A stretch of DNA of 64,000 bases, from NCBI RefSeq assembly GCF_025971955.1, contig NZ_JAPDMX010000033.1, positions 62,001 to 126,000 on the forward strand, given 5' to 3'. Under the pieces are notes generated by a model. That model made no database searches and was not told the origin of the DNA. It worked only from the letters and a program-made list of their open reading frames with translations. Every line of letters begins with the position of its first letter. The first letter of the stretch is position 1. The DNA is from Shewanella subflava. GTDB taxonomy: Bacteria; Pseudomonadota; Gammaproteobacteria; Enterobacterales; Shewanellaceae. This document shows positions 1 to 64,000 of the stretch, in pieces. The position numbers and the translations under genes are program-made.

Positions 1-703
1 CACTCGACACCTGACCTATCGCCTCGGCGCTTAAACTGAGTAAATAAAACATCGAGGCCATTAATAAAGACAGTAATAACGCGCCGTAACCTAAAATTAC
101 GATGTTGATTAGGGAAATACGTTGCACAATCGCAACAACCATTAAACCAACAAATGTTGATGCGCAGGTGGCCAGTAAAATAGGCAGAAAAATATCAGCA
201 GGTGATGCCGCGCCCTGCTGAGCGCGATATAAGAACACCGTCACGGGCACCAGTGTCACAGAAGAAGTATTAAGTACCAAAAACAAAATTTGCGCATTAG
301 TCGCAACTGTTTTTACAGGGTTCAAGCTTTGTAAGTCTTGCATCGCTTTTAACCCAAGCGGGGTGGCAGCATTATCTAACCCAAGCATGTTGGCGGTTAA
401 ATTCATACTCATACTGCCATAAGCAGCATGGCCGCGTGGCACTTCTGGCATCAATTTAGATAATAACGGTTCAAAAAGCTTGGCAAACAATCCCACAACA
501 CCCGCTTTCTCGCCAACTTGCATCAATCCCATCCATAACGCTAACACGCCAATCAAACCCAGGGATATTTCAGCCGCCAGTTTTGCACTATTAAATAATG
601 CATTAACCGCATCGTTTAATACTGTGAGATTACCTGAAATCAGCTGCAATATGATGGCAATCGCCGCAGTGATAAAAAAGCCTAACCAAACTCGATTCAG
701 CAC
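1..703 (-). CDS. SpmA-type nucleoside-recognition (gate) membrane protein, 3' end cut by window
   Basis: The reading frame is open from a GTG at 703 to the window edge, giving 234 codons without a stop. The GTG follows AAAGGAAAG, a good ribosome binding site. The product is very hydrophobic with several membrane segments. It contains NLTANMLGLDNAATPLGLKAM-like sequence around residue 105-125, the signature of the nucleoside-recognition/Gate domain shared by spore maturation proteins SpmA and SpmB. In non-sporulating proteobacteria these form ~400-residue SpmA-SpmB-like proteins of unproven transport role. The gene is divergent from rsmF with a 111 bp gap. Family assignment is by motif recall; substrate is unknown. 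Confidence 0.75.
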   Translation of the reverse strand, partial: MLNRVWLGFFITAAIAIILQLISGNLTVLNDAVNALFNSAKLAAEISLGLIGVLALWMGLMQVGEKAGVVGLFAKLFEPLLSKLMPEVPRGHAAYGSMSMNLTANMLGLDNAATPLGLKAMQDLQSLNPVKTVATNAQILFLVLNTSSVTLVPVTVFLYRAQQGAASPADIFLPILLATCASTFVGLMVVAIVQRISLINIVILGYGALLLSLLMASMFYLLSLSAEAIGQVSS

Positions 704-814
704 ACACTTTCCTTTTTATTATGATTTGGGTTTGTCATTCCAATACCCCCCTGCGGTCACATTCCGTGATATGATCCTGTTAATTATGCCACGAGAGTGA
801 ACAATGTCTGCATT

Positions 815-2269
815 ATGGTTCAATTAAATCCAAATTTTATCAAACACATCGCTAACGAATTACCCGAACACCTTTGTCTAGATGAGTTTATCGCTATTTG
901 CGATAAACCACTTCGAAAATCTATTAGGGTCAATACCTTAAAAATCAGCAGTGCTGAATTTATACAGCTAATGGAACCTAAAGGCTGGCACTTTGAATCA
1001 ATTCCTTGGTGCAAAGATGGATTTTGGGTCAGTCATGATGAAGCGCTTCAACCTGGTAATCTTATCGAACATATTCAGGGGCTGTTTTATATTCAAGAAG
1101 CCAGCTCAATGTTACCGCCTACGGCATTATTTGATGACGTATCAAATACTGCCATGATTTTAGACGTGGCTTCAGCTCCTGGTTCAAAAACCACCCAAAT
1201 AGCGGCTTTAATGCAAAACCAAGGTTTATTAGTTGCCAATGAGTATTCAGCAAGCAGAGTGAAAGTATTGCATGCCAATGTGCTTCGCATGGGCGCCAGT
1301 AATGTTGCCCTGACCCACTTCGACGGCCGCGTTTTTGGCGAATATTTATATGAAACCTTTGATGCCATTTTATTAGACGCCCCCTGCGGCGGCGAAGGCA
1401 CAGTCAGAAAAGATCCTAATGCGCTAAAGCATTGGGATATAAGTGATGTGACGGCGATTGCTGATACCCAAAAGGATTTAATTGAATCTGCTTTTTTAGC
1501 ATTAAAAACTGGTGGAACTTTAGTATATTCAACCTGCACATTAAGCCAATTAGAAAATCAGCAAATTTGTTATCACCTGCAGAAAACCTATCCAGATGCG
1601 CTAGTGTTTATGCCGTTAAACGATTTATTTCCAAATTCGCAAGCGGCTTGCACCCCTGAAGGTTTTTTACACGTTTGGCCACAAATTTATGATAGTGAAG
1701 GTTTCTTTGTTGCTAAAATCAAAAAAACAGCATCGGTTGAGCGACTCAAAAAGCCGCCTAAATTGCAAAAAAACTTCCCTTTTACACCCGCAACAGAGAA
1801 ACAAATACTGGCGCTCACACAATATTTAAGAGAGTGTTTTGCGATAACATTACCAACAGACAGTCATGTCATGCAACGTGATGATGAGTTTTGGTTGTTT
1901 CCGAATAGTTTCAATCCACTTATCGGTAAAATGCGTTTTCAACGTATTGGTCTAAAACTGGCAGATGCGATGAAAAAGGGTTTTAAAGTCAAACATGAAG
2001 CGGTACAGGCGTTAATTGGAACAACTGAATCTAACCCACATTGTATAGAACTGTCTAGCCAGCAAGCACAGCAATTTCTGATGGGGCGCGACATTGAAAC
2101 AACCACGTTTAGCATTGAAGATCAGCAATGGTTATCACAACATAATCAGGGCGAAATGTTAGTCAGTCATCATCATAGTGTATTAGGTGTGGTAAAGCAT
2201 TTAGGCCATCGACTAAAAAACAATCTTCCACGTGAATTAGTCAAAGATAACGTCACCTTCATTGAATAA
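815..2269 (+). CDS. rsmF: 16S rRNA (cytosine-C5)-methyltransferase RsmF
   Basis: RsmF methylates C1407 of 16S rRNA with S-adenosylmethionine. The 484-residue protein matches the family over its length: an N-terminal part with RRSIRVNTLKIS-like sequence, a Rossmann SAM-binding segment (ASAPGSKTTQ), the motif IV cysteine in DAPCGGEG and the catalytic cysteine in STCTL, then a C-terminal PUA-like region. In E. coli the motif IV segment reads PCSGEG; the serine-to-glycine change leaves both cysteines intact. An in-frame GTG at 797 is possible, but the ATG at 815 (MVQLNPNF) fits remembered Shewanella homologues better. A hairpin terminator follows at 2350. Confidence 0.93.
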   Translation: MVQLNPNFIKHIANELPEHLCLDEFIAICDKPLRKSIRVNTLKISSAEFIQLMEPKGWHFESIPWCKDGFWVSHDEALQPGNLIEHIQGLFYIQEASSMLPPTALFDDVSNTAMILDVASAPGSKTTQIAALMQNQGLLVANEYSASRVKVLHANVLRMGASNVALTHFDGRVFGEYLYETFDAILLDAPCGGEGTVRKDPNALKHWDISDVTAIADTQKDLIESAFLALKTGGTLVYSTCTLSQLENQQICYHLQKTYPDALVFMPLNDLFPNSQAACTPEGFLHVWPQIYDSEGFFVAKIKKTASVERLKKPPKLQKNFPFTPATEKQILALTQYLRECFAITLPTDSHVMQRDDEFWLFPNSFNPLIGKMRFQRIGLKLADAMKKGFKVKHEAVQALIGTTESNPHCIELSSQQAQQFLMGRDIETTTFSIEDQQWLSQHNQGEMLVSHHHSVLGVVKHLGHRLKNNLPRELVKDNVTFIE

Positions 2270-2349
2270 AACACATTGAATCGATTTTTAATTGACTGAT
2301 TTGTCACCGCCCGCTATTCAATGCAATAGATACCAATGAATACACTCAA

Positions 2350-2380
2350 AAAGCCTGATCACTTTCAGGCTTTATTTTTA
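2350..2380 (+). terminator. intrinsic terminator after rsmF
   Basis: A 9 bp perfect stem (AAAGCCTGA at 2350-2358, TCAGGCTTT at 2365-2373) with a 6 nt loop is followed by ATTTTTA. It lies 80 nt after the rsmF stop codon. Confidence 0.8.
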
Positions 2381-2387
2381 GCAAGTA

Positions 2388-2549
2388 ATACCAGTCAACA
2401 AAAAAATGTGATCAATCCTACTGGTTAAAATCGCTTATAACTTCGTTAGAAATTTTGAGGGTAGAACAACTTGCCAGCTGCAATTTGTGCCTTGTTCTGA
2501 GCGATTTTTTCTGCGCAATCTCTGTTCACTCTTTTATCCCAATGGGTAT
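2388..2549 (-). mobile_element. ~161 bp palindromic MITE-like element, copy A (degenerate)
   Basis: The block begins with ATACCAGTC and ends with GGGTAT, reverse complement of the start, so it has terminal inverted repeats. Its reverse complement contains CAGAACAAGGCA, then ~18 nt, then GTTGTTCTACC. This aligns with GAGAACAAGGCAGAC...TTATTCTAC in the element at 34729-34889. The two copies have almost identical length (162 and 161 bp) and opposite orientation. No open reading frame of useful size is present. Copy A is more diverged than the other copy. Confidence 0.6.
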
Positions 2550-2630
2550 AAATCAAATTGCGATGCTGATTATTATTCAGAATTGCAGTTAATAACCTGA
2601 TATACAATGATTTTGTGACAGCAAGGTTTA

Positions 2631-2690
2631 ATGAATAAAAATATGCAAAAAAATAACACTAATTTATTAGGCAAAGCTAAAGGATGCTGA
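2631..2690 (+). CDS. possible 19-residue peptide ORF
   Basis: ATG at 2631 opens a 19-codon frame (MNKNMQKNNTNLLGKAKGC) ending in TGA at 2688. AAGG lies 4 nt upstream of the start. The ORF sits between the rsmF terminator and the convergent tatD gene, and is followed after 38 nt by two hairpins and a T-run. It is too short to call on coding statistics. The alternative is that only the downstream segment, with its own TATAAT, is transcribed as a small RNA. Confidence 0.25.
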   Translation: MNKNMQKNNTNLLGKAKGC

Positions 2691-2691
2691 C

Positions 2692-2788
2692 TATAATTTA
2701 AACAGTTATCCCTCCACTCTAGCGCACGGCTCTGCAAAGAGCCATTTCCCTAGGCTCAAAACAACTGGATCGTTTTGAGTCTTTTTTT
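2692..2788 (+). ncRNA. candidate small RNA or short transcript end with two hairpins
   Basis: A TATAAT at 2692-2697 is followed by a segment with a perfect 6 bp hairpin closed by GCAA (2728-2743) and an 8 bp stem CTCAAAAC/GTTTTGAG (2755-2779) running into a tract of seven T. The neighbouring genes are convergent, so a rightward terminator here has no annotated gene to serve except the 19-codon ORF at 2631. The -35 region is weak (TTAGGC about 19 nt upstream). The predicted transcript would start near 2704 and be about 80 nt long. Confidence 0.45.
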
Positions 2789-2819
2789 GCCTTAAATTTA
2801 GCAACATAACATTGAGGTT

Positions 2820-2863
2820 AATCAATCTATTGTTTTGTGCATATTGATAACAACAGATTGATT
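2820..2863 (-). repeat. 15 bp inverted repeat downstream of tatD
   Basis: The arms AATCAATCTATTGTT (2820-2834) and AACAACAGATTGATT (2849-2863) pair with one mismatch and a 14 nt loop. It lies 18 nt past the tatD stop codon, so it may end the long leftward operon, although no T-tract follows on the minus strand. Confidence 0.5.
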
Positions 2864-2880
2864 TATATTTTGAAAGTGAA

Positions 2881-3669
2881 TCATCGCCCAACTAATTTTG
2901 CAGCATCTTTAAACAAAGTGAAAAAGTTTTCTGATGTGTAATCGGCTAAATCTTGATATTTTTCTCCGCGTAGTTCAGCCACGAACTCAGCAACGTCTTT
3001 AACATAAGCCGGTTGGTTTTCTTGTCCTCGATGGGGGACGGGTGCAAGATAGGGGGAATCAGTTTCTACTAACAGCCTGTCTTTAGGCACTTTACGAATA
3101 ACGCTACGTAAATCGCCAGCATTTTTAAAGGTCACTATCCCAGACACTGAAATATAAAAACCGAGATCGATAGCTGCTTTTGCCATCTCCCATGTTTCAG
3201 TAAAACAATGTAGCACCCCCGCCACTTTTTCGGCTTGGCCATTTTTTAACATGGCAATGGTGTCTTCTCTAGCATCACGGGTATGGACAATTAACGGTTT
3301 GTTCACTTCGACAGCTAACGCGATCTGTTGCTCAAAACATTGCTGCTGCAATAACTTAGTTTCATCGGCATAGAAATAATCTAAACCCGTTTCACCAATG
3401 GCAACCACTTTAGGATCCGTTGCAAAGCGTTTTATTTGTGCAACATCCAAACCTTCTTTAACATCTAAGGGATGAACACCTGATGATAAAAAGACATTAT
3501 CAAACTGTGCTACTTTAGCACGCATTTGCTCAAAACCCTGCTGTCGAACATTTACACATAATAAATAATCAACGCCTTGAGCCTTAGCATTATTCATTAT
3601 CGTTTGCATAGTAGCATGATCAGGAGCCGCTTTTAAGCGGTCAAGGTGACAGTGTGAGTCAATTAGCAT
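2881..3669 (-). CDS. tatD: TatD-family metal-dependent hydrolase (YcfH type)
   Basis: The protein is a TIM-barrel amidohydrolase of the TatD/YcfH group, associated with 3'-5' nuclease activity on DNA. Seen directly: N-terminal DSHCHLD metal-binding motif, GETGLDYFY, IVHTRDA, GVLHCFTE and ETDSPYLAP, in the usual order. The ATG at 3669 (MLIDSHCHL) gives 262 residues, the usual length. An ATG seven codons earlier is in frame but adds residues absent from the family. It is the last gene of the run pabC-mltG-tmk-holB-pilZ-tatD, an arrangement typical of gammaproteobacteria. Confidence 0.92.
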   Translation of the reverse strand: MLIDSHCHLDRLKAAPDHATMQTIMNNAKAQGVDYLLCVNVRQQGFEQMRAKVAQFDNVFLSSGVHPLDVKEGLDVAQIKRFATDPKVVAIGETGLDYFYADETKLLQQQCFEQQIALAVEVNKPLIVHTRDAREDTIAMLKNGQAEKVAGVLHCFTETWEMAKAAIDLGFYISVSGIVTFKNAGDLRSVIRKVPKDRLLVETDSPYLAPVPHRGQENQPAYVKDVAEFVAELRGEKYQDLADYTSENFFTLFKDAAKLVGR

Positions 3670-3712
3670 AGTAAAAGATGATTTAAGCAAATGGGATGCA
3701 GAGGATACCTAG

Positions 3713-4039
3713 CTACATAGTGCAGGTCAAATCTCCGGATGATAATTCTTGTGCTAATAGCTTTTCGATATGATGTTTATGGCTTTCTGGATCGGTTTTA
3801 ATTTTAATCCCGATACCTGCTGGGCGCCCACCTGAAGCCCCTATAGGATTTATCCACACAACAGAGCCTTTAAATTCATTTACTTGGCTTGTATTAGGTA
3901 AACGGTAGGCAATGGTGAGTTCTTGGCCTAAAAAGTGACTTTCTGTGGTTGCCACAAATAACCCCGCCGGCTTTATAAACGGCATATAGGCACGATATAG
4001 CTGATGCAATGTATCGTAATTAACCACCAAGTCGACCAT
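3713..4039 (-). CDS. pilZ: PilZ, type IV pilus assembly protein
   Basis: This 108-residue protein has the beta-barrel PilZ fold sequence, with FVATTESHFLGQELTIAYRL, VVWINPIGA and PAGIGIKI. It lacks the RxxxR motif needed for canonical cyclic-di-GMP binding, as does the founding PilZ protein of Pseudomonas, which acts in type IV pilus biogenesis through protein contacts. The holB-pilZ-tatD order is the same as in Pseudomonas. The ATG start has only a weak ribosome binding site. It is co-directional with holB (64 nt gap) and tatD (43 nt gap). Confidence 0.85.
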   Translation of the reverse strand: MVDLVVNYDTLHQLYRAYMPFIKPAGLFVATTESHFLGQELTIAYRLPNTSQVNEFKGSVVWINPIGASGGRPAGIGIKIKTDPESHKHHIEKLLAQELSSGDLTCTM

Positions 4040-4103
4040 AATATCTTGTACTTCTCTTGTGTTAAGTGATTTTGAAACGAAATAAACTCAATAAGTATAA
4101 TCG

Positions 4104-5063
4104 TTAAGTGAGTGCGAGCACATGCTTGAATTGTAAAACATAATTTTGGCACAAAGCCTGAGTATTTACATTAGCCATTGTAGTTAATTTATGGCACATC
4201 TGCATCACATCACCTGCCAATCCAATCACTCTAGCTTGAATGAGTGGATTTAACTTATTACTTTTTAACACATATTGTCTCAAGTACAAATATAAAACCT
4301 TCAAGGCATCAATAATTTGTTGTTCTGACAATTTTAATAGACTGTTTTGTAGATGTCCTGACTGTAAACTGGACATCCAATCCTGACGATAATCAAGTAA
4401 CTGTTGGTAATGTTTCGATGCCAAACTCTCTGCCAATTTAATTGGGCCCCCTACAACACCTAAACACCAGGTAACGTCATGACGTTTACCCTGCGCATCA
4501 GCTTTTGGCAGTAAATTTTGCTGTGCGAGCCAGTCAATAATGTCATTTCGAGTTGGCGATAAAAACGCTATTTTTTGGCATCTGCTAGTGATTGTGGGTA
4601 GCAGGTTTGCCGGTGTATCGGTTTGCAATAGCAATAATGTATTATTACCTGGCTCTTCTAATGTCTTAAGCAACGCGTTTGCTGCGGCAATGTTCATCCG
4701 CTCACTGTGTTCAATAACCGCAACTCTCGCACCAGACTGCTGTGCGGTATGGATTAAAGATTGGCAAAGCTCTCGGATTTGGTCGACCTTAATTTGGCTG
4801 CCATCACTGCGGATCCAATGTAAATCGGGATGGTTACCCGCTTTAAACAATAAACAAGCCTTACACTGACCACAGGCACCAATGGGGGTTCTATCTATAC
4901 ACAATGCCATTTGCGCCATATCATGCGCCAATTGAATCCCACCTAATGCCATATCGACGGGAATTAACTGAGCATGGCTGTGTTGGTTGCGATAACACAA
5001 CTGAGCAAAACGTTCAAATGGGGCTAAAAGCCATGGTAATTGTGTCAGTGTGTAATCGGTCAT
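4104..5063 (-). CDS. holB: DNA polymerase III subunit delta prime
   Basis: Delta prime is part of the clamp-loader complex that places the beta clamp on DNA. The 319-residue product has the zinc-finger cysteines in CGQCKACLLFKAGNHPD, the IDQIR-like KVDQIRELC segment, VIEHSERMNIAAANALLKTLEEP and TSRCQ, all typical of HolB. The ATG at 5063 is preceded by AGGGAA at good spacing. An upstream in-frame ATG at 5096 overlaps the tmk end and is less likely. It belongs to the tmk-holB pair found in most proteobacteria. Confidence 0.92.
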   Translation of the reverse strand: MTDYTLTQLPWLLAPFERFAQLCYRNQHSHAQLIPVDMALGGIQLAHDMAQMALCIDRTPIGACGQCKACLLFKAGNHPDLHWIRSDGSQIKVDQIRELCQSLIHTAQQSGARVAVIEHSERMNIAAANALLKTLEEPGNNTLLLLQTDTPANLLPTITSRCQKIAFLSPTRNDIIDWLAQQNLLPKADAQGKRHDVTWCLGVVGGPIKLAESLASKHYQQLLDYRQDWMSSLQSGHLQNSLLKLSEQQIIDALKVLYLYLRQYVLKSNKLNPLIQARVIGLAGDVMQMCHKLTTMANVNTQALCQNYVLQFKHVLALT

Positions 5064-5096
5064 TATGTTCCCTGTGGATAGCAAGATGCATGACAC

Positions 5097-5735
5097 TTAT
5101 TTAGAGACTAATGAGAGTCTTTTAGTTAATTCGGTACGAATATCTTGATGCACCTTTTCCATAGTTTGACTGGCATCAATCACAATGATTGAACTATCTT
5201 GTGCTGCAAATTGAAGAAATGTTTCACGAGCACGTTCAAAAAACGCGATATGCTGCTTCTCAATTCTGTCCAGTGCACCGCGCTGTGAGGCACGCTGTAA
5301 ACCTAAGCTGGGTTCTATATCAAGATACAAGGTAAGATCGGGTTTAAAACCATGCAAGCTGGCATCACTAATGGCTTTGACTAAAGGCATGAGTCCTCTG
5401 CCACCGCCTTGATAGGCAAGCGACGATAAATTATGGCGATCACCCAATACCCATTGCCCTTTCGCCAACGCAGGTTTAATCACGTTCGCAATTAACTGAG
5501 TACGCGCCGCATAAAAGAGTAAACATTCGGCTTCATCACATAAGGGATCATTAGGTTCTGCGATTTTAACCAAGTCTCTTATTTTTTCTGCTAAGGGGGT
5601 GCCACCGGGTTCTCGAGTGCAAACCGGCTCATGGCCTACTTCGGAGGTAATGATGCTATGGACTAACTCGATAGCGCTGGACTTACCTGCACCCTCTAAT
5701 CCTTCAATGACAATAAACTGTCCAATTTGACTCAT
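5097..5735 (-). CDS. tmk: thymidylate kinase
   Basis: Tmk phosphorylates dTMP to dTDP. The 212-residue protein has a P-loop (GLEGAGKS), the DR(Y/H) dTMP-binding motif ([16 protein letters not shown]), [11 protein letters not shown] and a lid-like [12 protein letters not shown] segment. The start codon overlaps the mltG stop in an ATGA arrangement, which implies translational coupling. Length is normal for the family. Confidence 0.95.
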
Positions 5736-6748
5736 TTTCTGTTTCTCTGGTATTCATTAACAGCACGGTTATGCTCTTTATAAGTCGATGAAAAAATATG
5801 ACTACCATCATTTTTTGACACAAAGTATAAATAGTTCACTTTAGCTGGGTTAGCTGCCGCATACAAAGACGCTTTGCTGGGGGCTGCTATAGGTGTCGGT
5901 GGTAAGCCATCGATTCGATAGGTATTAAAGGCGGTTTTTTCCAAAATATCGTTTTTAGTGATATTGCCTTTATATCTGTCACCCATGCCATAGATAATGG
6001 TTGGATCAGTTTGTAAACGCATGCCTTTTTTTAATCGATTATTAAACACCGCACTTACCCAGTTTCGTTCAGATTCCTGTGCGGTCTCTTTTTCAATAAT
6101 TGAAGCAATAATCAATAATTCATATGGCGAGTTTAATTTAAGGTCAGGATCGCGTTGCGCCCATGCTTGTGCAAGATGAGTTTGCATCATCTGATAACTG
6201 CGTTGCAACATCGAAAATAAATCATCATCGACACGATAATGGTAGGTTTCAGGAAAAAACTTACCTTCAGGCAAACCAGAAGTGTCACCATTTGCAGCCA
6301 AAACACGATTAAATACGTCGTCTTCAAATGGCATATGCTCAAGGTTTTGCAATACTGGTAACCATTCTTTGATGGTTTTACCTTCAATTAAGGTCACAGA
6401 AAACGCCATTTCTTGACCTAGTCTGACTCTGTTCAAAAAATCAACTAGTTTGTCGCCAGGGGTCATTTGATACAAACCCGTTTTAATTTGGCCAAATTGA
6501 GGTTCAAGTTTAACTAGAAATCGCGTTTTCCAACTCTCAGCGACAATCCCCTGCTGCTCTAATTCTTGGGTCAACTTCAGTAATGAGGTGCCTGGCGTAA
6601 CAGTAATTTGCGTTGCCTCAGTAATGGCCAACGGTTGATTTTTATATGCTAAAATATCTTTTGCAAACCAATATCCCACCAAACAAATGACGGTAAAAAG
6701 TGGGATCAAACTGGCTAATAATCGTGTTTTTATTGTATTCATAGACAT
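5732..6748 (-). CDS. mltG: endolytic transglycosylase MltG (YceG)
   Basis: MltG cleaves nascent peptidoglycan in the inner membrane and is thought to set glycan strand length. The 338-residue protein has one N-terminal membrane segment (about residues 10-27), a LysM-like early domain and the YceG catalytic core. [19 protein letters not shown] contains the expected catalytic glutamate near residue 220, followed by [12 protein letters not shown] and [13 protein letters not shown]. It is sandwiched between pabC and tmk, as in E. coli. Confidence 0.94.
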
Positions 6749-6789
6749 CTAATTAGGTGGATGATGATGGTTGATTGTCTCAAAGCGTT

Positions 6790-7623
6790 TTAGCTTAATG
6801 TCGTTTGTAACTTTTGTGCAACAGCAATTGTATGCACCCAAGGTTGATAGCTGGTTTTATCGACTTTTATAACATCAATAATCCCAAATAAACTATTACT
6901 CATCATGATTGAATCTGCATCGACAATATCACGTTGGCTTAAACGCTGAATGCGAACATCTATGCCAATGCTTAATAGTACCTCAATTACCGCCTCACGC
7001 ATTACCCCGCTGATCCCCGCCTGATTGATGGCTGGAGTGAATACTTGTCGTGATTTCACGACAAAGATATTGGCCATTGAGGCTTCAATAACATTGGCTT
7101 GAGTATCGTAAACTAGCCAGTCGTTATAACCATCTGGAAGCGGTTGGGATTTTATCAGAACCTGCTCAAGCCGATTTAAATGCTTAATCCCCGCCAATAA
7201 AGGTTGTTGAGCTAATGTAATACTTGAGGTTGCTAATGCGACCCCTTGATTTTGCCAGGTTTGATAGTGAATAGGGATTTCATGTACTGAAGTGATTTCT
7301 GTGACATGGGCATTCTCTGGTGCCTGATAGCCCCGCCCACCAACACCTCGGGTGAGTAATAATTTAATACAGCTGTTTGGGTACTGCTCTGCAAGTTCAG
7401 ATAAATGAGCCAGTAATGTTACTGAGGCAGCCCATTTGATATCTAATCTCTCACAGCCCTGTGCTAATCTAGCTAAGTGTAAATCCAAAAACATAATGCC
7501 AGATTGCTGTGCTGATTTAGGATAAGTGCGCATGGTCGCAAATAAGCCATCACCATAAGCTAAACCACGATCAAACGGGCTGACGGTTTGGCTGGGTTGC
7601 TGGTTAATCCATACCTGTGTCAT
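6790..7623 (-). CDS. pabC: aminodeoxychorismate lyase
   Basis: PabC makes p-aminobenzoate for folate synthesis and is a PLP-dependent fold-type IV enzyme. The 277-residue product shows [16 protein letters not shown] near the N-terminus, the Schiff-base lysine in [12 protein letters not shown] around residue 142, ASMANIFVV and [10 protein letters not shown]. These match the BCAT-like family. The start overlaps the dcd stop by ATGA, so translation is probably coupled. A branched-chain aminotransferase is less likely on length and context. Confidence 0.92.
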
Positions 7624-8207
7624 TTTTCATCCTGACTAATACGGCTAGCCACTGCATCTTGCTGATCTTTGTATTTAGCAGTTTTTCTTTGATTATATGG
7701 CCGTGCAACCGGGCCACTTAGGCGTTCAAAATTTAACGCACCGATGGTCATTCCAGGTCGTAATGCAAGTGGCAGTTTACCGCTGTTAAAAAACTCTAAC
7801 ACAATTTTACCCTGCCAGCCGGGATCAATTCGATGCGCAGTCACATGCACCATTAAACCTAAACGCGCTAATGATGATCGCCCATCCAACCAGCCCACAA
7901 TATTGGCTGGCAATGTCACGGTTTCAAGGGTAACAGCAAGTGCCAATTCCCCAGGGTGAAGAAAAAATGCCTCACCTTCGGCAATATGAATTTTATCACT
8001 CATTACGCGATCTAATGCCGCCTGCATTTCTACACTTGGCCCACTTAAATCAATATATGGCGCGGTATGATCCTGAAACACTCGAAACTGATTGCCAAGG
8101 CGAACATCAACACTGACACCCGAAATAGCATCTGCAGGTGGTCTAGGATAAATAACGATTAGCCCTTCATCTAAACTTTGTTCGATTTCGATATCAGTTA
8201 GACGCAT
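7620..8207 (-). CDS. dcd: dCTP deaminase
   Basis: Dcd converts dCTP to dUTP in pyrimidine deoxynucleotide synthesis. The 195-residue protein matches the E. coli length (193) and carries [17 protein letters not shown], the [11 protein letters not shown] active-site loop, [20 protein letters not shown] with the catalytic glutamate, and [12 protein letters not shown]. It lies between udk and pabC on the same strand, 37 nt after udk. Confidence 0.95.
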
Positions 8208-8244
8208 TGATGCAGCCTCTTTGTGTTTCGTTTAACATCAACGA

Positions 8245-8883
8245 TTATCTTGCTAACAAATGTTGAATTCGCGCTTTTAGAATATCGGTCGCAATTCGGT
8301 TTTTACCACCACGTGGCACTATGATATCGGCATACTGTTTAGACGGCTCAATAAACTGTAAAAACATCGGTCTAACCGTCTTTTTATACTGAGAAATCAC
8401 CGACTCCATTGTACGACCTCGTTCCGCTACATCACGGGTTAAACGGCGTAAAAAACAGATGTCCAACGGTGTATCCATAAACACACTGGCATCCATTAAA
8501 TCACGCAGCTTAGGATCAGTTAACAATAAAATGCCTTCTAGAATAATCACTTTTTTAGGCAGCATCTCAACGGTTTCAGACATACGAGTATGTTCCGTGT
8601 AACTGTAACGGGGAATATCCACCGCTTGCCCTTGTTTAAGCTGCTCAAGATGACTAGCAAGTAGTTTATGATCCAGCGCTTTTGGATGGTCATAATTGGT
8701 TTGAACTCGCTCTTCCATGGTCAAATGAGATTGATCACGGTAATAGGCATCTTCGTTGATCACGCCGATTTGATTAGTGCCCAAGTCACGGCAAAGTTCT
8801 TGAAAAATGGTATTGGCTATTAAACTTTTACCCGACGCAGATGCGCCGGCGATACCAATAATGACACACTGTTGAGAATTCAT
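8245..8883 (-). CDS. udk: uridine kinase
   Basis: Udk phosphorylates uridine and cytidine in the salvage pathway. The 212-residue protein has the Walker A motif [34 protein letters not shown], the substrate loop with [10 protein letters not shown] and [18 protein letters not shown]. Length and motifs are standard. It lies 6 nt after apbC and upstream of dcd, forming a nucleotide-metabolism pair. Confidence 0.95.
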
Positions 8884-8889
8884 ATAAGC

Positions 8890-10011
8890 TTACTCGTCGT
8901 CCGATATACTGATTGAAACCGTTGATTTAATTTGTTGTAACGCCAGTTGTGCACCTAATTGACGGGCAATTTCACGATAGATACCCGAAACTTCCGACTC
9001 TGGCTCTTTAACAACGCTTGGCGCACCATTGTCCATGGACTCACGAATATTAATGTTAAGCGGTAATGCCCCTAATAAAGGCACATTATAACGCTCAGCA
9101 ATTTTACTGCCCCCATGAGTACCAAATGGGTGTTCTTTATGGCCACATTCAGGACATAAATGAAAACTCATGTTCTCAACAATTCCTAACACAGGAATTT
9201 GCACTTTATTGAACATGGTGATGCCTTTTTGGGCATCGGCTAACGCGATATCTTGCGGCGTGGTCACAATCACAGCGCCGCTCACGGGAAACTTTTGTGA
9301 CAACGTAAGCTGAATATCACCGGTTCCTGGAGGCATATCAATGATCAAATAGTCTAATTCAGGCCATTGTGTCTCATTAAGTAATTGAACCAGTGCACCT
9401 GCCGCCATAGGACCACGCCACACTGCGGCTTCGCCATCACCCAGCATAAAACCGATTGATTGTGCCGATATGCCATGAGCTGAGGCGGCAGTCATCATCT
9501 TACCATCGGGAGATTGCGGTCTAAAATGGGGGATCCCTAGCATCAAGGGAATTGAAGGGCCATAAATGTCAGCATCTAAGATCCCCACTTCAGCGCCTTC
9601 AGCTTTAAGCGCTAACGCTAAATTTACCGCCGTCGTTGATTTACCCACACCACCTTTACCAGAAGCAATAGCGATAACTTGCTTAACATTGGCAATAGGC
9701 GCAACTGAGGTAATAGCAGAGTATACTCGGGGTTGAAAATCGATTTCACATTCGACCTCATCAATAGCATCTAACACTGCAAGCTTGTTGGTAATCGCCA
9801 TAACAGTATCGCGGTATTGAGTCATACAGGGATAGGGATAAACCAAACCGAGTAAAAGTCTTTTGCCTTCAATGGCTAATTTAACCACACAACCGGCAGC
9901 AACTAAGCCTTGCTTTAAATAGGGATCTTGATGGGCATCTAAAATAGCTAACACTGGGGTTAATAATTGAGCATCAAGTTGATAATCAGGATAGGAAATA
10001 GACAAAAGCAT
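8890..10011 (-). CDS. apbC: Mrp/ApbC family iron-sulfur cluster carrier ATPase
   Basis: ApbC/Mrp proteins bind and transfer Fe-S clusters. The protein has an N-terminal MIP18-like domain, a deviant Walker A loop (SGKGGVGKST), LDADIYGPSIP, DMPPGTGDIQLTL, TTPQDIALADA and a cluster-binding CPEC pair. The ATG at 10011 gives 373 residues and is preceded by GGGAG at short spacing. A TTG five codons earlier is the alternative start. Its promoter region is shared with the divergent metG (152 nt gap). Confidence 0.92.
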   Translation of the reverse strand: MLLSISYPDYQLDAQLLTPVLAILDAHQDPYLKQGLVAAGCVVKLAIEGKRLLLGLVYPYPCMTQYRDTVMAITNKLAVLDAIDEVECEIDFQPRVYSAITSVAPIANVKQVIAIASGKGGVGKSTTAVNLALALKAEGAEVGILDADIYGPSIPLMLGIPHFRPQSPDGKMMTAASAHGISAQSIGFMLGDGEAAVWRGPMAAGALVQLLNETQWPELDYLIIDMPPGTGDIQLTLSQKFPVSGAVIVTTPQDIALADAQKGITMFNKVQIPVLGIVENMSFHLCPECGHKEHPFGTHGGSKIAERYNVPLLGALPLNINIRESMDNGAPSVVKEPESEVSGIYREIARQLGAQLALQQIKSTVSISISDDE

Positions 10012-10163
10012 GACTCCCGTTGACAAATTTCTGCAAGTGTATCAGAACTTCGCAAAAATTTAGTGACTAATTGGGATATTTTCATGCATGTTTGGGTGAA
10101 AATATTGCTTTTTTCAGTTAGTATCTGGGCAATATTTTTAGCGAAATTCGATGTTGAGAGAAA

Positions 10164-12236
10164 ATGACCCAATCACAGCGTAAAATACTGGTAACCAGTG
10201 CCCTTCCTTATGCCAATGGTCCTATCCATTTAGGCCACATGCTTGAATACATTCAAACTGATATCTGGTCTCGCTATCAAAAGTTGCGCGGTCACGAATG
10301 TTACTATATTTGTGCCGATGACGCCCACGGCACGCCAATCATGTTAAAAGCACAGCAGTTGGGTATTGCCCCTGAAGAAATGATTGCTCAAGTTCAAAAA
10401 GAACATGAACAAGATTTTGCTGACTTTAATATTCAATTTGATAATTTTCACAGCACACACAGCCCAGAAAACCGGGAGCTAGCAAGCGACATTTACCTAA
10501 AATTGCGCGAAGGTGGCTATATTAAGTCGAAAACGATTTCGCAGTTATTTGACCCTGAAAAGTCCATGTTCTTACCAGACAGATTTGTCAAAGGCACTTG
10601 CCCTAAATGTAAGTCTGAAGAGCAGTATGGCGACAACTGTGATAGCTGCGGCGCCACCTACAGCCCAACGGATTTAATTAATCCTAAGTCAGCGGTATCA
10701 GGTGCCACACCAATTATGAAAGACAGTGAGCACTTTTTCTTCGACTTACCGGCATTTGAGAGCATGCTACATGAGTGGATTAACTCTGGGTCGCTCCAAC
10801 AAGAAATGGCAAACAAGCTCAGTGAATGGTTTGAACAAGGCTTGCAACAGTGGGATATTTCACGCGATGCACCATATTTTGGTTTCGAAATTCCCGATGC
10901 ACCCGGCAAATATTTTTACGTTTGGTTAGATGCACCTATTGGTTATATGGGGTCATTCAAAAACTTCTGCGATAAAAATCCTAATGTCAGTTTTGATGAG
11001 TTTTGGGCAAAAGATTCTACTGCTGAGGTTTATCACTTCATTGGTAAAGACATTGTTTATTTCCACAGCTTATTCTGGCCAGCAATGTTACACGGCGCCA
11101 ATTACCGTAAACCAACCAGTGTATATGCACATGGCTATGTCACCGTTAACGGCGCAAAAATGTCTAAATCAAAAGGCACTTTTATCAAGGCGCGCACTTA
11201 TTTAGATAACCTAGACCCTGAATTTTTACGTTACTACTACGCAGCAAAACTCAGTAGCCGTATTGACGATTTAGATTTAAATCTTGAAGATTTTGCCCAA
11301 CGTGTCAACTCTGATCTCGTCGGCAAGTTAGTTAATTTGGCCTCTCGTACGGCGGGCTTTATTAGCAAACGTTTTGATGGCAAGTTAGCAAAAATTGCCG
11401 ACAACAGTCTGACAGATGCATTTTTAGCAAAACAGGAACAGATTGCAGAGTTTTACGAGACCCGTGAATACGGTAAAGCTATGCGTGAAATTATGGCGCT
11501 TGCTGATATCGCTAACGGTTTTGTTGCGGATCAAGCCCCTTGGCAACTAATCAAGCAAGAAGATCAACAAGAACAAGCACATCAAGTGTGTTCTATTGCG
11601 TTAAACCTATTCCGTATACTGGTCACTTATTTGAAGCCAGTTCTCCCGCGTTTAAGTCAGGATGTTGAAGCATTCTTGCAAATAGAGCTGACCTGGAACA
11701 CCCTAAACATGGATATGACTGGTCATGAGATTGTGCCATTTAAAGCCATGATGCAGCGCGTAGATTTAGATAAAGTGACGTCTATGGTTGATGCCTCTAA
11801 AAACAACTTGCAAGTCACTCAAACGCCAGTTGACACCAACAGCAAGAAAGCAGATAAAGCGGAAGTTAAAACCGCTAGTGGCAATCCGTTACAAGATGAT
11901 CCGATCAGTGACACGATTGAGTTTGACGACTTTGCAAAGTTAGATCTTCGTATTGCGCGTATCGCGAAGGCTGAGCATGTGCCTGAAGCTAACAAACTAT
12001 TAAAATTAGAGTTAGACCTTGGCGGTGAAACTAAACAAGTCTTTGCAGGTATCAAATCAGCCTACTCGCCCGAAGATTTAGTGGGTAAGTTAACGGTAAT
12101 GGTTGCCAATCTTGCACCTCGTAAAATGCGCTTTGGTATGTCGGAAGGCATGGTATTAGCCGCAGGTCCTGGTGGTAAAGATCTTTGGATCCTTGAGCCA
12201 CATGAAGGTGCTCAACCGGGTATGCGAGTGAAATAA
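10164..12236 (+). CDS. metG: methionyl-tRNA synthetase
   Basis: The enzyme charges tRNA-Met. The 690-residue protein has the HIGH-type motif HLGHM near the N-terminus, a zinc knuckle with CPKC and CDSC pairs, the KMSKS loop at about residue 332, an anticodon-binding domain, and a C-terminal tRNA-binding domain ([12 protein letters not shown] to AAGPGG) used for dimerization. Length is that of the long proteobacterial form. GAGAG lies just before the start. A strong bidirectional hairpin separates it from ycaR. Confidence 0.97.
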
Positions 12237-12260
12237 CCCACACCGAAAATAGCTAAAAAC

Positions 12261-12299
12261 AAAAAGGCTGTAATCGAATGATTACAGCCTTTTTATCTT
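12261..12299. terminator. bidirectional intrinsic terminator between metG and ycaR
   Basis: A perfect 15 bp stem (12261-12275 with 12280-12294) and a GAAT loop has an A-tract on the left and a T-tract on the right. It can therefore terminate both metG and the leftward comEC-msbA-lpxK-ycaR transcript. Confidence 0.9.
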
Positions 12300-12369
12300 C
12301 ATCTTCAACCGATACAAAGTGATCAAATAGACCATTTAAACAGTCGCCGCAAAACGGTTTTACTCAAAA

Positions 12370-12549
12370 TTATTCTACAGTTGATAATGGGATTGCACGA
12401 TTCTCAAGTAACACTGGAATGCCATCATTGATGGGATAAGCAATTTTATCAAACTTACAAATCAACTGCTGGCCTTCCTTGTCAAACTCCAGTTTACCTT
12501 TACAGACTGGGCACGCGACAATATCAAGTAACTTTTTATCAAAAGCCAT
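12370..12549 (-). CDS. ycaR: YcaR, Trm112-like small zinc-ribbon protein
   Basis: This 59-residue gene lies directly after lpxK, as in E. coli. The protein starts [20 protein letters not shown] and contains a CPVCKG knuckle and later [11 protein letters not shown], the signature of the Trm112/YcaR family. Only one strong CxxC is present, with a further single cysteine near residue 31, as is common in bacterial members. Eukaryotic Trm112 activates methyltransferases; the bacterial role is unclear. In E. coli kdsB follows; here the next gene is the convergent metG. Confidence 0.9.
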
Positions 12550-13590
12550 TTAAATTTCCTTCTTAAGTTGGATAAGTTGAGTCATTCGACTCATAAACTG
12601 GGTATCAAATTCTGTACTTAGCTTCGCATTTACTGGTAAATACCACCAGTTCGGTGATGCAAAATCGCGACATTTAACCGCATCTTTTTCTGTCATTAGC
12701 AAAGGGGTTTGCTCGGATAGAGCAATTAATTGCTGCTGGTCGTATGCCTGATGATCGGCAAAAGCGACTACGTGTTCAAGTTGATAGCCCTGCTCTGTTA
12801 AACTATCAAAAAATCGTTGTGGATTACCAATGCCCGCCATTGCCGTTATCGGTGCTTGTTTCAAAGTGAATTGCGGATCGATTTCTGTTGACTGTAAAGG
12901 ATTATTTAAGGACTGCACCTGACAAACACTCGCAGGCATCAGCTGCATGAGGTGTTCTTTTACGTTGTTTGTATGGGTGGCAACCACTGGGCCGCCATTA
13001 TTGATGATCCAGTCTATCGATTTTAATCGCCATAGTCCTTCTCTTAAAGGCCCTGCAGGTAATAAACACGCATTTCCGTAACGGCGTCCACCATCCACTA
13101 ACGCAATTTCTATGTCTCGAGCCAGCGCATAATGCTGTAAGCCGTCATCACATATGATCACATCGACATCAAAATCGGCTAACAGTTTTTTGGCCGCTAA
13201 CACCCGTTGACTGCCAACCACCATAGGTACGTGGGTGCGACTGACAATCATTAACGGCTCGTCGCCAACATCGACAGCTAAACTTAACGGCGTGACACTG
13301 ACTACACCATCAATCTTGCCACCATAACCACGACTAACAACCCCAGGTTTCAAACCATTAGCCCGTAATAGGTTAATCAAATAAATTACCGTTGGGGTTT
13401 TACCACTGCCACCTGCGGTTATATTACCCACAACCACCACAGGCACTGGCAACACATGAGTAGACTTGATCCCGAGCCTAAATAAAATGCGCCGAATACT
13501 ACTTATTAGCCAAAAAAGTCCTGACAAAGGTAATAAAATCCATTTTGCCCAGTGCCCTTGATACCAAACTTGGTTAATCCAGTTTTGCAT
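12550..13590 (-). CDS. lpxK: tetraacyldisaccharide 4'-kinase
   Basis: LpxK phosphorylates the lipid A precursor at the 4' position. The 346-residue protein has an N-terminal membrane-associated hydrophobic helix, a P-loop (GNITAGGSGKTP), VVSRGYGG, DVGDEPLMI and ICDDGLQHYALARD, all diagnostic for the family. Its ATG overlaps the msbA stop by one base (TAATG), suggesting coupled translation. Together with msbA it belongs to lipid A assembly and export. Confidence 0.95.
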   Translation of the reverse strand: MQNWINQVWYQGHWAKWILLPLSGLFWLISSIRRILFRLGIKSTHVLPVPVVVVGNITAGGSGKTPTVIYLINLLRANGLKPGVVSRGYGGKIDGVVSVTPLSLAVDVGDEPLMIVSRTHVPMVVGSQRVLAAKKLLADFDVDVIICDDGLQHYALARDIEIALVDGGRRYGNACLLPAGPLREGLWRLKSIDWIINNGGPVVATHTNNVKEHLMQLMPASVCQVQSLNNPLQSTEIDPQFTLKQAPITAMAGIGNPQRFFDSLTEQGYQLEHVVAFADHQAYDQQQLIALSEQTPLLMTEKDAVKCRDFASPNWWYLPVNAKLSTEFDTQFMSRMTQLIQLKKEI

Positions 13591-15398
13591 TAGCTACCAA
13601 ACTGCATCTGATACAAGTTAGCGTATACGCCATCTTGAGTAATTAAGTCTTTATGCACACCACGCTCAATCACCTTACCTTGATCTATGACTAAGATTTC
13701 ATCGGCAGATTCAATCGTTGATAGACGATGAGCTATCACAACAGAAGTCCGATTGTGACGTAAATTATCTAAGCCTTTTTGAATCGCTTTTTCTGATTCG
13801 GTATCTAATGCTGAAGTGGCTTCATCTAAAATGAGTACGGGCGCATCACGTAACATCGCACGCGCAATAGCAATACGCTGACGTTGTCCACCTGATAGTA
13901 ACACGCCATTTTCGCCCACTTGTGTGTCAAGCCCGTCAGGCAGCGTGTTGATAAACTCCATTGCATAGGCGAGTTCGGCAGCATTGATAATTTGGTCTCG
14001 AGTCACCTCACCTGGGTAGGCGTAGGCAATATTATTAGCAATAGTATCGTTAAATAACGTCACCTGCTGAGACACTAATGCCACCTGATTACGGAGATTT
14101 TTTAACTGATAATCATAAATACTAGTACCATCAAGTAAAATATCACCGTTTGATAACCCTCCGTAAAAACGCGTAATTAAATTAGCAATAGTCGATTTAC
14201 CAGAACCTGAGCGTCCAACTAATGCAACGGTTTTACCGGGCTTAACATCAAACTCAATTAAGTTTAAGGCTTGCTTTTCCTGTTCAGGATAACTAAAACT
14301 CACGCCGTTAAATTGTAAATGACCTTGCACACGATCGACGGCATGGGTACCTGTATCAGATTCAGTTGGCGTGTCGAGCAACTCAAACACTGTTGTACAA
14401 GCCGCAATGCCGCGTTGGAATTCAGCATTCACACGGGTTAAATTTTTAATCGGTTGTAACATCGCCATCATGGCACCCAAAATAGCGGTAAAGGTACCTG
14501 CTGTTAGATCAGTTTGCATGCTCTCCCAACTCGCGGCGTACAATACAAAAGCAAGGGCGAATGAACCAATAATCATAATCACCGGCTGGCTAACCGATTG
14601 CGCTACGGCGAGTTTCATATTTTGATGACGGTTTTTATCATTCACCTCAAAAAAACGTGCCATTTCCGTTTTTTGGCCGCCAAAAGACAATACATTTTTA
14701 TGGCCTTTAATCATTTGTTCAGTGGTCGCCGTCACCCCACCCATCGCTGATTGAATTTGCTTTGATACTTTACGAAAGCGTTTGCTGACAATACTGATGA
14801 CGATGCCCATCAAAGGGCCAATCACTAAAATACACAGTGATAATTTCCATGAGTAGAAAAACATGATCGCCAACATGCCTACCACCGTCATAGAATCACG
14901 CACGATTGAAATTAATGCACTGCCTGACGCTCTGGCAATTTGCTCGGTATCAAAGGTCACACGAGAAATTAAATTCCCGCTGTTTTCGCGATCAATATAG
15001 CTAACGGGTAAACGTAAATAATGTTCAAACACCTGCTGACGCATATCCATAATAAGCTGTGCGCTCATATAAGAAACACAGTAAGTAGACACAAAGTTGG
15101 CAATACCTCTAAGGGTGAACATGCCTACCACGACAAAAGGCGCCATCATCATAATGTCTGTATTGGCATTAAAGCCGCCATGTGTCGGCAATTCAACACC
15201 CGCTACACTTGGGGCGGCACCAAAACCTTGATCGATAAAAGGCTTAATAAACGCGATAAACGCGGCGTCGACTGCGCCATAGGTAAGTAAACCCAATACG
15301 GCCATAATAAACATAGCTTTCATGGGTAAAACATAAATCATTAAGCGTTTAAAAACGCTCCACATTTCATTATCTGAGTGCGACGACATCAATATCAT
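13590..15398 (-). CDS. msbA: lipid A ABC transporter, permease-ATPase MsbA
   Basis: MsbA flips lipid A core across the inner membrane. The 602-residue protein has six predicted membrane helices in the first half and a C-terminal nucleotide-binding domain with Walker A (GRSGSGKST), signature LSGGQRQR and Walker B VLILDEATSALD. ISRVTFDTEQIARASG in the coupling region is typical. The msbA-lpxK order is the common one. Two in-frame ATGs (15398 and 15389) are possible starts. Confidence 0.95.
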   Translation of the reverse strand: MILMSSHSDNEMWSVFKRLMIYVLPMKAMFIMAVLGLLTYGAVDAAFIAFIKPFIDQGFGAAPSVAGVELPTHGGFNANTDIMMMAPFVVVGMFTLRGIANFVSTYCVSYMSAQLIMDMRQQVFEHYLRLPVSYIDRENSGNLISRVTFDTEQIARASGSALISIVRDSMTVVGMLAIMFFYSWKLSLCILVIGPLMGIVISIVSKRFRKVSKQIQSAMGGVTATTEQMIKGHKNVLSFGGQKTEMARFFEVNDKNRHQNMKLAVAQSVSQPVIMIIGSFALAFVLYAASWESMQTDLTAGTFTAILGAMMAMLQPIKNLTRVNAEFQRGIAACTTVFELLDTPTESDTGTHAVDRVQGHLQFNGVSFSYPEQEKQALNLIEFDVKPGKTVALVGRSGSGKSTIANLITRFYGGLSNGDILLDGTSIYDYQLKNLRNQVALVSQQVTLFNDTIANNIAYAYPGEVTRDQIINAAELAYAMEFINTLPDGLDTQVGENGVLLSGGQRQRIAIARAMLRDAPVLILDEATSALDTESEKAIQKGLDNLRHNRTSVVIAHRLSTIESADEILVIDQGKVIERGVHKDLITQDGVYANLYQMQFGS

Positions 15399-15425
15399 TC
15401 TTTGCTGATAAACATGGACAACATT

Positions 15426-18029
15426 CTACTCTGCTTTAACTATCTGGCCAAATCTAAACAATCGGTTATACCAAAAAGGGGCTAAATCGTGTCGATAACT
15501 GCTTACTTGGTAACCAGTTGATGTAAAATTAATGCTTATTTGACCTTGTTCACCGCTGACTAAAGTGGCAATCTCGCGATCTAAATAGCGGGAGATAACA
15601 TCTTGCTTGGGGAAACCATATTGATTATTAAAGCCTGCATTAAAGATGGCTAACTTAGGCGACACGGCATCGATAAATGCCGGGGAAGAAGAAGTACGAC
15701 TGCCATGGTGGGGAACAAATAAAATGTCGGCTGCAAGCTGTTGCTGGGAATCCAATAAACTTTGCTCTCTTAACGCTTCAATATCACCAGTGAGTAACAC
15801 CTTTAATATCTCAGTATGACTATTTTGCTGATTTAAATGAGCTGCCGGATCAATGGCTAACATCATCACACACGAGCGATTATTGTCTTTATTGGATTGC
15901 AAATGATCTGCCAATGTCGTGATACTGATACTTCCCCATTGCCTAACACCAGCCTGACAATCACTAACCTTTACCCTTTGATTGTCGAAATTTCCCTTAA
16001 GTAATAAGTGTGCGCTATCGGCAATGACTTCAGCATCTGGATAGGCGGTGATTAATGTATTTAAACCGCCACTATGATCGTTATCGTGATGACTGATAAC
16101 GATATAATCAACTTGGCTGATCCCCCTTGTTTTTAAAAAAGGTAATATAGCACGCTCAGCATAACTAAAATCACCATATGCAGCCCCGCTATCGTAAATC
16201 AACGCCCTACTGCCTTGCTGCAACACAATTGCTGTCCCCTGTGCCACATCTAAAGTGTGTAAACTGATGTCATCATTTGCGCCAACAGTGAATGATCCAC
16301 CAGTGACGAGCTTTGTATTTTGAGTCAAATCATCCCTATCCGTTGTGATGAATGAATTAATCACCAGTTGCAGAAGCGGAATATTCATCACTAAGGTTAA
16401 TAGGCAAATAATAAAGCCATTTTGACTCAGTCCGTCCTGACGCTTTCTGATACTTTGACTCACACGGTAGCCATAATTAAAAATTGACCAGCGAAATGTC
16501 AGTAATAAACCAAAACCCATTAAGCTACATAAACTTGCTGCAATCCAAGCCTCATTAACATCAAGCAGACTACTGGGAAAATAATCAGATTGTTCAAGTA
16601 ATGCTGTAAATGGTGCTAATAACTGATCAACCAATGCAAAAATCCAACTATTAACAGGCAATTCAGTCCCGAAGGTTGTACCAAATAAATCACTTAACAC
16701 TTGCCACACTGACCAAACAACAAAGCATAGCATGGCTACAGGTATCACTAACAAACTGAACCAAGGCACCACCAGCAAGTTTATCCAAACACTGTGAATG
16801 GAGACGGTGCCAAATAGTAATGCTTGCAATACACCGAGCCCTATCGCTAATCGCCATTGAATTGACCACAGCGCCTGGCAATAACTCAGCACTTTTTGTA
16901 TTTTATTAGCCCCTGATGTCGTAACTGATTGCGACATTGGCTGCTGATCAAGAAAGCGTAAAATAATCCCTAAAGCAACAAATGACAGCCAAAAACCTGC
17001 ACTCAACATTGAAAATGGATCAAACAGTAAGACACCTGCCAATGCATACATTAATCGCTGCCACAACGAATGGTGCTGTTTCAGTAAACTCAGTAATACC
17101 AATAAAACCAGCATAATTAATGCTCGTTGCGTTGATACAGAATAACCCGCCAAATAGGCATAAACCCATGCCATTGTTGTGGCAAGGGTGAGTGAGGCAT
17201 ACAAAGGAAATAACCCGTACTGGCAATGTATTTTCGCTAATAAAAGCTGCCCAAATCGAAAACGTGTTAGTAAACCAAAACAACAAATAAAAACTAAGCC
17301 AAACACCACGGATAAATGCAAACCTGATATCGCGATTAAATGGCCAGTTCCGGTTTGCCGTAAATGCTGCCAGCGCACCTCAGATATTTGACTTTTGTCG
17401 CCAAACAATAGTGCCAATAATAAGTCACCATTTTTCAATTTAGGGGTCACTTTCGCAAATGACGATAACCACTGTTGCCGTATTGATGGGGTAAAAGACA
17501 CTAATGTCGCTTGTTTTACCTGCCCCTTGCCCACAATATGACGATGTATATAATATCGCTGCTGATTAAAGCCACCTTGGTTGGCAATACTGGTGATTGG
17601 CTTCAACCGCGTATTTTCAAATTGCCAAACTTGGCCTACAGTAATCAAAGGAGGTTTCTGCCAAGTGAGTCGATAAAATCTGTCTATAGGGATGCCTTTT
17701 ACCCCCTCTGATAGATTAATATTGGTTAATTTGGACTCAATTACACGTACATCTAAACTTATCCAGTCGCGGTCACCATTAACTAGTGATACTATCTCAC
17801 CGGTAAATGTAACTTTGTTTTGAAGTGTGAAACTTGGTTGAAAGTCTAACGAATAGAAATAGATGCTTATCCAAAACACGGCAAAAGCAGCACCACTAAA
17901 CAGCGGTGCTTTAATCAGGCAAACGAAAGCCAAAAGCAGAATGAGGGCTAAACTCCACACAGGAGGCATAACGGGCCACAGTAATGCGCTAAGGCTACTG
18001 ATGCAAAAGCCGAAAACAAATCGATTCAT
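15426..18029 (-). CDS. comEC: ComEC/Rec2 family DNA uptake channel protein
   Basis: ComEC forms the inner-membrane channel for single-stranded DNA in transformation. The 867-residue protein has an N-terminal hydrophobic segment with a DUF4131-like domain, a multi-span competence domain (AISGLHLSVVFG) and a C-terminal metallo-beta-lactamase-like domain with HHDNDHSGGL and PHHGSRTSS. The 27 nt gap to msbA and the comEC(ycaI)-msbA-lpxK order match other gammaproteobacteria. Its ATG is 31 nt from the divergent DUF2062 gene, so the two promoters must overlap or lie inside the coding regions. Confidence 0.92.
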   Translation of the reverse strand: MNRFVFGFCISSLSALLWPVMPPVWSLALILLLAFVCLIKAPLFSGAAFAVFWISIYFYSLDFQPSFTLQNKVTFTGEIVSLVNGDRDWISLDVRVIESKLTNINLSEGVKGIPIDRFYRLTWQKPPLITVGQVWQFENTRLKPITSIANQGGFNQQRYYIHRHIVGKGQVKQATLVSFTPSIRQQWLSSFAKVTPKLKNGDLLLALLFGDKSQISEVRWQHLRQTGTGHLIAISGLHLSVVFGLVFICCFGLLTRFRFGQLLLAKIHCQYGLFPLYASLTLATTMAWVYAYLAGYSVSTQRALIMLVLLVLLSLLKQHHSLWQRLMYALAGVLLFDPFSMLSAGFWLSFVALGIILRFLDQQPMSQSVTTSGANKIQKVLSYCQALWSIQWRLAIGLGVLQALLFGTVSIHSVWINLLVVPWFSLLVIPVAMLCFVVWSVWQVLSDLFGTTFGTELPVNSWIFALVDQLLAPFTALLEQSDYFPSSLLDVNEAWIAASLCSLMGFGLLLTFRWSIFNYGYRVSQSIRKRQDGLSQNGFIICLLTLVMNIPLLQLVINSFITTDRDDLTQNTKLVTGGSFTVGANDDISLHTLDVAQGTAIVLQQGSRALIYDSGAAYGDFSYAERAILPFLKTRGISQVDYIVISHHDNDHSGGLNTLITAYPDAEVIADSAHLLLKGNFDNQRVKVSDCQAGVRQWGSISITTLADHLQSNKDNNRSCVMMLAIDPAAHLNQQNSHTEILKVLLTGDIEALREQSLLDSQQQLAADILFVPHHGSRTSSSPAFIDAVSPKLAIFNAGFNNQYGFPKQDVISRYLDREIATLVSGEQGQISINFTSTGYQVSSYRHDLAPFWYNRLFRFGQIVKAE

Positions 18030-18060
18030 AAGATATTAGTAAAGACAGTAATCAACTAAG

Positions 18061-18564
18061 ATGCCAAAAAAATTCATACAAAAATTTATGCCTGATCCTA
18101 AAACACTGCAAAAGCATAAATATTTGCGTGTATTTGGAAAACTTTTGGATAAACCTAATCTTTGGGTATTGAACCGAAAATCAGCACCTGGGGCGTTTGC
18201 TGTCGGCCTATTTGTGGCTTGGTTACCGATCCCCTTTCAAATGGTCGTTGCGGCAGGTTTAGCTATCATTTTCAATGTTAATATTCCGGTTGCCGTTGCC
18301 TTAGTGTGGATCACCAACCCTTTTACCATGCCTTTTTTGTTTTACATTGCCTATATGTGTGGGGCTAAAATCCTTGGGGTTGAAAGTCAGCATTTTGAGT
18401 TTGAAGCTAGCTGGCAATGGCTAGAATCGTCTTTATCGACGATAGGTCCCCCCTTCTTATTAGGCTGTGTTGTATTAGGCCTGGTGTCTGCCGCAATAGG
18501 TTATTTGGTTATAAATAGCTTTTGGAAATATTCAATATTATTTAAATGGAAAAAAAGAAAATAA
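18061..18564 (+). CDS. DUF2062 domain membrane protein
   Basis: The 167-residue protein has two or three membrane segments and the family core SAPGAFAVGLFVAWLPIPFQ followed by a WITNPFTMPF motif, which identify DUF2062. A basic N-terminus (MPKKFIQKFMP) and a lysine-rich tail flank the helices. Function is not established. It is monocistronic and divergent from comEC; a repeat element begins two bases past its stop codon. Confidence 0.85.
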   Translation: MPKKFIQKFMPDPKTLQKHKYLRVFGKLLDKPNLWVLNRKSAPGAFAVGLFVAWLPIPFQMVVAAGLAIIFNVNIPVAVALVWITNPFTMPFLFYIAYMCGAKILGVESQHFEFEASWQWLESSLSTIGPPFLLGCVVLGLVSAAIGYLVINSFWKYSILFKWKKRK

Positions 18565-18565
18565 C

Positions 18566-18821
18566 TAGGGCATGTTTATCTTTGGTTATTTTTTATGTAG
18601 CGAGATTAAATGACTTTAGGCAAGGCGAATAATTGTGGGCATAGTTGCCCGACGGCAAGATTATTCAACGCAGTATAGCCGCAACTCGAAAACAGTGGCT
18701 TTTTTAGAGGCATTTTGCCCGCAAATTTACTTATTAAGCGGGCTAAACGGCATTGATTGGTGACAGCCTGGTAGAAAAATAACCAACCGCATAATTTATC
18801 AATAAAGATAAACACGCCCTA
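18566..18821 (+). mobile_element. MITE-like element with terminal inverted repeats, copy 1
   Basis: The segment begins TAGGGCATGTTTATCTTTGG and ends with the near reverse complement (AAAGATAAACACGCCCTA), giving ~20 bp terminal inverted repeats. Further inside, GGTTATTTTT and AAAAATAACC also pair. A second copy lies reversed at 43305-43571. The first ~120 nt align well between copies, including TGACTTTAGGC and GCAGTATA. It encodes no transposase and starts immediately after the DUF2062 stop codon. Confidence 0.75.
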
Positions 18822-18896
18822 ACCACTGTTCAAAAATCATCTCAACTTTCATTTTCAACATTAACCCGTAAGTTTTTGATGTAGCCGAATGCTTAT

Positions 18897-19145
18897 TTAT
18901 GCCGATGGTTTACTGTTTTTTATTCGGTAATACCACCAGAACAGCAAATGCACAAACAACAAGCCGCTAAAAGCCACACAGAAAAAAAGTACCCCAATTG
19001 ATTCAACGGTTTTAGGTTGTTCAGCGAAAAACCACCACCATAGTGGCCAGCCTATCAAGGATAAAAGGCTAAGTTGCGCCATGCAGCGATAGCAACGACC
19101 AAGCTTTTGAATAAAAATAGACTCATCACATTGATGGCAGGACAT
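18897..19145 (-). CDS. DUF3624-type small membrane protein
   Basis: This 82-residue protein has an N-terminal CxxC-containing segment (MSCHQCDESI), a second CYRC pair about 13 residues later, and two hydrophobic helices (LSLIGWPLWWWFF and GVLFFCVAFSGLLFVHLLFWW). The arrangement, a short zinc-ribbon-like head followed by two helices, matches DUF3624 proteins of Vibrio and Shewanella from memory. Function is unknown. It is 8 nt after the GNAT gene and ends the lolCDE-GNAT operon. Confidence 0.7.
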   Translation of the reverse strand: MSCHQCDESIFIQKLGRCYRCMAQLSLLSLIGWPLWWWFFAEQPKTVESIGVLFFCVAFSGLLFVHLLFWWYYRIKNSKPSA

Positions 19146-19153
19146 GAAGTGCT

Positions 19154-19729
19154 CTAGTTAGGTTTTCTGGACAGCTTAAAATCACTGGCTAGCATTGCGT
19201 ATTGGTATTCATCACACCACTGTCCCTTAAACATTGTGTGTTGAATAAAGTGTCCTTCACGGCGAAATCCGATTTTTTCTAGCACACCAATACTGGCAAT
19301 ATTTAAACAATCGGTAATGGCAATCACTCTATGCCGCTCGAGCACATCAAATAAGTAATGAAGCACACAGATTAGGGCTTCAGATGCAACCGCTTTACCT
19401 TGCTGCAAGGGAGCTACGGTATACCCCACCTCGACTTGATTATCATCAACAAAATGTAATGCTATATCGCCAATAATGGCATCTGTGTTTTTATCGCAAA
19501 TGGCCATTTGATACCATTTACCCACAAGGGCAAATTGTCGGTAATCCGTTTGCTGAAACAGCTGCTGCGCATCAACAAGGGGGTAGTCAGTCCAACTTTG
19601 GTATTTGGCCACATTAGGATCATTTCGATAAGTTGCAAAAGCCATTAAATCGTCTTCTTTAAAAGCTCGAATGATAAAGCGATTGGAATACAACACAGGT
19701 GACGATAATTGCGCACGAGTAGACATCAA
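19154..19729 (-). CDS. GNAT-family N-acetyltransferase (RimJ/RimL type)
   Basis: The 191-residue protein has the GNAT acetyl-CoA fold: LYSNRFIIRAFKEDD near the start, IGDIALHF, VEVGYTVAPLQQGKAVASEAL (motif A) and IASIGVLEKIGFRREGHF (motif B). This resembles the RimJ/RimL ribosomal-protein or small-molecule acetyltransferases. Substrate is not predictable. It starts 27 nt after lolE and is probably co-transcribed with it. Confidence 0.85.
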   Translation of the reverse strand: MMSTRAQLSSPVLYSNRFIIRAFKEDDLMAFATYRNDPNVAKYQSWTDYPLVDAQQLFQQTDYRQFALVGKWYQMAICDKNTDAIIGDIALHFVDDNQVEVGYTVAPLQQGKAVASEALICVLHYLFDVLERHRVIAITDCLNIASIGVLEKIGFRREGHFIQHTMFKGQWCDEYQYAMLASDFKLSRKPN

Positions 19730-19756
19730 AGTAAATCCTAAGCTATGTATTACTAT

Positions 19757-20998
19757 TTATCGACCGGCTAGGGCTGTAGCAGGTGCAATTTTAGTTGCCT
19801 TCCAAGCAGGATAAATGGTTGCGATTAAACTCATCACCAAGCCTAGTATAATTACAAAAGCCACATCGTGCATTTGTAATTGTGATGGAAGAAAATCAAT
19901 AAAATAAATATCAGAATCTAGTAACTGAATCCCCAAAAGCGATTCAATAGCTTTAGCAATACTGCTTAATTCAAGGGCAACGACAACCCCAATTGCGCCA
20001 CCTAAACTGCAACCTAACAAACCATTTAATCCGCCCTGCATAACAAATATAGTCATGATGGCTGAGCGCTTTAATCCCATTGTCATTAAAATCGCAATTT
20101 CAGAAGCTTTATCGCGTACCGCCATCACCAAGGTAGAGACAATATTAAAACATGCAACAGCGATCACTAACGCCAATACTAAATACATCACCATTCTAAC
20201 AAGTTGAATATCCTGATATAAATGTCCTTGGGATCGTGTCCAATCATTTAGGTAAAGGTATTGCTCTTGGGCATAGCCTAAATCACGGGTAACACGGGGC
20301 GCATTAAACACATTATCCACTTGCAGACGAACCCCACTCACCCCCGTGCCGAGCTGGAGTAAATCGCTTAAATATTTAAGTGGAACATAGGCTTGAGACG
20401 CTTCGATTTCACCGCCTAAATCATACACACCACTGACGGTAAATCGATGGCTTTTAGCGGCACTTAAACGGTTGTTGTTAGCATCGGGTGTGTACATTGC
20501 CAGAGTATCGCCCACCTTCAATTGCAGTTTATTTAATAAACTTCGCCCCAAAACGATATGGTTGTCATTACCTTGCAAAGACTGCCAAGCACTGTCATCC
20601 ATATACTGCGCAATATGCGACACTTGCTGTTCATAATCGGTGTCGATACCGTTAACCACAATACCTTGAAAACCACCGGGTTTCTGCACCAAGCCTTGCA
20701 AGCGAACAAAGGGAGCAACACCGGTAATTTGAGGGATGTGTTTGGCGGTTTCAGCAATCGCCATCCAATCATCAATGGGCTCATTTACGCCGACTAATTC
20801 ACCATGAGAAATCACCCCAAGTAAACGATTTTGCAGTTCTTTTTCAAAGCCATTCATTGCCGATAACACGATAATGAGCACAGCAACACCCAACGCGATC
20901 CCCGCTGTCGATGCGAATGAAATAAAGCCAATAAAGCCGTTATTTTGTCTCGCGCGGTAAAAACGCCAACCGATTAAAAATGGTAACCATTTACTCAT
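19757..20998 (-). CDS. lolE: lipoprotein-releasing ABC transporter permease LolE
   Basis: LolE works with LolC and LolD to extract outer-membrane-bound lipoproteins from the inner membrane. The 413-residue protein has an N-terminal helix, a large periplasmic domain and three C-terminal helices (MacB/FtsX fold). GIALGVAVLIIVLSAMNGFEKELQNRLLG and the HGELVGV segment are closer to E. coli LolE than to LolC. It overlaps lolD by 8 nt. Confidence 0.92.
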   Translation of the reverse strand: MSKWLPFLIGWRFYRARQNNGFIGFISFASTAGIALGVAVLIIVLSAMNGFEKELQNRLLGVISHGELVGVNEPIDDWMAIAETAKHIPQITGVAPFVRLQGLVQKPGGFQGIVVNGIDTDYEQQVSHIAQYMDDSAWQSLQGNDNHIVLGRSLLNKLQLKVGDTLAMYTPDANNNRLSAAKSHRFTVSGVYDLGGEIEASQAYVPLKYLSDLLQLGTGVSGVRLQVDNVFNAPRVTRDLGYAQEQYLYLNDWTRSQGHLYQDIQLVRMVMYLVLALVIAVACFNIVSTLVMAVRDKASEIAILMTMGLKRSAIMTIFVMQGGLNGLLGCSLGGAIGVVVALELSSIAKAIESLLGIQLLDSDIYFIDFLPSQLQMHDVAFVIILGLVMSLIATIYPAWKATKIAPATALAGR

Positions 20999-21698
20999 TA
21001 ACGTTACCTACTGCTACCTGTAACACACCGTCTTTCATGGTTAATTGTCGGTCCATTTTGGCTGCTAGTTTGTGATCATGGGTTACCACAACAAAAGCGG
21101 TTCCAAACTGCAGGGCTAATTCACGGATCAATTGATAAACCGTTTCACCGCTTGTGGCATCTAAGTTACCCGTAGGTTCATCCGCCAACACCAATTTTGG
21201 TTGATTGATTAAGGCTCTGGCGATGGCAACGCGTTGTCTTTCACCGCCCGATAATTGCGCAGGAATATGTTGCAGTCTGTGCCCGAGACCTACGCGCTCT
21301 AACAACACTTTTGCGTTAGCTAATGATTGCTGCTTGTCTTTTCCTTGAATAAAAGCCGGCATCGCCACATTTTCAATTGCACTGAACTCAGGCAAAAGAT
21401 GGTGGAATTGATAAATAAAACCTAAGTCTTCATTTCGCAATTTAGCTTGTTTAGCCGCAGATAATTGGTAAATGTCAGCACCATCGAGTAACACTTGTCC
21501 GTCACTTGGGGTATCTAAGGTGCCCATTAAATGCAGCAAAGTACTTTTACCTGAACCCGAGCTGCCCACAATGGCTAACTGCTCCCCTTTAAATACCTCA
21601 AGATTGACGTCTTTAAGTACCTGCGTGGTCACTTCGCCGTCATGATAATGTTTACTGACATGATTAACTTGCAGTAATACTTGTTTGGTCTGTGTCAT
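20991..21698 (-). CDS. lolD: lipoprotein-releasing ABC transporter ATPase LolD
   Basis: LolD is the ATPase of LolCDE. The 235-residue protein has Walker A (GSSGSGKST), the Q-loop segment GFIYQFHHLLPEFSAIENVAMP, signature LSGGERQR and Walker B LVLADEPTGNLD. The FHHLLPEFSA stretch is characteristic of LolD. It is positioned between lolC and lolE with overlapping start and stop codons on both sides. Confidence 0.95.
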   Translation of the reverse strand: MTQTKQVLLQVNHVSKHYHDGEVTTQVLKDVNLEVFKGEQLAIVGSSGSGKSTLLHLMGTLDTPSDGQVLLDGADIYQLSAAKQAKLRNEDLGFIYQFHHLLPEFSAIENVAMPAFIQGKDKQQSLANAKVLLERVGLGHRLQHIPAQLSGGERQRVAIARALINQPKLVLADEPTGNLDATSGETVYQLIRELALQFGTAFVVVTHDHKLAAKMDRQLTMKDGVLQVAVGNVNE

Positions 21699-22960
21699 TA
21701 TTCGTATCTCAATGCAGTAGCGGGTTGAACCTTAGCGGCGCGCAACGCTGGATAAATAGTGGCGATCAGGGTAATGAATAAGGTGCCCATCACAATCACT
21801 GTCAATTGTGCCAGTGATAATTGCACAGGCAGGTTTTGACCTGCGCCAAGAATAGATATACCTAATGTAGATAAAATTTCATTTAAATTAAGCGTCAGCA
21901 CAATGCCGGTTAAAGTCCCTATCACTAGGCCTAGAACGGCATTCAGTGACCCTTGAACAATAAAAATGTTCATCACGGCTGCAGTCGAAAGGCCTTGGGT
22001 TTTTAATACCGCAACATCAGTGGTTTTATCGACAACCATCATCACAAGAGCTGACACAATATTAAATGCCGCAACCGCAACAATTAAACTCAGCATCAGG
22101 GACATCATATTTTTTTCCATTTTGACGGCAGCAAATAGATGGCCAAAGTCGGCGCGCCAATCACGGCTAGTCACTTCCACACCTCGCTGGTTTAAGGTAT
22201 CTGTGATTAACGGCGTAATGCTGGCTACATTAAAAGGATCGTTTAGATAAACCCGTAATTCAGAAATCACCTCTGGGTTTTGGCGCATCAAGCGACGCGC
22301 ATCTTGATAATGCACATAAGCCACCGAGGCATCGACCTGTGCGCCCATTTCAAACACGCCAGCCACCTTAAATTTGCGTTGACTCGGCACAGGTCCCAGT
22401 GGGGAATAAACCACGCCATCACCACTTAAAATACGAATTTCATCATCAGGTTTAACGCCTAGCTTTCTCGCCAGCTCGCTGCCTAATACAATGGCATAGC
22501 TTCCTGGCGTCAGGGCATCGAACGCACTTGAGTAAGTGTGAGAAATAATACTGGATAACCCCTGCTCCAGTTCAGGGTATACCCCTAATACTTGAGCCGC
22601 AGCAATGTTTGAACTGGATTGCAACATCCCCTGAGTGGTTGCGCTAGGGACAATTCCCAAAATGTCATGTTGTAACCGCGTGTCTTGTTTGACGGATAAA
22701 ACACTGGCTTGCCAGTCGTCAAAACCAGCGTCATTAATAAGAGTAAGTTGTGGCACAGCCCCTAATATACGGTTTTTAAGTTGGCCTTCAAGACCATTCA
22801 TGACTGAACTGACAACAATCAACGCCGCCACACCTAAAAAAATGCCCGACACGGCAAACAAAGTAATAAATGAAGCAAAGGCATTGGCTTTACGTGCGCG
22901 CCAATAGCGATACCCCACAAAAAAAGAAAATCCAAAATTCATATACAATTTGTCATCCAC
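21698..22960 (-). CDS. lolC: lipoprotein-releasing ABC transporter permease LolC
   Basis: The 420-residue protein is the first gene of lolCDE. It has the same topology as LolE, with GIFLGVAALIVVSSVMNGLEGQLKNRILG after the first helix, KMEKNMMSLMLSLIVAVAAFNI and VDKTTDVAVLKTQGLS, which match E. coli LolC. The ATG at 22960 or the one at 22942 may be used; neither has a strong ribosome binding site. The 138 nt divergent gap to the PilZ-domain gene should hold both promoters. Confidence 0.9.
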   Translation of the reverse strand: MDDKLYMNFGFSFFVGYRYWRARKANAFASFITLFAVSGIFLGVAALIVVSSVMNGLEGQLKNRILGAVPQLTLINDAGFDDWQASVLSVKQDTRLQHDILGIVPSATTQGMLQSSSNIAAAQVLGVYPELEQGLSSIISHTYSSAFDALTPGSYAIVLGSELARKLGVKPDDEIRILSGDGVVYSPLGPVPSQRKFKVAGVFEMGAQVDASVAYVHYQDARRLMRQNPEVISELRVYLNDPFNVASITPLITDTLNQRGVEVTSRDWRADFGHLFAAVKMEKNMMSLMLSLIVAVAAFNIVSALVMMVVDKTTDVAVLKTQGLSTAAVMNIFIVQGSLNAVLGLVIGTLTGIVLTLNLNEILSTLGISILGAGQNLPVQLSLAQLTVIVMGTLFITLIATIYPALRAAKVQPATALRYE

Positions 22961-23098
22961 TGCCGTATTTCGGGCGTATATTGGTTATATCTGAGTCAAA
23001 AACTATGCTAAAACTGGCCTTAAAAGCTTATGACTTGCTAAACCATCAAGTTGGGCACGATAATAGGGGTATTAGTTTGATAAATAAAGAGGCAAACC

Positions 23099-23704
23099 TT
23101 GATAAACGATAGCAATTCTTATTTTAGCGTGCCTCACCAATTCAATGTTTATCTTAATGCTTGGGATAAACAACGCCCGATCCCTGACGATAACCAATTA
23201 CGGCAAATGCAATCGACGGGGTTAAAGCTTTTATCCGAGGTGAAAGCACTAGAGGCTAACTGCTTAATGCAATTACGCCAACTAGACAGCGAAACCAAAT
23301 CCATTGTCGAATTTTTGAAACTGCAATCGCGTAAAGTGGATTTAGTGTTACAGCACGTGTTAGAAAAAGAGACCCAAACGGGTCAACAATATCAAGGGCT
23401 TCAATTTGGTGGCAGTGGTTTAAGTATTCAGTCGACTACCCCAATAGAAGTGGGATCTATTTTTAGCTGTCATATGTATCTTCACGCAGAGGTTGTTGCG
23501 GTATTGTGCATCTGTGAAGTCACTGGCGCTAAGCAAGTCGAAGCACAAGCGCTTGACCTGACACCAGCCTCACCTTTATGGCATATCGAACTCACATATA
23601 TTCAAATTTTAGACGAAGATATCGAGCAATTAGTGAAAGCCAGCTTAAATGTGCAACAAAAAATGCTTAAACTGCGTAAGCAGCAACGTAATGACAATCT
23701 GTAA
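23099..23704 (+). CDS. PilZ-domain protein upstream of mfd
   Basis: The start is a TTG at 23099 preceded by AGAGG at 7 nt, giving a 201-residue protein. The first ~90 residues look helical; residues ~95-185 resemble a PilZ barrel (LQFGGSGLSIQSTTPIEVGSIF) with the small-residue turn of the domain. The arginine pair of the RxxxR motif is not evident before it, so cyclic-di-GMP binding is doubtful. It runs into mfd after 28 nt. Function is not known. Confidence 0.7.
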   Translation: MINDSNSYFSVPHQFNVYLNAWDKQRPIPDDNQLRQMQSTGLKLLSEVKALEANCLMQLRQLDSETKSIVEFLKLQSRKVDLVLQHVLEKETQTGQQYQGLQFGGSGLSIQSTTPIEVGSIFSCHMYLHAEVVAVLCICEVTGAKQVEAQALDLTPASPLWHIELTYIQILDEDIEQLVKASLNVQQKMLKLRKQQRNDNL

Positions 23705-23732
23705 GTTTTCTTAATACAAGTTAATCAATTTC

Positions 23733-26700
23733 ATGAAGCAATTTAGTGTAACTGCCCCGCCAAGTGTCAAAAAAGGCCAACATCAGCAAATTCTATCTAC
23801 GCTAGGCGGTGTTTCGCAAGCGCTGACAGTGGCAAACTTAATTAACCAACATTCAGGCACTAGTCTGGTCGTTACCCACGACACGCCAAGTGCGCTGGCA
23901 TTAGAAGCCGAATTAAGTTATTTACTGGCTAATTCAACGGTCAATGTCTGTTTATTTCCCGATCGTGAAACTTTGCCGTATGACAGTTTTTCCCCGCATC
24001 AGGATCTGATTTCGCAGCGTCTTGAATCGTTAGCACAAATCAGCCAAAGCAGCCATAACGTGGTCATTGTGCCGGTTAACACCTTGATGGTGCGCTTGCC
24101 ACCCAAGTCTTTTTTAACCGCCAACGTTATGATTTTGAAAAAAGGCGATATTTATAGTCTTGATCAAGTACGTCAACACCTTACCGACACTGGCTACCAT
24201 ATTGTTGATCAAGTGTACGAGCATGGCGAGTTCGCCATCCGTGGTTCAATTATTGATATTTTCCCAACAGGATCAAAAGAACCGTTACGAATTGAGTTAT
24301 TCGATGACGAGGTTGAATCAATTCGCTTTTTCGATGTAGATACCCAGCGCTCAGGCATGGCGCTTGAACATATTCGCATGTTGCCAGCCAAAGAATTTCC
24401 AACAGACAGCGCCGCAATTGAAGGGTTTAGATTACGCTATCGTCGCCGTTTTGAAGTGATATCAAAAGAAGCTGAGTCAGTCTATCAACTGGTTAGCCGT
24501 AATCTAATGCCTGCCGGTATTGAAAATTATTTGCCGTTATTTTTTGATGACAGTGCATCACTATTTGATTATTTACCACAGCAAAGCCAGCTCATTACAC
24601 TCGGTGATATTGATAAGGCCTGCGAACAACACTTAAACGAAGTGCATAGTCGCTATGAAGATCGCCGTGTTGACCCCCTCAGGCCGTTACTTGAGCCAAA
24701 AGAGCTGTATTTATTAACTGAGCAATTATTTGCCGCATTTAAGCCTATGCCGCGCAGTCAATTTATTCAGGCAACCGTCACGGCTGATGGACAACTAGAT
24801 GCAGAATTGCTCCCTAAAACGGCACAAATGGTGAAAGCTAAACCAATTGGTGATATCAATGCCAACCATAAGCTTAAACAACCCATGCAGGCATTACAGG
24901 ACTACAGCCAAAAGCAGCCGCAAATGCTCTTTGTCGCAGAGTCTGAAGGTCGGCGCGAAGCACTGGTAGAATTACTGGCCAAAATAGGCATTAAACCCAA
25001 ATTATTCAAGCATATTGATGATTATATTAGTGCCAAAGACTTTGTGGGGTTAATTGTATCGCCATTATCACGAGGTTGTGAGCTTGAACTTGGCGCTAAA
25101 GGTAAAGTCAGTATTATTTGTGAAACTGAACTCTTCGGTCACCGTATTTCACAGCAACGCCGCCGTGAAAAACAAAAACAGGTTAGTTCAGATGTTTTAG
25201 TCAAAAACTTAGCCGAATTAAAAGTAGGTCAACCTATAGTTCACTTAGAGCACGGCATTGCACTTTATCAGGGTTTAGAAACCCTTGATACCGGTGGTTT
25301 AGTGGCTGAGTATTTAAAGTTAGAGTATGCCGGCGGCGATAAATTATATGTCCCAGTATCGTCATTACACCTTATCAGCCGCTACAGTGTTGGTAATGAT
25401 GACAATACCCAACTGAATAAATTGGGCAATGAAACGTGGGCCAAAGCGAAGAAAAAAGCTATCGAGCGTATTCGTGATGTCGCCGCTGAGTTATTAGATG
25501 TTTATGCCCGTCGCCAATCCAGACCCGGTGAAGCATTGTCGTTAGATGAAGATGAATACGCCGTTTTTGCCCAAGGTTTTCCGTTTGAAGAAACTGTCGA
25601 TCAAGAAAGTGCCATTCATGCTGTATTAGCGGATTTACAAGCGCCGATGGCAATGGATAGATTAGTGTGTGGTGATGTTGGCTTTGGTAAAACCGAAGTT
25701 GCCATGCGCGCTGCGTTTGTGGCCGTCAATGCAGGAAAACAGGTGGTGGTACTTGTGCCAACCACCCTGCTGGCGCAACAACATTATGAAAACTTTAAAG
25801 ACCGCTTTGCGGATTGGCCGATTGTGATAGAAGTGATGTCACGCTTCAAAAGCGCCAAGGAACAAAGCCAAGTTGTCGAAGACTTGGGCAAAGGTAAAGT
25901 GGATATTGTGATTGGTACCCACAAACTCCTCACCGCAGAGGCCAACTTCGATAATCTTGGCTTATTGATTATTGATGAAGAACATCGATTTGGTGTGCGC
26001 CAAAAAGAAAAAATCAAAGCCCTGCGTGCCAATGTTGATATTTTAACCTTAACTGCAACACCTATTCCTCGTACTTTGAATATGGCCATGTCTGGCATGC
26101 GTGACTTATCCATTATTGCCACGCCACCCGCCAAACGTTTAGCGGTTAAAACCTTCGTGCGTGAGTACGACATTGCCACAGTAAGAGAAGCAATATTGCG
26201 CGAAATTTTACGTGGTGGTCAGGTGTATTACTTGCACAATAACGTTGAAACCATTGAAAAAGCCGCTCAGGAAATTCGTGACATTATTCCTGAAGCGCGT
26301 GTTGTCACTGCACATGGACAAATGCGCGAACGTGACTTAGAAAAGGTCATGTCTGATTTTTACCATCAAAGGTTTAACGTGCTGGTGTGTACAACCATCA
26401 TTGAAACAGGCATTGATGTGCCCAGCGCCAACACCATTTTAATCCACCGCGCCGATATGTTTGGTCTGGCCCAGTTACATCAATTACGCGGTCGTGTGGG
26501 ACGTTCCCATCATCAGGCATATGCGTACATGATGACGCCGCATCCTAAACGCATGACAGCCGATGCGCGTAAGCGGCTAGAAGCCATTGATGCACTAGAA
26601 GATTTGGGCGCAGGCTTTTTACTGGCCACTCAAGATCTTGAAATACGCGGTGCTGGCGAATTACTCGGTGATGAGCAAAGCGGCCATATCAGCAAAATCG

Positions 26701-27242
26701 GTTTTAGCCTCTATATGGAAATGCTAGAGTCCGCCGTTAAAGCGTTAAAAGAAGGTAAAGAGCCCTCATTGGCTTATATGATGAACGCCATATGCGATAT
26801 CGATTTACGCATCGCCGCCCTGCTACCTGAAGATTATGTCAGTGATGTGAATATGCGATTATCATTGTACAAGCGAATTGCTAATTGTGACTCCGAACGC
26901 ATGATTGATGAACTTAAAGTCGAGTTTATCGACCGTTTCGGTATGTTGCCCGATCCTACTCGCAATTTAATGGATATTACCTTATACAAGCATCAAGCGA
27001 CAGAGCTCGGATTACAGCGAATTGAGATGCATGCCAAAGGAGGTAGCATCGAATTTGGGCCACAACATAAAATCGATCCCATGTTTATCATCGATTTGTT
27101 GCAAAAGCAGCCACAAATCTATCGAATGGATGGGCCAAATAAGTTAAAGTTCACCATTCCAGCTGAAACAAGTAAAGAGCGCCTGGGATTGTTAAAAACC
27201 TTACTTGAACAGCTTGCTAAACATCAAACTGGAGAGCAATAG
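23733..27242 (+). CDS. mfd: transcription-repair coupling factor Mfd
   Basis: Mfd displaces stalled RNA polymerase and recruits UvrA. The 1169-residue protein has the UvrB-homology N-terminal modules, an RNA-polymerase-interacting domain (PIVHLEHGIALYQGLE), and RecG-like translocase motifs: DRLVCGDVGFGKTEVA, LVPTTLLAQQHYENF, IIDEEHRFGV, LTATPIPRTL and QLRGRVGRS. A C-terminal TRCF domain follows. Length is slightly above E. coli (1148). The stop codon shares one base with the GTG of the next gene. Confidence 0.97.
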   Translation: MKQFSVTAPPSVKKGQHQQILSTLGGVSQALTVANLINQHSGTSLVVTHDTPSALALEAELSYLLANSTVNVCLFPDRETLPYDSFSPHQDLISQRLESLAQISQSSHNVVIVPVNTLMVRLPPKSFLTANVMILKKGDIYSLDQVRQHLTDTGYHIVDQVYEHGEFAIRGSIIDIFPTGSKEPLRIELFDDEVESIRFFDVDTQRSGMALEHIRMLPAKEFPTDSAAIEGFRLRYRRRFEVISKEAESVYQLVSRNLMPAGIENYLPLFFDDSASLFDYLPQQSQLITLGDIDKACEQHLNEVHSRYEDRRVDPLRPLLEPKELYLLTEQLFAAFKPMPRSQFIQATVTADGQLDAELLPKTAQMVKAKPIGDINANHKLKQPMQALQDYSQKQPQMLFVAESEGRREALVELLAKIGIKPKLFKHIDDYISAKDFVGLIVSPLSRGCELELGAKGKVSIICETELFGHRISQQRRREKQKQVSSDVLVKNLAELKVGQPIVHLEHGIALYQGLETLDTGGLVAEYLKLEYAGGDKLYVPVSSLHLISRYSVGNDDNTQLNKLGNETWAKAKKKAIERIRDVAAELLDVYARRQSRPGEALSLDEDEYAVFAQGFPFEETVDQESAIHAVLADLQAPMAMDRLVCGDVGFGKTEVAMRAAFVAVNAGKQVVVLVPTTLLAQQHYENFKDRFADWPIVIEVMSRFKSAKEQSQVVEDLGKGKVDIVIGTHKLLTAEANFDNLGLLIIDEEHRFGVRQKEKIKALRANVDILTLTATPIPRTLNMAMSGMRDLSIIATPPAKRLAVKTFVREYDIATVREAILREILRGGQVYYLHNNVETIEKAAQEIRDIIPEARVVTAHGQMRERDLEKVMSDFYHQRFNVLVCTTIIETGIDVPSANTILIHRADMFGLAQLHQLRGRVGRSHHQAYAYMMTPHPKRMTADARKRLEAIDALEDLGAGFLLATQDLEIRGAGELLGDEQSGHISKIGFSLYMEMLESAVKALKEGKEPSLAYMMNAICDIDLRIAALLPEDYVSDVNMRLSLYKRIANCDSERMIDELKVEFIDRFGMLPDPTRNLMDITLYKHQATELGLQRIEMHAKGGSIEFGPQHKIDPMFIIDLLQKQPQIYRMDGPNKLKFTIPAETSKERLGLLKTLLEQLAKHQTGEQ

Positions 27243-28285
27243 TGCTTCGTAAAATAGTGATAGCAATGGCAACGCTCGGTGCGTTGTCTATATCAGCTCA
27301 AACCAAGGCGGATACTTGGTTTGAAGTGGAAGTGTTTATATTTGAGCGAGACAGCCAATCATTAGAGCAATGGATCAACACTCCAGCGCTGCAAATTAAT
27401 GAACAAGCAGTCGACTTTATCACGCCATTAATTAGCACCGACATCACTGGTGTGGCAGCAAGCTTAAGCGGCTGTACCTCCAATGATTGGTCCACTGACA
27501 TAACCTCAGACTGTAATACGCCGTTAACCAGTAGCACAGTCCGCAGCCATCCTAGTCAGGTTCCCGTTGAAATTGCAGCGTCTAGTCCGCAACAGGCCTA
27601 CTTGAACCAAGGTCCGCTGCTATTAGCACAAAGCCAAAGTCGATTTAAAGATATTATCAGAACGGTTAGTCGCGAACGCAACGTAAAACCGATAGTGCAT
27701 TTAACTTGGCAGCAAAATATGCAGTCAAAACGTTACGCCAAAGCGGTACGTATTTTGGGTGGTAAAGATTATTCTAAGCAATTTGACTACCACGGCCAGC
27801 AAGTCAGTAACCAAAGCAATAGTGCCCCAACTTATCAATTATCAATGAGTGATTATTCAACGCTAGGTAATATGATGCAAACCGAACAAGTTAAACCCGT
27901 ATGGGAGCTTGATGGCACAATCAACATTTATTTAAGTCATTATTTATATATTGAAAATAACTTGGCATTGCGTAAGCCAACACAAAAACTTGTCGAGTCA
28001 AATCGCAGTGAGTTTAATCAATTTGATGCGGTGAATATGCAAGTCGAAAAGACCATGCAGCCGTTTTTGCAGACTATTCCTTTGACTCAAAATCGTCGTG
28101 TCCGTAGCGGTGAAATCCATTATTTTGATCACCCGCAAATGGGTATTGTGATGCAAATCAGAAAAATGGCTCAACCCACCATGGTCAAACCGATTGATTT
28201 AGGTGAGCCAACACAGCAAATTCAGCCACAACCAGAGCAATCTCAAACCTTTCAATCAGGTGTGATCCAACCCTATTCTCAATAA
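27242..28285 (+). CDS. csiV: CsiV-family secreted protein
   Basis: The GTG start overlaps the mfd stop by one base. The 347-residue protein has a signal peptide with likely cleavage after TKA (about residue 23), then WFEVEVFIFERDS, and a C-terminal segment with RRVRSGEIHYFDHPQMGIVMQI. This resembles CsiV of Vibrio cholerae, a periplasmic partner of LpoA/PBP1A encoded next to mfd. The name rests on context and remembered family sequence. An intrinsic terminator follows at 28308. Confidence 0.7.
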   Translation: MLRKIVIAMATLGALSISAQTKADTWFEVEVFIFERDSQSLEQWINTPALQINEQAVDFITPLISTDITGVAASLSGCTSNDWSTDITSDCNTPLTSSTVRSHPSQVPVEIAASSPQQAYLNQGPLLLAQSQSRFKDIIRTVSRERNVKPIVHLTWQQNMQSKRYAKAVRILGGKDYSKQFDYHGQQVSNQSNSAPTYQLSMSDYSTLGNMMQTEQVKPVWELDGTINIYLSHYLYIENNLALRKPTQKLVESNRSEFNQFDAVNMQVEKTMQPFLQTIPLTQNRRVRSGEIHYFDHPQMGIVMQIRKMAQPTMVKPIDLGEPTQQIQPQPEQSQTFQSGVIQPYSQ

Positions 28286-28307
28286 ATGAAGTGAGTTAAT
28301 ACGCATT

Positions 28308-28335
28308 AAACCGAAGTCTTCTTCGGTTTTTTTAT
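28308..28335 (+). terminator. intrinsic terminator after csiV
   Basis: AAACCGAAG (28308-28316), loop TCTT and CTTCGGTTT (28321-28329) form a perfect stem followed by a T-tract. A repeat element begins inside or just after the T-tract at 28339. Confidence 0.9.
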
Positions 28336-28338
28336 TTT

Positions 28339-28573
28339 CAGCCCTAAACCACCGATTTCAGTGGGGATTATCATCAATTTGGTTCTGCCTGAAGTAGGTT
28401 CAATGGTATTGAGGTATAACTCAAGTGATACGTGAACTTTGCTAATGTTGGTACAAGTTTCTAAATCAAGAACGATTTAGTAGGGCCTCGGCGTCTTGTG
28501 AACGCACGGTAGGAAAGCTCCCTTTTAGGGAGTGATATCAAAGCCACCTTCTTCAGAAGGTAGTTCTTTTACA
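28339..28573 (+). mobile_element. non-autonomous IS200/IS605-like repeat, copy 1
   Basis: The 235 bp segment begins CAGCCCTAAACCACC and ends with an imperfect hairpin, CCACCTTCTTCAGAAGGT, then TTCTTTTACA. It aligns along its length with 58938-59187 in the same orientation, sharing TTATCATCAATT, TTCTAAATCA, CGGCGTCTTGT, AACGCACG and TTTTAGGGAGTGATATCA. There are hairpins at both ends, no terminal inverted repeats and no transposase gene, as in IS200/IS605-derived palindrome-ended elements. That family assignment is inference. Confidence 0.6.
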
Positions 28574-28646
28574 AGCAAAATACAATTAGTGTGACGGAAC
28601 AATCATGTGCAAAACCACATTCTTATTTGGCATTTTATTGAGGTAA

Positions 28647-28674
28647 TAAAAAAGCGGCTACCAAAGATAGCCGC
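28647..28674 (-). terminator. leftward intrinsic terminator in the nagZ 3' region
   Basis: GCGGCTA (28654-28660) and TAGCCGC (28668-28674) form a stem, and the A-run at 28647-28653 is a T-tract on the minus strand. It is 300 nt beyond the nagZ stop codon, which implies either a long 3' untranslated region or an extra short transcript. Confidence 0.75.
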
Positions 28675-28973
28675 CTGCAAAAATTGCATAAAACAGTAAA
28701 ATATGACATTGAAGATAACATAAGAATCGCATTTCAAACGCTATCTGTATCAATTTGTATCATAGGTGTGTGTTTTTTGCCATATATTGTCTTTATTCGC
28801 TTATCAAGTGCTGCAAAAACAAACTAAATTCGCCACTTTTATGCTGATTTCTCTTTCAAAGTATTTTTACCTGCATATAAAGAACAGATAAAAACTAAGC
28901 GCTACTTTAAGCTATTCTGGACAATTAAGATTCTTCGCAAACACCTAACGACCAGCAATAAACCGAGTAAAAG
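28675..28973. other. AT-rich stretch between nagZ and its terminator
   Basis: I see no convincing ORF on either strand in these 300 bases and no clear promoter. If nagZ reads through to the terminator at 28647, this is an unusually long 3' untranslated region. Confidence 0.4.
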
Positions 28974-30005
28974 TTAAACGGACTGATGAATAAACTTGGC
29001 CGTTTCAATCGCCTTTAGCCAACGAGCTTCTTGCTCTAGGGCATTGACAACGTTTAATGGCTGAGGCTTTAAACTGATGGCATTGGCCACTGGCGGCGAG
29101 GTTGGCCATACAAATTTTGTCAATAATGCCGCTACACCAACGGGATCATTGCAGACTAATATCATATCGCAGCCAGCATCTAATGCCGCTTGGGCGCGAC
29201 CTAAATAGTCGCCAGCAAAACTTGCACCTTTCATCCCTAAATCATCTGAAAAAATAACCCCTTTAAATCCTAACCGCTGACGCAAAACATCTTGCAACCA
29301 GTATGGAGAAAATCCTGCAGGATTAGGATCGACTTTGTCGTAGATTACATGGGCAGGCATAACACCATGTAAATGCCCTTTTGCTATCAAATTAACAAAC
29401 GGCTGCATATCAAAGGCTTCAATTTCAGTTTGAGTGCGGCAGTCAATTGGCATAGCAATATGTGAATCAGCCGCCACACTGCCATGTCCTGGAAAATGCT
29501 TCCCTACTGCCGCCATTCCAGCGTCTTCCATACCACGAATAAATGCCGCTGCTAAAGTGGTAACCTCGTCAGGATTAGGGCTAAAACTACGTTTGCCAAT
29601 CACTTCGCTAATCCCGTTAACATCTAAAACTGGTGCGAAGCTTAAATCAATATCACAAGCCAGCAACTCAAGGGCCATCAAAAATCCACATTCTTTAGCC
29701 CACTGCTCTGCTAATGCTATATCACCATTTGCCACAGGTAAAATATCGCCCATAGCCGGAATATGTGTGAAGCCATCTTTAAACCTTTGTACTCGCCCAC
29801 CTTCGTGATCCACAGCAATCAGAAGCTCTGGCCTGATGGCTCGCACCTGTTTAACGAGATCAACCAATTGTCCTTTATTAGAAAAATTACGGCTAAAAAG
29901 GATTATCCCTCCAACTTGAGGATGCTTAAGTTGTAAAGCTTCATCTGCAGATACTGTTAATCCCGCTAGATCCATCATTAAATAGCTCAATCGACTACCC
30001 CTCAT
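28974..30005 (-). CDS. nagZ: beta-N-acetylhexosaminidase NagZ
   Basis: NagZ removes GlcNAc from 1,6-anhydroMurNAc peptides in cytoplasmic cell-wall recycling. The 343-residue family GH3 protein has [22 protein letters not shown], the [18 protein letters not shown] signature (catalytic histidine-aspartate loop) and [11 protein letters not shown] with the nucleophile aspartate. No signal peptide is present, as expected. The N-terminus matches the family if translation begins at 30005 or a few codons later. Confidence 0.94.
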
Positions 30006-30097
30006 TATTTAGCCTGAATCCATTGATGTATAAGTCAGACTAATCTGAAAAAAATGCATAAAAAAAACTAATGAACAGTACAATTAAAAACTGTGGG

Positions 30098-30120
30098 ATA
30101 CTCTTTATATAATGGAGTAT
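30098..30120. promoter_or_regulatory. possible -10 element inside a 6 bp dyad upstream of sdaA
   Basis: ATACTC (30098-30103) and GAGTAT (30115-30120) flank a TATAAT at 30108-30113. The position suits a promoter for the serine dehydratase gene with a ~170 nt leader, and the dyad could be an operator. No convincing -35 hexamer was found. Confidence 0.35.
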
Positions 30121-30139
30121 TTCATCACAAAGCAGCTCA

Positions 30140-30213
30140 TTGTTTTACGTTTGTGAGATGTAAAACAAATCAGTTCACGATCGTCTATAGTGAAGAAACT
30201 CTGCGACCGTGAA
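30140..30213 (+). promoter_or_regulatory. two-hairpin leader before L-serine dehydratase
   Basis: TTGTTTTAC (30140-30148) pairs perfectly with GTAAAACAA (30160-30168). TTCACGATCG (30174-30183) pairs with CGACCGTGAA (30204-30213) with one mismatch. The two stems lie in tandem between a putative -10 and the start codon at 30290. No T-tract follows, so this is not an ordinary terminator. It does not match a riboswitch class that I can recognise. Confidence 0.4.
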
Positions 30214-30289
30214 TCGATACATTTAAGTGTGCGATGATAATACTCTCAAATAACTAAAACAATAAACGACCTAACAAAGGCTACATATA

Positions 30290-31666
30290 ATGATCAGTGT
30301 TTTTGACATGTTCAAAATTGGCATAGGCCCATCAAGTTCCCACACCGTCGGCCCGATGAAGGCAGGCAAAATCTTCATGGATAAATTAGCAGAGCAAAAT
30401 CTGCTAAACATTACTGATGAGCTTCAATCCGAATTATTTGGTTCTTTAGGGCAAACAGGTAAAGGCCATGGTACGGGTAAAGCCGTTATTTTAGGTCTAA
30501 TGGGTGAAGACCCTGAAACCGTAGATACCGATACCATTGATGCCATTTTAGAATCAGCCTCTAAGGATCAACGCTTAAAATTAGCCGATGGCCGCTATGT
30601 AAAATTTACCCGTGAAGACGGTGTTACCTATCATCGCCGTAAAACGTTACCAGCTCATGCCAATGCCATGACACTGTATGCATTGGCCAAAGGCGAAATC
30701 ATTTATCAACGCACCTATTACTCCGTCGGTGGTGGATTTATTCTTGATGAAGATGAAATCACTCAGCGTAATGCCTCCCCTGCAACACCAATTAAACAAG
30801 CGCCTTTTGACTTTCATAGCGCTGCACAACTGCTAGAACTTTGTTGCGAAAATGGCTTAAGCATTTCTTCGCTCATGATGGCAAATGAACTGAGCATAGC
30901 CACTGAAGATGACGTTAAACAAGGTCTATGGAAAATTTGGCAAACCATGAAAACCTGTGTTGAACGTGGTTATCAAAAAGAAGGTATTCTTCCTGGCGGA
31001 CTAAAACTTCGCCGCCGCGCGCCCTCTTTATATCGCCGTTTAAAAGCAGAGGGGCGCAATAACACCGATCCACTGACAGCGATGGACTGGGTTGATTTAT
31101 TTGCCCTATCGGTAAATGAACAAAACGCCGCAGGCGATCGCGTTGTTACCGCCCCAACCAATGGTGCTGCGGGTATTATTCCTGCCGTTTTATGCTATTA
31201 CGATATGTTCGTTCAAGAAGTGGATATTGATGTATGTAGCCGCTATTTACTGACTGCTGCCGCTATTGGCATTTTATATAAGAAAAATGCTTCAATTTCA
31301 GGTGCTGAGGTGGGTTGTCAGGGTGAAGTTGGCGTAGCCTGTTCTATGGCTGCAGGCGCTCTTACTGAAATTATGGGCGGCACCGTGGAGCATGTTGAAA
31401 ATGCCGCTGAAATTGGTATGGAGCATAATTTAGGTTTAACCTGCGATCCTGTAGGTGGTTTAGTGCAAGTGCCTTGTATTGAGCGTAACGCCATGGGTGC
31501 GGTCAAAGCCATTAATGCTTCGCGTATGGCATTGCGCGGAGACGGCAATCATAAGGTGTCGCTGGATAAAGTGATCAAAACCATGATGGATACAGGTAAA
31601 GATATGCGCAGTAAGTACAAAGAAACCGCCAAAGGGGGACTTGCTGTTAATATTGTCGAGTGTTAA
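30290..31666 (+). CDS. sdaA: L-serine dehydratase (single-chain, Fe-S)
   Basis: The enzyme deaminates L-serine to pyruvate with an oxygen-sensitive [4Fe-4S] cluster. The 458-residue protein begins [23 protein letters not shown], typical of the type 2 family, and has cysteines at residues 343, 385 and 396 (in [18 protein letters not shown] and VPCIERN), the positions of the cluster ligands in characterised enzymes. It could equally be named sdaB; the paralogues cannot be told apart here. It is monocistronic with a terminator at 31696. Confidence 0.93.
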
Positions 31667-31695
31667 CACTTGTTGCATGATTTAAAATAAATACC

Positions 31696-31721
31696 GCCAA
31701 CCATCACAGGTTGGCTTTTTT
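31696..31721 (+). terminator. intrinsic terminator after sdaA
   Basis: GCCAACC (31696-31702), loop ATCACA and GGTTGGC (31709-31715) are followed by six T. Confidence 0.88.
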
Positions 31722-31861
31722 GTTTTAAGTTCGTGATATTCTCTGGGTAACTTTTTCAACATACCATTGAATTTTGTTTATAAACCACTCTTCTGGCACA
31801 CTTCATCCATAGCAATGATATAAACTAAGCCAAGCTAATGACTAAAGGACAATACAGCAGC

Positions 31862-32608
31862 ATGAAAAATATTATCTGTGATATCGATGGCGTTTTACTG
31901 CACGATAATAAACTGATCCCAGGCAGTGATAAGTTTATTCATCGTATCCTTGAACAAGGCAACCCACTGGTTATCTTAACCAATTACCCAGTACAAACGG
32001 GTAAAGATTTACAAAATCGTCTTGGTGCGGCAGGGATCAATGTCCCTGAAACCTGTTTTTACACTTCTGCTATGGCAACAGCAGATTTTTTAAAGCATCA
32101 AAAAGGAACAAAAGCTTTTGTTATTGGAGAAGGTGCCCTCACTCACGAGCTTTATAATGCTGGTTTTACTATCACAGACATCAATCCTGACTTTGTGATT
32201 GTTGGTGAAACCCGTTCGTACAATTGGGACATGATCCATAAAGCCGCCCGATTTGTGGCAGGCGGAGCACGTTTTATTGCCACCAACCCTGATACTAATG
32301 GTCCAGGATTCAGTCCAGCCTGCGGTGCATTATGTGCACCAATTGAACGTATCACCGGAAAAATGCCGTTTTATGTGGGTAAGCCGTCAAGTTGGATCAT
32401 TCGGTCTGCGTTAAATCACATTCAAGGACATTCAGAAAACACCGTTATCATTGGCGATAATATGCGTACCGATATATTGGCAGGATTCCAAGCTGGTTTA
32501 GAGACCATTTTAGTCACAAGTGGTGTAAGTCAGATGGCCGACATAGATAAAGAACCCTTTAGACCAAATCATGTTTTTGCCTGTGCTGGTGATATTGATG
32601 TCGTTTAA
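31862..32608 (+). CDS. nagD: NagD-type HAD phosphatase
   Basis: NagD is a HAD-IIA nucleotide phosphatase with preference for UMP/GMP in E. coli. The protein has the nucleophile motif CDIDGVLLHD, ILTNYP, GETRSYNWDMIHKA, a capped domain with CGALCAPIE, and VIIGDNMRTDILAGFQAGLETILV. It is close to E. coli NagD along its length. The ATG at 31862 (MKNIICDIDG) fits the family; an ATG at 31838 would add eight residues. It stands alone here, away from nagBAC. Confidence 0.92.
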   Translation: MKNIICDIDGVLLHDNKLIPGSDKFIHRILEQGNPLVILTNYPVQTGKDLQNRLGAAGINVPETCFYTSAMATADFLKHQKGTKAFVIGEGALTHELYNAGFTITDINPDFVIVGETRSYNWDMIHKAARFVAGGARFIATNPDTNGPGFSPACGALCAPIERITGKMPFYVGKPSSWIIRSALNHIQGHSENTVIIGDNMRTDILAGFQAGLETILVTSGVSQMADIDKEPFRPNHVFACAGDIDVV

Positions 32609-32676
32609 CCTATTCAATTCATTGCTCCGGTAACAACACCCAAAACCATGTATTTAACCCGAGTAGAGGTTATTTA

Positions 32677-32757
32677 ATGTTAACGACTTCATTTAACAGA
32701 TTAGCGGCAAATATTATATTTGCACTGACACTCATGCAAATCATGCGGTTATTGTAA
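32677..32757 (+). CDS. possible 26-residue hydrophobic small protein
   Basis: ATG at 32677 opens MLTTSFNRLAANIIFALTLM plus QIMRLL, with one hydrophobic helix (residues ~11-21) flanked by arginines. GAGG lies 7 nt before the start. A small inverted repeat TTGTTGTTTCAACAA follows the stop. No homologue is recognised. Such ORFs occur by chance; the good ribosome binding site and amphiphilic pattern make it worth listing. Confidence 0.35.
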   Translation: MLTTSFNRLAANIIFALTLMQIMRLL

Positions 32758-32858
32758 AATTTGTTGTTTCAACAATAACGTCATTCGCGAAACAAAGACC
32801 GTTTAATATGCTTTGAGTCTTATGAACTGGGATTATTTACATTAGGTAACACATTTTC

Positions 32859-32890
32859 AAGCCAGCACACTTGTTATGAGGTGCTGGCTT
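32859..32890 (+). promoter_or_regulatory. 10 bp hairpin upstream of the M28 peptidase gene
   Basis: AAGCCAGCAC (32859-32868) and GTGCTGGCTT (32881-32890) pair perfectly with a 12 nt loop. It could end the nagD transcript or form a 5' structure of the peptidase mRNA, whose start codon is 58 nt further on. No T-tract follows. Confidence 0.5.
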
Positions 32891-32947
32891 GCTTCATTAT
32901 GCTCAGCCAACAGTAACATACAACAAACAATAACAATTGGAATACTG

Positions 32948-34627
32948 ATGAAGCATTTATTTCCATTTTGCGCAATTGCTCTTATGGTGAGTGCCTGTAA
33001 CGGCCAAAACACGGTGCAAGCTCCCCAGATTGAAAAAAAACAACAAACAACCGAGGTAAACCAAGCTGCTATTAATGTTAATTTTGATGAAGCACGTTTT
33101 AGGGCAGATATAAAAACATTGTCATCGGACGAATTTGAAGGCCGCGCCCCTACCACCCATGGTGAGAAACTCACATTAGATTATTTAACTAAACAGTTCA
33201 CCGATATGGGTTTAATTGGTGCAAACCAAGGCAGTTTTTTACAAGCCGTGCCTATGGTGACCTACACACCAAGTGAGCAACAAAACATTACTTTAGCGGG
33301 TTTACCGCTGCAATATCGTCACGATATAGTGTTGAGCAGTCGTCACGCCAATGAGCAAATTAACATTGAAAATGCACCACTTGTCTTCGTCGGTTACGGG
33401 ATTAACGCCCCTGAATATCAATGGAATGATTACTCTGATTTAGATATGCAAGGTAAAATTGCCGTCATCTTGATCAATGATCCCGGTTTCGCACATCCAG
33501 AAGGCTCGCAGTTTAATGGTTTAGCAATGACCTATTACGGCCGCTGGAGTTACAAGTTTGAAGAAGCCAGTCGTCAAGGTGCATTAGGCGCAATCATCAT
33601 TCATGATACTAAACCCGCTTCTTACCCTTGGTCTGTAGTTGAAAACAGTTGGACCGGCCCACAACAGGATTTAGTGTTAAACACTGATGAAGCAAAAAAT
33701 CGAATTCAAGTTGAAGGCTGGATGACATTAACTGCAGCAACCCAGTTGTTCACTAAAGCGGGATTCTCATTACCAACCTTAATGGAACGTGCGGCAGATC
33801 AAGCTGTTAATGTTGATTTAGCTCAAACGGCCAGCATTCAATTCACCAATAAAGCACAATATGCGGATAGTTATAATGTGGTCGCCACATTGAAAGGCTC
33901 GACCCAAGCCGATGAGCAGTTATTATTTACCGCCCATTGGGACCACATAGGTAAAGATGACACCAAAGAAGGGGATCAAATTTATAACGGCGCCTTAGAC
34001 AATGCTTCAGGTACGGCGGGCATTATGGAAATTGCCCGTCAATTTGCAGCACAAGCACAACAAGGTAATGGCTTAAAACGCTCAGTCACCTTTATCGCAA
34101 CAACGGGTGAAGAGCAAGGTCTACTCGGTTCACGTTATTATGCCGCCAATCCGATCTATCCTTTAGACAAAACGGTCGCGGTGTTTAACTTAGATAGCAC
34201 CAATATTTACGGTAAAACTAAAGATTATACTATCGTTGGAAAAGGTCAGTCTGAATTAGAAAACTACCTAGCTGATGCAGCAAAACAGCAAAACCGTGAA
34301 GTTAAATCAGAACGTAATCCAGCTTCGGGCGGATTTTTCCGCTCAGATCATTTCAGTTTTGCTAAGTACGGCGTACCCGCAGTATTTGCAGGTGGCGGCA
34401 GTGAGCCACTAGATGATGCTACAGCGGCTTATAAAACTGAAATGGAAAAAACCATGAAAGGCTGCTATCACAATGTCTGCGATCATTACCATGAATCATG
34501 GGATTTATCCGGCGCACTACAGGACTTGGGAGTTTATTACCAAGCAGCTAAGACACTTGGCAATAACCAAGATTGGCCTGGATACCTTGTCGGCTCAGAG
34601 TTTCATCACTTGCGTCCAGCCAAGTAA
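32948..34627 (+). CDS. M28-family zinc peptidase, lipoprotein
   Basis: The ATG at 32948 gives a 559-residue protein with a lipoprotein signal peptide (MKHLFPFCAIALMVSAC), cysteine at residue 17. A PA-type insert (VFVGYGINAPEYQWNDY) precedes the M28 catalytic domain: TAHWDHIG (HxD, about residue 330), GALDNASGTAGIMEIAR, TTGEEQGLLGS with the catalytic glutamates, and SDHFSFAKYGVPAVF. This fits a periplasm-facing aminopeptidase. An earlier in-frame ATG at 32876 lies in the hairpin and would destroy the signal peptide. Confidence 0.9.
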   Translation: MKHLFPFCAIALMVSACNGQNTVQAPQIEKKQQTTEVNQAAINVNFDEARFRADIKTLSSDEFEGRAPTTHGEKLTLDYLTKQFTDMGLIGANQGSFLQAVPMVTYTPSEQQNITLAGLPLQYRHDIVLSSRHANEQINIENAPLVFVGYGINAPEYQWNDYSDLDMQGKIAVILINDPGFAHPEGSQFNGLAMTYYGRWSYKFEEASRQGALGAIIIHDTKPASYPWSVVENSWTGPQQDLVLNTDEAKNRIQVEGWMTLTAATQLFTKAGFSLPTLMERAADQAVNVDLAQTASIQFTNKAQYADSYNVVATLKGSTQADEQLLFTAHWDHIGKDDTKEGDQIYNGALDNASGTAGIMEIARQFAAQAQQGNGLKRSVTFIATTGEEQGLLGSRYYAANPIYPLDKTVAVFNLDSTNIYGKTKDYTIVGKGQSELENYLADAAKQQNREVKSERNPASGGFFRSDHFSFAKYGVPAVFAGGGSEPLDDATAAYKTEMEKTMKGCYHNVCDHYHESWDLSGALQDLGVYYQAAKTLGNNQDWPGYLVGSEFHHLRPAK

Positions 34628-34662
34628 CCTATTTATCTTCCCCCCAAATAAGATATAAAGCC

Positions 34663-34696
34663 AAAGACCAGAAGCCATGCTTCTGGTCTTTTTATT
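34663..34696 (+). terminator. intrinsic terminator after the M28 peptidase gene
   Basis: AAAGACCAGAAGC (34663-34675) and GCTTCTGGTCTTT (34679-34691) form a perfect 13 bp stem with a 3 nt loop, followed by TTATTTT. Confidence 0.92.
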
Positions 34697-34728
34697 TTCT
34701 ACAAAACTTACCTCATTACTGACAAGTA

Positions 34729-34889
34729 ATACCAATCACGATAAGTAAGTGATCAAAAATAGCGTAGGAAAAACGCTTGAGAACAAGGCAGACTTTTCGA
34801 TAAGTAGTTATTCTACAATCAAAAAATCTAACACTGTTATCGAGTGTTTTAACAAGCTACGGTGATCAGTTATTTATTACGATTGGTAT
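34729..34889 (+). mobile_element. ~161 bp palindromic MITE-like element, copy B
   Basis: ATACCAATCACGATAAGTAA at the left and the reverse complement of ATTTATTACGATTGGTAT at the right give terminal inverted repeats of about 27 bp, both including TGATCA. Between them lie GAGAACAAGGCAGAC and TTATTCTAC, shared with the reversed copy at 2388-2549. No ORF is present. Its short, palindromic and duplicated nature suggests a MITE or a palindromic intergenic repeat family. Confidence 0.75.
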
Positions 34890-35196
34890 AACCGTAAAGC
34901 AACATATTTTTGTGTAAAAAACCAGCAAACAAACCTACAGGCTGCTTTATGTATCTTCAACGGAACTATTAACAATTCTTCAATAATAGTCCATCCTCAG
35001 CAAGATAAATGCAGATAATTCAACTTTTAACGGCTTTGGATAAACTATCCTCATAAATAACAATGTCAAATAATATTATTATCGCTAAAAACGCACTTTA
35101 AATGAGGTTTAATCAAAAATAATACTTGGCGAGTAAAGAAAATGCTGGCAAAGTACAAAACAGATAAAGATTAAATAATGTTGTTGGAGCGGTATT
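34890..35196. other. asnB upstream region, AT-rich
   Basis: This stretch must carry the asnB promoter. The last bases (TTGGAGCGGTATT before the ATG) hold a clear ribosome binding site. A 10-codon frame at about 35142-35174 has no asparagine codons, so it is not an attenuation leader. I cannot place -35/-10 elements with confidence. Confidence 0.4.
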
Positions 35197-36864
35197 ATGT
35201 GTTCAATATTTTCAATTTTAGATATCAAATCAGATGCAAGTGAACTTCGCCAAGTGGCACTTGAAATGTCAAAACTGTTACGTCACCGCGGTCCAGATTG
35301 GTCTGGTATTTATGCTGACGATAAGGCCATTCTTGCCCATGAGCGTTTAGCGATTGTTGACGTTGACCACGGTGCACAGCCGCTTATTAGCCAAGATGGC
35401 AACCTTGTGTTAGCCGTAAACGGTGAAATTTATAACCATAAACAACTTAAAGCTGATTTAGGTGATAAATACCAATACCAAACCAACTCTGACTGTGAAG
35501 TGATTTTATCTTTATACCAAGAATATGGTTGTGGCTTTTTAGATAAACTGAACGGGATTTTTGCTTTTGTACTGTATGACAAAGCTAAAAACACCTATTT
35601 AGTGGGTCGTGATCATATGGGGATTATTCCTCTGTATTCAGGTCATGATAGTGCGGGTAACTTCTATATTGCCTCTGAAATGAAAGCGCTTATGCCAGTT
35701 TGTAAAACCGTCGCAGAATTTTTACCTGGGCAATATTTATATTCGGCAGATGGCAAACCAACCCAATACTATGTCCGTGATTGGATGGAGTTTGATACAG
35801 TAAAAGACAACCCAGCGAGTGTTGAAGAATTACGCGATGCATTAGAAGCGGCAGTTAAACGCCAGTTAATGTCAGATGTACCTTATGGCGTCTTGTTATC
35901 AGGTGGCCTAGACTCATCTATTGTGTCAGCAATAACCCAAACCTATGCAAAACATCGTATTGAAAACGATGGTGAGACTGGTGCATGGTGGCCACAATTA
36001 CACTCTTTTGCTGTAGGTTTAGCTGAATCACCGGATTTAGTTGCGGCGCAAAAAGTCGCTGACGCCATTGGCACCATTCATCACCCAATTATCTATACTT
36101 TCCAAGAAGGGTTAGATGCCATTAAAGAAGTGATTTACCATTTAGAAACCTATGATGTCACAACCATTCGTGCTGCAACCCCTATGTATTTAATGGCCCG
36201 AAAAATTAAAGCCATGGGTATCAAAATGGTGTTATCAGGCGAAGGCGCCGATGAACTGTTTGGCGGTTACTTATACTTTCATAAAGCCCCAAATGCACAG
36301 GCATTTCATGAAGAATTAGTCCGTAAATTAGACAAGTTACATTTATTCGATTGTCTACGAGCCAATAAAGCCATGGCCGCATGGGGATTAGAAGCACGCG
36401 TGCCCTTCTTAGATAAAGAGTTTATGGATGTGGCAATGCGCATTAACCCAGAAGCGAAAATGTCCAAAGATGGCAGAATTGAGAAACACATACTTCGTCA
36501 GGCATTTGAGCATAAATTGCCTAAAGAAGTGACATGGCGTCAAAAAGAGCAGTTCAGTGATGGTGTAGGCTATTCATGGATTGATGGATTAAAAGAGCAT
36601 GCTGCTAAGCACGTCGATGATATGCAATTAGCGAATGCCAAATTCCGTTTCCCTTACAACACACCAGAAACGAAAGAAGCTTACTTCTATCGCTGTTTCT
36701 TTGAAGAGTTTTTCCCTTTAGCAAGTGCTGCAGAAACGGTACCTGGTGGCAAGTCAGTAGCCTGCTCTACTCCTGAAGCACTGGCTTGGGACGAAAGCTT
36801 GCAAGGCATTATCGATCCATCTGGACGCGCGGTACGCAACGTACACACTAGCAGCTACCAGTAA
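35197..36864 (+). CDS. asnB: asparagine synthetase B (glutamine-hydrolysing)
   Basis: AsnB makes asparagine from aspartate, ATP and glutamine. The 555-residue protein starts MCSIFSIL, so Cys2 becomes the glutaminase nucleophile after methionine removal. RHRGPDWSG, NGEIYNH and the synthetase motif LLSGGLDSS (ATP pyrophosphatase loop) with GEGADELFGGYLYF follow. Length equals E. coli AsnB (554). Monocistronic with its own terminator. Confidence 0.97.
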   Translation: MCSIFSILDIKSDASELRQVALEMSKLLRHRGPDWSGIYADDKAILAHERLAIVDVDHGAQPLISQDGNLVLAVNGEIYNHKQLKADLGDKYQYQTNSDCEVILSLYQEYGCGFLDKLNGIFAFVLYDKAKNTYLVGRDHMGIIPLYSGHDSAGNFYIASEMKALMPVCKTVAEFLPGQYLYSADGKPTQYYVRDWMEFDTVKDNPASVEELRDALEAAVKRQLMSDVPYGVLLSGGLDSSIVSAITQTYAKHRIENDGETGAWWPQLHSFAVGLAESPDLVAAQKVADAIGTIHHPIIYTFQEGLDAIKEVIYHLETYDVTTIRAATPMYLMARKIKAMGIKMVLSGEGADELFGGYLYFHKAPNAQAFHEELVRKLDKLHLFDCLRANKAMAAWGLEARVPFLDKEFMDVAMRINPEAKMSKDGRIEKHILRQAFEHKLPKEVTWRQKEQFSDGVGYSWIDGLKEHAAKHVDDMQLANAKFRFPYNTPETKEAYFYRCFFEEFFPLASAAETVPGGKSVACSTPEALAWDESLQGIIDPSGRAVRNVHTSSYQ

Positions 36865-36874
36865 TTTTTAACCT

Positions 36875-36902
36875 AAATTCTAGATTAATTAATCTAGAAT
36901 TT
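36875..36902. repeat. perfect 28 bp palindrome after asnB
   Basis: AAATTCTAGATTAA is followed directly by its exact reverse complement. It lies 10 nt after the stop codon and before the intrinsic terminator. It may be a second transcription end or RNA-stability element. Confidence 0.6.
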
Positions 36903-36917
36903 AATGGTGAACGCCTC

Positions 36918-36950
36918 AACGCCCGCGACATTTGTTGTGGGCGTTTTTTT
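36918..36950 (+). terminator. intrinsic terminator after asnB
   Basis: AACGCCC pairs with GGGCGTT (36938-36944) and inner GCGACA pairs partly with TGTTGT, followed by a run of seven T. Confidence 0.85.
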
Positions 36951-37085
36951 ATACTGAGCACCCAACATTAAGCTGAAGTTATCTTCGGTAAAACAGTTAT
37001 ACCCCTAATTAAGTAGTCATAATCACTATCCCGCTATGCTACAAAAAATGTCGATGAGTTAAGCTGTTAGGCAAAGCGCTTTATA

Positions 37086-37111
37086 TGATCAATTATCCGC
37101 ATCAATGCGTA
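37086..37111 (+). promoter_or_regulatory. ECF sigma-type promoter before the LON-domain gene
   Basis: TGATC (37086-37090) is followed after exactly 17 nt by CGTA (37108-37111). The same arrangement precedes the ECF sigma gene at 37792. It resembles the promoter type recognised by RpoE/ChrR-type (ECF11) sigma factors. The start codon is 38 nt downstream. Confidence 0.6.
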
Positions 37112-37148
37112 TTTGTTATTAAATCAATTGAATCATATAAGGTTAGTT

Positions 37149-37733
37149 ATGGTTATCCCACTGTTTCCTTTATCGATGTGCCTGTTGCCCCATGGCTTCA
37201 GTCAATTGCGCATATTCGAACCTAGATACAAACGTTTAGTGACTGAATCGCTTAAAACAAACAGCGGCTTTGGTTTGTGCATGTTAAGCGACGATAAAAA
37301 ACAAATGTTGCCAATTGGTACGCTATGTAAAATTATCGACTTTCAAACTCTAGATGATGGACTTCTTGGCATCACTATCAAGGGGGAGAGAAAATTCCAT
37401 TTAAAAGATTTTATCGTCGAACCTGACGGATTAAAGCGTGGCACAATTGAATTAATAGATGATTGGCCAAAATCGCTGATCAACTTAACTGAATCTCAAA
37501 AAATGAGTCAAATCCAAGCAACTGCAAAAATGTTAAGTGATACCTTGCGGGATATTTTACATCAATACCCCGAGCATTTGGCCCAATACCAAAATGAACA
37601 TTTTGCCGATATCTCATGGGTATGCCAGCGATGGTTAGAGATCATTCCATTAAGTGCAGCTGAAAAATACCATTGCATAAATAATCATGACCATAAAATG
37701 GCGCAGAGTTATTTAAGTAATATCATTAAGTAA
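37149..37733 (+). CDS. LON substrate-binding-domain protein
   Basis: The ATG at 37149 is preceded by AAGG at 6 nt and gives a 194-residue protein. It begins MVIPLFPLSMCLLPHGFSQL and contains IFEPRYKRLV, the start signature of the Lon N-terminal (PUA-like) substrate-binding domain. There is no ATPase or protease part. Stand-alone proteins of this type are common in bacteria but poorly understood. The ECF-type promoter and the next two genes suggest a role in the same singlet-oxygen or photooxidative stress response; this is inference. Confidence 0.82.
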   Translation: MVIPLFPLSMCLLPHGFSQLRIFEPRYKRLVTESLKTNSGFGLCMLSDDKKQMLPIGTLCKIIDFQTLDDGLLGITIKGERKFHLKDFIVEPDGLKRGTIELIDDWPKSLINLTESQKMSQIQATAKMLSDTLRDILHQYPEHLAQYQNEHFADISWVCQRWLEIIPLSAAEKYHCINNHDHKMAQSYLSNIIK

Positions 37734-37791
37734 CTGCATTTCCAAGTGATGTAAAAATATAGATGATGTACAAAAAATAACTCACAAAAGA

Positions 37792-37817
37792 TGATCTAAT
37801 TATAATTTATCGACGTA
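37792..37817 (+). promoter_or_regulatory. ECF sigma-type promoter before the sigma factor gene (autoregulation)
   Basis: TGATC (37792-37796), 17 nt, CGTA (37814-37817), followed by TAG. It sits 44 nt before the ATG of the sigma gene and has the same spacing as the element at 37086. This suggests autoregulation of the sigma/anti-sigma operon. Confidence 0.65.
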
Positions 37818-37860
37818 TAGACAATTACAATCGGCAAATAACACGACGCGAGTGAAGATA

Positions 37861-38511
37861 ATGGAAAATTTTCAATCACAAACTGCGGAAAATCGTTATG
37901 ATAAAGCAAGTCTTGCTAAAAATAACGGTGCTACACAATTGTCTAACACAAACGAACTCGATGCAGAACAATTAGCAGAGTTAATGCTCAAGGTAGCCAA
38001 CTTACGCTGTAAAGTCTCATTCGCCAAACTATTCAAGCATTTCGGCCCTAAGATAAGCGCATTCGGTAATCAAAGATTGCATCAACAGGGTCTTGCGATG
38101 GATTTAGTCCAAGAAACCATGACGCGTGTTTGGACCAAAGCACATTTGTACAGTGAAGATAAAGCTGCTGTAAGCACTTGGGTATTCACGGTGATGCGAA
38201 ATCAGTGCTTTGATATGCTGCGTAAAGTACAGCACAACAAAGAAGACTCTTTTGGTGACGACATTTGGCCTCTTTTCGAATCAGACGATGCCGAAAGTAA
38301 TGAAGATGATTTTAAATTGTCCGGCACGCTTCTTCGTCATGTGGATGAATTACCTCCACTACAAAGACAAATTGTGCAGGGTATTTACATGCAGGAAATG
38401 ACCCAACAAGAATTAGCGGACAAACTCGGTATCCCCATAGGCACAGTCAAATCTAGATTAAGATTAGGCTTAGAAAAGTTAAAGGGATTTATGGAGAAAC
38501 ATTATGATTAA
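37861..38511 (+). CDS. ECF sigma factor of the RpoE/ChrR type
   Basis: The 216-residue protein has sigma region 2 (FGPKISAFGNQRLHQQG, DLVQETMTRVWTKA, VSTWVFTVMRNQCFDMLRK) and region 4 (ELPPLQRQIVQGIYMQEMTQ, GIPIGTVKSRLRLGLEKLK). The ATG at 37861 follows GAGTGAAG; a GTG three codons earlier is part of that site. It overlaps the ChrR-like gene by 8 nt, the usual pairing with a zinc anti-sigma factor. In Rhodobacter and relatives this pair responds to singlet oxygen. Shewanella gene name rpoE2 is possible but unproven here. Confidence 0.88.
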   Translation: MENFQSQTAENRYDKASLAKNNGATQLSNTNELDAEQLAELMLKVANLRCKVSFAKLFKHFGPKISAFGNQRLHQQGLAMDLVQETMTRVWTKAHLYSEDKAAVSTWVFTVMRNQCFDMLRKVQHNKEDSFGDDIWPLFESDDAESNEDDFKLSGTLLRHVDELPPLQRQIVQGIYMQEMTQQELADKLGIPIGTVKSRLRLGLEKLKGFMEKHYD

Positions 38512-39184
38512 GTACCATCCACAACATGAACTATTGTCTCTCCACATTAAAGGTGAGCTTCCGTTATCTATGTCTTTGGCAATCTCCGCTCACGCAGAGC
38601 TTTGTGACATATGTCAGCAAAAACTGAACCGTCTAACAGAATGTGAAACTGCTGCGACATTCGATAATAATACCGAGTCAAACATCAGTGTTGATTTAGA
38701 TTCTGAAATGTCTTCTTTGTTGGCTCACATGATGCAGGACACTTTAGATGAGCTAGATGCTAATCCAGCTCAACCCTATAATGAAGGGGTGACTGAAGTC
38801 ACCGTTAAAGACCAATCATACCCTTTACCCCGCGCATTTAGACATCAAATAAATGCACAATGGCAAGGTATCGGAAAAGTCAGTCGATTACGTCTCAATA
38901 CGGGTGAGGAACAATCAAGAGCAAGCTTGTTACACATAGCACCTCAAGGCGAGATCCCTGAACACACTCACAAAGGTTCAGAACTGACCCTTCTGTTGGC
39001 GGGTGAATTTAGTGATGAATATAATACATATCGACCCGGTGATTTTATGCTGCTAGATGAGAATCATCAGCATTCACCAAAAACAATGACTGGATGTCTA
39101 TGTTACACAATAGTTGATGCACCATTATATTTTACTAAAGGATTCAGTAAGTTATTAAACCCTATCGGTGAATTGCTTTACTGA
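38504..39184 (+). CDS. chrR: ChrR-type zinc/cupin anti-sigma factor
   Basis: The 226-residue protein has an N-terminal zinc-binding anti-sigma domain with His30-x3-Cys34-x2-Cys37 (HAELCDIC), and a C-terminal cupin with ligand pattern HTHKGSE plus a later histidine in ENHQHSPKT, the metal site of ChrR. ChrR binds its sigma factor and releases it upon singlet-oxygen-type stress. All expected ligands are present. It overlaps the sigma gene by 8 nt. A hairpin follows at 39235. Confidence 0.9.
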   Translation: MIKYHPQHELLSLHIKGELPLSMSLAISAHAELCDICQQKLNRLTECETAATFDNNTESNISVDLDSEMSSLLAHMMQDTLDELDANPAQPYNEGVTEVTVKDQSYPLPRAFRHQINAQWQGIGKVSRLRLNTGEEQSRASLLHIAPQGEIPEHTHKGSELTLLLAGEFSDEYNTYRPGDFMLLDENHQHSPKTMTGCLCYTIVDAPLYFTKGFSKLLNPIGELLY

Positions 39185-39234
39185 CGAATGCTGTTGAACG
39201 GGGTTGTGTGAGTATTAGCTTTAAACAACAAAGC

Positions 39235-39270
39235 GTTGGCAATAAATAATTTAAAATATTTGTTGCCAAC
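39235..39270 (+). terminator. long hairpin after chrR, possible terminator
   Basis: GTTGGCAATAAATA (39235-39248) and TATTTGTTGCCAAC (39257-39270) pair over 14 positions with one T-G wobble. No T-tract follows, so termination is not certain. Confidence 0.55.
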
Positions 39271-39700
39271 CTTCCTAACTATGTATATGCTTGCGGAAGT
39301 TTAATTACCTTGTTTATTTTGTTTACCTATCGTGAGTCTGCTCAACTTCCTTTCGTAAACCATCACAAGCTACAAAATTACCTGTCGATATAAATATTAA
39401 TCATAAAAATATATGGTATCGATTGATGTTATTTTTGTCATTCGCTTGTCATAAACCTATGGTCAACTAGTGCAATCAAGCAGTTAACCTTTTTAATAAA
39501 TGTTAACTATTTGAGCAAATGATGAATTTTATTTAATCTAAAATTATGATTAAACCCTCACATTGCTCATATAAACACTTGATTAGTGTAGGATTGATAG
39601 GGTAACTTAACTAAGCTAACTTAAATCTTTCGCAACACGAAAAATGTTAAGGAATTTTATTGTTAAAACTAACATCACCTAAGGGTGAGCAAATTATAAC
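39271..39700. other. AT-rich non-coding stretch before the small protein gene
   Basis: No plausible coding frame is seen. The composition is clearly AT-richer than neighbouring genes, consistent with a regulatory or recently acquired segment. It should hold the promoter of the small gene at 39716. Confidence 0.4.
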
Positions 39701-39715
39701 AGAAGGAGTATGATA

Positions 39716-39889
39716 ATGTCATACCAATTTAACGGACACGAAATTACAGTTAACTTTCCAGTTAATTCAATTTCATCAAATAAAAACTCAATTGCTTTTA
39801 CTGATTCACTTGGTAAAAATAAGACTACCTTTTCAAAACGCATCGAAGCGTTAAATTTTATGAAATGGTTAATCAGTTCTAACAAGTAA
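39716..39889 (+). CDS. 57-residue orphan protein
   Basis: The ATG at 39716 follows AGAAGGAG at 7 nt, one of the best ribosome binding sites in the window. The protein starts MSYQFNGHEITVNF and ends MKWLISSNK; it is polar, slightly basic, with an alternating beta-like pattern and an amphipathic C-terminal helix (FSKRIEALNFMKWLISS). No family is recognised. It stands alone between chrR and the ACC-deaminase-like gene. Confidence 0.65.
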   Translation: MSYQFNGHEITVNFPVNSISSNKNSIAFTDSLGKNKTTFSKRIEALNFMKWLISSNK

Positions 39890-39912
39890 ACCTCCACGCT
39901 TTGCGTACATCA

Positions 39913-39989
39913 TTTGCTCTGTGATTTAATAAACTCGGCTAACGGTATTCTCCTCTCATTTACCGTACGTTTATTATAAACAGAGCAAA
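39913..39989. repeat. 77 bp interrupted palindrome between convergent genes
   Basis: Three successive pairings point to one long hairpin: TTTGCTCTGT (39913-39922) with ACAGAGCAAA (39980-39989), TAATAAAC with GTTTATTA, and ACGGTA with TACCGT. It lies 24 nt after the small protein gene and may act as a bidirectional terminator or be a repeat element. Confidence 0.6.
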
Positions 39990-40197
39990 CTGATCAATAT
40001 CTCGAACCCAATACTTTATTCCATTCGAATCATAACACTAAAGCATTTATCTTTATTGGCCATGATTAGTTTACCTCAACTCAGGTTACAGCTTTCATTC
40101 CAACCAAGGTCTACCTCCCCTACTTTTATTGCAGGCGTATTACCATTCAATACAGCACTCGATGCAAAAGGCATTTGATGAACATTTATCATTCATA

Positions 40198-41181
40198 TTA
40201 GAGGTGTGTTAAGGCCTGCTTTCTCAGATATCTGGGCAACATTGTGGCATTACCTAACAAGCCCCCTTGATGAATATACAGTATTTCACGGTCGTTGCTC
40301 ATCCCAGACTCTATAGTGTGTTTCAATACATTTAATCCAATGGGATCATAAAGTAAATCAAACTCAATTCCAGTTGAATTCAATACCTGTTGCCATAGTT
40401 GAAATAATGAAAGATAAAGCTTACCGAAATGGTATTTGTTACCATCATTTACAATTTGGGGATGATATGAAGTATTAGAAGATAGCTCATAAAATTGCTT
40501 TATTAAGTAACTGTCACCGCCAACTGTGCTACAGGTTAACACTTCAATATCAAAAGAGGTTTTCTGAGTTTGTGTTACAAAGTACTCTTGCAAATATAAT
40601 GCTGTAGTACCTGTTCCTGATGGCAAAAATATTGATAGCTTATTAATACTTTTGGCAACGGCCCAATTCAATATTTCTTTACCTAGAATATAGATACCCG
40701 TTCTCGCATATTCACAACGCCCCCCTTCAGGAATAAATAAGGTTTCGTGAACATTATCTTTTCTTAGATAATCTTGTTTCAAAACATTCATGGCATCATC
40801 TAAATGTTGACAGGCATTAAACAAATTTGAAGCCCAATCAATTTCAATGACATTGGCACCATTTTTAATTGCCTGAGAATAATTCGATTTGTTCCCAGAG
40901 GGTGAGTTCGCCTGTTGCTTTACATAACCGGCAATATGACTTACATAGTAATCTAATTGCCACCCCTTTATTTTTGCCAACACCGATAAAGAATATAATG
41001 AATTTGCCTGCGCAGAACCGGATCCGACGATATGAGAAACACCTGGAAAGTCATTAATTAAAAAATGATAAAATTTACGGGCTTTATTGCCGCTAAAATC
41101 TGCGTGTAACAAATCATCTCGTTTAATATGTATTTGTCTGCCTGCAAAGTACATCATTTCTGTGGGGCTATTCGTTAGCAT
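40198..41181 (-). CDS. PLP-dependent ACC deaminase/D-cysteine desulfhydrase-like protein
   Basis: The 327-residue fold-type II PLP enzyme has IKRDDLLHADFSGNKARKF with the Schiff-base lysine at residue 33, GSGSAQANSLYSLSVLAK, IPEGGRCEYARTG, a phosphate-binding LPSGTGTTAL loop and YIHQGGLLGN near the C-terminus. These match the ACC deaminase/D-cysteine desulfhydrase family; true ACC deaminase activity cannot be claimed. It lies in a gene-poor AT-rich stretch and is transcribed alone. Confidence 0.8.
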   Translation of the reverse strand: MLTNSPTEMMYFAGRQIHIKRDDLLHADFSGNKARKFYHFLINDFPGVSHIVGSGSAQANSLYSLSVLAKIKGWQLDYYVSHIAGYVKQQANSPSGNKSNYSQAIKNGANVIEIDWASNLFNACQHLDDAMNVLKQDYLRKDNVHETLFIPEGGRCEYARTGIYILGKEILNWAVAKSINKLSIFLPSGTGTTALYLQEYFVTQTQKTSFDIEVLTCSTVGGDSYLIKQFYELSSNTSYHPQIVNDGNKYHFGKLYLSLFQLWQQVLNSTGIEFDLLYDPIGLNVLKHTIESGMSNDREILYIHQGGLLGNATMLPRYLRKQALTHL

Positions 41182-41381
41182 CTATCTCAATCATAAAGTC
41201 ATCAATAACGGCATTGTAGCTAATTTTAGTGAAAAGCCGCTATATTTAGTCTAATTACTCATTTTATTGGCCAAACTATTTTAAAAAATAGCAGTAACTG
41301 AATAAAATCAGCATTTTAAATTTTGGCATATTAAATGCTATACCCAATATGACTGATTTAAAATTGTTAAAAGGATCTCAA

Positions 41382-41795
41382 ATGGCTATTTTTAGGCTGA
41401 TTTTTAATATTGCATGGTTTGTACTAGGTGGTTTTGTAATGGGACTGGCTTGGTGGTTGGCTGGCTTATTGTGTTTTATCAGTATCATTGGCATTCCATT
41501 TGGCCGCGCTTGTTTCGTGATAGGTGAAATGGCATTTTGGCCATTTGGCCAGCAAACGGTTAATCGTAGACAATTGACTGGTGAGCATGATTTAGGCACT
41601 GGTACCATGGGAATGGTGGGTAACATAATTTGGTTCTTATTGTTCGGTATTTGGTTAGCAATAGGTCATCTAACCCATGCATTGGCTTGTTTTATAACCA
41701 TTATTGGTATCCCATTTGGTATACAACACTTGAAGCTTGCCTTGTTGAGCTTAACCCCCATTGGTCAAACGGTTGTACCAAAAGAGCAATATTAA
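41382..41795 (+). CDS. YccF-domain inner membrane protein
   Basis: The ATG at 41382 follows AAGGA at 6 nt, giving 137 residues. The protein contains two repeats of the YccF motif, SIIGIPFGRACF and TIIGIPFGIQHL, each after a hydrophobic helix, plus WPFGQQTV and LTPIGQTVV. E. coli YccF has the same double pattern. Function is unknown. Its last 4 nt overlap the end of the convergent solute-binding gene. Confidence 0.88.
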   Translation: MAIFRLIFNIAWFVLGGFVMGLAWWLAGLLCFISIIGIPFGRACFVIGEMAFWPFGQQTVNRRQLTGEHDLGTGTMGMVGNIIWFLLFGIWLAIGHLTHALACFITIIGIPFGIQHLKLALLSLTPIGQTVVPKEQY

Positions 41796-42559
41796 TGGTT
41801 ATGATGCTTATTTGATTCTAACAAGTAAGCATCCATCTTTTGTTGTGCATCGAATCTAGATAACCCACTATTGATAATATTCAGCCATTTACGACCTTGT
41901 TCATTATTATTAAAGGCTATATGCAAACTTTTTAACTCTAATGGTTGGATATTCATTTGTAATAAATGGGAAATTTCAGCAATCTTGGGTTCATGCAGAA
42001 GATACTCATAAACATTGAAATCAATAACGATTGCGTCGATCCTCCCCGCAGCTAGCTTTAAAATATTCTGCCGTTCATCATTCGCTGTCTCAAAACGCTG
42101 ACGCCCATCGTTAATCATATTGTCTATTTCGACAGTATTAACATATCCCTTAACGACACCAAGGGTATAGTTATTTAAATCTGTAATGACTTTCCATTTG
42201 ATTGGGTATTTTTTACGCTCTAATAAACCGATAGGGCTACTTCCAAGTGAGTTGGAAAATATAAAATCATCTGTGACATTCAGATACTCTGGAAAATAAC
42301 CGTGGTTTGCACCTGTTTTTGCAACTCGGATAGCACGGTTCCAGGGCAACACCGCCACCTTCAAATCATGCCCTTCATAACTAAGTGCTTGTTGAACTAT
42401 CTGAGTAGTTACCCCTTTATCAACTAAATGTACACCTGTAAATGGCGGCCATTCTAATGTTGAAAGCTCAAGAGTATCTGCAGTTAGCTGAACAGAAAAC
42501 AGCATTACAAGAACACTTACTTTAAAAGCAAGCTTTTGACAGGCCAGAATATAAACCAT
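41792..42559 (-). CDS. periplasmic solute-binding protein, SBP_bac_3-like
   Basis: The 255-residue protein has a signal peptide (helix FKVSVLVMLFSVQLTA) then LELSTLEWPPFTG, typical of polar amino-acid-type binding proteins (family 3), with LPWNRAIRVAKTG and GVVKGYVNT further on. No permease or ATPase is adjacent, so it may be an orphan receptor or a ligand-sensing protein. Ligand is unknown. Confidence 0.72.
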   Translation of the reverse strand: MVYILACQKLAFKVSVLVMLFSVQLTADTLELSTLEWPPFTGVHLVDKGVTTQIVQQALSYEGHDLKVAVLPWNRAIRVAKTGANHGYFPEYLNVTDDFIFSNSLGSSPIGLLERKKYPIKWKVITDLNNYTLGVVKGYVNTVEIDNMINDGRQRFETANDERQNILKLAAGRIDAIVIDFNVYEYLLHEPKIAEISHLLQMNIQPLELKSLHIAFNNNEQGRKWLNIINSGLSRFDAQQKMDAYLLESNKHHNH

Positions 42560-42711
42560 TTATTTCCCTTAATTACCTTTAAAGTTCAGTGGTATAATGG
42601 TTTGAAAATGTAGAAAACTGCCGCAGTCGACAGCAAAACATGGCAACTGAAAGCGGTTAAAATAAGTACAATTATTTAATAATAGTACAGACTCACTTTT
42701 TGGTGCAATTT

Positions 42712-43173
42712 ATGAATTATTGGTTGATGAAGTCAGAGCCTGATGAATTTAGTATTGATGATTTACAATTAAGTCATCATCAAAAAACACCATGGCAAGG
42801 AATTCGTAACTATCAAGCGAGAAATTTTTTACGAGATAGTGTAAAGCAAAATGATCGCGTGTTTTTTTACCATTCCAGCTGTAAAGTGCCTGCTATTGTT
42901 GGGTTAGTAGAAGTAAGCCAAGCGGCGACTGTAGACACCAGCGCTTTTGATGTTACCTCGGTATATTTTGATAAAAAGTCCGATATTGCTAATCCCAAAT
43001 GGATTCAAGTTGAATTACATTTTATAGAAAAATTTAACCAGCCTATTACGTTAAAGCAGCTCAAAGCCGACCCACAGTTAACCAATATGGTGTTAGTTGC
43101 TAAAGGGGCAAGGTTGAGTGTACAGCCAGTCACGGCAGAAGAGTTTGAGCATATTATGTCTTTAAGTCGATGA
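42712..43173 (+). CDS. EVE-domain (PUA-like) protein
   Basis: The 153-residue protein starts MNYWLMKSEPDEFSIDDL and has WQGIRNYQARNFL, DRVFFYHSSCKVPAIVG and the C-terminal MVLVAKGARLSVQPV, the signature of the EVE domain (human THYN1 homologue). EVE domains bind modified cytosines in other systems; the role of this stand-alone bacterial form is not known. No strong ribosome binding site precedes the ATG. Confidence 0.9.
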   Translation: MNYWLMKSEPDEFSIDDLQLSHHQKTPWQGIRNYQARNFLRDSVKQNDRVFFYHSSCKVPAIVGLVEVSQAATVDTSAFDVTSVYFDKKSDIANPKWIQVELHFIEKFNQPITLKQLKADPQLTNMVLVAKGARLSVQPVTAEEFEHIMSLSR

Positions 43174-43304
43174 TTTGTAGAACAATCGCGCTTTGAATCA
43201 GCGCTTTACATCATAGATACGATGAATCGATAAAATAGGCTGACTCATATAACCAATTGTCCATCACTTAAGTGGTATACGAGTCACTATTTATCAAGAT
43301 TTTC

Positions 43305-43571
43305 TAGGTTGTGTTTCTCTTTGTTGATAAATTTTACGGTAAGCTATTTTTCTGTCAGACAATCACAAATTAACGCCGCTTAGCGCCGATAAACATTTGA
43401 ATTTACGGGAACAATAGCTAGAAAACAACCTCGATTTTCGGGGTGAGGCTAAAATGACTTTATACTGCATGGATAATATTGACATAGGGTAACGATTCCC
43501 GCAATTATCCGCCTAGCCTAAAGTCATTTTATCTCTTAGCATAAAAAACAACCAAAGATAAACTCGCCCTA
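43305..43571 (-). mobile_element. MITE-like element with terminal inverted repeats, copy 2
   Basis: The reverse complement begins TAGGGCGAGTTTATCTTTGG and reads on through TTTTTTATG, AAATGACTTTAGGC and ATAATTG, aligning with the copy at 18566-18821. The other end is TAGGTTGTGTTTCTCTTTG, a diverged inverted repeat. It fills most of the 418 bp gap between the EVE and AIM24-like genes. No transposase is encoded. Confidence 0.72.
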
Positions 43572-43591
43572 ACAACAGTGATGAACGCAGA

Positions 43592-44347
43592 TTATTGTTC
43601 GCCCTGGGCAATACCGCCTTTTGCTGGAGCATGGGCGATAATGCGGTCGGCCATTCTTGAGAAAGGTAATGACTGCAACCATACCGTTCCGTGACCTTGT
43701 AACGTGGCTAAAAACAACCCTTCGCCACCAAAGACCATAGATTTTAATGAGCCAGCACGTTGAATGTCGTAATCAATTCCGGGAGAAAAGCCCACTAAAC
43801 AGCCCGTATCAACCCGCAATACTTCCCCTTTTAATTCTTTTTTAATTAAGGTGCCACCAGCATGAATAAACACCATACCGTCGCCCTTTAAACTTTGCAG
43901 TATAAACCCTTCTCCGCCAAAAAATCCTGCGCCTAATCGGCGATTAAATTTCATTGTGACATTAGTGCCTAAAGCGGCCGCTAAAAAACTGTCCTTTTGA
44001 CATATAATTTCGCCTTGGTGTTTTGACAAATCGACGGCTAAAACACTTCCCGGATAAGGGGCTGCGAATGCAACTTTGCGTTTACTATGACCATCATTTG
44101 TGAAATGAGTCATAAATATACTTTCACCGGTGAGTGCTCGTTTGCCAGCGCCGAGTAATTTGCCGAAAAAACCTGATTCAGGTTGAGAGCCATCACCCAT
44201 TTTTGCTTCGAAGACAATATCCTGTTCCATATAATTCATGGCACCAGCTTCAGCAATTACGGTTTCTTTCGGGTCGAGTTCAATCTCAACTAGTTGCATA
44301 CTCGAGCCAATGATTTCAAAATCCACTTCATGGCACTGTTTACTCAT
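43592..44347 (-). CDS. AIM24/TIGR00266-family protein
   Basis: The ATG at 44347 follows AAAGGAGAG and gives 251 residues. The sequence contains [29 protein letters not shown], a glycine-rich [16 protein letters not shown] and [17 protein letters not shown], the beta-strand repeats of the AIM24/TIGR00266 fold. Bacterial members have no known function. An upstream frame start adds 31 residues that lack family similarity. Confidence 0.85.
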
Positions 44348-44802
44348 TAGTCTCTCCTTTAACATGTTATCTCTATAGATTATGTCACCAACATAATTAC
44401 ATGGACATAATATGTCAACTATATACTGCTCACTCAGCACAAGTCATCTTAGTCGATAAGATTAAACCGCCAATACAGCAAGCCGGCTAAGACTTTCAAT
44501 ATCTCATCCATTGTAACGGCCATACGGCACAACCTAATGTACTTGCGAGTACGATCTTTTTTATCCGTCACTTGAATGGTGCAAAACCGTTTAACTTAAC
44601 TCTCTCATGTAAAAATTAAGTTGAAAAGGCGATTTGCTGGTGAACAAAACTTTATTTTTCCGTCAACTTAACATCACTGATATCAAGGTAAATATATACC
44701 TAGTAAGTGCCCTAACAAAAAGAACAAGCCAACTGTTACAATACAAACTACGATATAATTTCTTTAAAACAGAAGCTTAGGTTAGCCGCTAGAAATAGGA
44801 AA
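44348..44802. other. intergenic region with an inverted repeat and a weak 40-codon frame
   Basis: A 9 bp inverted repeat TTAAGTTGA/TCAACTTAA lies at 44616-44624 and 44663-44671. A 40-codon leftward frame at 44449-44571 reads VTDKKDRTRKYIRL and then MAVTMDEILKVLAGLLYW, which looks protein-like, but the start is a GTG with a poor ribosome binding site. It may be a gene remnant. Confidence 0.35.
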
Positions 44803-45732
44803 TCATCCTAACCCAGTTGAACTAAGCTCTTTAGACCCCTGTAATTCGAAGCGGGTGAACTCATCAAGGATCAATTCAGTCAATAATTGCCCAGCTCGCC
44901 CAAGTGGCCGTTCAAGTGTCGACACCAACTGAGGAGTAAAACTAAATCGATGTCCTCCAAGGAAGTCGACTGTCTTTAACTCACCAGACTGCAATTCCTC
45001 TTGAATTAAAAATTCCGGCATCCAACCAAAACCCAGTCCTTTTAATAGGGCATTTTTTTTCATGATAAATCCTGACAAATAAAACACTTTATCGCCACCG
45101 AATTGCATTTCATCACGAATTAATCTTTGCGGAGAAGAATCTTGAATCGTCAACTCAACGTGTTGTTGTAACTCGGTCAAACTGACATTGTTAACAGTCA
45201 CAAGCGGGTGTTGTCGGCTAGCCACCAAAATGCTTGTAATAGTTGGTAGCGCTTTGGGATGGTAATTAGGGCCTGCTAGATAGTCTTTTACCAGCATTAA
45301 ATCAGCATTGTCTCGCTCAAATCTATGTTGCACACCGCCCAAAAACTCCATATTCAATTGTATTTTAGTCGGCACTTTGTGCTCTGCCATGCGCTTCAAT
45401 GCCGTCATGATAGGTTCCATAGGTAACGCACCATCAATGACCAACTCTAGCTTTGGCTCCCAGCCCTCGCTAAATCGACTGGCAAGATGCTCGATATTAG
45501 CCAAATGTTGAAGCAAGCGCTGCCCTTCAGCCAGAATAACTCTTCCTTCAGGAGTTAATTCAGCTCGATACTGATCACGATTAAAAAGGCTGACACCTAG
45601 ATGTTGCTCCAACTTTTTAACCTGATAACTCACCGCAGATTGTGCTTTATGCAGCTTTTCAGACGCTTTAGCAAAACTTCCTTCTTCGACTAATACCTGT
45701 AAAACCTTAAATGCATCGACATCTATGCGCAT
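44803..45732 (-). CDS. LysR-family transcriptional regulator next to the tyrosine-degradation genes
   Basis: The 309-residue protein has an N-terminal winged helix (FKVLQVLVEEGSFAKASEKL, AQSAVSYQVKKLEQHLG, LFNRDQ) and a C-terminal effector-binding domain. It is divergent from the homogentisate dioxygenase-like gene with a 230 bp gap, the usual arrangement for a LysR regulator and its target. Regulation of the operon is inference from position. Confidence 0.88.
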   Translation of the reverse strand: MRIDVDAFKVLQVLVEEGSFAKASEKLHKAQSAVSYQVKKLEQHLGVSLFNRDQYRAELTPEGRVILAEGQRLLQHLANIEHLASRFSEGWEPKLELVIDGALPMEPIMTALKRMAEHKVPTKIQLNMEFLGGVQHRFERDNADLMLVKDYLAGPNYHPKALPTITSILVASRQHPLVTVNNVSLTELQQHVELTIQDSSPQRLIRDEMQFGGDKVFYLSGFIMKKNALLKGLGFGWMPEFLIQEELQSGELKTVDFLGGHRFSFTPQLVSTLERPLGRAGQLLTELILDEFTRFELQGSKELSSTGLG

Positions 45733-45774
45733 AAACCGTCCTTTTTCGGTGAAAATTCACTTTTTGTATCGAAT

Positions 45775-45787
45775 AGCTGCCACAGCT
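45775..45787. promoter_or_regulatory. dyad AGCTG-CCA-CAGCT in the LysR/dioxygenase intergenic region
   Basis: A 5 bp perfect inverted repeat with a 3 nt spacer lies 43 nt upstream of the LysR start codon. LysR sites contain T-N11-A dyads; this symmetric sequence is a candidate operator. No second site with a better match was found. Confidence 0.3.
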
Positions 45788-45962
45788 GTATCAATTTCAA
45801 TACGTTCTAAAAAATTGATTGAGTCTAGCTATTTATTATTCTTTTTTTTGTTCATCCAAGCAACTAAATTGAATGAATCTATGCAAAATAGATCACATTA
45901 TTTTCGCGAAGCATGCGTTAGATGAGATTGAAATGTAGTACAAACGGATTAAGGAAGCTGTT

Positions 45963-47123
45963 ATGCCATTTTATGTAAAACAAGGCGAGATCCCCACAAA
46001 GCGCCATATCGCATTCGAAAAAGATAATGGCGAGCTTTACCGTGAAGAACTATTCTCAACCCATGGTTTCTCAAACATTTATTCCAATAAATATCATCAC
46101 AACATGCCAACTAAGGCGATTAACGTTGTGCCCTATGCTGTAGACCATGGTCAAGAATGGCAAGATTCACTCATTCAAAATTATAAGTTAGATTCGCGTA
46201 TTGCTGACTGTGAAGGCAACTTTTTTAGTAGCCGCAACAAAATATTCTATAACAGTGATGTAGCGCTCTACACCGCAAAAGTTACCGATAGCACCCACGA
46301 GTTTTACCGGAATGCTTATGCAGACGAAGTGGTATTTGTACATGAAGGTGAAGGCCAGTTACTCAGCGAATATGGCGTGATTGAGGTAAAAAAATGGGAT
46401 TACTTGGTGATCCCTCGCGGTACAACTTATCAACTAAAATTCAATGATTACAGTAATGTACGCTTGTTTGTTATTGAGTCATTTTCAATGGTAGAAGTGC
46501 CTAAACATTTTCGCAATGAATATGGTCAATTACTTGAATCTGCTCCGTATTGTGAGCGTGATATTCGCGTCCCTGAATTAGCCAATGCCATTGTCGAAAA
46601 AGGTGAGTTTCCTTTGGTGTGTAAGTTTGGCGATAAATATCAGCAAATGACGTTGGAATGGCATCCATTTGATCTTGTTGGTTGGGATGGCTGTGTTTAT
46701 CCATGGGCATTTAATATCGAAGAATATGCACCAAAAGTTGGCAAAATCCATTTGCCGCCCTCAGATCATCTCGTGTTTACGGCACATAATTTTGTGGTGT
46801 GTAATTTTGTACCGCGCCCATATGACTTCCACCCGAAGTCAATTCCAGCCCCTTATTACCACAATAATATCGACAGCGATGAAGTCTTATATTATGTCGA
46901 TGGCGATTTTATGAGCCGAACTGGTATTGAAGCGGGCTTTATGACCTTACATCAAAAAGGTGTGCCACATGGACCACAACCGGGCCGAACTGAAGCTTCT
47001 ATTGGCAAGAAAGACACATACGAATATGCAGTGATGGTCGATACATTCGCCCCACTAAATCTTACTTCCCATGTAAAAAATTGCATGAGTGAAGACTACA
47101 ACCGCTCTTGGTTAGAAAACTGA
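45963..47123 (+). CDS. hmgA: homogentisate 1,2-dioxygenase-like protein (short form)
   Basis: Homogentisate dioxygenase opens the ring in tyrosine degradation. The 386-residue cupin-like protein begins MPFYVKQGEIPTKRHIAFEK and has FSTHGFSNIYSN, YADEVVFVHEGEGQLLSEYG, the C-terminal YYHNNIDSDEVLYYVDGDFM with iron-ligand-like residues, and GVPHGPQPG. It is about 50 residues shorter than classic HmgA. It is followed after 46 nt by hppD, which supports the assignment. Confidence 0.82.
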   Translation: MPFYVKQGEIPTKRHIAFEKDNGELYREELFSTHGFSNIYSNKYHHNMPTKAINVVPYAVDHGQEWQDSLIQNYKLDSRIADCEGNFFSSRNKIFYNSDVALYTAKVTDSTHEFYRNAYADEVVFVHEGEGQLLSEYGVIEVKKWDYLVIPRGTTYQLKFNDYSNVRLFVIESFSMVEVPKHFRNEYGQLLESAPYCERDIRVPELANAIVEKGEFPLVCKFGDKYQQMTLEWHPFDLVGWDGCVYPWAFNIEEYAPKVGKIHLPPSDHLVFTAHNFVVCNFVPRPYDFHPKSIPAPYYHNNIDSDEVLYYVDGDFMSRTGIEAGFMTLHQKGVPHGPQPGRTEASIGKKDTYEYAVMVDTFAPLNLTSHVKNCMSEDYNRSWLEN

Positions 47124-47169
47124 ATAAACTGCATAAGTGCGAGTTGAAAATATAACGAGGAATAACAAC

Positions 47170-48210
47170 ATGGCAAGCGAACAAAACCCATTGGGACTTT
47201 TAGGTATCGAATTTACTGAATTTGCGAGTCCAGATACCGATTTTATGCATAAAGTATTCATTGATTTTGGTTTTTCAATGCTAAAAAAAGCCAAAGATCA
47301 CGACATCACTTACTACAAACAAAACGACATCAACTTTTTATTAAATAAAAGTCGTGCGGGATTCTCAGCTGAATTTGCTAAATCACATGGCCCGGCAATT
47401 TGTTCGATGGGCTGGCGAGTCGAAGATGCGCAATTAGCTTTTAAACTGGCTGTTGAGCGTGGTGCCAAACCTGCTACAGAATCTGAAAAAGACATGGCCT
47501 ACCCTGCTATTTATGGTATTGGCGACAGCCTGATCTATTTTATCGACACCTTTGGGGCTGATAATAATATTTATGCTAAAGATTTTGTTGATCTAGAAGA
47601 CCCTATTATCACGCCTGAAAAAGGCTTTATGGAAGTCGACCATTTAACCAACAATGTCTATAAAGGCACTATGGAAAAATGGGCTAACTTCTATAAAGAT
47701 ATTTTTGGATTTACAGAAGTACGTTACTTTGATATCAGCGGTGCACAAACAGCACTAGTATCCTATGCACTTCGTTCACCAGATGGCAGTTTCTGTATTC
47801 CAATCAATGAAGGTAAAGGCAACAACAATAACCAAATTGATGAATACTTAGGTGAATATAATGGCCCAGGTGTACAGCATTTAGCCTTCAGAAGCCGCGA
47901 CATTGTGGCATCTTTAGACGCGATGGAAGGCACTGCCATTAAAACTTTAGATATCATTCCTGAATATTACGACACGATTTTCGATAAGTTGCCTCAAGTA
48001 ACCGAAGACCGTGAACGTATCAAACATCACCAAATATTGGTTGATGGTGATGATGACGGCTATTTATTGCAGATATTCACTAAAAACCTATTTGGACCGA
48101 TTTTTATCGAAATTATTCAGCGTAAGAATAACCTTGGCTTTGGCGAAGGTAACTTTAAAGCCTTATTTGAATCAATTGAACGCGATCAAGTTCGTCGTGG
48201 TGTGCTATAA
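47170..48210 (+). CDS. hppD: 4-hydroxyphenylpyruvate dioxygenase
   Basis: Hpd converts 4-hydroxyphenylpyruvate to homogentisate. The ATG at 47170 after GAGGAA gives 346 residues. Two VOC domains carry the iron ligands: the histidines in MEVDHLTNNV and GVQHLAF and the glutamate in GPIFIEIIQRK. It forms an operon with the upstream dioxygenase. Other steps of the pathway (maleylacetoacetate isomerase, fumarylacetoacetase) are not in this window. Confidence 0.95.
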   Translation: MASEQNPLGLLGIEFTEFASPDTDFMHKVFIDFGFSMLKKAKDHDITYYKQNDINFLLNKSRAGFSAEFAKSHGPAICSMGWRVEDAQLAFKLAVERGAKPATESEKDMAYPAIYGIGDSLIYFIDTFGADNNIYAKDFVDLEDPIITPEKGFMEVDHLTNNVYKGTMEKWANFYKDIFGFTEVRYFDISGAQTALVSYALRSPDGSFCIPINEGKGNNNNQIDEYLGEYNGPGVQHLAFRSRDIVASLDAMEGTAIKTLDIIPEYYDTIFDKLPQVTEDRERIKHHQILVDGDDDGYLLQIFTKNLFGPIFIEIIQRKNNLGFGEGNFKALFESIERDQVRRGVL

Positions 48211-48236
48211 GCCCATCAAAGCAAAGCTTCGTTTTA

Positions 48237-48265
48237 CAAAAGCCAGCCAAGTGCTGGTTTTTGTT
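48237..48265 (+). terminator. probable intrinsic terminator after hppD
   Basis: AAAAGCCAGC and GCTGGTTTTTG pair around CAAGT with a T-rich right side. It is 27 nt after the stop codon. Confidence 0.7.
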
Positions 48266-48314
48266 TATATAGCAGATTACACTCATCGCTCATTTGATAA
48301 CTTAGACTCTATTT

Positions 48315-48932
48315 ATGCCTGATTTCGCTTTACTTGCGGTATTTATTCCGACTTTCTTTTTCGTCTCTATTACCCCTGGGATGTGTATGACACTAGCAAT
48401 GACGCTAGGCATGAGTATTGGGGTACGCCGTACCATGTGGATGATGATAGGTGAATTAGTCGGGGTGGCGATAGTAGCCATAGCTGCAGTATTAGGCGTT
48501 GCCAGTATTATGCTTAACTATCCTCAAATTTTTGATATTTTGAAGTGGATTGGTGGCGCATACCTTTGTTATATCGGCATTAATATGTGGCGCGCCAGAG
48601 GCAAAATGGCCGTTATAGACGGTCAGCAAGTGAATACGCGCAGGCTGAGTTTAATCAGTCAAGGCTTCATTACAGCCATCGCTAATCCAAAAGGTTGGGC
48701 CTTCATGATTTCTCTATTACCGCCATTCATCAGTGTTGATAAACCAGTAGCACCACAGTTGTTGGTGTTACTCAGCATTATTATGGTGACGGAATCCTTA
48801 TCTATGCTCGCCTATGCTAGCGGGGGCAAAAGTTTACGTCTGTTTTTATCCCGAGGTAATAATATCCGCTGGATGAATCGTATCGCAGGCAGCTTAATGA
48901 TACTGGTTGGAGTTTGGTTAGCATTGGGGTAG
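48315..48932 (+). CDS. LysE/RhtB-family amino acid exporter
   Basis: The 205-residue membrane protein has about six hydrophobic helices and the LysE family motif near the N-terminus (SITPGMCMTLAMTLGMSIGVRR), plus WIGGAYLCYIGINMWRAR and ITAIANPKGW. It starts 104 nt after hppD and is separated by a likely terminator. The exported amino acid is unknown. Confidence 0.85.
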   Translation: MPDFALLAVFIPTFFFVSITPGMCMTLAMTLGMSIGVRRTMWMMIGELVGVAIVAIAAVLGVASIMLNYPQIFDILKWIGGAYLCYIGINMWRARGKMAVIDGQQVNTRRLSLISQGFITAIANPKGWAFMISLLPPFISVDKPVAPQLLVLLSIIMVTESLSMLAYASGGKSLRLFLSRGNNIRWMNRIAGSLMILVGVWLALG

Positions 48933-49022
48933 TAGTAAATGCCCCCATGATTAAACAATAAATAAGATGTTAAATAGCCACCTTTATATGAATTTCCCCA
49001 TTTTTATGGCAATACTTACAGG

Positions 49023-50225
49023 TTATGGCTTATCTTTAAAAGGCAATTGCTGGCTAATTTGTGCCATGTATAACGTCATATTCTGTTGTTCTTGCAGACA
49101 ATAATGACTTATTGCCTCTTTAAATTCTGAATGAGCAATTAAATGTTTTGAGTACGTTGCTATAGGCTCGAATCCTCTTGCGATTTTATGTTCGCCTTGC
49201 GCCCCAGCATCAAATACTGACAAGTTATTTTTAATGGCGTAATCAATACCCTGATAATAACAAGTCTCAAAATGTAAACCATCAATCTCAATCAAGGTGC
49301 CCCAATAACGGCCATATAAATGGCTTTTAGATACAAAAAACAACGCCGCTGCTATCATTTGTTGATGACAATCTGTCACAATCAATAATCGAATAACCTC
49401 GCCCATCGATTGACGTAAGCCTAAAAAGAAAGCCTCGTTTAAGTATCCTTGATGCCCTGAACGTTTTTGATATGTTAACTGATAACATTTTATAAAGTGA
49501 TGCCACTGTGCCAAGCTTGCATCTTCGCCTGAGACAAACGTAAAATTTAAGTTTTGTGAAGCTAACAATTGACGTTCTTTATTGATATTTTTACGTTTTC
49601 TCGATGTCATCGTTTCCAAAAAATGTTCAAAATCACTGTACCCTTTGTTATGCCAATGAAACTGCGTGCCCTTTCGGGTGATACCCATATTTTGCGGCCA
49701 TAACGCTAGCTGCTCTTCACTGATAAATAAGCCATGCCAAGATGAATGATGGTAGTTAAGCATTTTTTGCTCGAGGTATTCACAAATAGCAATCAATATT
49801 GCTTTTCGAGCCGATGGTGCCACATCGATATGGAAGCCAAATCGATGCCCTGTTGCGGGAATAAACGGTACGCTGGTGACTAATTTAGGGTAATAATTGA
49901 GTTGATTTCGCTCATACGCTTCAGCCCATGCCCAATCAAAGACATATTCCCCCCACGAATGGGTTTTCTCATACATTGGCATAATCGCGCAAATTTTACC
50001 CGTGGTTTCATCTTTGATGACAAGATGACTCGCTTGCCATCCCGAAGCACCGCCAACACAACCAGCCCTTTCAAGCCCTTGAAGAAAATCAAATTTAATA
50101 AAAGGGTTATCATCATTAAAACATTGTTTCCATTGGAGACGCCCAATCTCATCAATATTATTTACTTCAGTAATGAGAAATGCTTGCTGCAATGTTTTAC
50201 CCTTATTATTTAACCAATTTATCAC
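49023..50225 (-). CDS. FemAB-like/GNAT acyltransferase (COG3146 type)
   Basis: The 400-residue protein has two GNAT-like halves. The first has NPFIKFDFLQGLERAGCVGG and HLVIKDETTGKICAIMPMY; the second has SRKRKNINKERQLL, YQKRSGHQGYLNEAFF and ETCYYQGIDYAIKNNLSVFDAGAQGEHKIARGF. These are hallmarks of the COG3146 (DUF482) family, often called peptidogalycan biosynthesis protein; real activity is unknown. It is divergent from ggt with a 69 bp gap. Confidence 0.82.
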   Translation of the reverse strand: MINWLNNKGKTLQQAFLITEVNNIDEIGRLQWKQCFNDDNPFIKFDFLQGLERAGCVGGASGWQASHLVIKDETTGKICAIMPMYEKTHSWGEYVFDWAWAEAYERNQLNYYPKLVTSVPFIPATGHRFGFHIDVAPSARKAILIAICEYLEQKMLNYHHSSWHGLFISEEQLALWPQNMGITRKGTQFHWHNKGYSDFEHFLETMTSRKRKNINKERQLLASQNLNFTFVSGEDASLAQWHHFIKCYQLTYQKRSGHQGYLNEAFFLGLRQSMGEVIRLLIVTDCHQQMIAAALFFVSKSHLYGRYWGTLIEIDGLHFETCYYQGIDYAIKNNLSVFDAGAQGEHKIARGFEPIATYSKHLIAHSEFKEAISHYCLQEQQNMTLYMAQISQQLPFKDKP

Positions 50226-50294
50226 TACAGCATACCAATTTTCTTGCAGCTATGGCACAGTCGAATAATTCAAGGAACGACTTAAGGATTACCC

Positions 50295-52046
50295 GTGTTT
50301 TCAAGCATCAAATTTACCCCATTATTACTCTCAACTGTAATCAGTTTCAGTATGACTGCGGCCAGTTTTTACCCTTCAAAGGTTGCTGCCAGTGAGGATT
50401 CAATCTTCAGTGAAATGGCAACAGCCCAGCCTATTTTTGCTAAAAATGGCATGGTAGTCAGTCAGGAAGCCATGGCCAGTCAAATTGGTGTTGATATCCT
50501 TAAGCGAGGTGGTAATGCTATTGATGCTGCTGTGGCTGTAGGGTTTGCACTTGCGGTGACCCTGCCACGCGCAGGCAACATTGGCGGCGGTGGCTTTATG
50601 CTTGTTCACATAGCAAAAGATAACAAAACCATTGCCATTGATTACCGCGAAACCGCTCCAGCTAAAGCCCACAAAGATATTTTCCTCGATGAAAAAGGCA
50701 ATGCTGTTGATAAATTAAGTCGAGAGCATGGCTTAGCTGTCGGGGTGCCAGGTACCGTGATGGGCATGGAAATGGCACTCAAACAATATGGCACTATGTC
50801 ATTACAACAAGTGCTTGCTCCAGCCATTGTACTGGCGAAAGAAGGCATTGAGGTAACATCAGATCTTGCTAATTCATTGGCCGGTACTAAAAATAGAATT
50901 TCACAATGGCCAAGTTCTAGAGCTATTTTCTATCGCCCCGACGGCAGCAATTTTGAGGTCGGCGATACATTAATCCAACCCGAACTCGCCCATTCGTTAT
51001 CACTCATTTCCAAACTTGGTAGTAAAGGCTTTTACCAAGGTGAGACTGCTGAAAAAATGGTTACCTCGATTCAGCAAGCCGGTGGGGTAATGACATTATC
51101 TGATCTTGCAAATTATAAGGTCGTTGAACGTGAACCCATTCGCGGTACCTATCGAGGCTATGAAGTCGTCTCTATGCCTCCACCGTCATCAGGCGGAGTT
51201 CACATTATTGAAATGCTGAATGTATTAGAACAATTTCCAATTGATCAATTTGGCCATAATACCGCTCAAACATTGCATGTTATGGCCGAATCAATGAAAT
51301 ATGCCTATGCCGATCGCAGTGAGTTTTTGGGTGATCCTGACTTTGTCGATGTGCCCATTAACAATCTGATCAGTAAAGACTATGCCCACCAAATCGCAAA
51401 CAAAATCGCCTTGAATAAAACCACCCCAAGTAGCGAAATTAAACCCGGAAATATAGAGGGATATGAAAGTCCACAAACCACTCATTACTCTGTGGTCGAT
51501 AAATGGGGAAATGCGGTTTCAAACACTTACACCCTTAACTTCAGCTACGGTTCTGGACTTGTTGCCACAGGTACTGGCATTTTATTAAATAATGAAATGG
51601 ACGACTTCTCGGTTAAACCCGGGGTCCCTAATGGTTACGGCCTAATTGGCGGAGAAGCAAATTCAGTTAAGGGGAATAAACGCCCACTGAGTTCAATGAG
51701 CCCAACCATTGTAATGAAAGACGGTAAACCTTTTTTAGTGACCGGCAGCCCAGGTGGTTCAAGAATAATTAATATCACACTCCAAATTATTATGAATGTC
51801 ATTGATCATCAACTGAATATTGCCGAAGCCAGCGCCGCAGCAAGGGTACATCATCAATGGCTTCCTGATTTTCTATGGGTTGAACGTAATTTGAATCAAG
51901 ACACCATTTCATTACTTGAGGCCAAAGGCCATAAAGTGAAAGTGCAACAATCGATTGGCAGCACGCAATCCATTATGGTGACTGAACAAGGTAAATATGG
52001 CTCATCCGATCCTCGTAGAGCTGGATCAGCTGCTGTAGGTTACTAA
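50295..52046 (+). CDS. ggt: gamma-glutamyltransferase, periplasmic
   Basis: Ggt hydrolyses or transfers the gamma-glutamyl group of glutathione. The GTG start follows AAGGA at 6 nt. The 583-residue precursor has a signal peptide, NIGGGGFML near residue 95, and the autoprocessing site before Thr395 (QTTHYSVVDKWGNAV), the catalytic residue of the small subunit. PLSSMSPT, GSPGGSRI and HHQWLPD follow as in E. coli Ggt. Expected to be cleaved into large and small subunits. Confidence 0.95.
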   Translation: MFSSIKFTPLLLSTVISFSMTAASFYPSKVAASEDSIFSEMATAQPIFAKNGMVVSQEAMASQIGVDILKRGGNAIDAAVAVGFALAVTLPRAGNIGGGGFMLVHIAKDNKTIAIDYRETAPAKAHKDIFLDEKGNAVDKLSREHGLAVGVPGTVMGMEMALKQYGTMSLQQVLAPAIVLAKEGIEVTSDLANSLAGTKNRISQWPSSRAIFYRPDGSNFEVGDTLIQPELAHSLSLISKLGSKGFYQGETAEKMVTSIQQAGGVMTLSDLANYKVVEREPIRGTYRGYEVVSMPPPSSGGVHIIEMLNVLEQFPIDQFGHNTAQTLHVMAESMKYAYADRSEFLGDPDFVDVPINNLISKDYAHQIANKIALNKTTPSSEIKPGNIEGYESPQTTHYSVVDKWGNAVSNTYTLNFSYGSGLVATGTGILLNNEMDDFSVKPGVPNGYGLIGGEANSVKGNKRPLSSMSPTIVMKDGKPFLVTGSPGGSRIINITLQIIMNVIDHQLNIAEASAAARVHHQWLPDFLWVERNLNQDTISLLEAKGHKVKVQQSIGSTQSIMVTEQGKYGSSDPRRAGSAAVGY

Positions 52047-52065
52047 GCCATTTTGCCCCCTGTGC

Positions 52066-52098
52066 CAGAGAGTGTGAAAGCCTACACTCTCTGACTTT
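52066..52098 (+). terminator. hairpin terminator after ggt
   Basis: CAGAGAGTGT (52066-52075) and ACACTCTCTG (52084-52093) form a perfect 10 bp stem followed by ACTTT. The T-tract is poor. Confidence 0.65.
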
Positions 52099-52607
52099 AT
52101 GCCTAATAAGCATGGTTTCAGTTCAAGTGTAAAATCCAAATATCATTCCAATTCCACAATGATTAATTTAAGTGAAAAATACCACTGTTCAAAATTGTGA
52201 ATTTATGTTGCCAACTTCCACTCACTTTGAATTTAAGTTAACTTTGTTAAAAACAATTAAAGTAAATACACTAACTCGCCGATATTTATGCTTATTAGCT
52301 TCTTATTGAGTGTTGTTAGATTAACGCTGCTCTGTGATACGGAACATCTGAGTTAAAAAAGAAAAGACTATTGATTAAAAACATATTTCGATATTTTTAA
52401 TGTGATTTGTGGTTGCTCTAGAAAACGAGTAACACATTGAGTTGCTTCTTGGAGTGGCCTTAAACAATTTTAAGCCATAATTATCAATATAATTTTCGAT
52501 AACTGCCTTATTAATTGGTGATTTATCAAAAAATTAGCTATATCAATATAGCTAAACATAAAAATAAGCCCTTTGGGCATAATGAGTGATGATAAAGGAG
52601 TACCCCT
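52099..52607. other. 510 bp upstream region of the porin gene
   Basis: No coding frame was recognised here. It is AT-rich and should contain the porin promoter. A perfect stem-loop TTAGCTATAT-CA-ATATAGCTAA lies at 52534-52555, 52 nt before the start codon. A short CCCTTTGGG dyad follows at about 52570. AAAGGAG precedes the ATG. Confidence 0.5.
52534..52555. promoter_or_regulatory. 22 bp perfect palindrome upstream of the porin gene
   Basis: TTAGCTATAT and ATATAGCTAA flank two bases. It can be a DNA operator or a hairpin in the 5' untranslated region of the porin mRNA. Confidence 0.45.
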
Positions 52608-53828
52608 ATGCACTTTAACGTGAAAGCGCTTCCGTTAGCGATTTCTATTGCATTAGCACCAGCAGCGTTTGCTGATGAAGCCACAGATGCAAAAATTGCA
52701 CAACTAGAACAGCAAGTTCAGGTTTTACAAGCACAGCAAACCAAAAGTCTTACCGAAAAATTCAACTTTAACGGCTTTATTAGCGGCGGATATATCACTT
52801 CTGATAACGATGCCGGTTATAACAATGCCACTACAAGTGCCGACTTCAGCCAAGATACCAAGTTAGGCTTTCAAGGCACATTTAACATGAGCAACCAAAC
52901 TCAGGCTGTTTTACAGCTGATGATGAAAGGTGAACATGATTGGGAAGTAGAAGCGGAATGGGCTTATTTATCTCATCGTTTCGATAATGGCGTAAAACTT
53001 CGTGGCGGTAAGCTGCGCGTACCCTTATTCATGTATTCTGATTACCTAGATGTGGGTTACGCCCAGCCATTCGCTAGACCACCTTCTGAAGTCTATGGAA
53101 CCATTCCGTTCTCATCATACACAGGTGCAGGTATCTCATACGATGTTGAATTTGATGACTCAACATTAACCTTGCAAGGTTTTGGTGGCGAGTCTGATGT
53201 GAGAGATTCTGCTGTAGAAATAAGCAATTTAATGGGTGCTAACGTCAGCTGGACCGATGAAGTATGGACCCTTCGTGGTGTATATGCTCAGGCAAAGCTT
53301 GATGGACCAATTACCACAACTGTCAATGTGCCTTTAGCACCAGGTGTTGAAACAAGTGCTGAGTTTACTGTGCTTGATTTAAATGATGAAACCGGCTCAT
53401 TCATTGGGTTGGGGGCAAGTTATGATAACGGCTCATTCTTAGCAGTAACCGAATGGACCCGTTCAGAGATTGATAATGCCTATCCAGATACTGATTCAGG
53501 TTATTTGACACTCGGTTATCGTATTGCAGAATTTACCCCATATGTCACTGTGGCATATTTGAAAACCCAAGATAATGATGAACGTTTACCTGTCTCTCAG
53601 CCTGATGTGATTAGAATGATTGCTTTTAATGCTGAGCGTATGGCATATAGTGCAGGCCTGCGTTGGGACGTGATTGACAATGTCGCGATCAAATTCGACG
53701 TCACTTATGCTGACGAGTTTGGTGACACTTCTGGTGGCTTAGATGGTAATACACTCGATGATACAACGGGTAAGTTTGTTTACGATGATACTGTGATTTA
53801 CACCGTTAAATTCGATGCTGTATTTTAA
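52608..53828 (+). CDS. outer-membrane porin
   Basis: The 406-residue protein has a signal peptide ending APAAFA, a short coiled-coil segment (AKIAQLEQQVQVLQAQQ), then a beta-barrel-like sequence with KLRGGKLRVPLFMYSDYLDVGYAQPFARPP and a C-terminal TVKFDAVF ending in phenylalanine, as in outer-membrane barrels. AAAGGAG precedes the ATG. It is followed after 14 nt by a phosphate-binding-like protein, which hints at phosphate or phosphonate uptake. Confidence 0.82.
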   Translation: MHFNVKALPLAISIALAPAAFADEATDAKIAQLEQQVQVLQAQQTKSLTEKFNFNGFISGGYITSDNDAGYNNATTSADFSQDTKLGFQGTFNMSNQTQAVLQLMMKGEHDWEVEAEWAYLSHRFDNGVKLRGGKLRVPLFMYSDYLDVGYAQPFARPPSEVYGTIPFSSYTGAGISYDVEFDDSTLTLQGFGGESDVRDSAVEISNLMGANVSWTDEVWTLRGVYAQAKLDGPITTTVNVPLAPGVETSAEFTVLDLNDETGSFIGLGASYDNGSFLAVTEWTRSEIDNAYPDTDSGYLTLGYRIAEFTPYVTVAYLKTQDNDERLPVSQPDVIRMIAFNAERMAYSAGLRWDVIDNVAIKFDVTYADEFGDTSGGLDGNTLDDTTGKFVYDDTVIYTVKFDAVF

Positions 53829-53842
53829 AAGGGAGCGATGAT

Positions 53843-54238
53843 ATGAAAAAGTTATTATCTGTATTCGCGCTCAGTTTAGGTGTTGCATTTACGGCCTCTG
53901 CTGGTGTTGTTGTCATTGGTAACAATGCTGCGGGTGATATGTCGATGTCTGATGCTAAAAAAGCATTCTTAGGCAAAGGCGACAACAGTTTAGTTGTGTA
54001 TGAATTAGATGAGGGTAACCCGACTCGATCAGAGTTTCACAGCACAGTAACTGGAAAATCTGATGCACAATTAAAAGCATTTTGGTCTAAGCAAGTGTTT
54101 ACTGGAAAAGGTAACCCACCAGCAACAGTCGCCTCTGCCGCGGCAATGAAAGCCGCTGTTGCATCAAACCCAAATGCGATTGGTTATATTGATGAAGCAG
54201 ATGTCGATGGCACTGTAAAGATCATTTTGAAACCTTAA
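53843..54238 (+). CDS. half-length phosphate-binding-like periplasmic protein
   Basis: The 131-residue precursor has a signal peptide ending in ASA. The mature part starts GVVVIGNNAAG and contains EGNPTRSEFHSTV, FWSKQVFTGKGNPPA and AIGYIDEADVDG, resembling the C-terminal lobe of PstS-like phosphate-binding proteins. At about 110 mature residues it is only one lobe. It is co-transcribed with the porin (14 nt gap) and ends at a strong terminator. Direct phosphate binding is inference. Confidence 0.72.
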   Translation: MKKLLSVFALSLGVAFTASAGVVVIGNNAAGDMSMSDAKKAFLGKGDNSLVVYELDEGNPTRSEFHSTVTGKSDAQLKAFWSKQVFTGKGNPPATVASAAAMKAAVASNPNAIGYIDEADVDGTVKIILKP

Positions 54239-54279
54239 TATTGATCACTTAAGGTTTTATTTTTACGACCTTATTTTTA

Positions 54280-54318
54280 AACGATGTAATACCTTTGTGT
54301 ATTACATCGTTTTTTTTG
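54280..54318 (+). terminator. intrinsic terminator after the porin operon
   Basis: AACGATGTAATAC (54280-54292) and GTATTACATCGTT (54299-54311) pair perfectly with a 6 nt loop and are followed by a long T-run. Confidence 0.95.
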
Positions 54319-54400
54319 TTACAAACTAAAGCTCAAAAAAATGCTAAAACCTTTAAAATAATCCCTGAAAATTACACTCTAATTAAAAAAGGGAATAATA

Positions 54401-56587
54401 ATGAAGGGATTAACCCTCAAACCAATTGTCACAGCGGTTTCTTTGGCTATCGCGTTAAGTGCCTGTTCAAGCAACGACGCTAACTTGGCGTTACATTCAG
54501 CTCAATCGAATACCGAGATTGAAAACGCCACCGAATCTCAACATGCTAATAATCCTTTTTTCAAACCGTATGATACTTTTTTTGGTATCCCAGATTTTGA
54601 TAAAATCCAGCCTGAACATTACTTACCCGCATTTGAAGCTGGCATTGCTGAGCAAAAGCTGCAAATTGCAAATATAGCTCAAAACCCTCAACCCGCTACG
54701 TTTGCCAATACTATCGAAGCTATGGAGTTTTCAGGAGATCTGCTTACCAAGGTTATCAGAGTGTTTTATAACCTCACTAGTGCGCATACTAATCCTGAAT
54801 TACAAGAGATCTCGAAAACTGTTTCGCCAATGTTATCTTCTGCCAGCGACGATATTTTTTTAAATGATCGATTATTTCAACGTGTAAAAACCGTCTATTT
54901 ACAAAAAGACACATTAAATTTAAATGTAGCAGAAGCTAAGCTTTTGGAAGATACCTACAAATCATTTACCCGTGGAGGCGCAAACTTATCGGTTGAAGAC
55001 AAGCAAAAACTGCGTGATTTAAACGAACAAATTGGTAAATTAAACTTGGTATTTGGCGATAATGTACTGGCAGAGAACAATGCCTTTCAATTAATTATCG
55101 ACAATAAACAAGATTTAGCAGGCTTGCCCGATGATGCGATTAACACCGCCGCCCAAAAAGCCATTAAACTCGGTCATGAAGGCAAATGGGTGTTCACGAT
55201 TCATCGGCCGTCAATTACTCCTTTTTTAACCTACGCCGATAATCGTCAGTTGCGCGAAAAAATATACAAAGCCTACATATCACAAGCCAATCATGATAAT
55301 GCTAATGACAACAAATCAACCTTAGCTCAAATTGCAGCTTTACGCGCTGAGCGTGCAAAATTAATGGGTTACCAAACACATGCCCATTTTGTACTTGAAA
55401 AACGAACAGCTAAAACCCCTGAAAATGTCTACAACCTGTTAAATAAAGTATGGCCTGCCGCTTTAGAACAAGCGAAAACTGAAGCGGCCGATTTACAACA
55501 AGTCATTGACAGTGAAAATGGCGGTTTCAAGCTTGAAGCGTGGGACTGGTGGTATTATTCAGATAAAATTCGTGTTGCCAGATATGACTTTAATGAACAG
55601 CAAACAAAGCCTTACTTTTCGTTAGAAAGCACGCTTGATGGCGTTTTCCATACCGCTAACCGTCTATTTGGTATTACGGTTAAAGAGCGCACAGATTTGC
55701 CCAAATATCACCCAGATGTTCGCACTTGGGAAGTTTATGATAAAGATGGCAGTTTGATAGGGATCTTTATGGGAGATTACTTTGTCCGCGGTTCAAAACG
55801 TGGCGGAGCTTGGATGAATGCTTATCGGCAGCAATACAAGATGAATGGCGTGGATTCAAAGCCTATTATTGTAAACGTATTGAACTATCCTCGTCCGGCC
55901 GCGGGCGAACCTGCCTTATTAACCTTTGATGAGGCAAGTACCCTATTCCATGAGTTCGGACATGCCTTACATGGGTTATTATCGAATATTAAGTATCGTT
56001 CTCAATCGGGTACTAACGTGCCAAGAGACTACGTAGAATTTCCTTCTCAAGTGATGGAAAACTGGATGACTCAACCAGAAGTACTGGCCCAGTTTGCCAA
56101 ACACTATCAAACAGGCGAAGTGATCCCACAAACCTTAGTTGAGAAGATTCAAGCAGCAAGTCAATTCAATCAGGGATTTTCAACCGTGGAGTATATGGCG
56201 GCAACATATCTTGATTTAGATTGGCATACCTTGAAAAACAATGACATTCATAATGCGGCAGAATTTGAAGAAAATTCGTTAACTAAAATGGGCTTAATTC
56301 CACAAATTGCTCCTCGTTACCGCAGTACTTATTTCTCACATATTTTTGCCGGAGGCTATTCCGCTGGCTACTACAGCTATTTATGGTCAGATATTTTAGG
56401 CGCCGATGCGTTTGAAGCATTTAAAGAAAATGGTATTTTTGATAAGCACACCGCAGATAAGTTCCGTCAATATATCTTATCCACCGGTGGTAGTGCTGAT
56501 CCTATGATGCTTTACAAACAATTTCGCGGAAAAGAAGCAGGTATTGAACCGTTACTTCGCTCAAGAGGCTTGTTAGACAAACACTAA
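54401..56587 (+). CDS. dcp: M3-family peptidyl-dipeptidase, lipoprotein
   Basis: The 728-residue protein has a lipoprotein signal (AIALSAC) and the M3 thimet-oligopeptidase fold, with LFHEFGHALHGLL (HExxH zinc motif) near residue 520, the third ligand region, and C-terminal FSHIFAGGYSAGYYSYLWSDILGADAF. It is a Dcp-like dipeptidyl carboxypeptidase, here anchored to the envelope instead of soluble. Dcp is the closest E. coli family member; the symbol is tentative. Confidence 0.88.
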   Translation: MKGLTLKPIVTAVSLAIALSACSSNDANLALHSAQSNTEIENATESQHANNPFFKPYDTFFGIPDFDKIQPEHYLPAFEAGIAEQKLQIANIAQNPQPATFANTIEAMEFSGDLLTKVIRVFYNLTSAHTNPELQEISKTVSPMLSSASDDIFLNDRLFQRVKTVYLQKDTLNLNVAEAKLLEDTYKSFTRGGANLSVEDKQKLRDLNEQIGKLNLVFGDNVLAENNAFQLIIDNKQDLAGLPDDAINTAAQKAIKLGHEGKWVFTIHRPSITPFLTYADNRQLREKIYKAYISQANHDNANDNKSTLAQIAALRAERAKLMGYQTHAHFVLEKRTAKTPENVYNLLNKVWPAALEQAKTEAADLQQVIDSENGGFKLEAWDWWYYSDKIRVARYDFNEQQTKPYFSLESTLDGVFHTANRLFGITVKERTDLPKYHPDVRTWEVYDKDGSLIGIFMGDYFVRGSKRGGAWMNAYRQQYKMNGVDSKPIIVNVLNYPRPAAGEPALLTFDEASTLFHEFGHALHGLLSNIKYRSQSGTNVPRDYVEFPSQVMENWMTQPEVLAQFAKHYQTGEVIPQTLVEKIQAASQFNQGFSTVEYMAATYLDLDWHTLKNNDIHNAAEFEENSLTKMGLIPQIAPRYRSTYFSHIFAGGYSAGYYSYLWSDILGADAFEAFKENGIFDKHTADKFRQYILSTGGSADPMMLYKQFRGKEAGIEPLLRSRGLLDKH

Positions 56588-56604
56588 AATTTACTCATTG
56601 GTTT

Positions 56605-56638
56605 AAAAAGCATCACATCATTTGTGATGCTTTTTTTT
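56605..56638 (+). terminator. intrinsic terminator after the M3 peptidase gene
   Basis: AAAAAGCATCACA pairs with TGTGATGC plus the following T-run; eight T end the structure. Confidence 0.9.
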
Positions 56639-56818
56639 AACTGTTTACAAATGCATCAGTAACAAATTGATACAGCAAAAAACAAGCTCTCGTCACATTT
56701 ACTTCATTGAAATTCGATATAATTTGCCCGCTTTAATAATAAAAAACCAACACATAATCATAGGTTTGTTATTCAAGCAAGGGCAAAGTCGCCCTGGGGT
56801 CGAACAGGAAATATCTCA

Positions 56819-58885
56819 ATGCATAACAAAAAAATACTTGCGATGATTATCGCTAGCTCACTTGGTTTATCCGCATGCGGTAATAACGATGATGAATCCA
56901 TCGGTGTCATTGAAGTGGATTTACGCGTAATGGAAACCACTGATCTTCACACCAATATCATGGACTTTAACTATTATTCAGGCAAAGACGATCCTACTAT
57001 TGGTTTAGCTCGTACCGCCAGTTTGATTAATGCCGCAAGAGCGGAAGTCACCAACTCTGTGTTAGTTGATAATGGCGATTTATTGCAAGGCAGCCCTATG
57101 GGCGATTACATGGCTAGCGTAGGTGTAGATGATACTCACCCTGCTTACAAGGCAATGAACACACTTGACTATGATGTGGCCAATATAGGTAACCATGAGT
57201 TTAACTATGGTTTAGACTTCCTCGAAAAATCACTAGAGGGAGCAGATTTCCCTTACATAAGCGCTAACGTAATTTGTGCCAATAAAGCGGGGTGTTGGAA
57301 TGATATACAATTCTCAGAGCCGATGTTCAGCCCTTATCTCATAAAAGAAAAAGTCGTAGTCGATACCCGAGGGAATGAGCATACAATTAATATAGGTTAT
57401 ATCGGTTTTGTTCCACCGCAAATTATGATTTGGGATAAAGCCAACCTTGAAGGTGAAGTTGAAACCATAGGAATTACCCAAGCGGCGAACAAATATGTAC
57501 CTGAAATGAAAGCCAAAGGCGCCGATGTGATCATTGCTATTCCCCATTCAGGCATTGGTTCACCAGAAAACCCTGGCGATGCATGGGCTGAAAATGCAAC
57601 ATTCGCATTGACCGATGTAGATGGCATTGATGCAATTATGTTTGGCCACAGTCATTCCATATTCCCACATGCAAATTATGCCACTTTACCAAATACTGAC
57701 GTAGAAAAAGGTTTATTAAATGGCGTACCTGCGGTGATGCCAGGTCGCTGGGGTGATAATTTAGGGATTGTTGATTTAAAACTGCGTAAAAAAGACAGCC
57801 AATGGGTAGTAATACACAGTGAGTCACAAACAGAAGCGCGTCCAATTTATGATAATGCTAACAAAACGCCATTAGTGACCGGTGAAGACAGCATTCGTGA
57901 TGCTGTTGCTTTAGAGCATCAAGGTACACTTGACTATGTAAACAAACCAATAGGTAAATCTACCGGCGACATGTATAGCTTCCTATCGTTGGTACAAGAC
58001 GATCCTACGGTACAAATTGTATCGGATGCACAGATTGCTAATGTAAAAGCAAAATTACCACCAGAATTAAAAGATTTCCCAATCTTGTCAGCCTCGGCAC
58101 CATTCAAAGCAGGTGGAAGATACTCTGAAGGTGATGCAGCTCAATATGTTATGGTTGAAAAAGGCGATCTAACCTATAAAAATGCTGCTGATTTGTATTT
58201 ATACCCAAATACTATGGTTGCAGTTAAAGCAAATGGCGCCGAGCTTAAAGATTGGTTAGAGTGTAGCGCAAATCAGTTTAATCAAATTGATCCAAATATT
58301 ACTGCCCCACAAAACTTAATCAACCGTACAGGACACCCAACATATAATTTTGACACTATTGATGGCGTGACCTACAAAATTGATGTCACACAACCGGCTA
58401 AATTCGATCGCAATTGTAAAGTGGTTAATCCAGATGCTAACCGTATTGTCGAGTTAACCTACACAAACACTGAAGGTCAGCAAATAACAGGCAATGAACT
58501 AGACGCAATGGAGTTTATTATTGCTTCAAATAACTACCGCGCATTTGGCGGTGCATTTGCTGGAACCGGACCGGAACATGTCATTTTAGAACTTCCAGAT
58601 GAAAACCGTGCAGCATTAGCAACCTACATCACTGAGCAATCACAGCCTGATGGCAGCGGTGGTTATCATTCTGCGGTAAACCCGACCGCAGACTACAACT
58701 GGGACTTCAAAACCATCAATACATCAATTCAATTAGATGTACGTTTTGAAACCCAAGACAGTGAATTAGCTGACACATTTATTCAAGCTAATCAGCAACG
58801 TAAAATGGTCAAAAAACAAGTTGAAGGAACGATAGCTGGGTTTGCGATTTATAGTATCGATTTACAAAACGACCCAATAAGATAA
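56819..58885 (+). CDS. cpdB: CpdB-like 2',3'-cyclic-nucleotide phosphodiesterase/3'-nucleotidase, lipoprotein
   Basis: The 688-residue protein has a lipobox (SLGLSAC) and the 5'-nucleotidase-family metallophosphoesterase motifs: METTDLHTNIMDF, LVDNGDLLQGSPMGDYM, NIGNHEFNYGLDF, AIPHSGIG and FGHSHSIFP, then a C-terminal nucleotidase domain ending NNYRAFGGAF. It resembles E. coli CpdB, which works in the periplasm on extracellular nucleotides. ACAGGAAA precedes the ATG. Confidence 0.88.
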   Translation: MHNKKILAMIIASSLGLSACGNNDDESIGVIEVDLRVMETTDLHTNIMDFNYYSGKDDPTIGLARTASLINAARAEVTNSVLVDNGDLLQGSPMGDYMASVGVDDTHPAYKAMNTLDYDVANIGNHEFNYGLDFLEKSLEGADFPYISANVICANKAGCWNDIQFSEPMFSPYLIKEKVVVDTRGNEHTINIGYIGFVPPQIMIWDKANLEGEVETIGITQAANKYVPEMKAKGADVIIAIPHSGIGSPENPGDAWAENATFALTDVDGIDAIMFGHSHSIFPHANYATLPNTDVEKGLLNGVPAVMPGRWGDNLGIVDLKLRKKDSQWVVIHSESQTEARPIYDNANKTPLVTGEDSIRDAVALEHQGTLDYVNKPIGKSTGDMYSFLSLVQDDPTVQIVSDAQIANVKAKLPPELKDFPILSASAPFKAGGRYSEGDAAQYVMVEKGDLTYKNAADLYLYPNTMVAVKANGAELKDWLECSANQFNQIDPNITAPQNLINRTGHPTYNFDTIDGVTYKIDVTQPAKFDRNCKVVNPDANRIVELTYTNTEGQQITGNELDAMEFIIASNNYRAFGGAFAGTGPEHVILELPDENRAALATYITEQSQPDGSGGYHSAVNPTADYNWDFKTINTSIQLDVRFETQDSELADTFIQANQQRKMVKKQVEGTIAGFAIYSIDLQNDPIR

Positions 58886-58906
58886 TTTCACGTGTTATAA
58901 AATGCC

Positions 58907-58937
58907 ATGCCCTACATTTGTAGGGCATTATTTTTTT
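58907..58937 (+). terminator. intrinsic terminator after cpdB
   Basis: ATGCCCTACA and TGTAGGGCAT pair perfectly around TT and lead into TATTTTTTT. The following repeat element starts on this T-tract. Confidence 0.9.
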
Positions 58938-59187
58938 CAGCCCATAAACCACCTACTTCATTAGGGGGTTATCATCAATTAGGCTTTGCCTGCAGTATGT
59001 TCAATAGCTGATTAACTCAAGTGATAGGTAAGCTTTGCTAATGGTGCGGTACAAGCTTCTAAATCAGGGATGATTTAGTAAAGCCTATAGGGATATATTT
59101 ACGGCGTCTTGTTAACGCACGTATAGGATAGCGCCCTTTTAGGGAGTGATATCAAAGCCACCTTCTTTAGAAGGTGGATTCTTTACA
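58938..59187 (+). mobile_element. non-autonomous IS200/IS605-like repeat, copy 2
   Basis: The 250 bp block starts CAGCCCATAAACCACC and ends in hairpin CCACCTTCTTTAGAAGGTGG plus ATTCTTTACA. It aligns with 28339-28573 in the same orientation. A left hairpin is seen at AACCACCTACTTCATTAGGGGGTT-like bases. It sits directly behind the cpdB terminator as copy 1 sits behind the csiV terminator. No transposase ORF is left. Confidence 0.62.
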
Positions 59188-59235
59188 TTGGCTTTACCAG
59201 TGCTATGATGAAATACATCTTCGTTATTCGGATAT

Positions 59236-59814
59236 ATGCACATGATTCCTCATCAAAAATTCACTTATTTTTTTATATTTGGCTTTTTTTGCCTTAGCCT
59301 GTTAAGCATGAGTAGCATGGCACAAGTCATTAGCCCATCACATAGCACACCAACGCTAAAAAGTGACGATGATAGCGCTCAAAAATGGACTTTTATTTTG
59401 GTTCGTCACGGTGAAAAACAAGCTGGCAGCGACCCCGAATTAAATGAACAAGGCACACTCAGAGCCCAACGACTTGCAGATATGCTGCAGCATATTCCGC
59501 TAAATAAAGTGTACTCAACCGATTATCGCCGTACGCAGTTAACAGCAGAACCTACTGCTAAAAGTCAGAGCTTGCCAGTAACGTCATATGATCCTAGCGA
59601 TCTTGAAGGGTTTAGCCAAACATTAATGCAACAACCTGGGCGTTATTTAATTGTCGGCCACGGCAATACGATGATTGTATTAGCTAAAAAGTTAAGCCTG
59701 CAAGCCGATTTTGCCAAAATGGATTACACCGAAGATTATGATCGTATGTATTTTATTGAAGTGAATATTATTGATGGTAAAAGAACAAATTCAGTATATC
59801 GGTTCAGTTATTAA
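59236..59814 (+). CDS. histidine phosphatase-superfamily protein, secreted
   Basis: The 192-residue protein has a hydrophobic signal segment (ending SSMAQ) and the branch 1/SixA-like motif ILVRHGEKQAG with the catalytic histidine near residue 58, SDPELNEQG, VYSTDYRRTQLTA and a second histidine in IVGHGNTM. It should act in the periplasm on an unknown phosphate ester. The start may be 59236 or 59242. Confidence 0.83.
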   Translation: MHMIPHQKFTYFFIFGFFCLSLLSMSSMAQVISPSHSTPTLKSDDDSAQKWTFILVRHGEKQAGSDPELNEQGTLRAQRLADMLQHIPLNKVYSTDYRRTQLTAEPTAKSQSLPVTSYDPSDLEGFSQTLMQQPGRYLIVGHGNTMIVLAKKLSLQADFAKMDYTEDYDRMYFIEVNIIDGKRTNSVYRFSY

Positions 59815-59986
59815 TCCTCGCAAAGCTTTTTAGCATGAGATTTTAACAATAATGACATTACAATGAAAACGTCATTTCATATCTCACCTTGTTTTCACGA
59901 TTTTGTCTTCGTTCAGTAACTGTGTTTCTGTTGATTGAAATGACCAAGGCCAAAACATTTTTGAATTGCAGAACGTGGGCAACACA

Positions 59987-60027
59987 ATGACATTAAGCAG
60001 CTATTGATTTAATGTAGTTAATGTCAT
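59987..60027. repeat. 10 bp inverted repeat upstream of rof
   Basis: ATGACATTAA (59987-59996) and TTAATGTCAT (60018-60027) pair perfectly with a 21 nt spacer, 21 nt before the rof start codon. Possible operator or leader hairpin. Confidence 0.4.
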
Positions 60028-60048
60028 TTATTCACTATGGAAGTATGT

Positions 60049-60309
60049 ATGTCTAAAATGCTTGCCTGCCATCTTCACGATTATATTGAGCTGATATGCT
60101 TACATCGATACACAGTATTGCTAACACTAAACAATGGTCAATACATTACTGGCGTATTTCATAACACAGGCTTTAGCGATACCCCGATAAAACAAGAGGT
60201 GATTTACGGTAAGCTGAAAAACGGCCATGAGATAGAGGTGATACTGACCGACATAAAATCAATTGAGGTGTTAAACGAAAATGCACAATTTAGTATTGTG
60301 CATTTTTAG
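60049..60309 (+). CDS. rof: Rof-like Rho-binding antiterminator
   Basis: Rof (YaeO) binds Rho and inhibits Rho-dependent termination. The 86-residue protein matches the family pattern from CHLHDYIELICLHRYTVLLTLNNGQ through ILTDIKSIEVLN, parallel to the CDDYDNLELACQHH...LTLELKDG region of E. coli Rof. The ATG at 60049 has GGAAG at 5 nt; an earlier in-frame ATG at 60037 is less well placed. Confidence 0.78.
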   Translation: MSKMLACHLHDYIELICLHRYTVLLTLNNGQYITGVFHNTGFSDTPIKQEVIYGKLKNGHEIEVILTDIKSIEVLNENAQFSIVHF

Positions 60310-60340
60310 TTTTTAACAACTTAGGTTATTCAAAGGATTA

Positions 60341-61420
60341 TTATTCAAGATCAAGGGTCGTTTTTTGCTCATTTTGTTGAGGCCAAGCATTAATCACTGC
60401 TTTGACTAAAGAGGCTAAAGGAATAGCAAAAAATACCCCCCATACTCCCCATAAACCACCAAATACCAATACCGCGGCAATAATCATTACTGGGTGCAAA
60501 TCGACCGCATCACTGAATAAAATCGGCACCAAAACATTGCCATCCAATGCCTGGATAATACCGTAGCCTAACATTAAATAACCAAACTCAGGTCCAATTC
60601 CCCACTGGACAAACGCCACTAATGCGATGGGTAAAGTAACTAACGTTGCACCAACATAAGGGATCAAGACTGATAAACCAGTTAGCACGCCTAAAAGCGC
60701 AGAATAACGTAAGCCCATTACGGCAAAAAATACGTAGCTCACCACCCCAACAATAATAATTTCCATCACTTTACCGCGAATGTAATTAAATATCTGTTGA
60801 TCCATTTCAAACCACACTTTACTGGCTAAGCCTCGATTGGCAGGGAAAAAACGCTTACTTCCCTGAATCAATTCATGCTTATCTTTTAAAAAGAAAAACA
60901 CTAATAGTGGTACTAAAATGGCGTATACCATCAGCACAAGCAATGAAGCAGAAAAGCCCAATATTTGCTTACCAAAATCTAACAGATGTTGTGTATCGAG
61001 TAGTTTTTTAAGCTCGTTAAATGAAGCATCGATTTGTTCGACACTGATAAACTTTGGGTAATCACGGCTCAAATCACGAATAACGAGCATGCCTTTATCT
61101 AACATACTGGGAATATCTGTCACTAAACTGACACCTTGTCGCCAAATACTCGGCATTAAAACAAGAATAATTAACAGCATTAAGCCAAGAAAAGCGACCA
61201 ATACTATCGAAGCGCCAGCGGTGCGGTTAATGCCTAATTTAGACATTTGTGCCACGGGCCACTCTAATAAAAAAGCTAGCACTAATGCCACCAGTAATGG
61301 TGCTAACAAACCTGCACCAAAATAAAGCGTTAAGGTTATACCGACAAGAATAAACACTAATGTAATTGCTTGTGGATCACTAAAACGGGTTTTGTACCAT
61401 TCTTTTAAAAACTCTAACAT
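60341..61420 (-). CDS. perM: PerM/AI-2E-family permease
   Basis: The 359-residue membrane protein has about seven helices and the AI-2E family motifs, LVFFFLKDKHELIQGSKRFFP and IPYVGATLVTLPIALVA, and LDGNVLVPILFSD. Despite the family name, transport of autoinducer-2 is shown for few members; PerM of E. coli is a permease of unknown substrate. perM-bepA-yfgD order matches E. coli yfgO-yfgC-yfgD. The tusA-like gene is upstream in the same operon. Confidence 0.87.
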   Translation of the reverse strand: MLEFLKEWYKTRFSDPQAITLVFILVGITLTLYFGAGLLAPLLVALVLAFLLEWPVAQMSKLGINRTAGASIVLVAFLGLMLLIILVLMPSIWRQGVSLVTDIPSMLDKGMLVIRDLSRDYPKFISVEQIDASFNELKKLLDTQHLLDFGKQILGFSASLLVLMVYAILVPLLVFFFLKDKHELIQGSKRFFPANRGLASKVWFEMDQQIFNYIRGKVMEIIIVGVVSYVFFAVMGLRYSALLGVLTGLSVLIPYVGATLVTLPIALVAFVQWGIGPEFGYLMLGYGIIQALDGNVLVPILFSDAVDLHPVMIIAAVLVFGGLWGVWGVFFAIPLASLVKAVINAWPQQNEQKTTLDLE

Positions 61421-61464
61421 TGCAAAACCTTGTATAAATGAAGAAAAATTAACCTAACATAGGC

Positions 61465-61680
61465 CTATTTAGTGATATTAATTGCCATAGTGCTTTTATC
61501 TTGCTGCAATAGGCTGACATGAAAACCATTTTTTTCAGCCCATGCGGGAACATCTTTGCAAGAACCAGGGTCTGACAATAAAATTTTCAATGTTTCGCCT
61601 TGTGGCAATTGTTTTAATAACAGTTTGACCTGTACTAAAGGATATGGACAACGATACGTTGTTAAATCTATCAGTTTCAT
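61465..61680 (-). CDS. TusA-family sulfur carrier protein
   Basis: The 71-residue protein has the CPxP motif (RCPYPLVQVKLLLKQL) with the active cysteine near residue 11, and SDPGSCKDVPAWAEKNGF. This is the TusA/SirA-like fold. Canonical TusA acts in tRNA 2-thiouridine synthesis, but short relatives next to perM have unproven roles. It lies 44 nt upstream of perM in the same direction. Confidence 0.85.
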   Translation of the reverse strand: MKLIDLTTYRCPYPLVQVKLLLKQLPQGETLKILLSDPGSCKDVPAWAEKNGFHVSLLQQDKSTMAINITK

Positions 61681-61798
61681 AATAATTTACGTTAAATAAA
61701 CTGATGCTATTATCCTTAGTTGGATGGCAAACCACAAGCTAACAGAGTAAACTCTTGTGCGGTTTTCTCTACATAATAATCAGCGTTAAGGGTGTCGT

Positions 61799-63283
61799 TT
61801 GAGTAAATTATCTTTCACCACTAAATCATTCCGAAAAATGAGTAAAACCTTTATTGCCAGTGCGGTTTCAGTTTTATTTGCGGCCAATATTGCCAGCAGT
61901 TTTGCCAATAGCGACCTACCCGATCTGGGAACGGCTGCGGTGAATACATTTAGCCTTGAAAAAGAAATGGTTTACGGTGATGCATACATGCGGGTTATCC
62001 GCTCATCAGCGCCCGTATTAAACGATCCCGTGTTAAATCAATATTTATCTGAACTGGGCAATAAACTTGTTGCCCATGCGACTGGGGTTAAAACCCCTTT
62101 TTACTTTTTTTTACTCAGAAACGATGAAATTAATGCTTTTGCCTTTTTTGGCGGCCATGTGGGGGTTCACACAGGATTATTTCTCAATGCGGACTCAGAA
62201 AGTGAGCTCGCATCCGTATTAGCACATGAAATCACCCACGTTACCCAGCGTCATCTCGCCCGTTCTTTAGAGGCGCAACAAAAAAGTTCCACTGCAACCA
62301 TTGCAGGCTTACTAGGGGCGATATTATTAACTATCGCCGCACCACAGGCTGGTATGGCTGCATTAGCTACGACTCAAGCATTAGCCACACAATCAAAAAT
62401 AAACTATACCCGTTTACATGAAAAAGAAGCTGACCGTATCGGCATGCAAATTTTAGTCGAAGCAGGATTTGATCCTAATGGCGCTGCTGATTTTTTTGCC
62501 GAGTTAGCAACGCGTTACCGTTTTACCACTACGCCACCACAAATGCTGCTCACTCACCCATTACCTGAATCGCGTATTACTGATGCCCGTAATCGAGCGG
62601 CACAATATCCAAGCCGTTATATTCCTGATAACTTAAATTATCAACTTGCGAAATCCCGTATTCAGGTCCGTTTTTCTAGCTTTAATGATGAAGCGGCGCT
62701 TTCATTATTTGAAACCCAAATTAAAAAGAACACTTACACATTTAAAGAAGCGGCATTATACGGCAAAGCATTAGCGTTATTTCGTCTTAAAAAATTTGAC
62801 GAATCTGAAGCGATTATCGATACATTAATCAAACAAGATGCCAATAACCTATTCTATATCGATACGAAAACGGACTTACTTGCCCAACGTAAAGCGTTCG
62901 ATGATGCGATTGTATTACTCGAAGCACAACGCAAACTTAAGCCGACGTCTCAAGTCGTTAATGCCAATTTAGCTAACATTTACGTTGAGTCAGGCTCACC
63001 TAAAAAAGCCATTCCAATGCTAGAAGAACTGATATTTTTAGATAAACAGAATATACTCCCTTACCAAATAATGACCGACGCTTACCGCAAAATGGGCAAT
63101 AAAGCCTTAGAATATTATGCTAATGCTGAAGCAATGGCGCTGGCGGCTGATTATAAAGGTGCGATAGACCAGCTAAATTATGCTTATCGCCACTCTGAAG
63201 GCCAGCAGCTACAAATTGCGCGTATTGAAGCGCGTATAAGACAATTTCGTGAAGCTGACAGACAGTTAGAAGCGCTTAAATAA
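61799..63283 (+). CDS. bepA: BepA, M48 periplasmic metalloprotease with TPR domain
   Basis: BepA assists outer-membrane barrel assembly and degrades misassembled LptD. The 494-residue protein has a signal segment, NAFAFFGGHVGVHTGL, the zinc site AHEITHVTQRH (histidines near residue 143), the third ligand in HEKEADRIGMQIL, and a C-terminal TPR region. The TTG start follows AAGGGTG. An ATG at 61838 is the alternative and would still leave a signal peptide. Confidence 0.93.
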   Translation: MSKLSFTTKSFRKMSKTFIASAVSVLFAANIASSFANSDLPDLGTAAVNTFSLEKEMVYGDAYMRVIRSSAPVLNDPVLNQYLSELGNKLVAHATGVKTPFYFFLLRNDEINAFAFFGGHVGVHTGLFLNADSESELASVLAHEITHVTQRHLARSLEAQQKSSTATIAGLLGAILLTIAAPQAGMAALATTQALATQSKINYTRLHEKEADRIGMQILVEAGFDPNGAADFFAELATRYRFTTTPPQMLLTHPLPESRITDARNRAAQYPSRYIPDNLNYQLAKSRIQVRFSSFNDEAALSLFETQIKKNTYTFKEAALYGKALALFRLKKFDESEAIIDTLIKQDANNLFYIDTKTDLLAQRKAFDDAIVLLEAQRKLKPTSQVVNANLANIYVESGSPKKAIPMLEELIFLDKQNILPYQIMTDAYRKMGNKALEYYANAEAMALAADYKGAIDQLNYAYRHSEGQQLQIARIEARIRQFREADRQLEALK

Positions 63284-63317
63284 ATCGTGTTCAAGTCCAA
63301 AAATGAAAGTTGATACT

Positions 63318-63671
63318 ATGACAAAAATTACTATTTTACATAATCCTCGTTGTTCTAAAAGTCGTGAAACCCTAGCCTTAGTGCAAGGTAAATCAGATGA
63401 TATTAACGTGGTTGAATATTTAAAAAATACCCCTTCGGTAGATGAAATCACCCATATCCTGAGTTTACTCGGATTAACCGCCCGTCAATTAATGCGAACA
63501 AAAGAAATCGAATATAAAGAATTAGGTTTACAGGATGAAACATTGACTGAAGTGCAACTTATTCAAGCAATGGTGAATACCCCTAAACTGATTGAACGCC
63601 CTATTGTGCTAACTAATGGCAAAGCTGCGATTGGCCGTCCTCCTGAAAGTGTTTTAGCGATTATTGAGTAA
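63318..63671 (+). CDS. yfgD: ArsC/Spx-family arsenate reductase-like protein (YfgD)
   Basis: The 117-residue protein starts MTKITILHNPRCSKSRETLAL with a single cysteine in the ArsC motif, and ends RPIVLTNGKAAIGRPPESV, with the arginine used by glutaredoxin-type arsenate reductases. Its place right after bepA is that of E. coli yfgD. True arsenate reduction is not established for YfgD. The ATG at 63318 fits the family better than one five codons earlier. Confidence 0.9.
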   Translation: MTKITILHNPRCSKSRETLALVQGKSDDINVVEYLKNTPSVDEITHILSLLGLTARQLMRTKEIEYKELGLQDETLTEVQLIQAMVNTPKLIERPIVLTNGKAAIGRPPESVLAIIE

Positions 63672-63677
63672 CCATAG

Positions 63678-64000
63678 ATGACAACCCAAAGCTTATTCCA
63701 GCTATGCCGAACAGGCTATATTGCTTTAGTATTATTGTTAACCGGATGGTTTATTCAGCAAGGTCTTGAGGGTAGCTACTCTTTAGCATTTAATCTTATG
63801 TGGATTTTACCCTTATTAATGCCTCTGAAAGGTGTGATTCAAGGCAACCCATATACCTATGCATGGGCCAGCTTTATTCTTTGCCTTTATCTACTTCATG
63901 GGCTGACTTTGGTATATGTCACTGAAGAAGCATTAGCGTTTGCCGTGATTGAATCTGTGCTTATTTCTGCACTGTTGGTAGGTTTTCCATTTTATGCCCG
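63678..64000 (+). CDS. DUF2069 membrane protein, 3' end cut by window
   Basis: The open frame from ATG 63678 gives 107 codons before the window ends. The protein begins MTTQSLFQLCRTGYIALVLL and has three hydrophobic segments, with LMWILPLLMPLKGVIQGNPYTYAWASF, typical of DUF2069. It begins 6 nt after yfgD and is probably co-transcribed. Confidence 0.75.
   Translation, partial: MTTQSLFQLCRTGYIALVLLLTGWFIQQGLEGSYSLAFNLMWILPLLMPLKGVIQGNPYTYAWASFILCLYLLHGLTLVYVTEEALAFAVIESVLISALLVGFPFYA

Follow-up and report, generated by a model that had tools for sequence, protein, structure and literature searches.

Within Shewanella oneidensis MR-1, the genes SO_1987, SO_1986 (rpoE2) and SO_1985 (chrR) form the same three-gene arrangement, with the same promoter motifs, as the locus described here. 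SO_1987 is listed as 'Lon domain protease' in Table 1 of PMC4336711 (BMC Microbiol 2015;15:34), with the promoter TGATCAAATTCTGATGATGGTACGTAAT, beside SO_1986 rpoE2. In a strain null for rpoE2, arabinose-induced expression of rpoE2 from a plasmid raised the transcripts of chrR, SO_1987, SO_3349, SO_3386 and SO_4169, for SO_1987 as seen by semi-quantitative RT-PCR, and several Shewanella strains without rpoE2-chrR were also without these regulon genes, a coincident absence (PMC4336711). The oxidants used on S. oneidensis were hydrogen peroxide and paraquat; singlet oxygen was not among them (PMC4336711). The link between the sigma factor and the LON-domain gene is thus already known, having been described and tested in S. 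oneidensis in 2015, and the statement in an earlier note on this DNA that no description of it was known does not hold, as PMC4336711 both describes and tests RpoE2-dependent SO_1987. LON proteins from the S. oneidensis group share ~55-60% identity with the one encoded in our window (the whole 64-kb stretch of DNA analysed), and S. oneidensis is a different species.

Two further systems are close to this locus. The blue-light ChrR operon of V. cholerae, VC2303-VC2302-VC2301, contains a 'hypothetical' gene, VC2303, that adjoins sigE (PMC5241685). LotP of Liberibacter has been reported to bind GroEL, DnaJ, ClpX and Lon and to be without chaperone activity, and its own role is debated (PMC5404198, PMC8371691).

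An RpoE-ChrR module with two matching promoters

The module and its borders are made up of the following features:

36918-36945, + strand: terminator-like hairpin (12-pair stem, T-run) that follows asnB and bounds the module upstream
37086-37111, + strand: predicted promoter of the LON-domain gene, ECF11-type TGATC-N17-CGTA, TGATCAATTATCCGCATCAATGCGTA; 38 nt to the ATG at 37149
37149-37733, + strand: LON-domain gene, 194 aa, ATG at 37149; PF02190 LON_substr_bdg, E 2.4e-21
37792-37817, + strand: predicted rpoE-chrR promoter, ECF11-type, autoregulated, TGATC-N17-CGTA, TGATCTAATTATAATTTATCGACGTA; 44 nt to the ATG at 37861
37861-38511, + strand: rpoE, ECF sigma factor, RpoE2-like, Sigma70_r2 and Sigma70_r4, ATG at 37861
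38504-39184, + strand: chrR, zinc/cupin anti-sigma factor, TIGR02451 195.6 bits, Cupin_7

The hairpin, which stands between asnB and the LON-domain gene, was found by a consensus scan for which 1.6 such sites are expected by chance in the region; the same scan gave no terminator-like hairpin in the interval between the LON-domain gene and rpoE. While the ORF list begins the LON-domain frame at an upstream TTG (37113), we use the ATG at 37149. The score of the window's ChrR lies above the TIGR02451 cut-off of 124.5, rpoE and chrR overlap by 8 nt, and an ECF sigma gene overlapping a ChrR-type gene behind an autoregulated TGATC-N16-18-CGTA promoter is expected of an ECF11 RpoE-ChrR module. The locus is an RpoE-ChrR (ECF11-type) oxidative/photo-oxidative stress module, and the gene products named in the earlier note agree with PF02190, the ECF sigma domains and the TIGR02451 ChrR match. 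Its reading of the second site as autoregulated is likewise upheld, since expressing rpoE2 in the S. oneidensis rpoE2 null mutant raised chrR (PMC4336711). Elsewhere in the window, at 2647-2792, an SdsR/RyeB small RNA (2693-2788, + strand) was recognised together with an overlapping antisense match to SraC/RyeA, both above the Rfam gathering score.

Both promoter sites are intergenic and lie 5' of a start codon, and re-checking reproduced the coordinates, the 17-nt spacing and the distances of 38 and 44 nt given earlier. The 64-kb window has exactly two copies of TGATC-N17-CGTA, one ahead of the LON-domain gene and one ahead of the ECF sigma gene; loosening the spacer to 15-19 nt leaves the same two sites only, in line with the earlier note, which had noticed no other. 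For this looser pattern, however, 1.35 matches are expected in the window by chance, and two matches are therefore not significant by themselves. Genome-wide, a pattern search for TGATC-N16-18-CGTA returned 64 matches against 52 with a reversed control, which is near chance, and we dropped the nine-base motif as sole evidence. It had been proposed that a random rate of occurrence elsewhere in the genome would refute the link; taken literally these counts come close to doing so, but conservation across orthologues decides the matter.

The phylogenetic footprint was drawn from 30 Shewanella genomes in which a close orthologue of the LON gene is present. In 29 of these 30, the 200 bp before the LON gene contain an exact same-strand N16-18 site, with an N17 spacer in 26 and 25 distinct spacer sequences among the 29; the thirtieth orthologue has a site with one mismatch. 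The controls gave 1/30 on the opposite strand, 0/30 in the next 1,100 bp upstream and 0.2% in shuffles. All 30 loci have the sigma gene directly 3' of the LON gene, and rpoE itself is preceded by an exact or one-mismatch site in every one of them. With 29/30 against 1/30 on the opposite strand, the promoter motif of the LON gene is more than chance, and it is this footprint that carries the case. The view that the LON gene is a bystander, ahead of which a promoter-like sequence arose by accident, can draw on the genome-wide counts of the nine-base pattern (64 against 52), but given the footprint and the strict synteny it is extremely improbable, and for the orthologue SO_1987, which is RpoE2-dependent (PMC4336711), it has already been refuted.

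We inspected the downstream genes of about 50 of the 64 genomic sites, among which four are credible regulon sites: those before rpoE, before LON, before a cfa operon (SnoaL-like/SDR/amine-oxidase/DUF1365/cyclopropane-synthase/DUF2878/DUF3833; C11:154071) and before the glutathione peroxidase-ferrochelatase pair pgpD-hemH2 (C11:374702). Because the latter two correspond to operons of the S. oneidensis regulon (PMC4336711), the motif is very probably a working promoter of the window's sigma factor too. Weaker sites than these four exist, for example an intergenic TGATC-N17-CGTA (L012, G000:C10:45667-45692, - strand) 43 nt before an AhpC/TSA-family peroxiredoxin gene, which is a candidate for an extra regulon member.

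The LON-domain gene bears two marks of the RpoE2 regulon, namely an RpoE2-type promoter at 37086-37111, which matches that of SO_1987, and adjacency to rpoE. As judged from the conservation of promoter and synteny, it is a predicted member of the RpoE-ChrR regulon, transcription having been shown for the S. oneidensis orthologues. Of the proposal that it belongs to a photooxidative-stress regulon, membership of the RpoE-ChrR regulon thus stands (SO_1987 is induced; PMC4336711), whereas the word 'photooxidative' carries over by homology only.

Linkage of the LON gene to rpoE-chrR across families

A ChrR scoring above the family cut-off is present in 45 of 60 Shewanella genomes, and in 41 of these the LON gene adjoins it. 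The four remaining genomes (G004, G018, G053 and G056) have a ChrR without an adjacent LON gene, while none of the 15 ChrR-less genomes has an intact LON gene of the same type. The co-occurrence gives a Fisher p of 7e-11, uncorrected for shared ancestry. One ChrR-less genome (G001; L161, G001:C68:71601-72109) has a LON gene broken over two frames, which looks like decay following loss of the module. Among named relatives, the LON proteins nearest to that of the window are those of S. aestuarii (90% identity) and S. holmiensis (87%).

Outside the genus, the order LON-rpoE-chrR is also present in named Vibrio, Idiomarina/Aliidiomarina, Aestuariibacter and Aeromonas loci. The exact motif precedes LON in 9/9 of the Vibrio and 1/2 of the Aeromonas loci, and most of the remaining named loci have a one-mismatch site. 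Across a sample of 40 ChrR loci of other families and genera in the order, LON lies directly before rpoE in 29 and ~2 kb upstream in 2, and is absent from 9; the 29 directly linked loci have an exact site in 18 cases and a one-mismatch site in 9, within ~300 bp upstream. By our own estimate, about one in ten loci would show a one-mismatch site by chance over ~300 bp, so that it is the exact sites that carry weight. The same motif precedes rpoE in nearly all relatives. The adjacency that the earlier note suggested comparing is kept both in 30/30 Shewanella loci and in other families. It adds scope to the published link, in that rpoE-chrR almost always has the LON-domain gene, behind its own conserved promoter, as a neighbour in several families of the Gammaproteobacteria. 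Viral relatives were looked for, and none were found.

This linkage bears on whether the LON protein could be a feedback regulator, which would bind ChrR or the sigma factor and hand it over to a protease, so as to sharpen the response or bring it to an end. Such a role would account for the place of the LON gene beside rpoE-chrR and for its own sigma-driven promoter, and the conserved LON-rpoE adjacency, the co-loss with ChrR and the near-strict linkage would also fit a module-specific regulator. Furthermore, singlet-oxygen stress leads to degradation of ChrR, and no protease has yet been assigned to its direct cleavage (PMC6852236). In most Photobacterium (L184-L193), the gene adjacent to rpoE is retained as a LON relative, though an extremely divergent one in which little more than the C-terminal WxCxRWLExLP signature survives; a second LON copy, well conserved, is found next to biotin genes and in most cases lacks the promoter motif. 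One of the two copies has diverged rapidly. In the assemblies of P. damselae and P. halotolerans, however, a LON copy persists although no ChrR was detected. The job of LON is therefore not dependent on the module, and this speaks against a regulator devoted to ChrR or the sigma factor. P. frigidiphilum is an ambiguous case, with ChrR matches that are weak and partial only. Several Shewanella, moreover, carry rpoE-chrR without LON, and from these four genomes and the 9/40 other ChrR loci without an adjacent LON it follows that LON is dispensable for the switch. Nor do the ChrR-turnover factors of R. sphaeroides named in PMC6852236 include LON. On balance the LON protein probably does not serve specifically to regulate ChrR or the sigma factor, and we regard the feedback role as unlikely. 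A related proposal appears slightly more doubtful, namely that the protein is an adaptor dedicated to RpoE-ChrR and induced by the sigma factor, which brings ChrR or oxidised clients to a protease; if true, it would make the protein part of a ChrR-turnover machinery supplied across Shewanella, Vibrio and their relatives.

The LON protein and its possible role

PF02190 is the sole domain in the 194 aa of the LON protein. Its AlphaFold model has a LON fold (mean pLDDT 92.8), which is matched best by the stand-alone LON domains 7cay and 1zbo, followed by Lon N-domains and cereblon. An identity as Lon protease (S16) was ruled out, since the AAA+ and S16 serine-lysine protease domains are absent and PF02190 stands alone; full-length Lon is encoded separately in the genome, as an 816-aa open frame. 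The product is a non-catalytic, single LON substrate-binding domain rather than a protease, and the label 'Lon domain protease' for SO_1987 is misleading. The genome also encodes a second LON-only protein (G000:C28:51242-51781), ~25% identical, which belongs to a clade, LON-B, found in many Shewanella genomes. In a tree of 83 LON sequences, LON-B forms a separate, long-branched clade, and several lineages lie beside rpoE.

The positions that are invariant in 37 LON-A orthologues are mostly hallmarks of the fold (LRIFEPRY, DGxLG and the WVCQRWLE helix), together with C44. A LON domain that senses oxidants through conserved cysteines, or that binds a small oxidised metabolite in the manner of the cereblon LON fold, would be in keeping with this invariant C44 and with the similarity of the fold to the cereblon LON domain. 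Yet C11, C159 and C176 are not conserved across families, and C44 is replaced by Ala or Ser in a divergent, rpoE-adjacent Shewanella clade. A redox sensor built on a cysteine cluster was rejected, as three of the four cysteines conserved in Shewanella are lost across families. Thalidomide-type ligands are bound by the CULT domain of cereblon, not by its LON domain, and a domain search found the CULT domain to be absent from the LON protein. We consider such a sensor quite improbable.

So what would the LON protein do within this module? Inactivation of ChrR would free the sigma factor to transcribe rpoE-chrR and the adjacent LON gene from their matching promoters, and the LON product would then capture oxidised or misfolded proteins, or dock on GroEL, ClpX, Lon or a similar chaperone or protease. 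Judging from its fold and from LotP, the protein, once induced by the sigma factor, most likely binds damaged proteins or the chaperone/protease machinery. Taken together, we give a probability of roughly 55% to the reading that this locus is an RpoE-ChrR module with a sigma-driven LON effector, which would serve as a protein-binding partner in proteostasis and probably not as a regulator devoted to ChrR or the sigma factor. The role suggested in the earlier note, delivery of damaged proteins or binding of a ligand, would be a plausible one.

Comparison with described systems

The LON protein shares with LotP the architecture of a single LON substrate-binding domain, and both are stand-alone proteins under stress control. 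LotP differs in being alphaproteobacterial and in answering to LdtR and osmotic stress instead of RpoE-ChrR, and the two are likened at the level of the fold only. The best matches in both sequence and fold, 7cay from Xanthomonas campestris and 1zbo (Bordetella BPP1347), are stand-alone LON N-domain folds with 22-26% identity to the window's protein. A search of the open-access literature found no papers on structures 7cay or 1zbo, and none under the phrase stand-alone LON substrate-binding domain. For SO_1987, the difference lies in the annotation: PMC4336711 calls its product a protease, and there is no protease domain there.

The singlet-oxygen response of R. sphaeroides is governed by a homologous sigma/anti-sigma pair of the RpoE-ChrR (ECF11) type with the same type of promoter, and its RpoE regulon has a cyclopropane-synthase operon, like the motif-preceded cfa operon here. 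A LON-domain gene, which is present in our locus, is not named for R. sphaeroides in the review PMC6852236. In V. cholerae, a third gene beside sigE-chrR is induced by blue light (PMC5241685), and the LON gene holds that place here. Its close relatives V. mimicus and V. metoecus have a LON-domain gene with promoter at the position of VC2303, and from these two species VC2303 is probably the LON gene. Being so constant a neighbour of rpoE-chrR, the stand-alone LON protein deserves inclusion in models of the RpoE-ChrR stress response.
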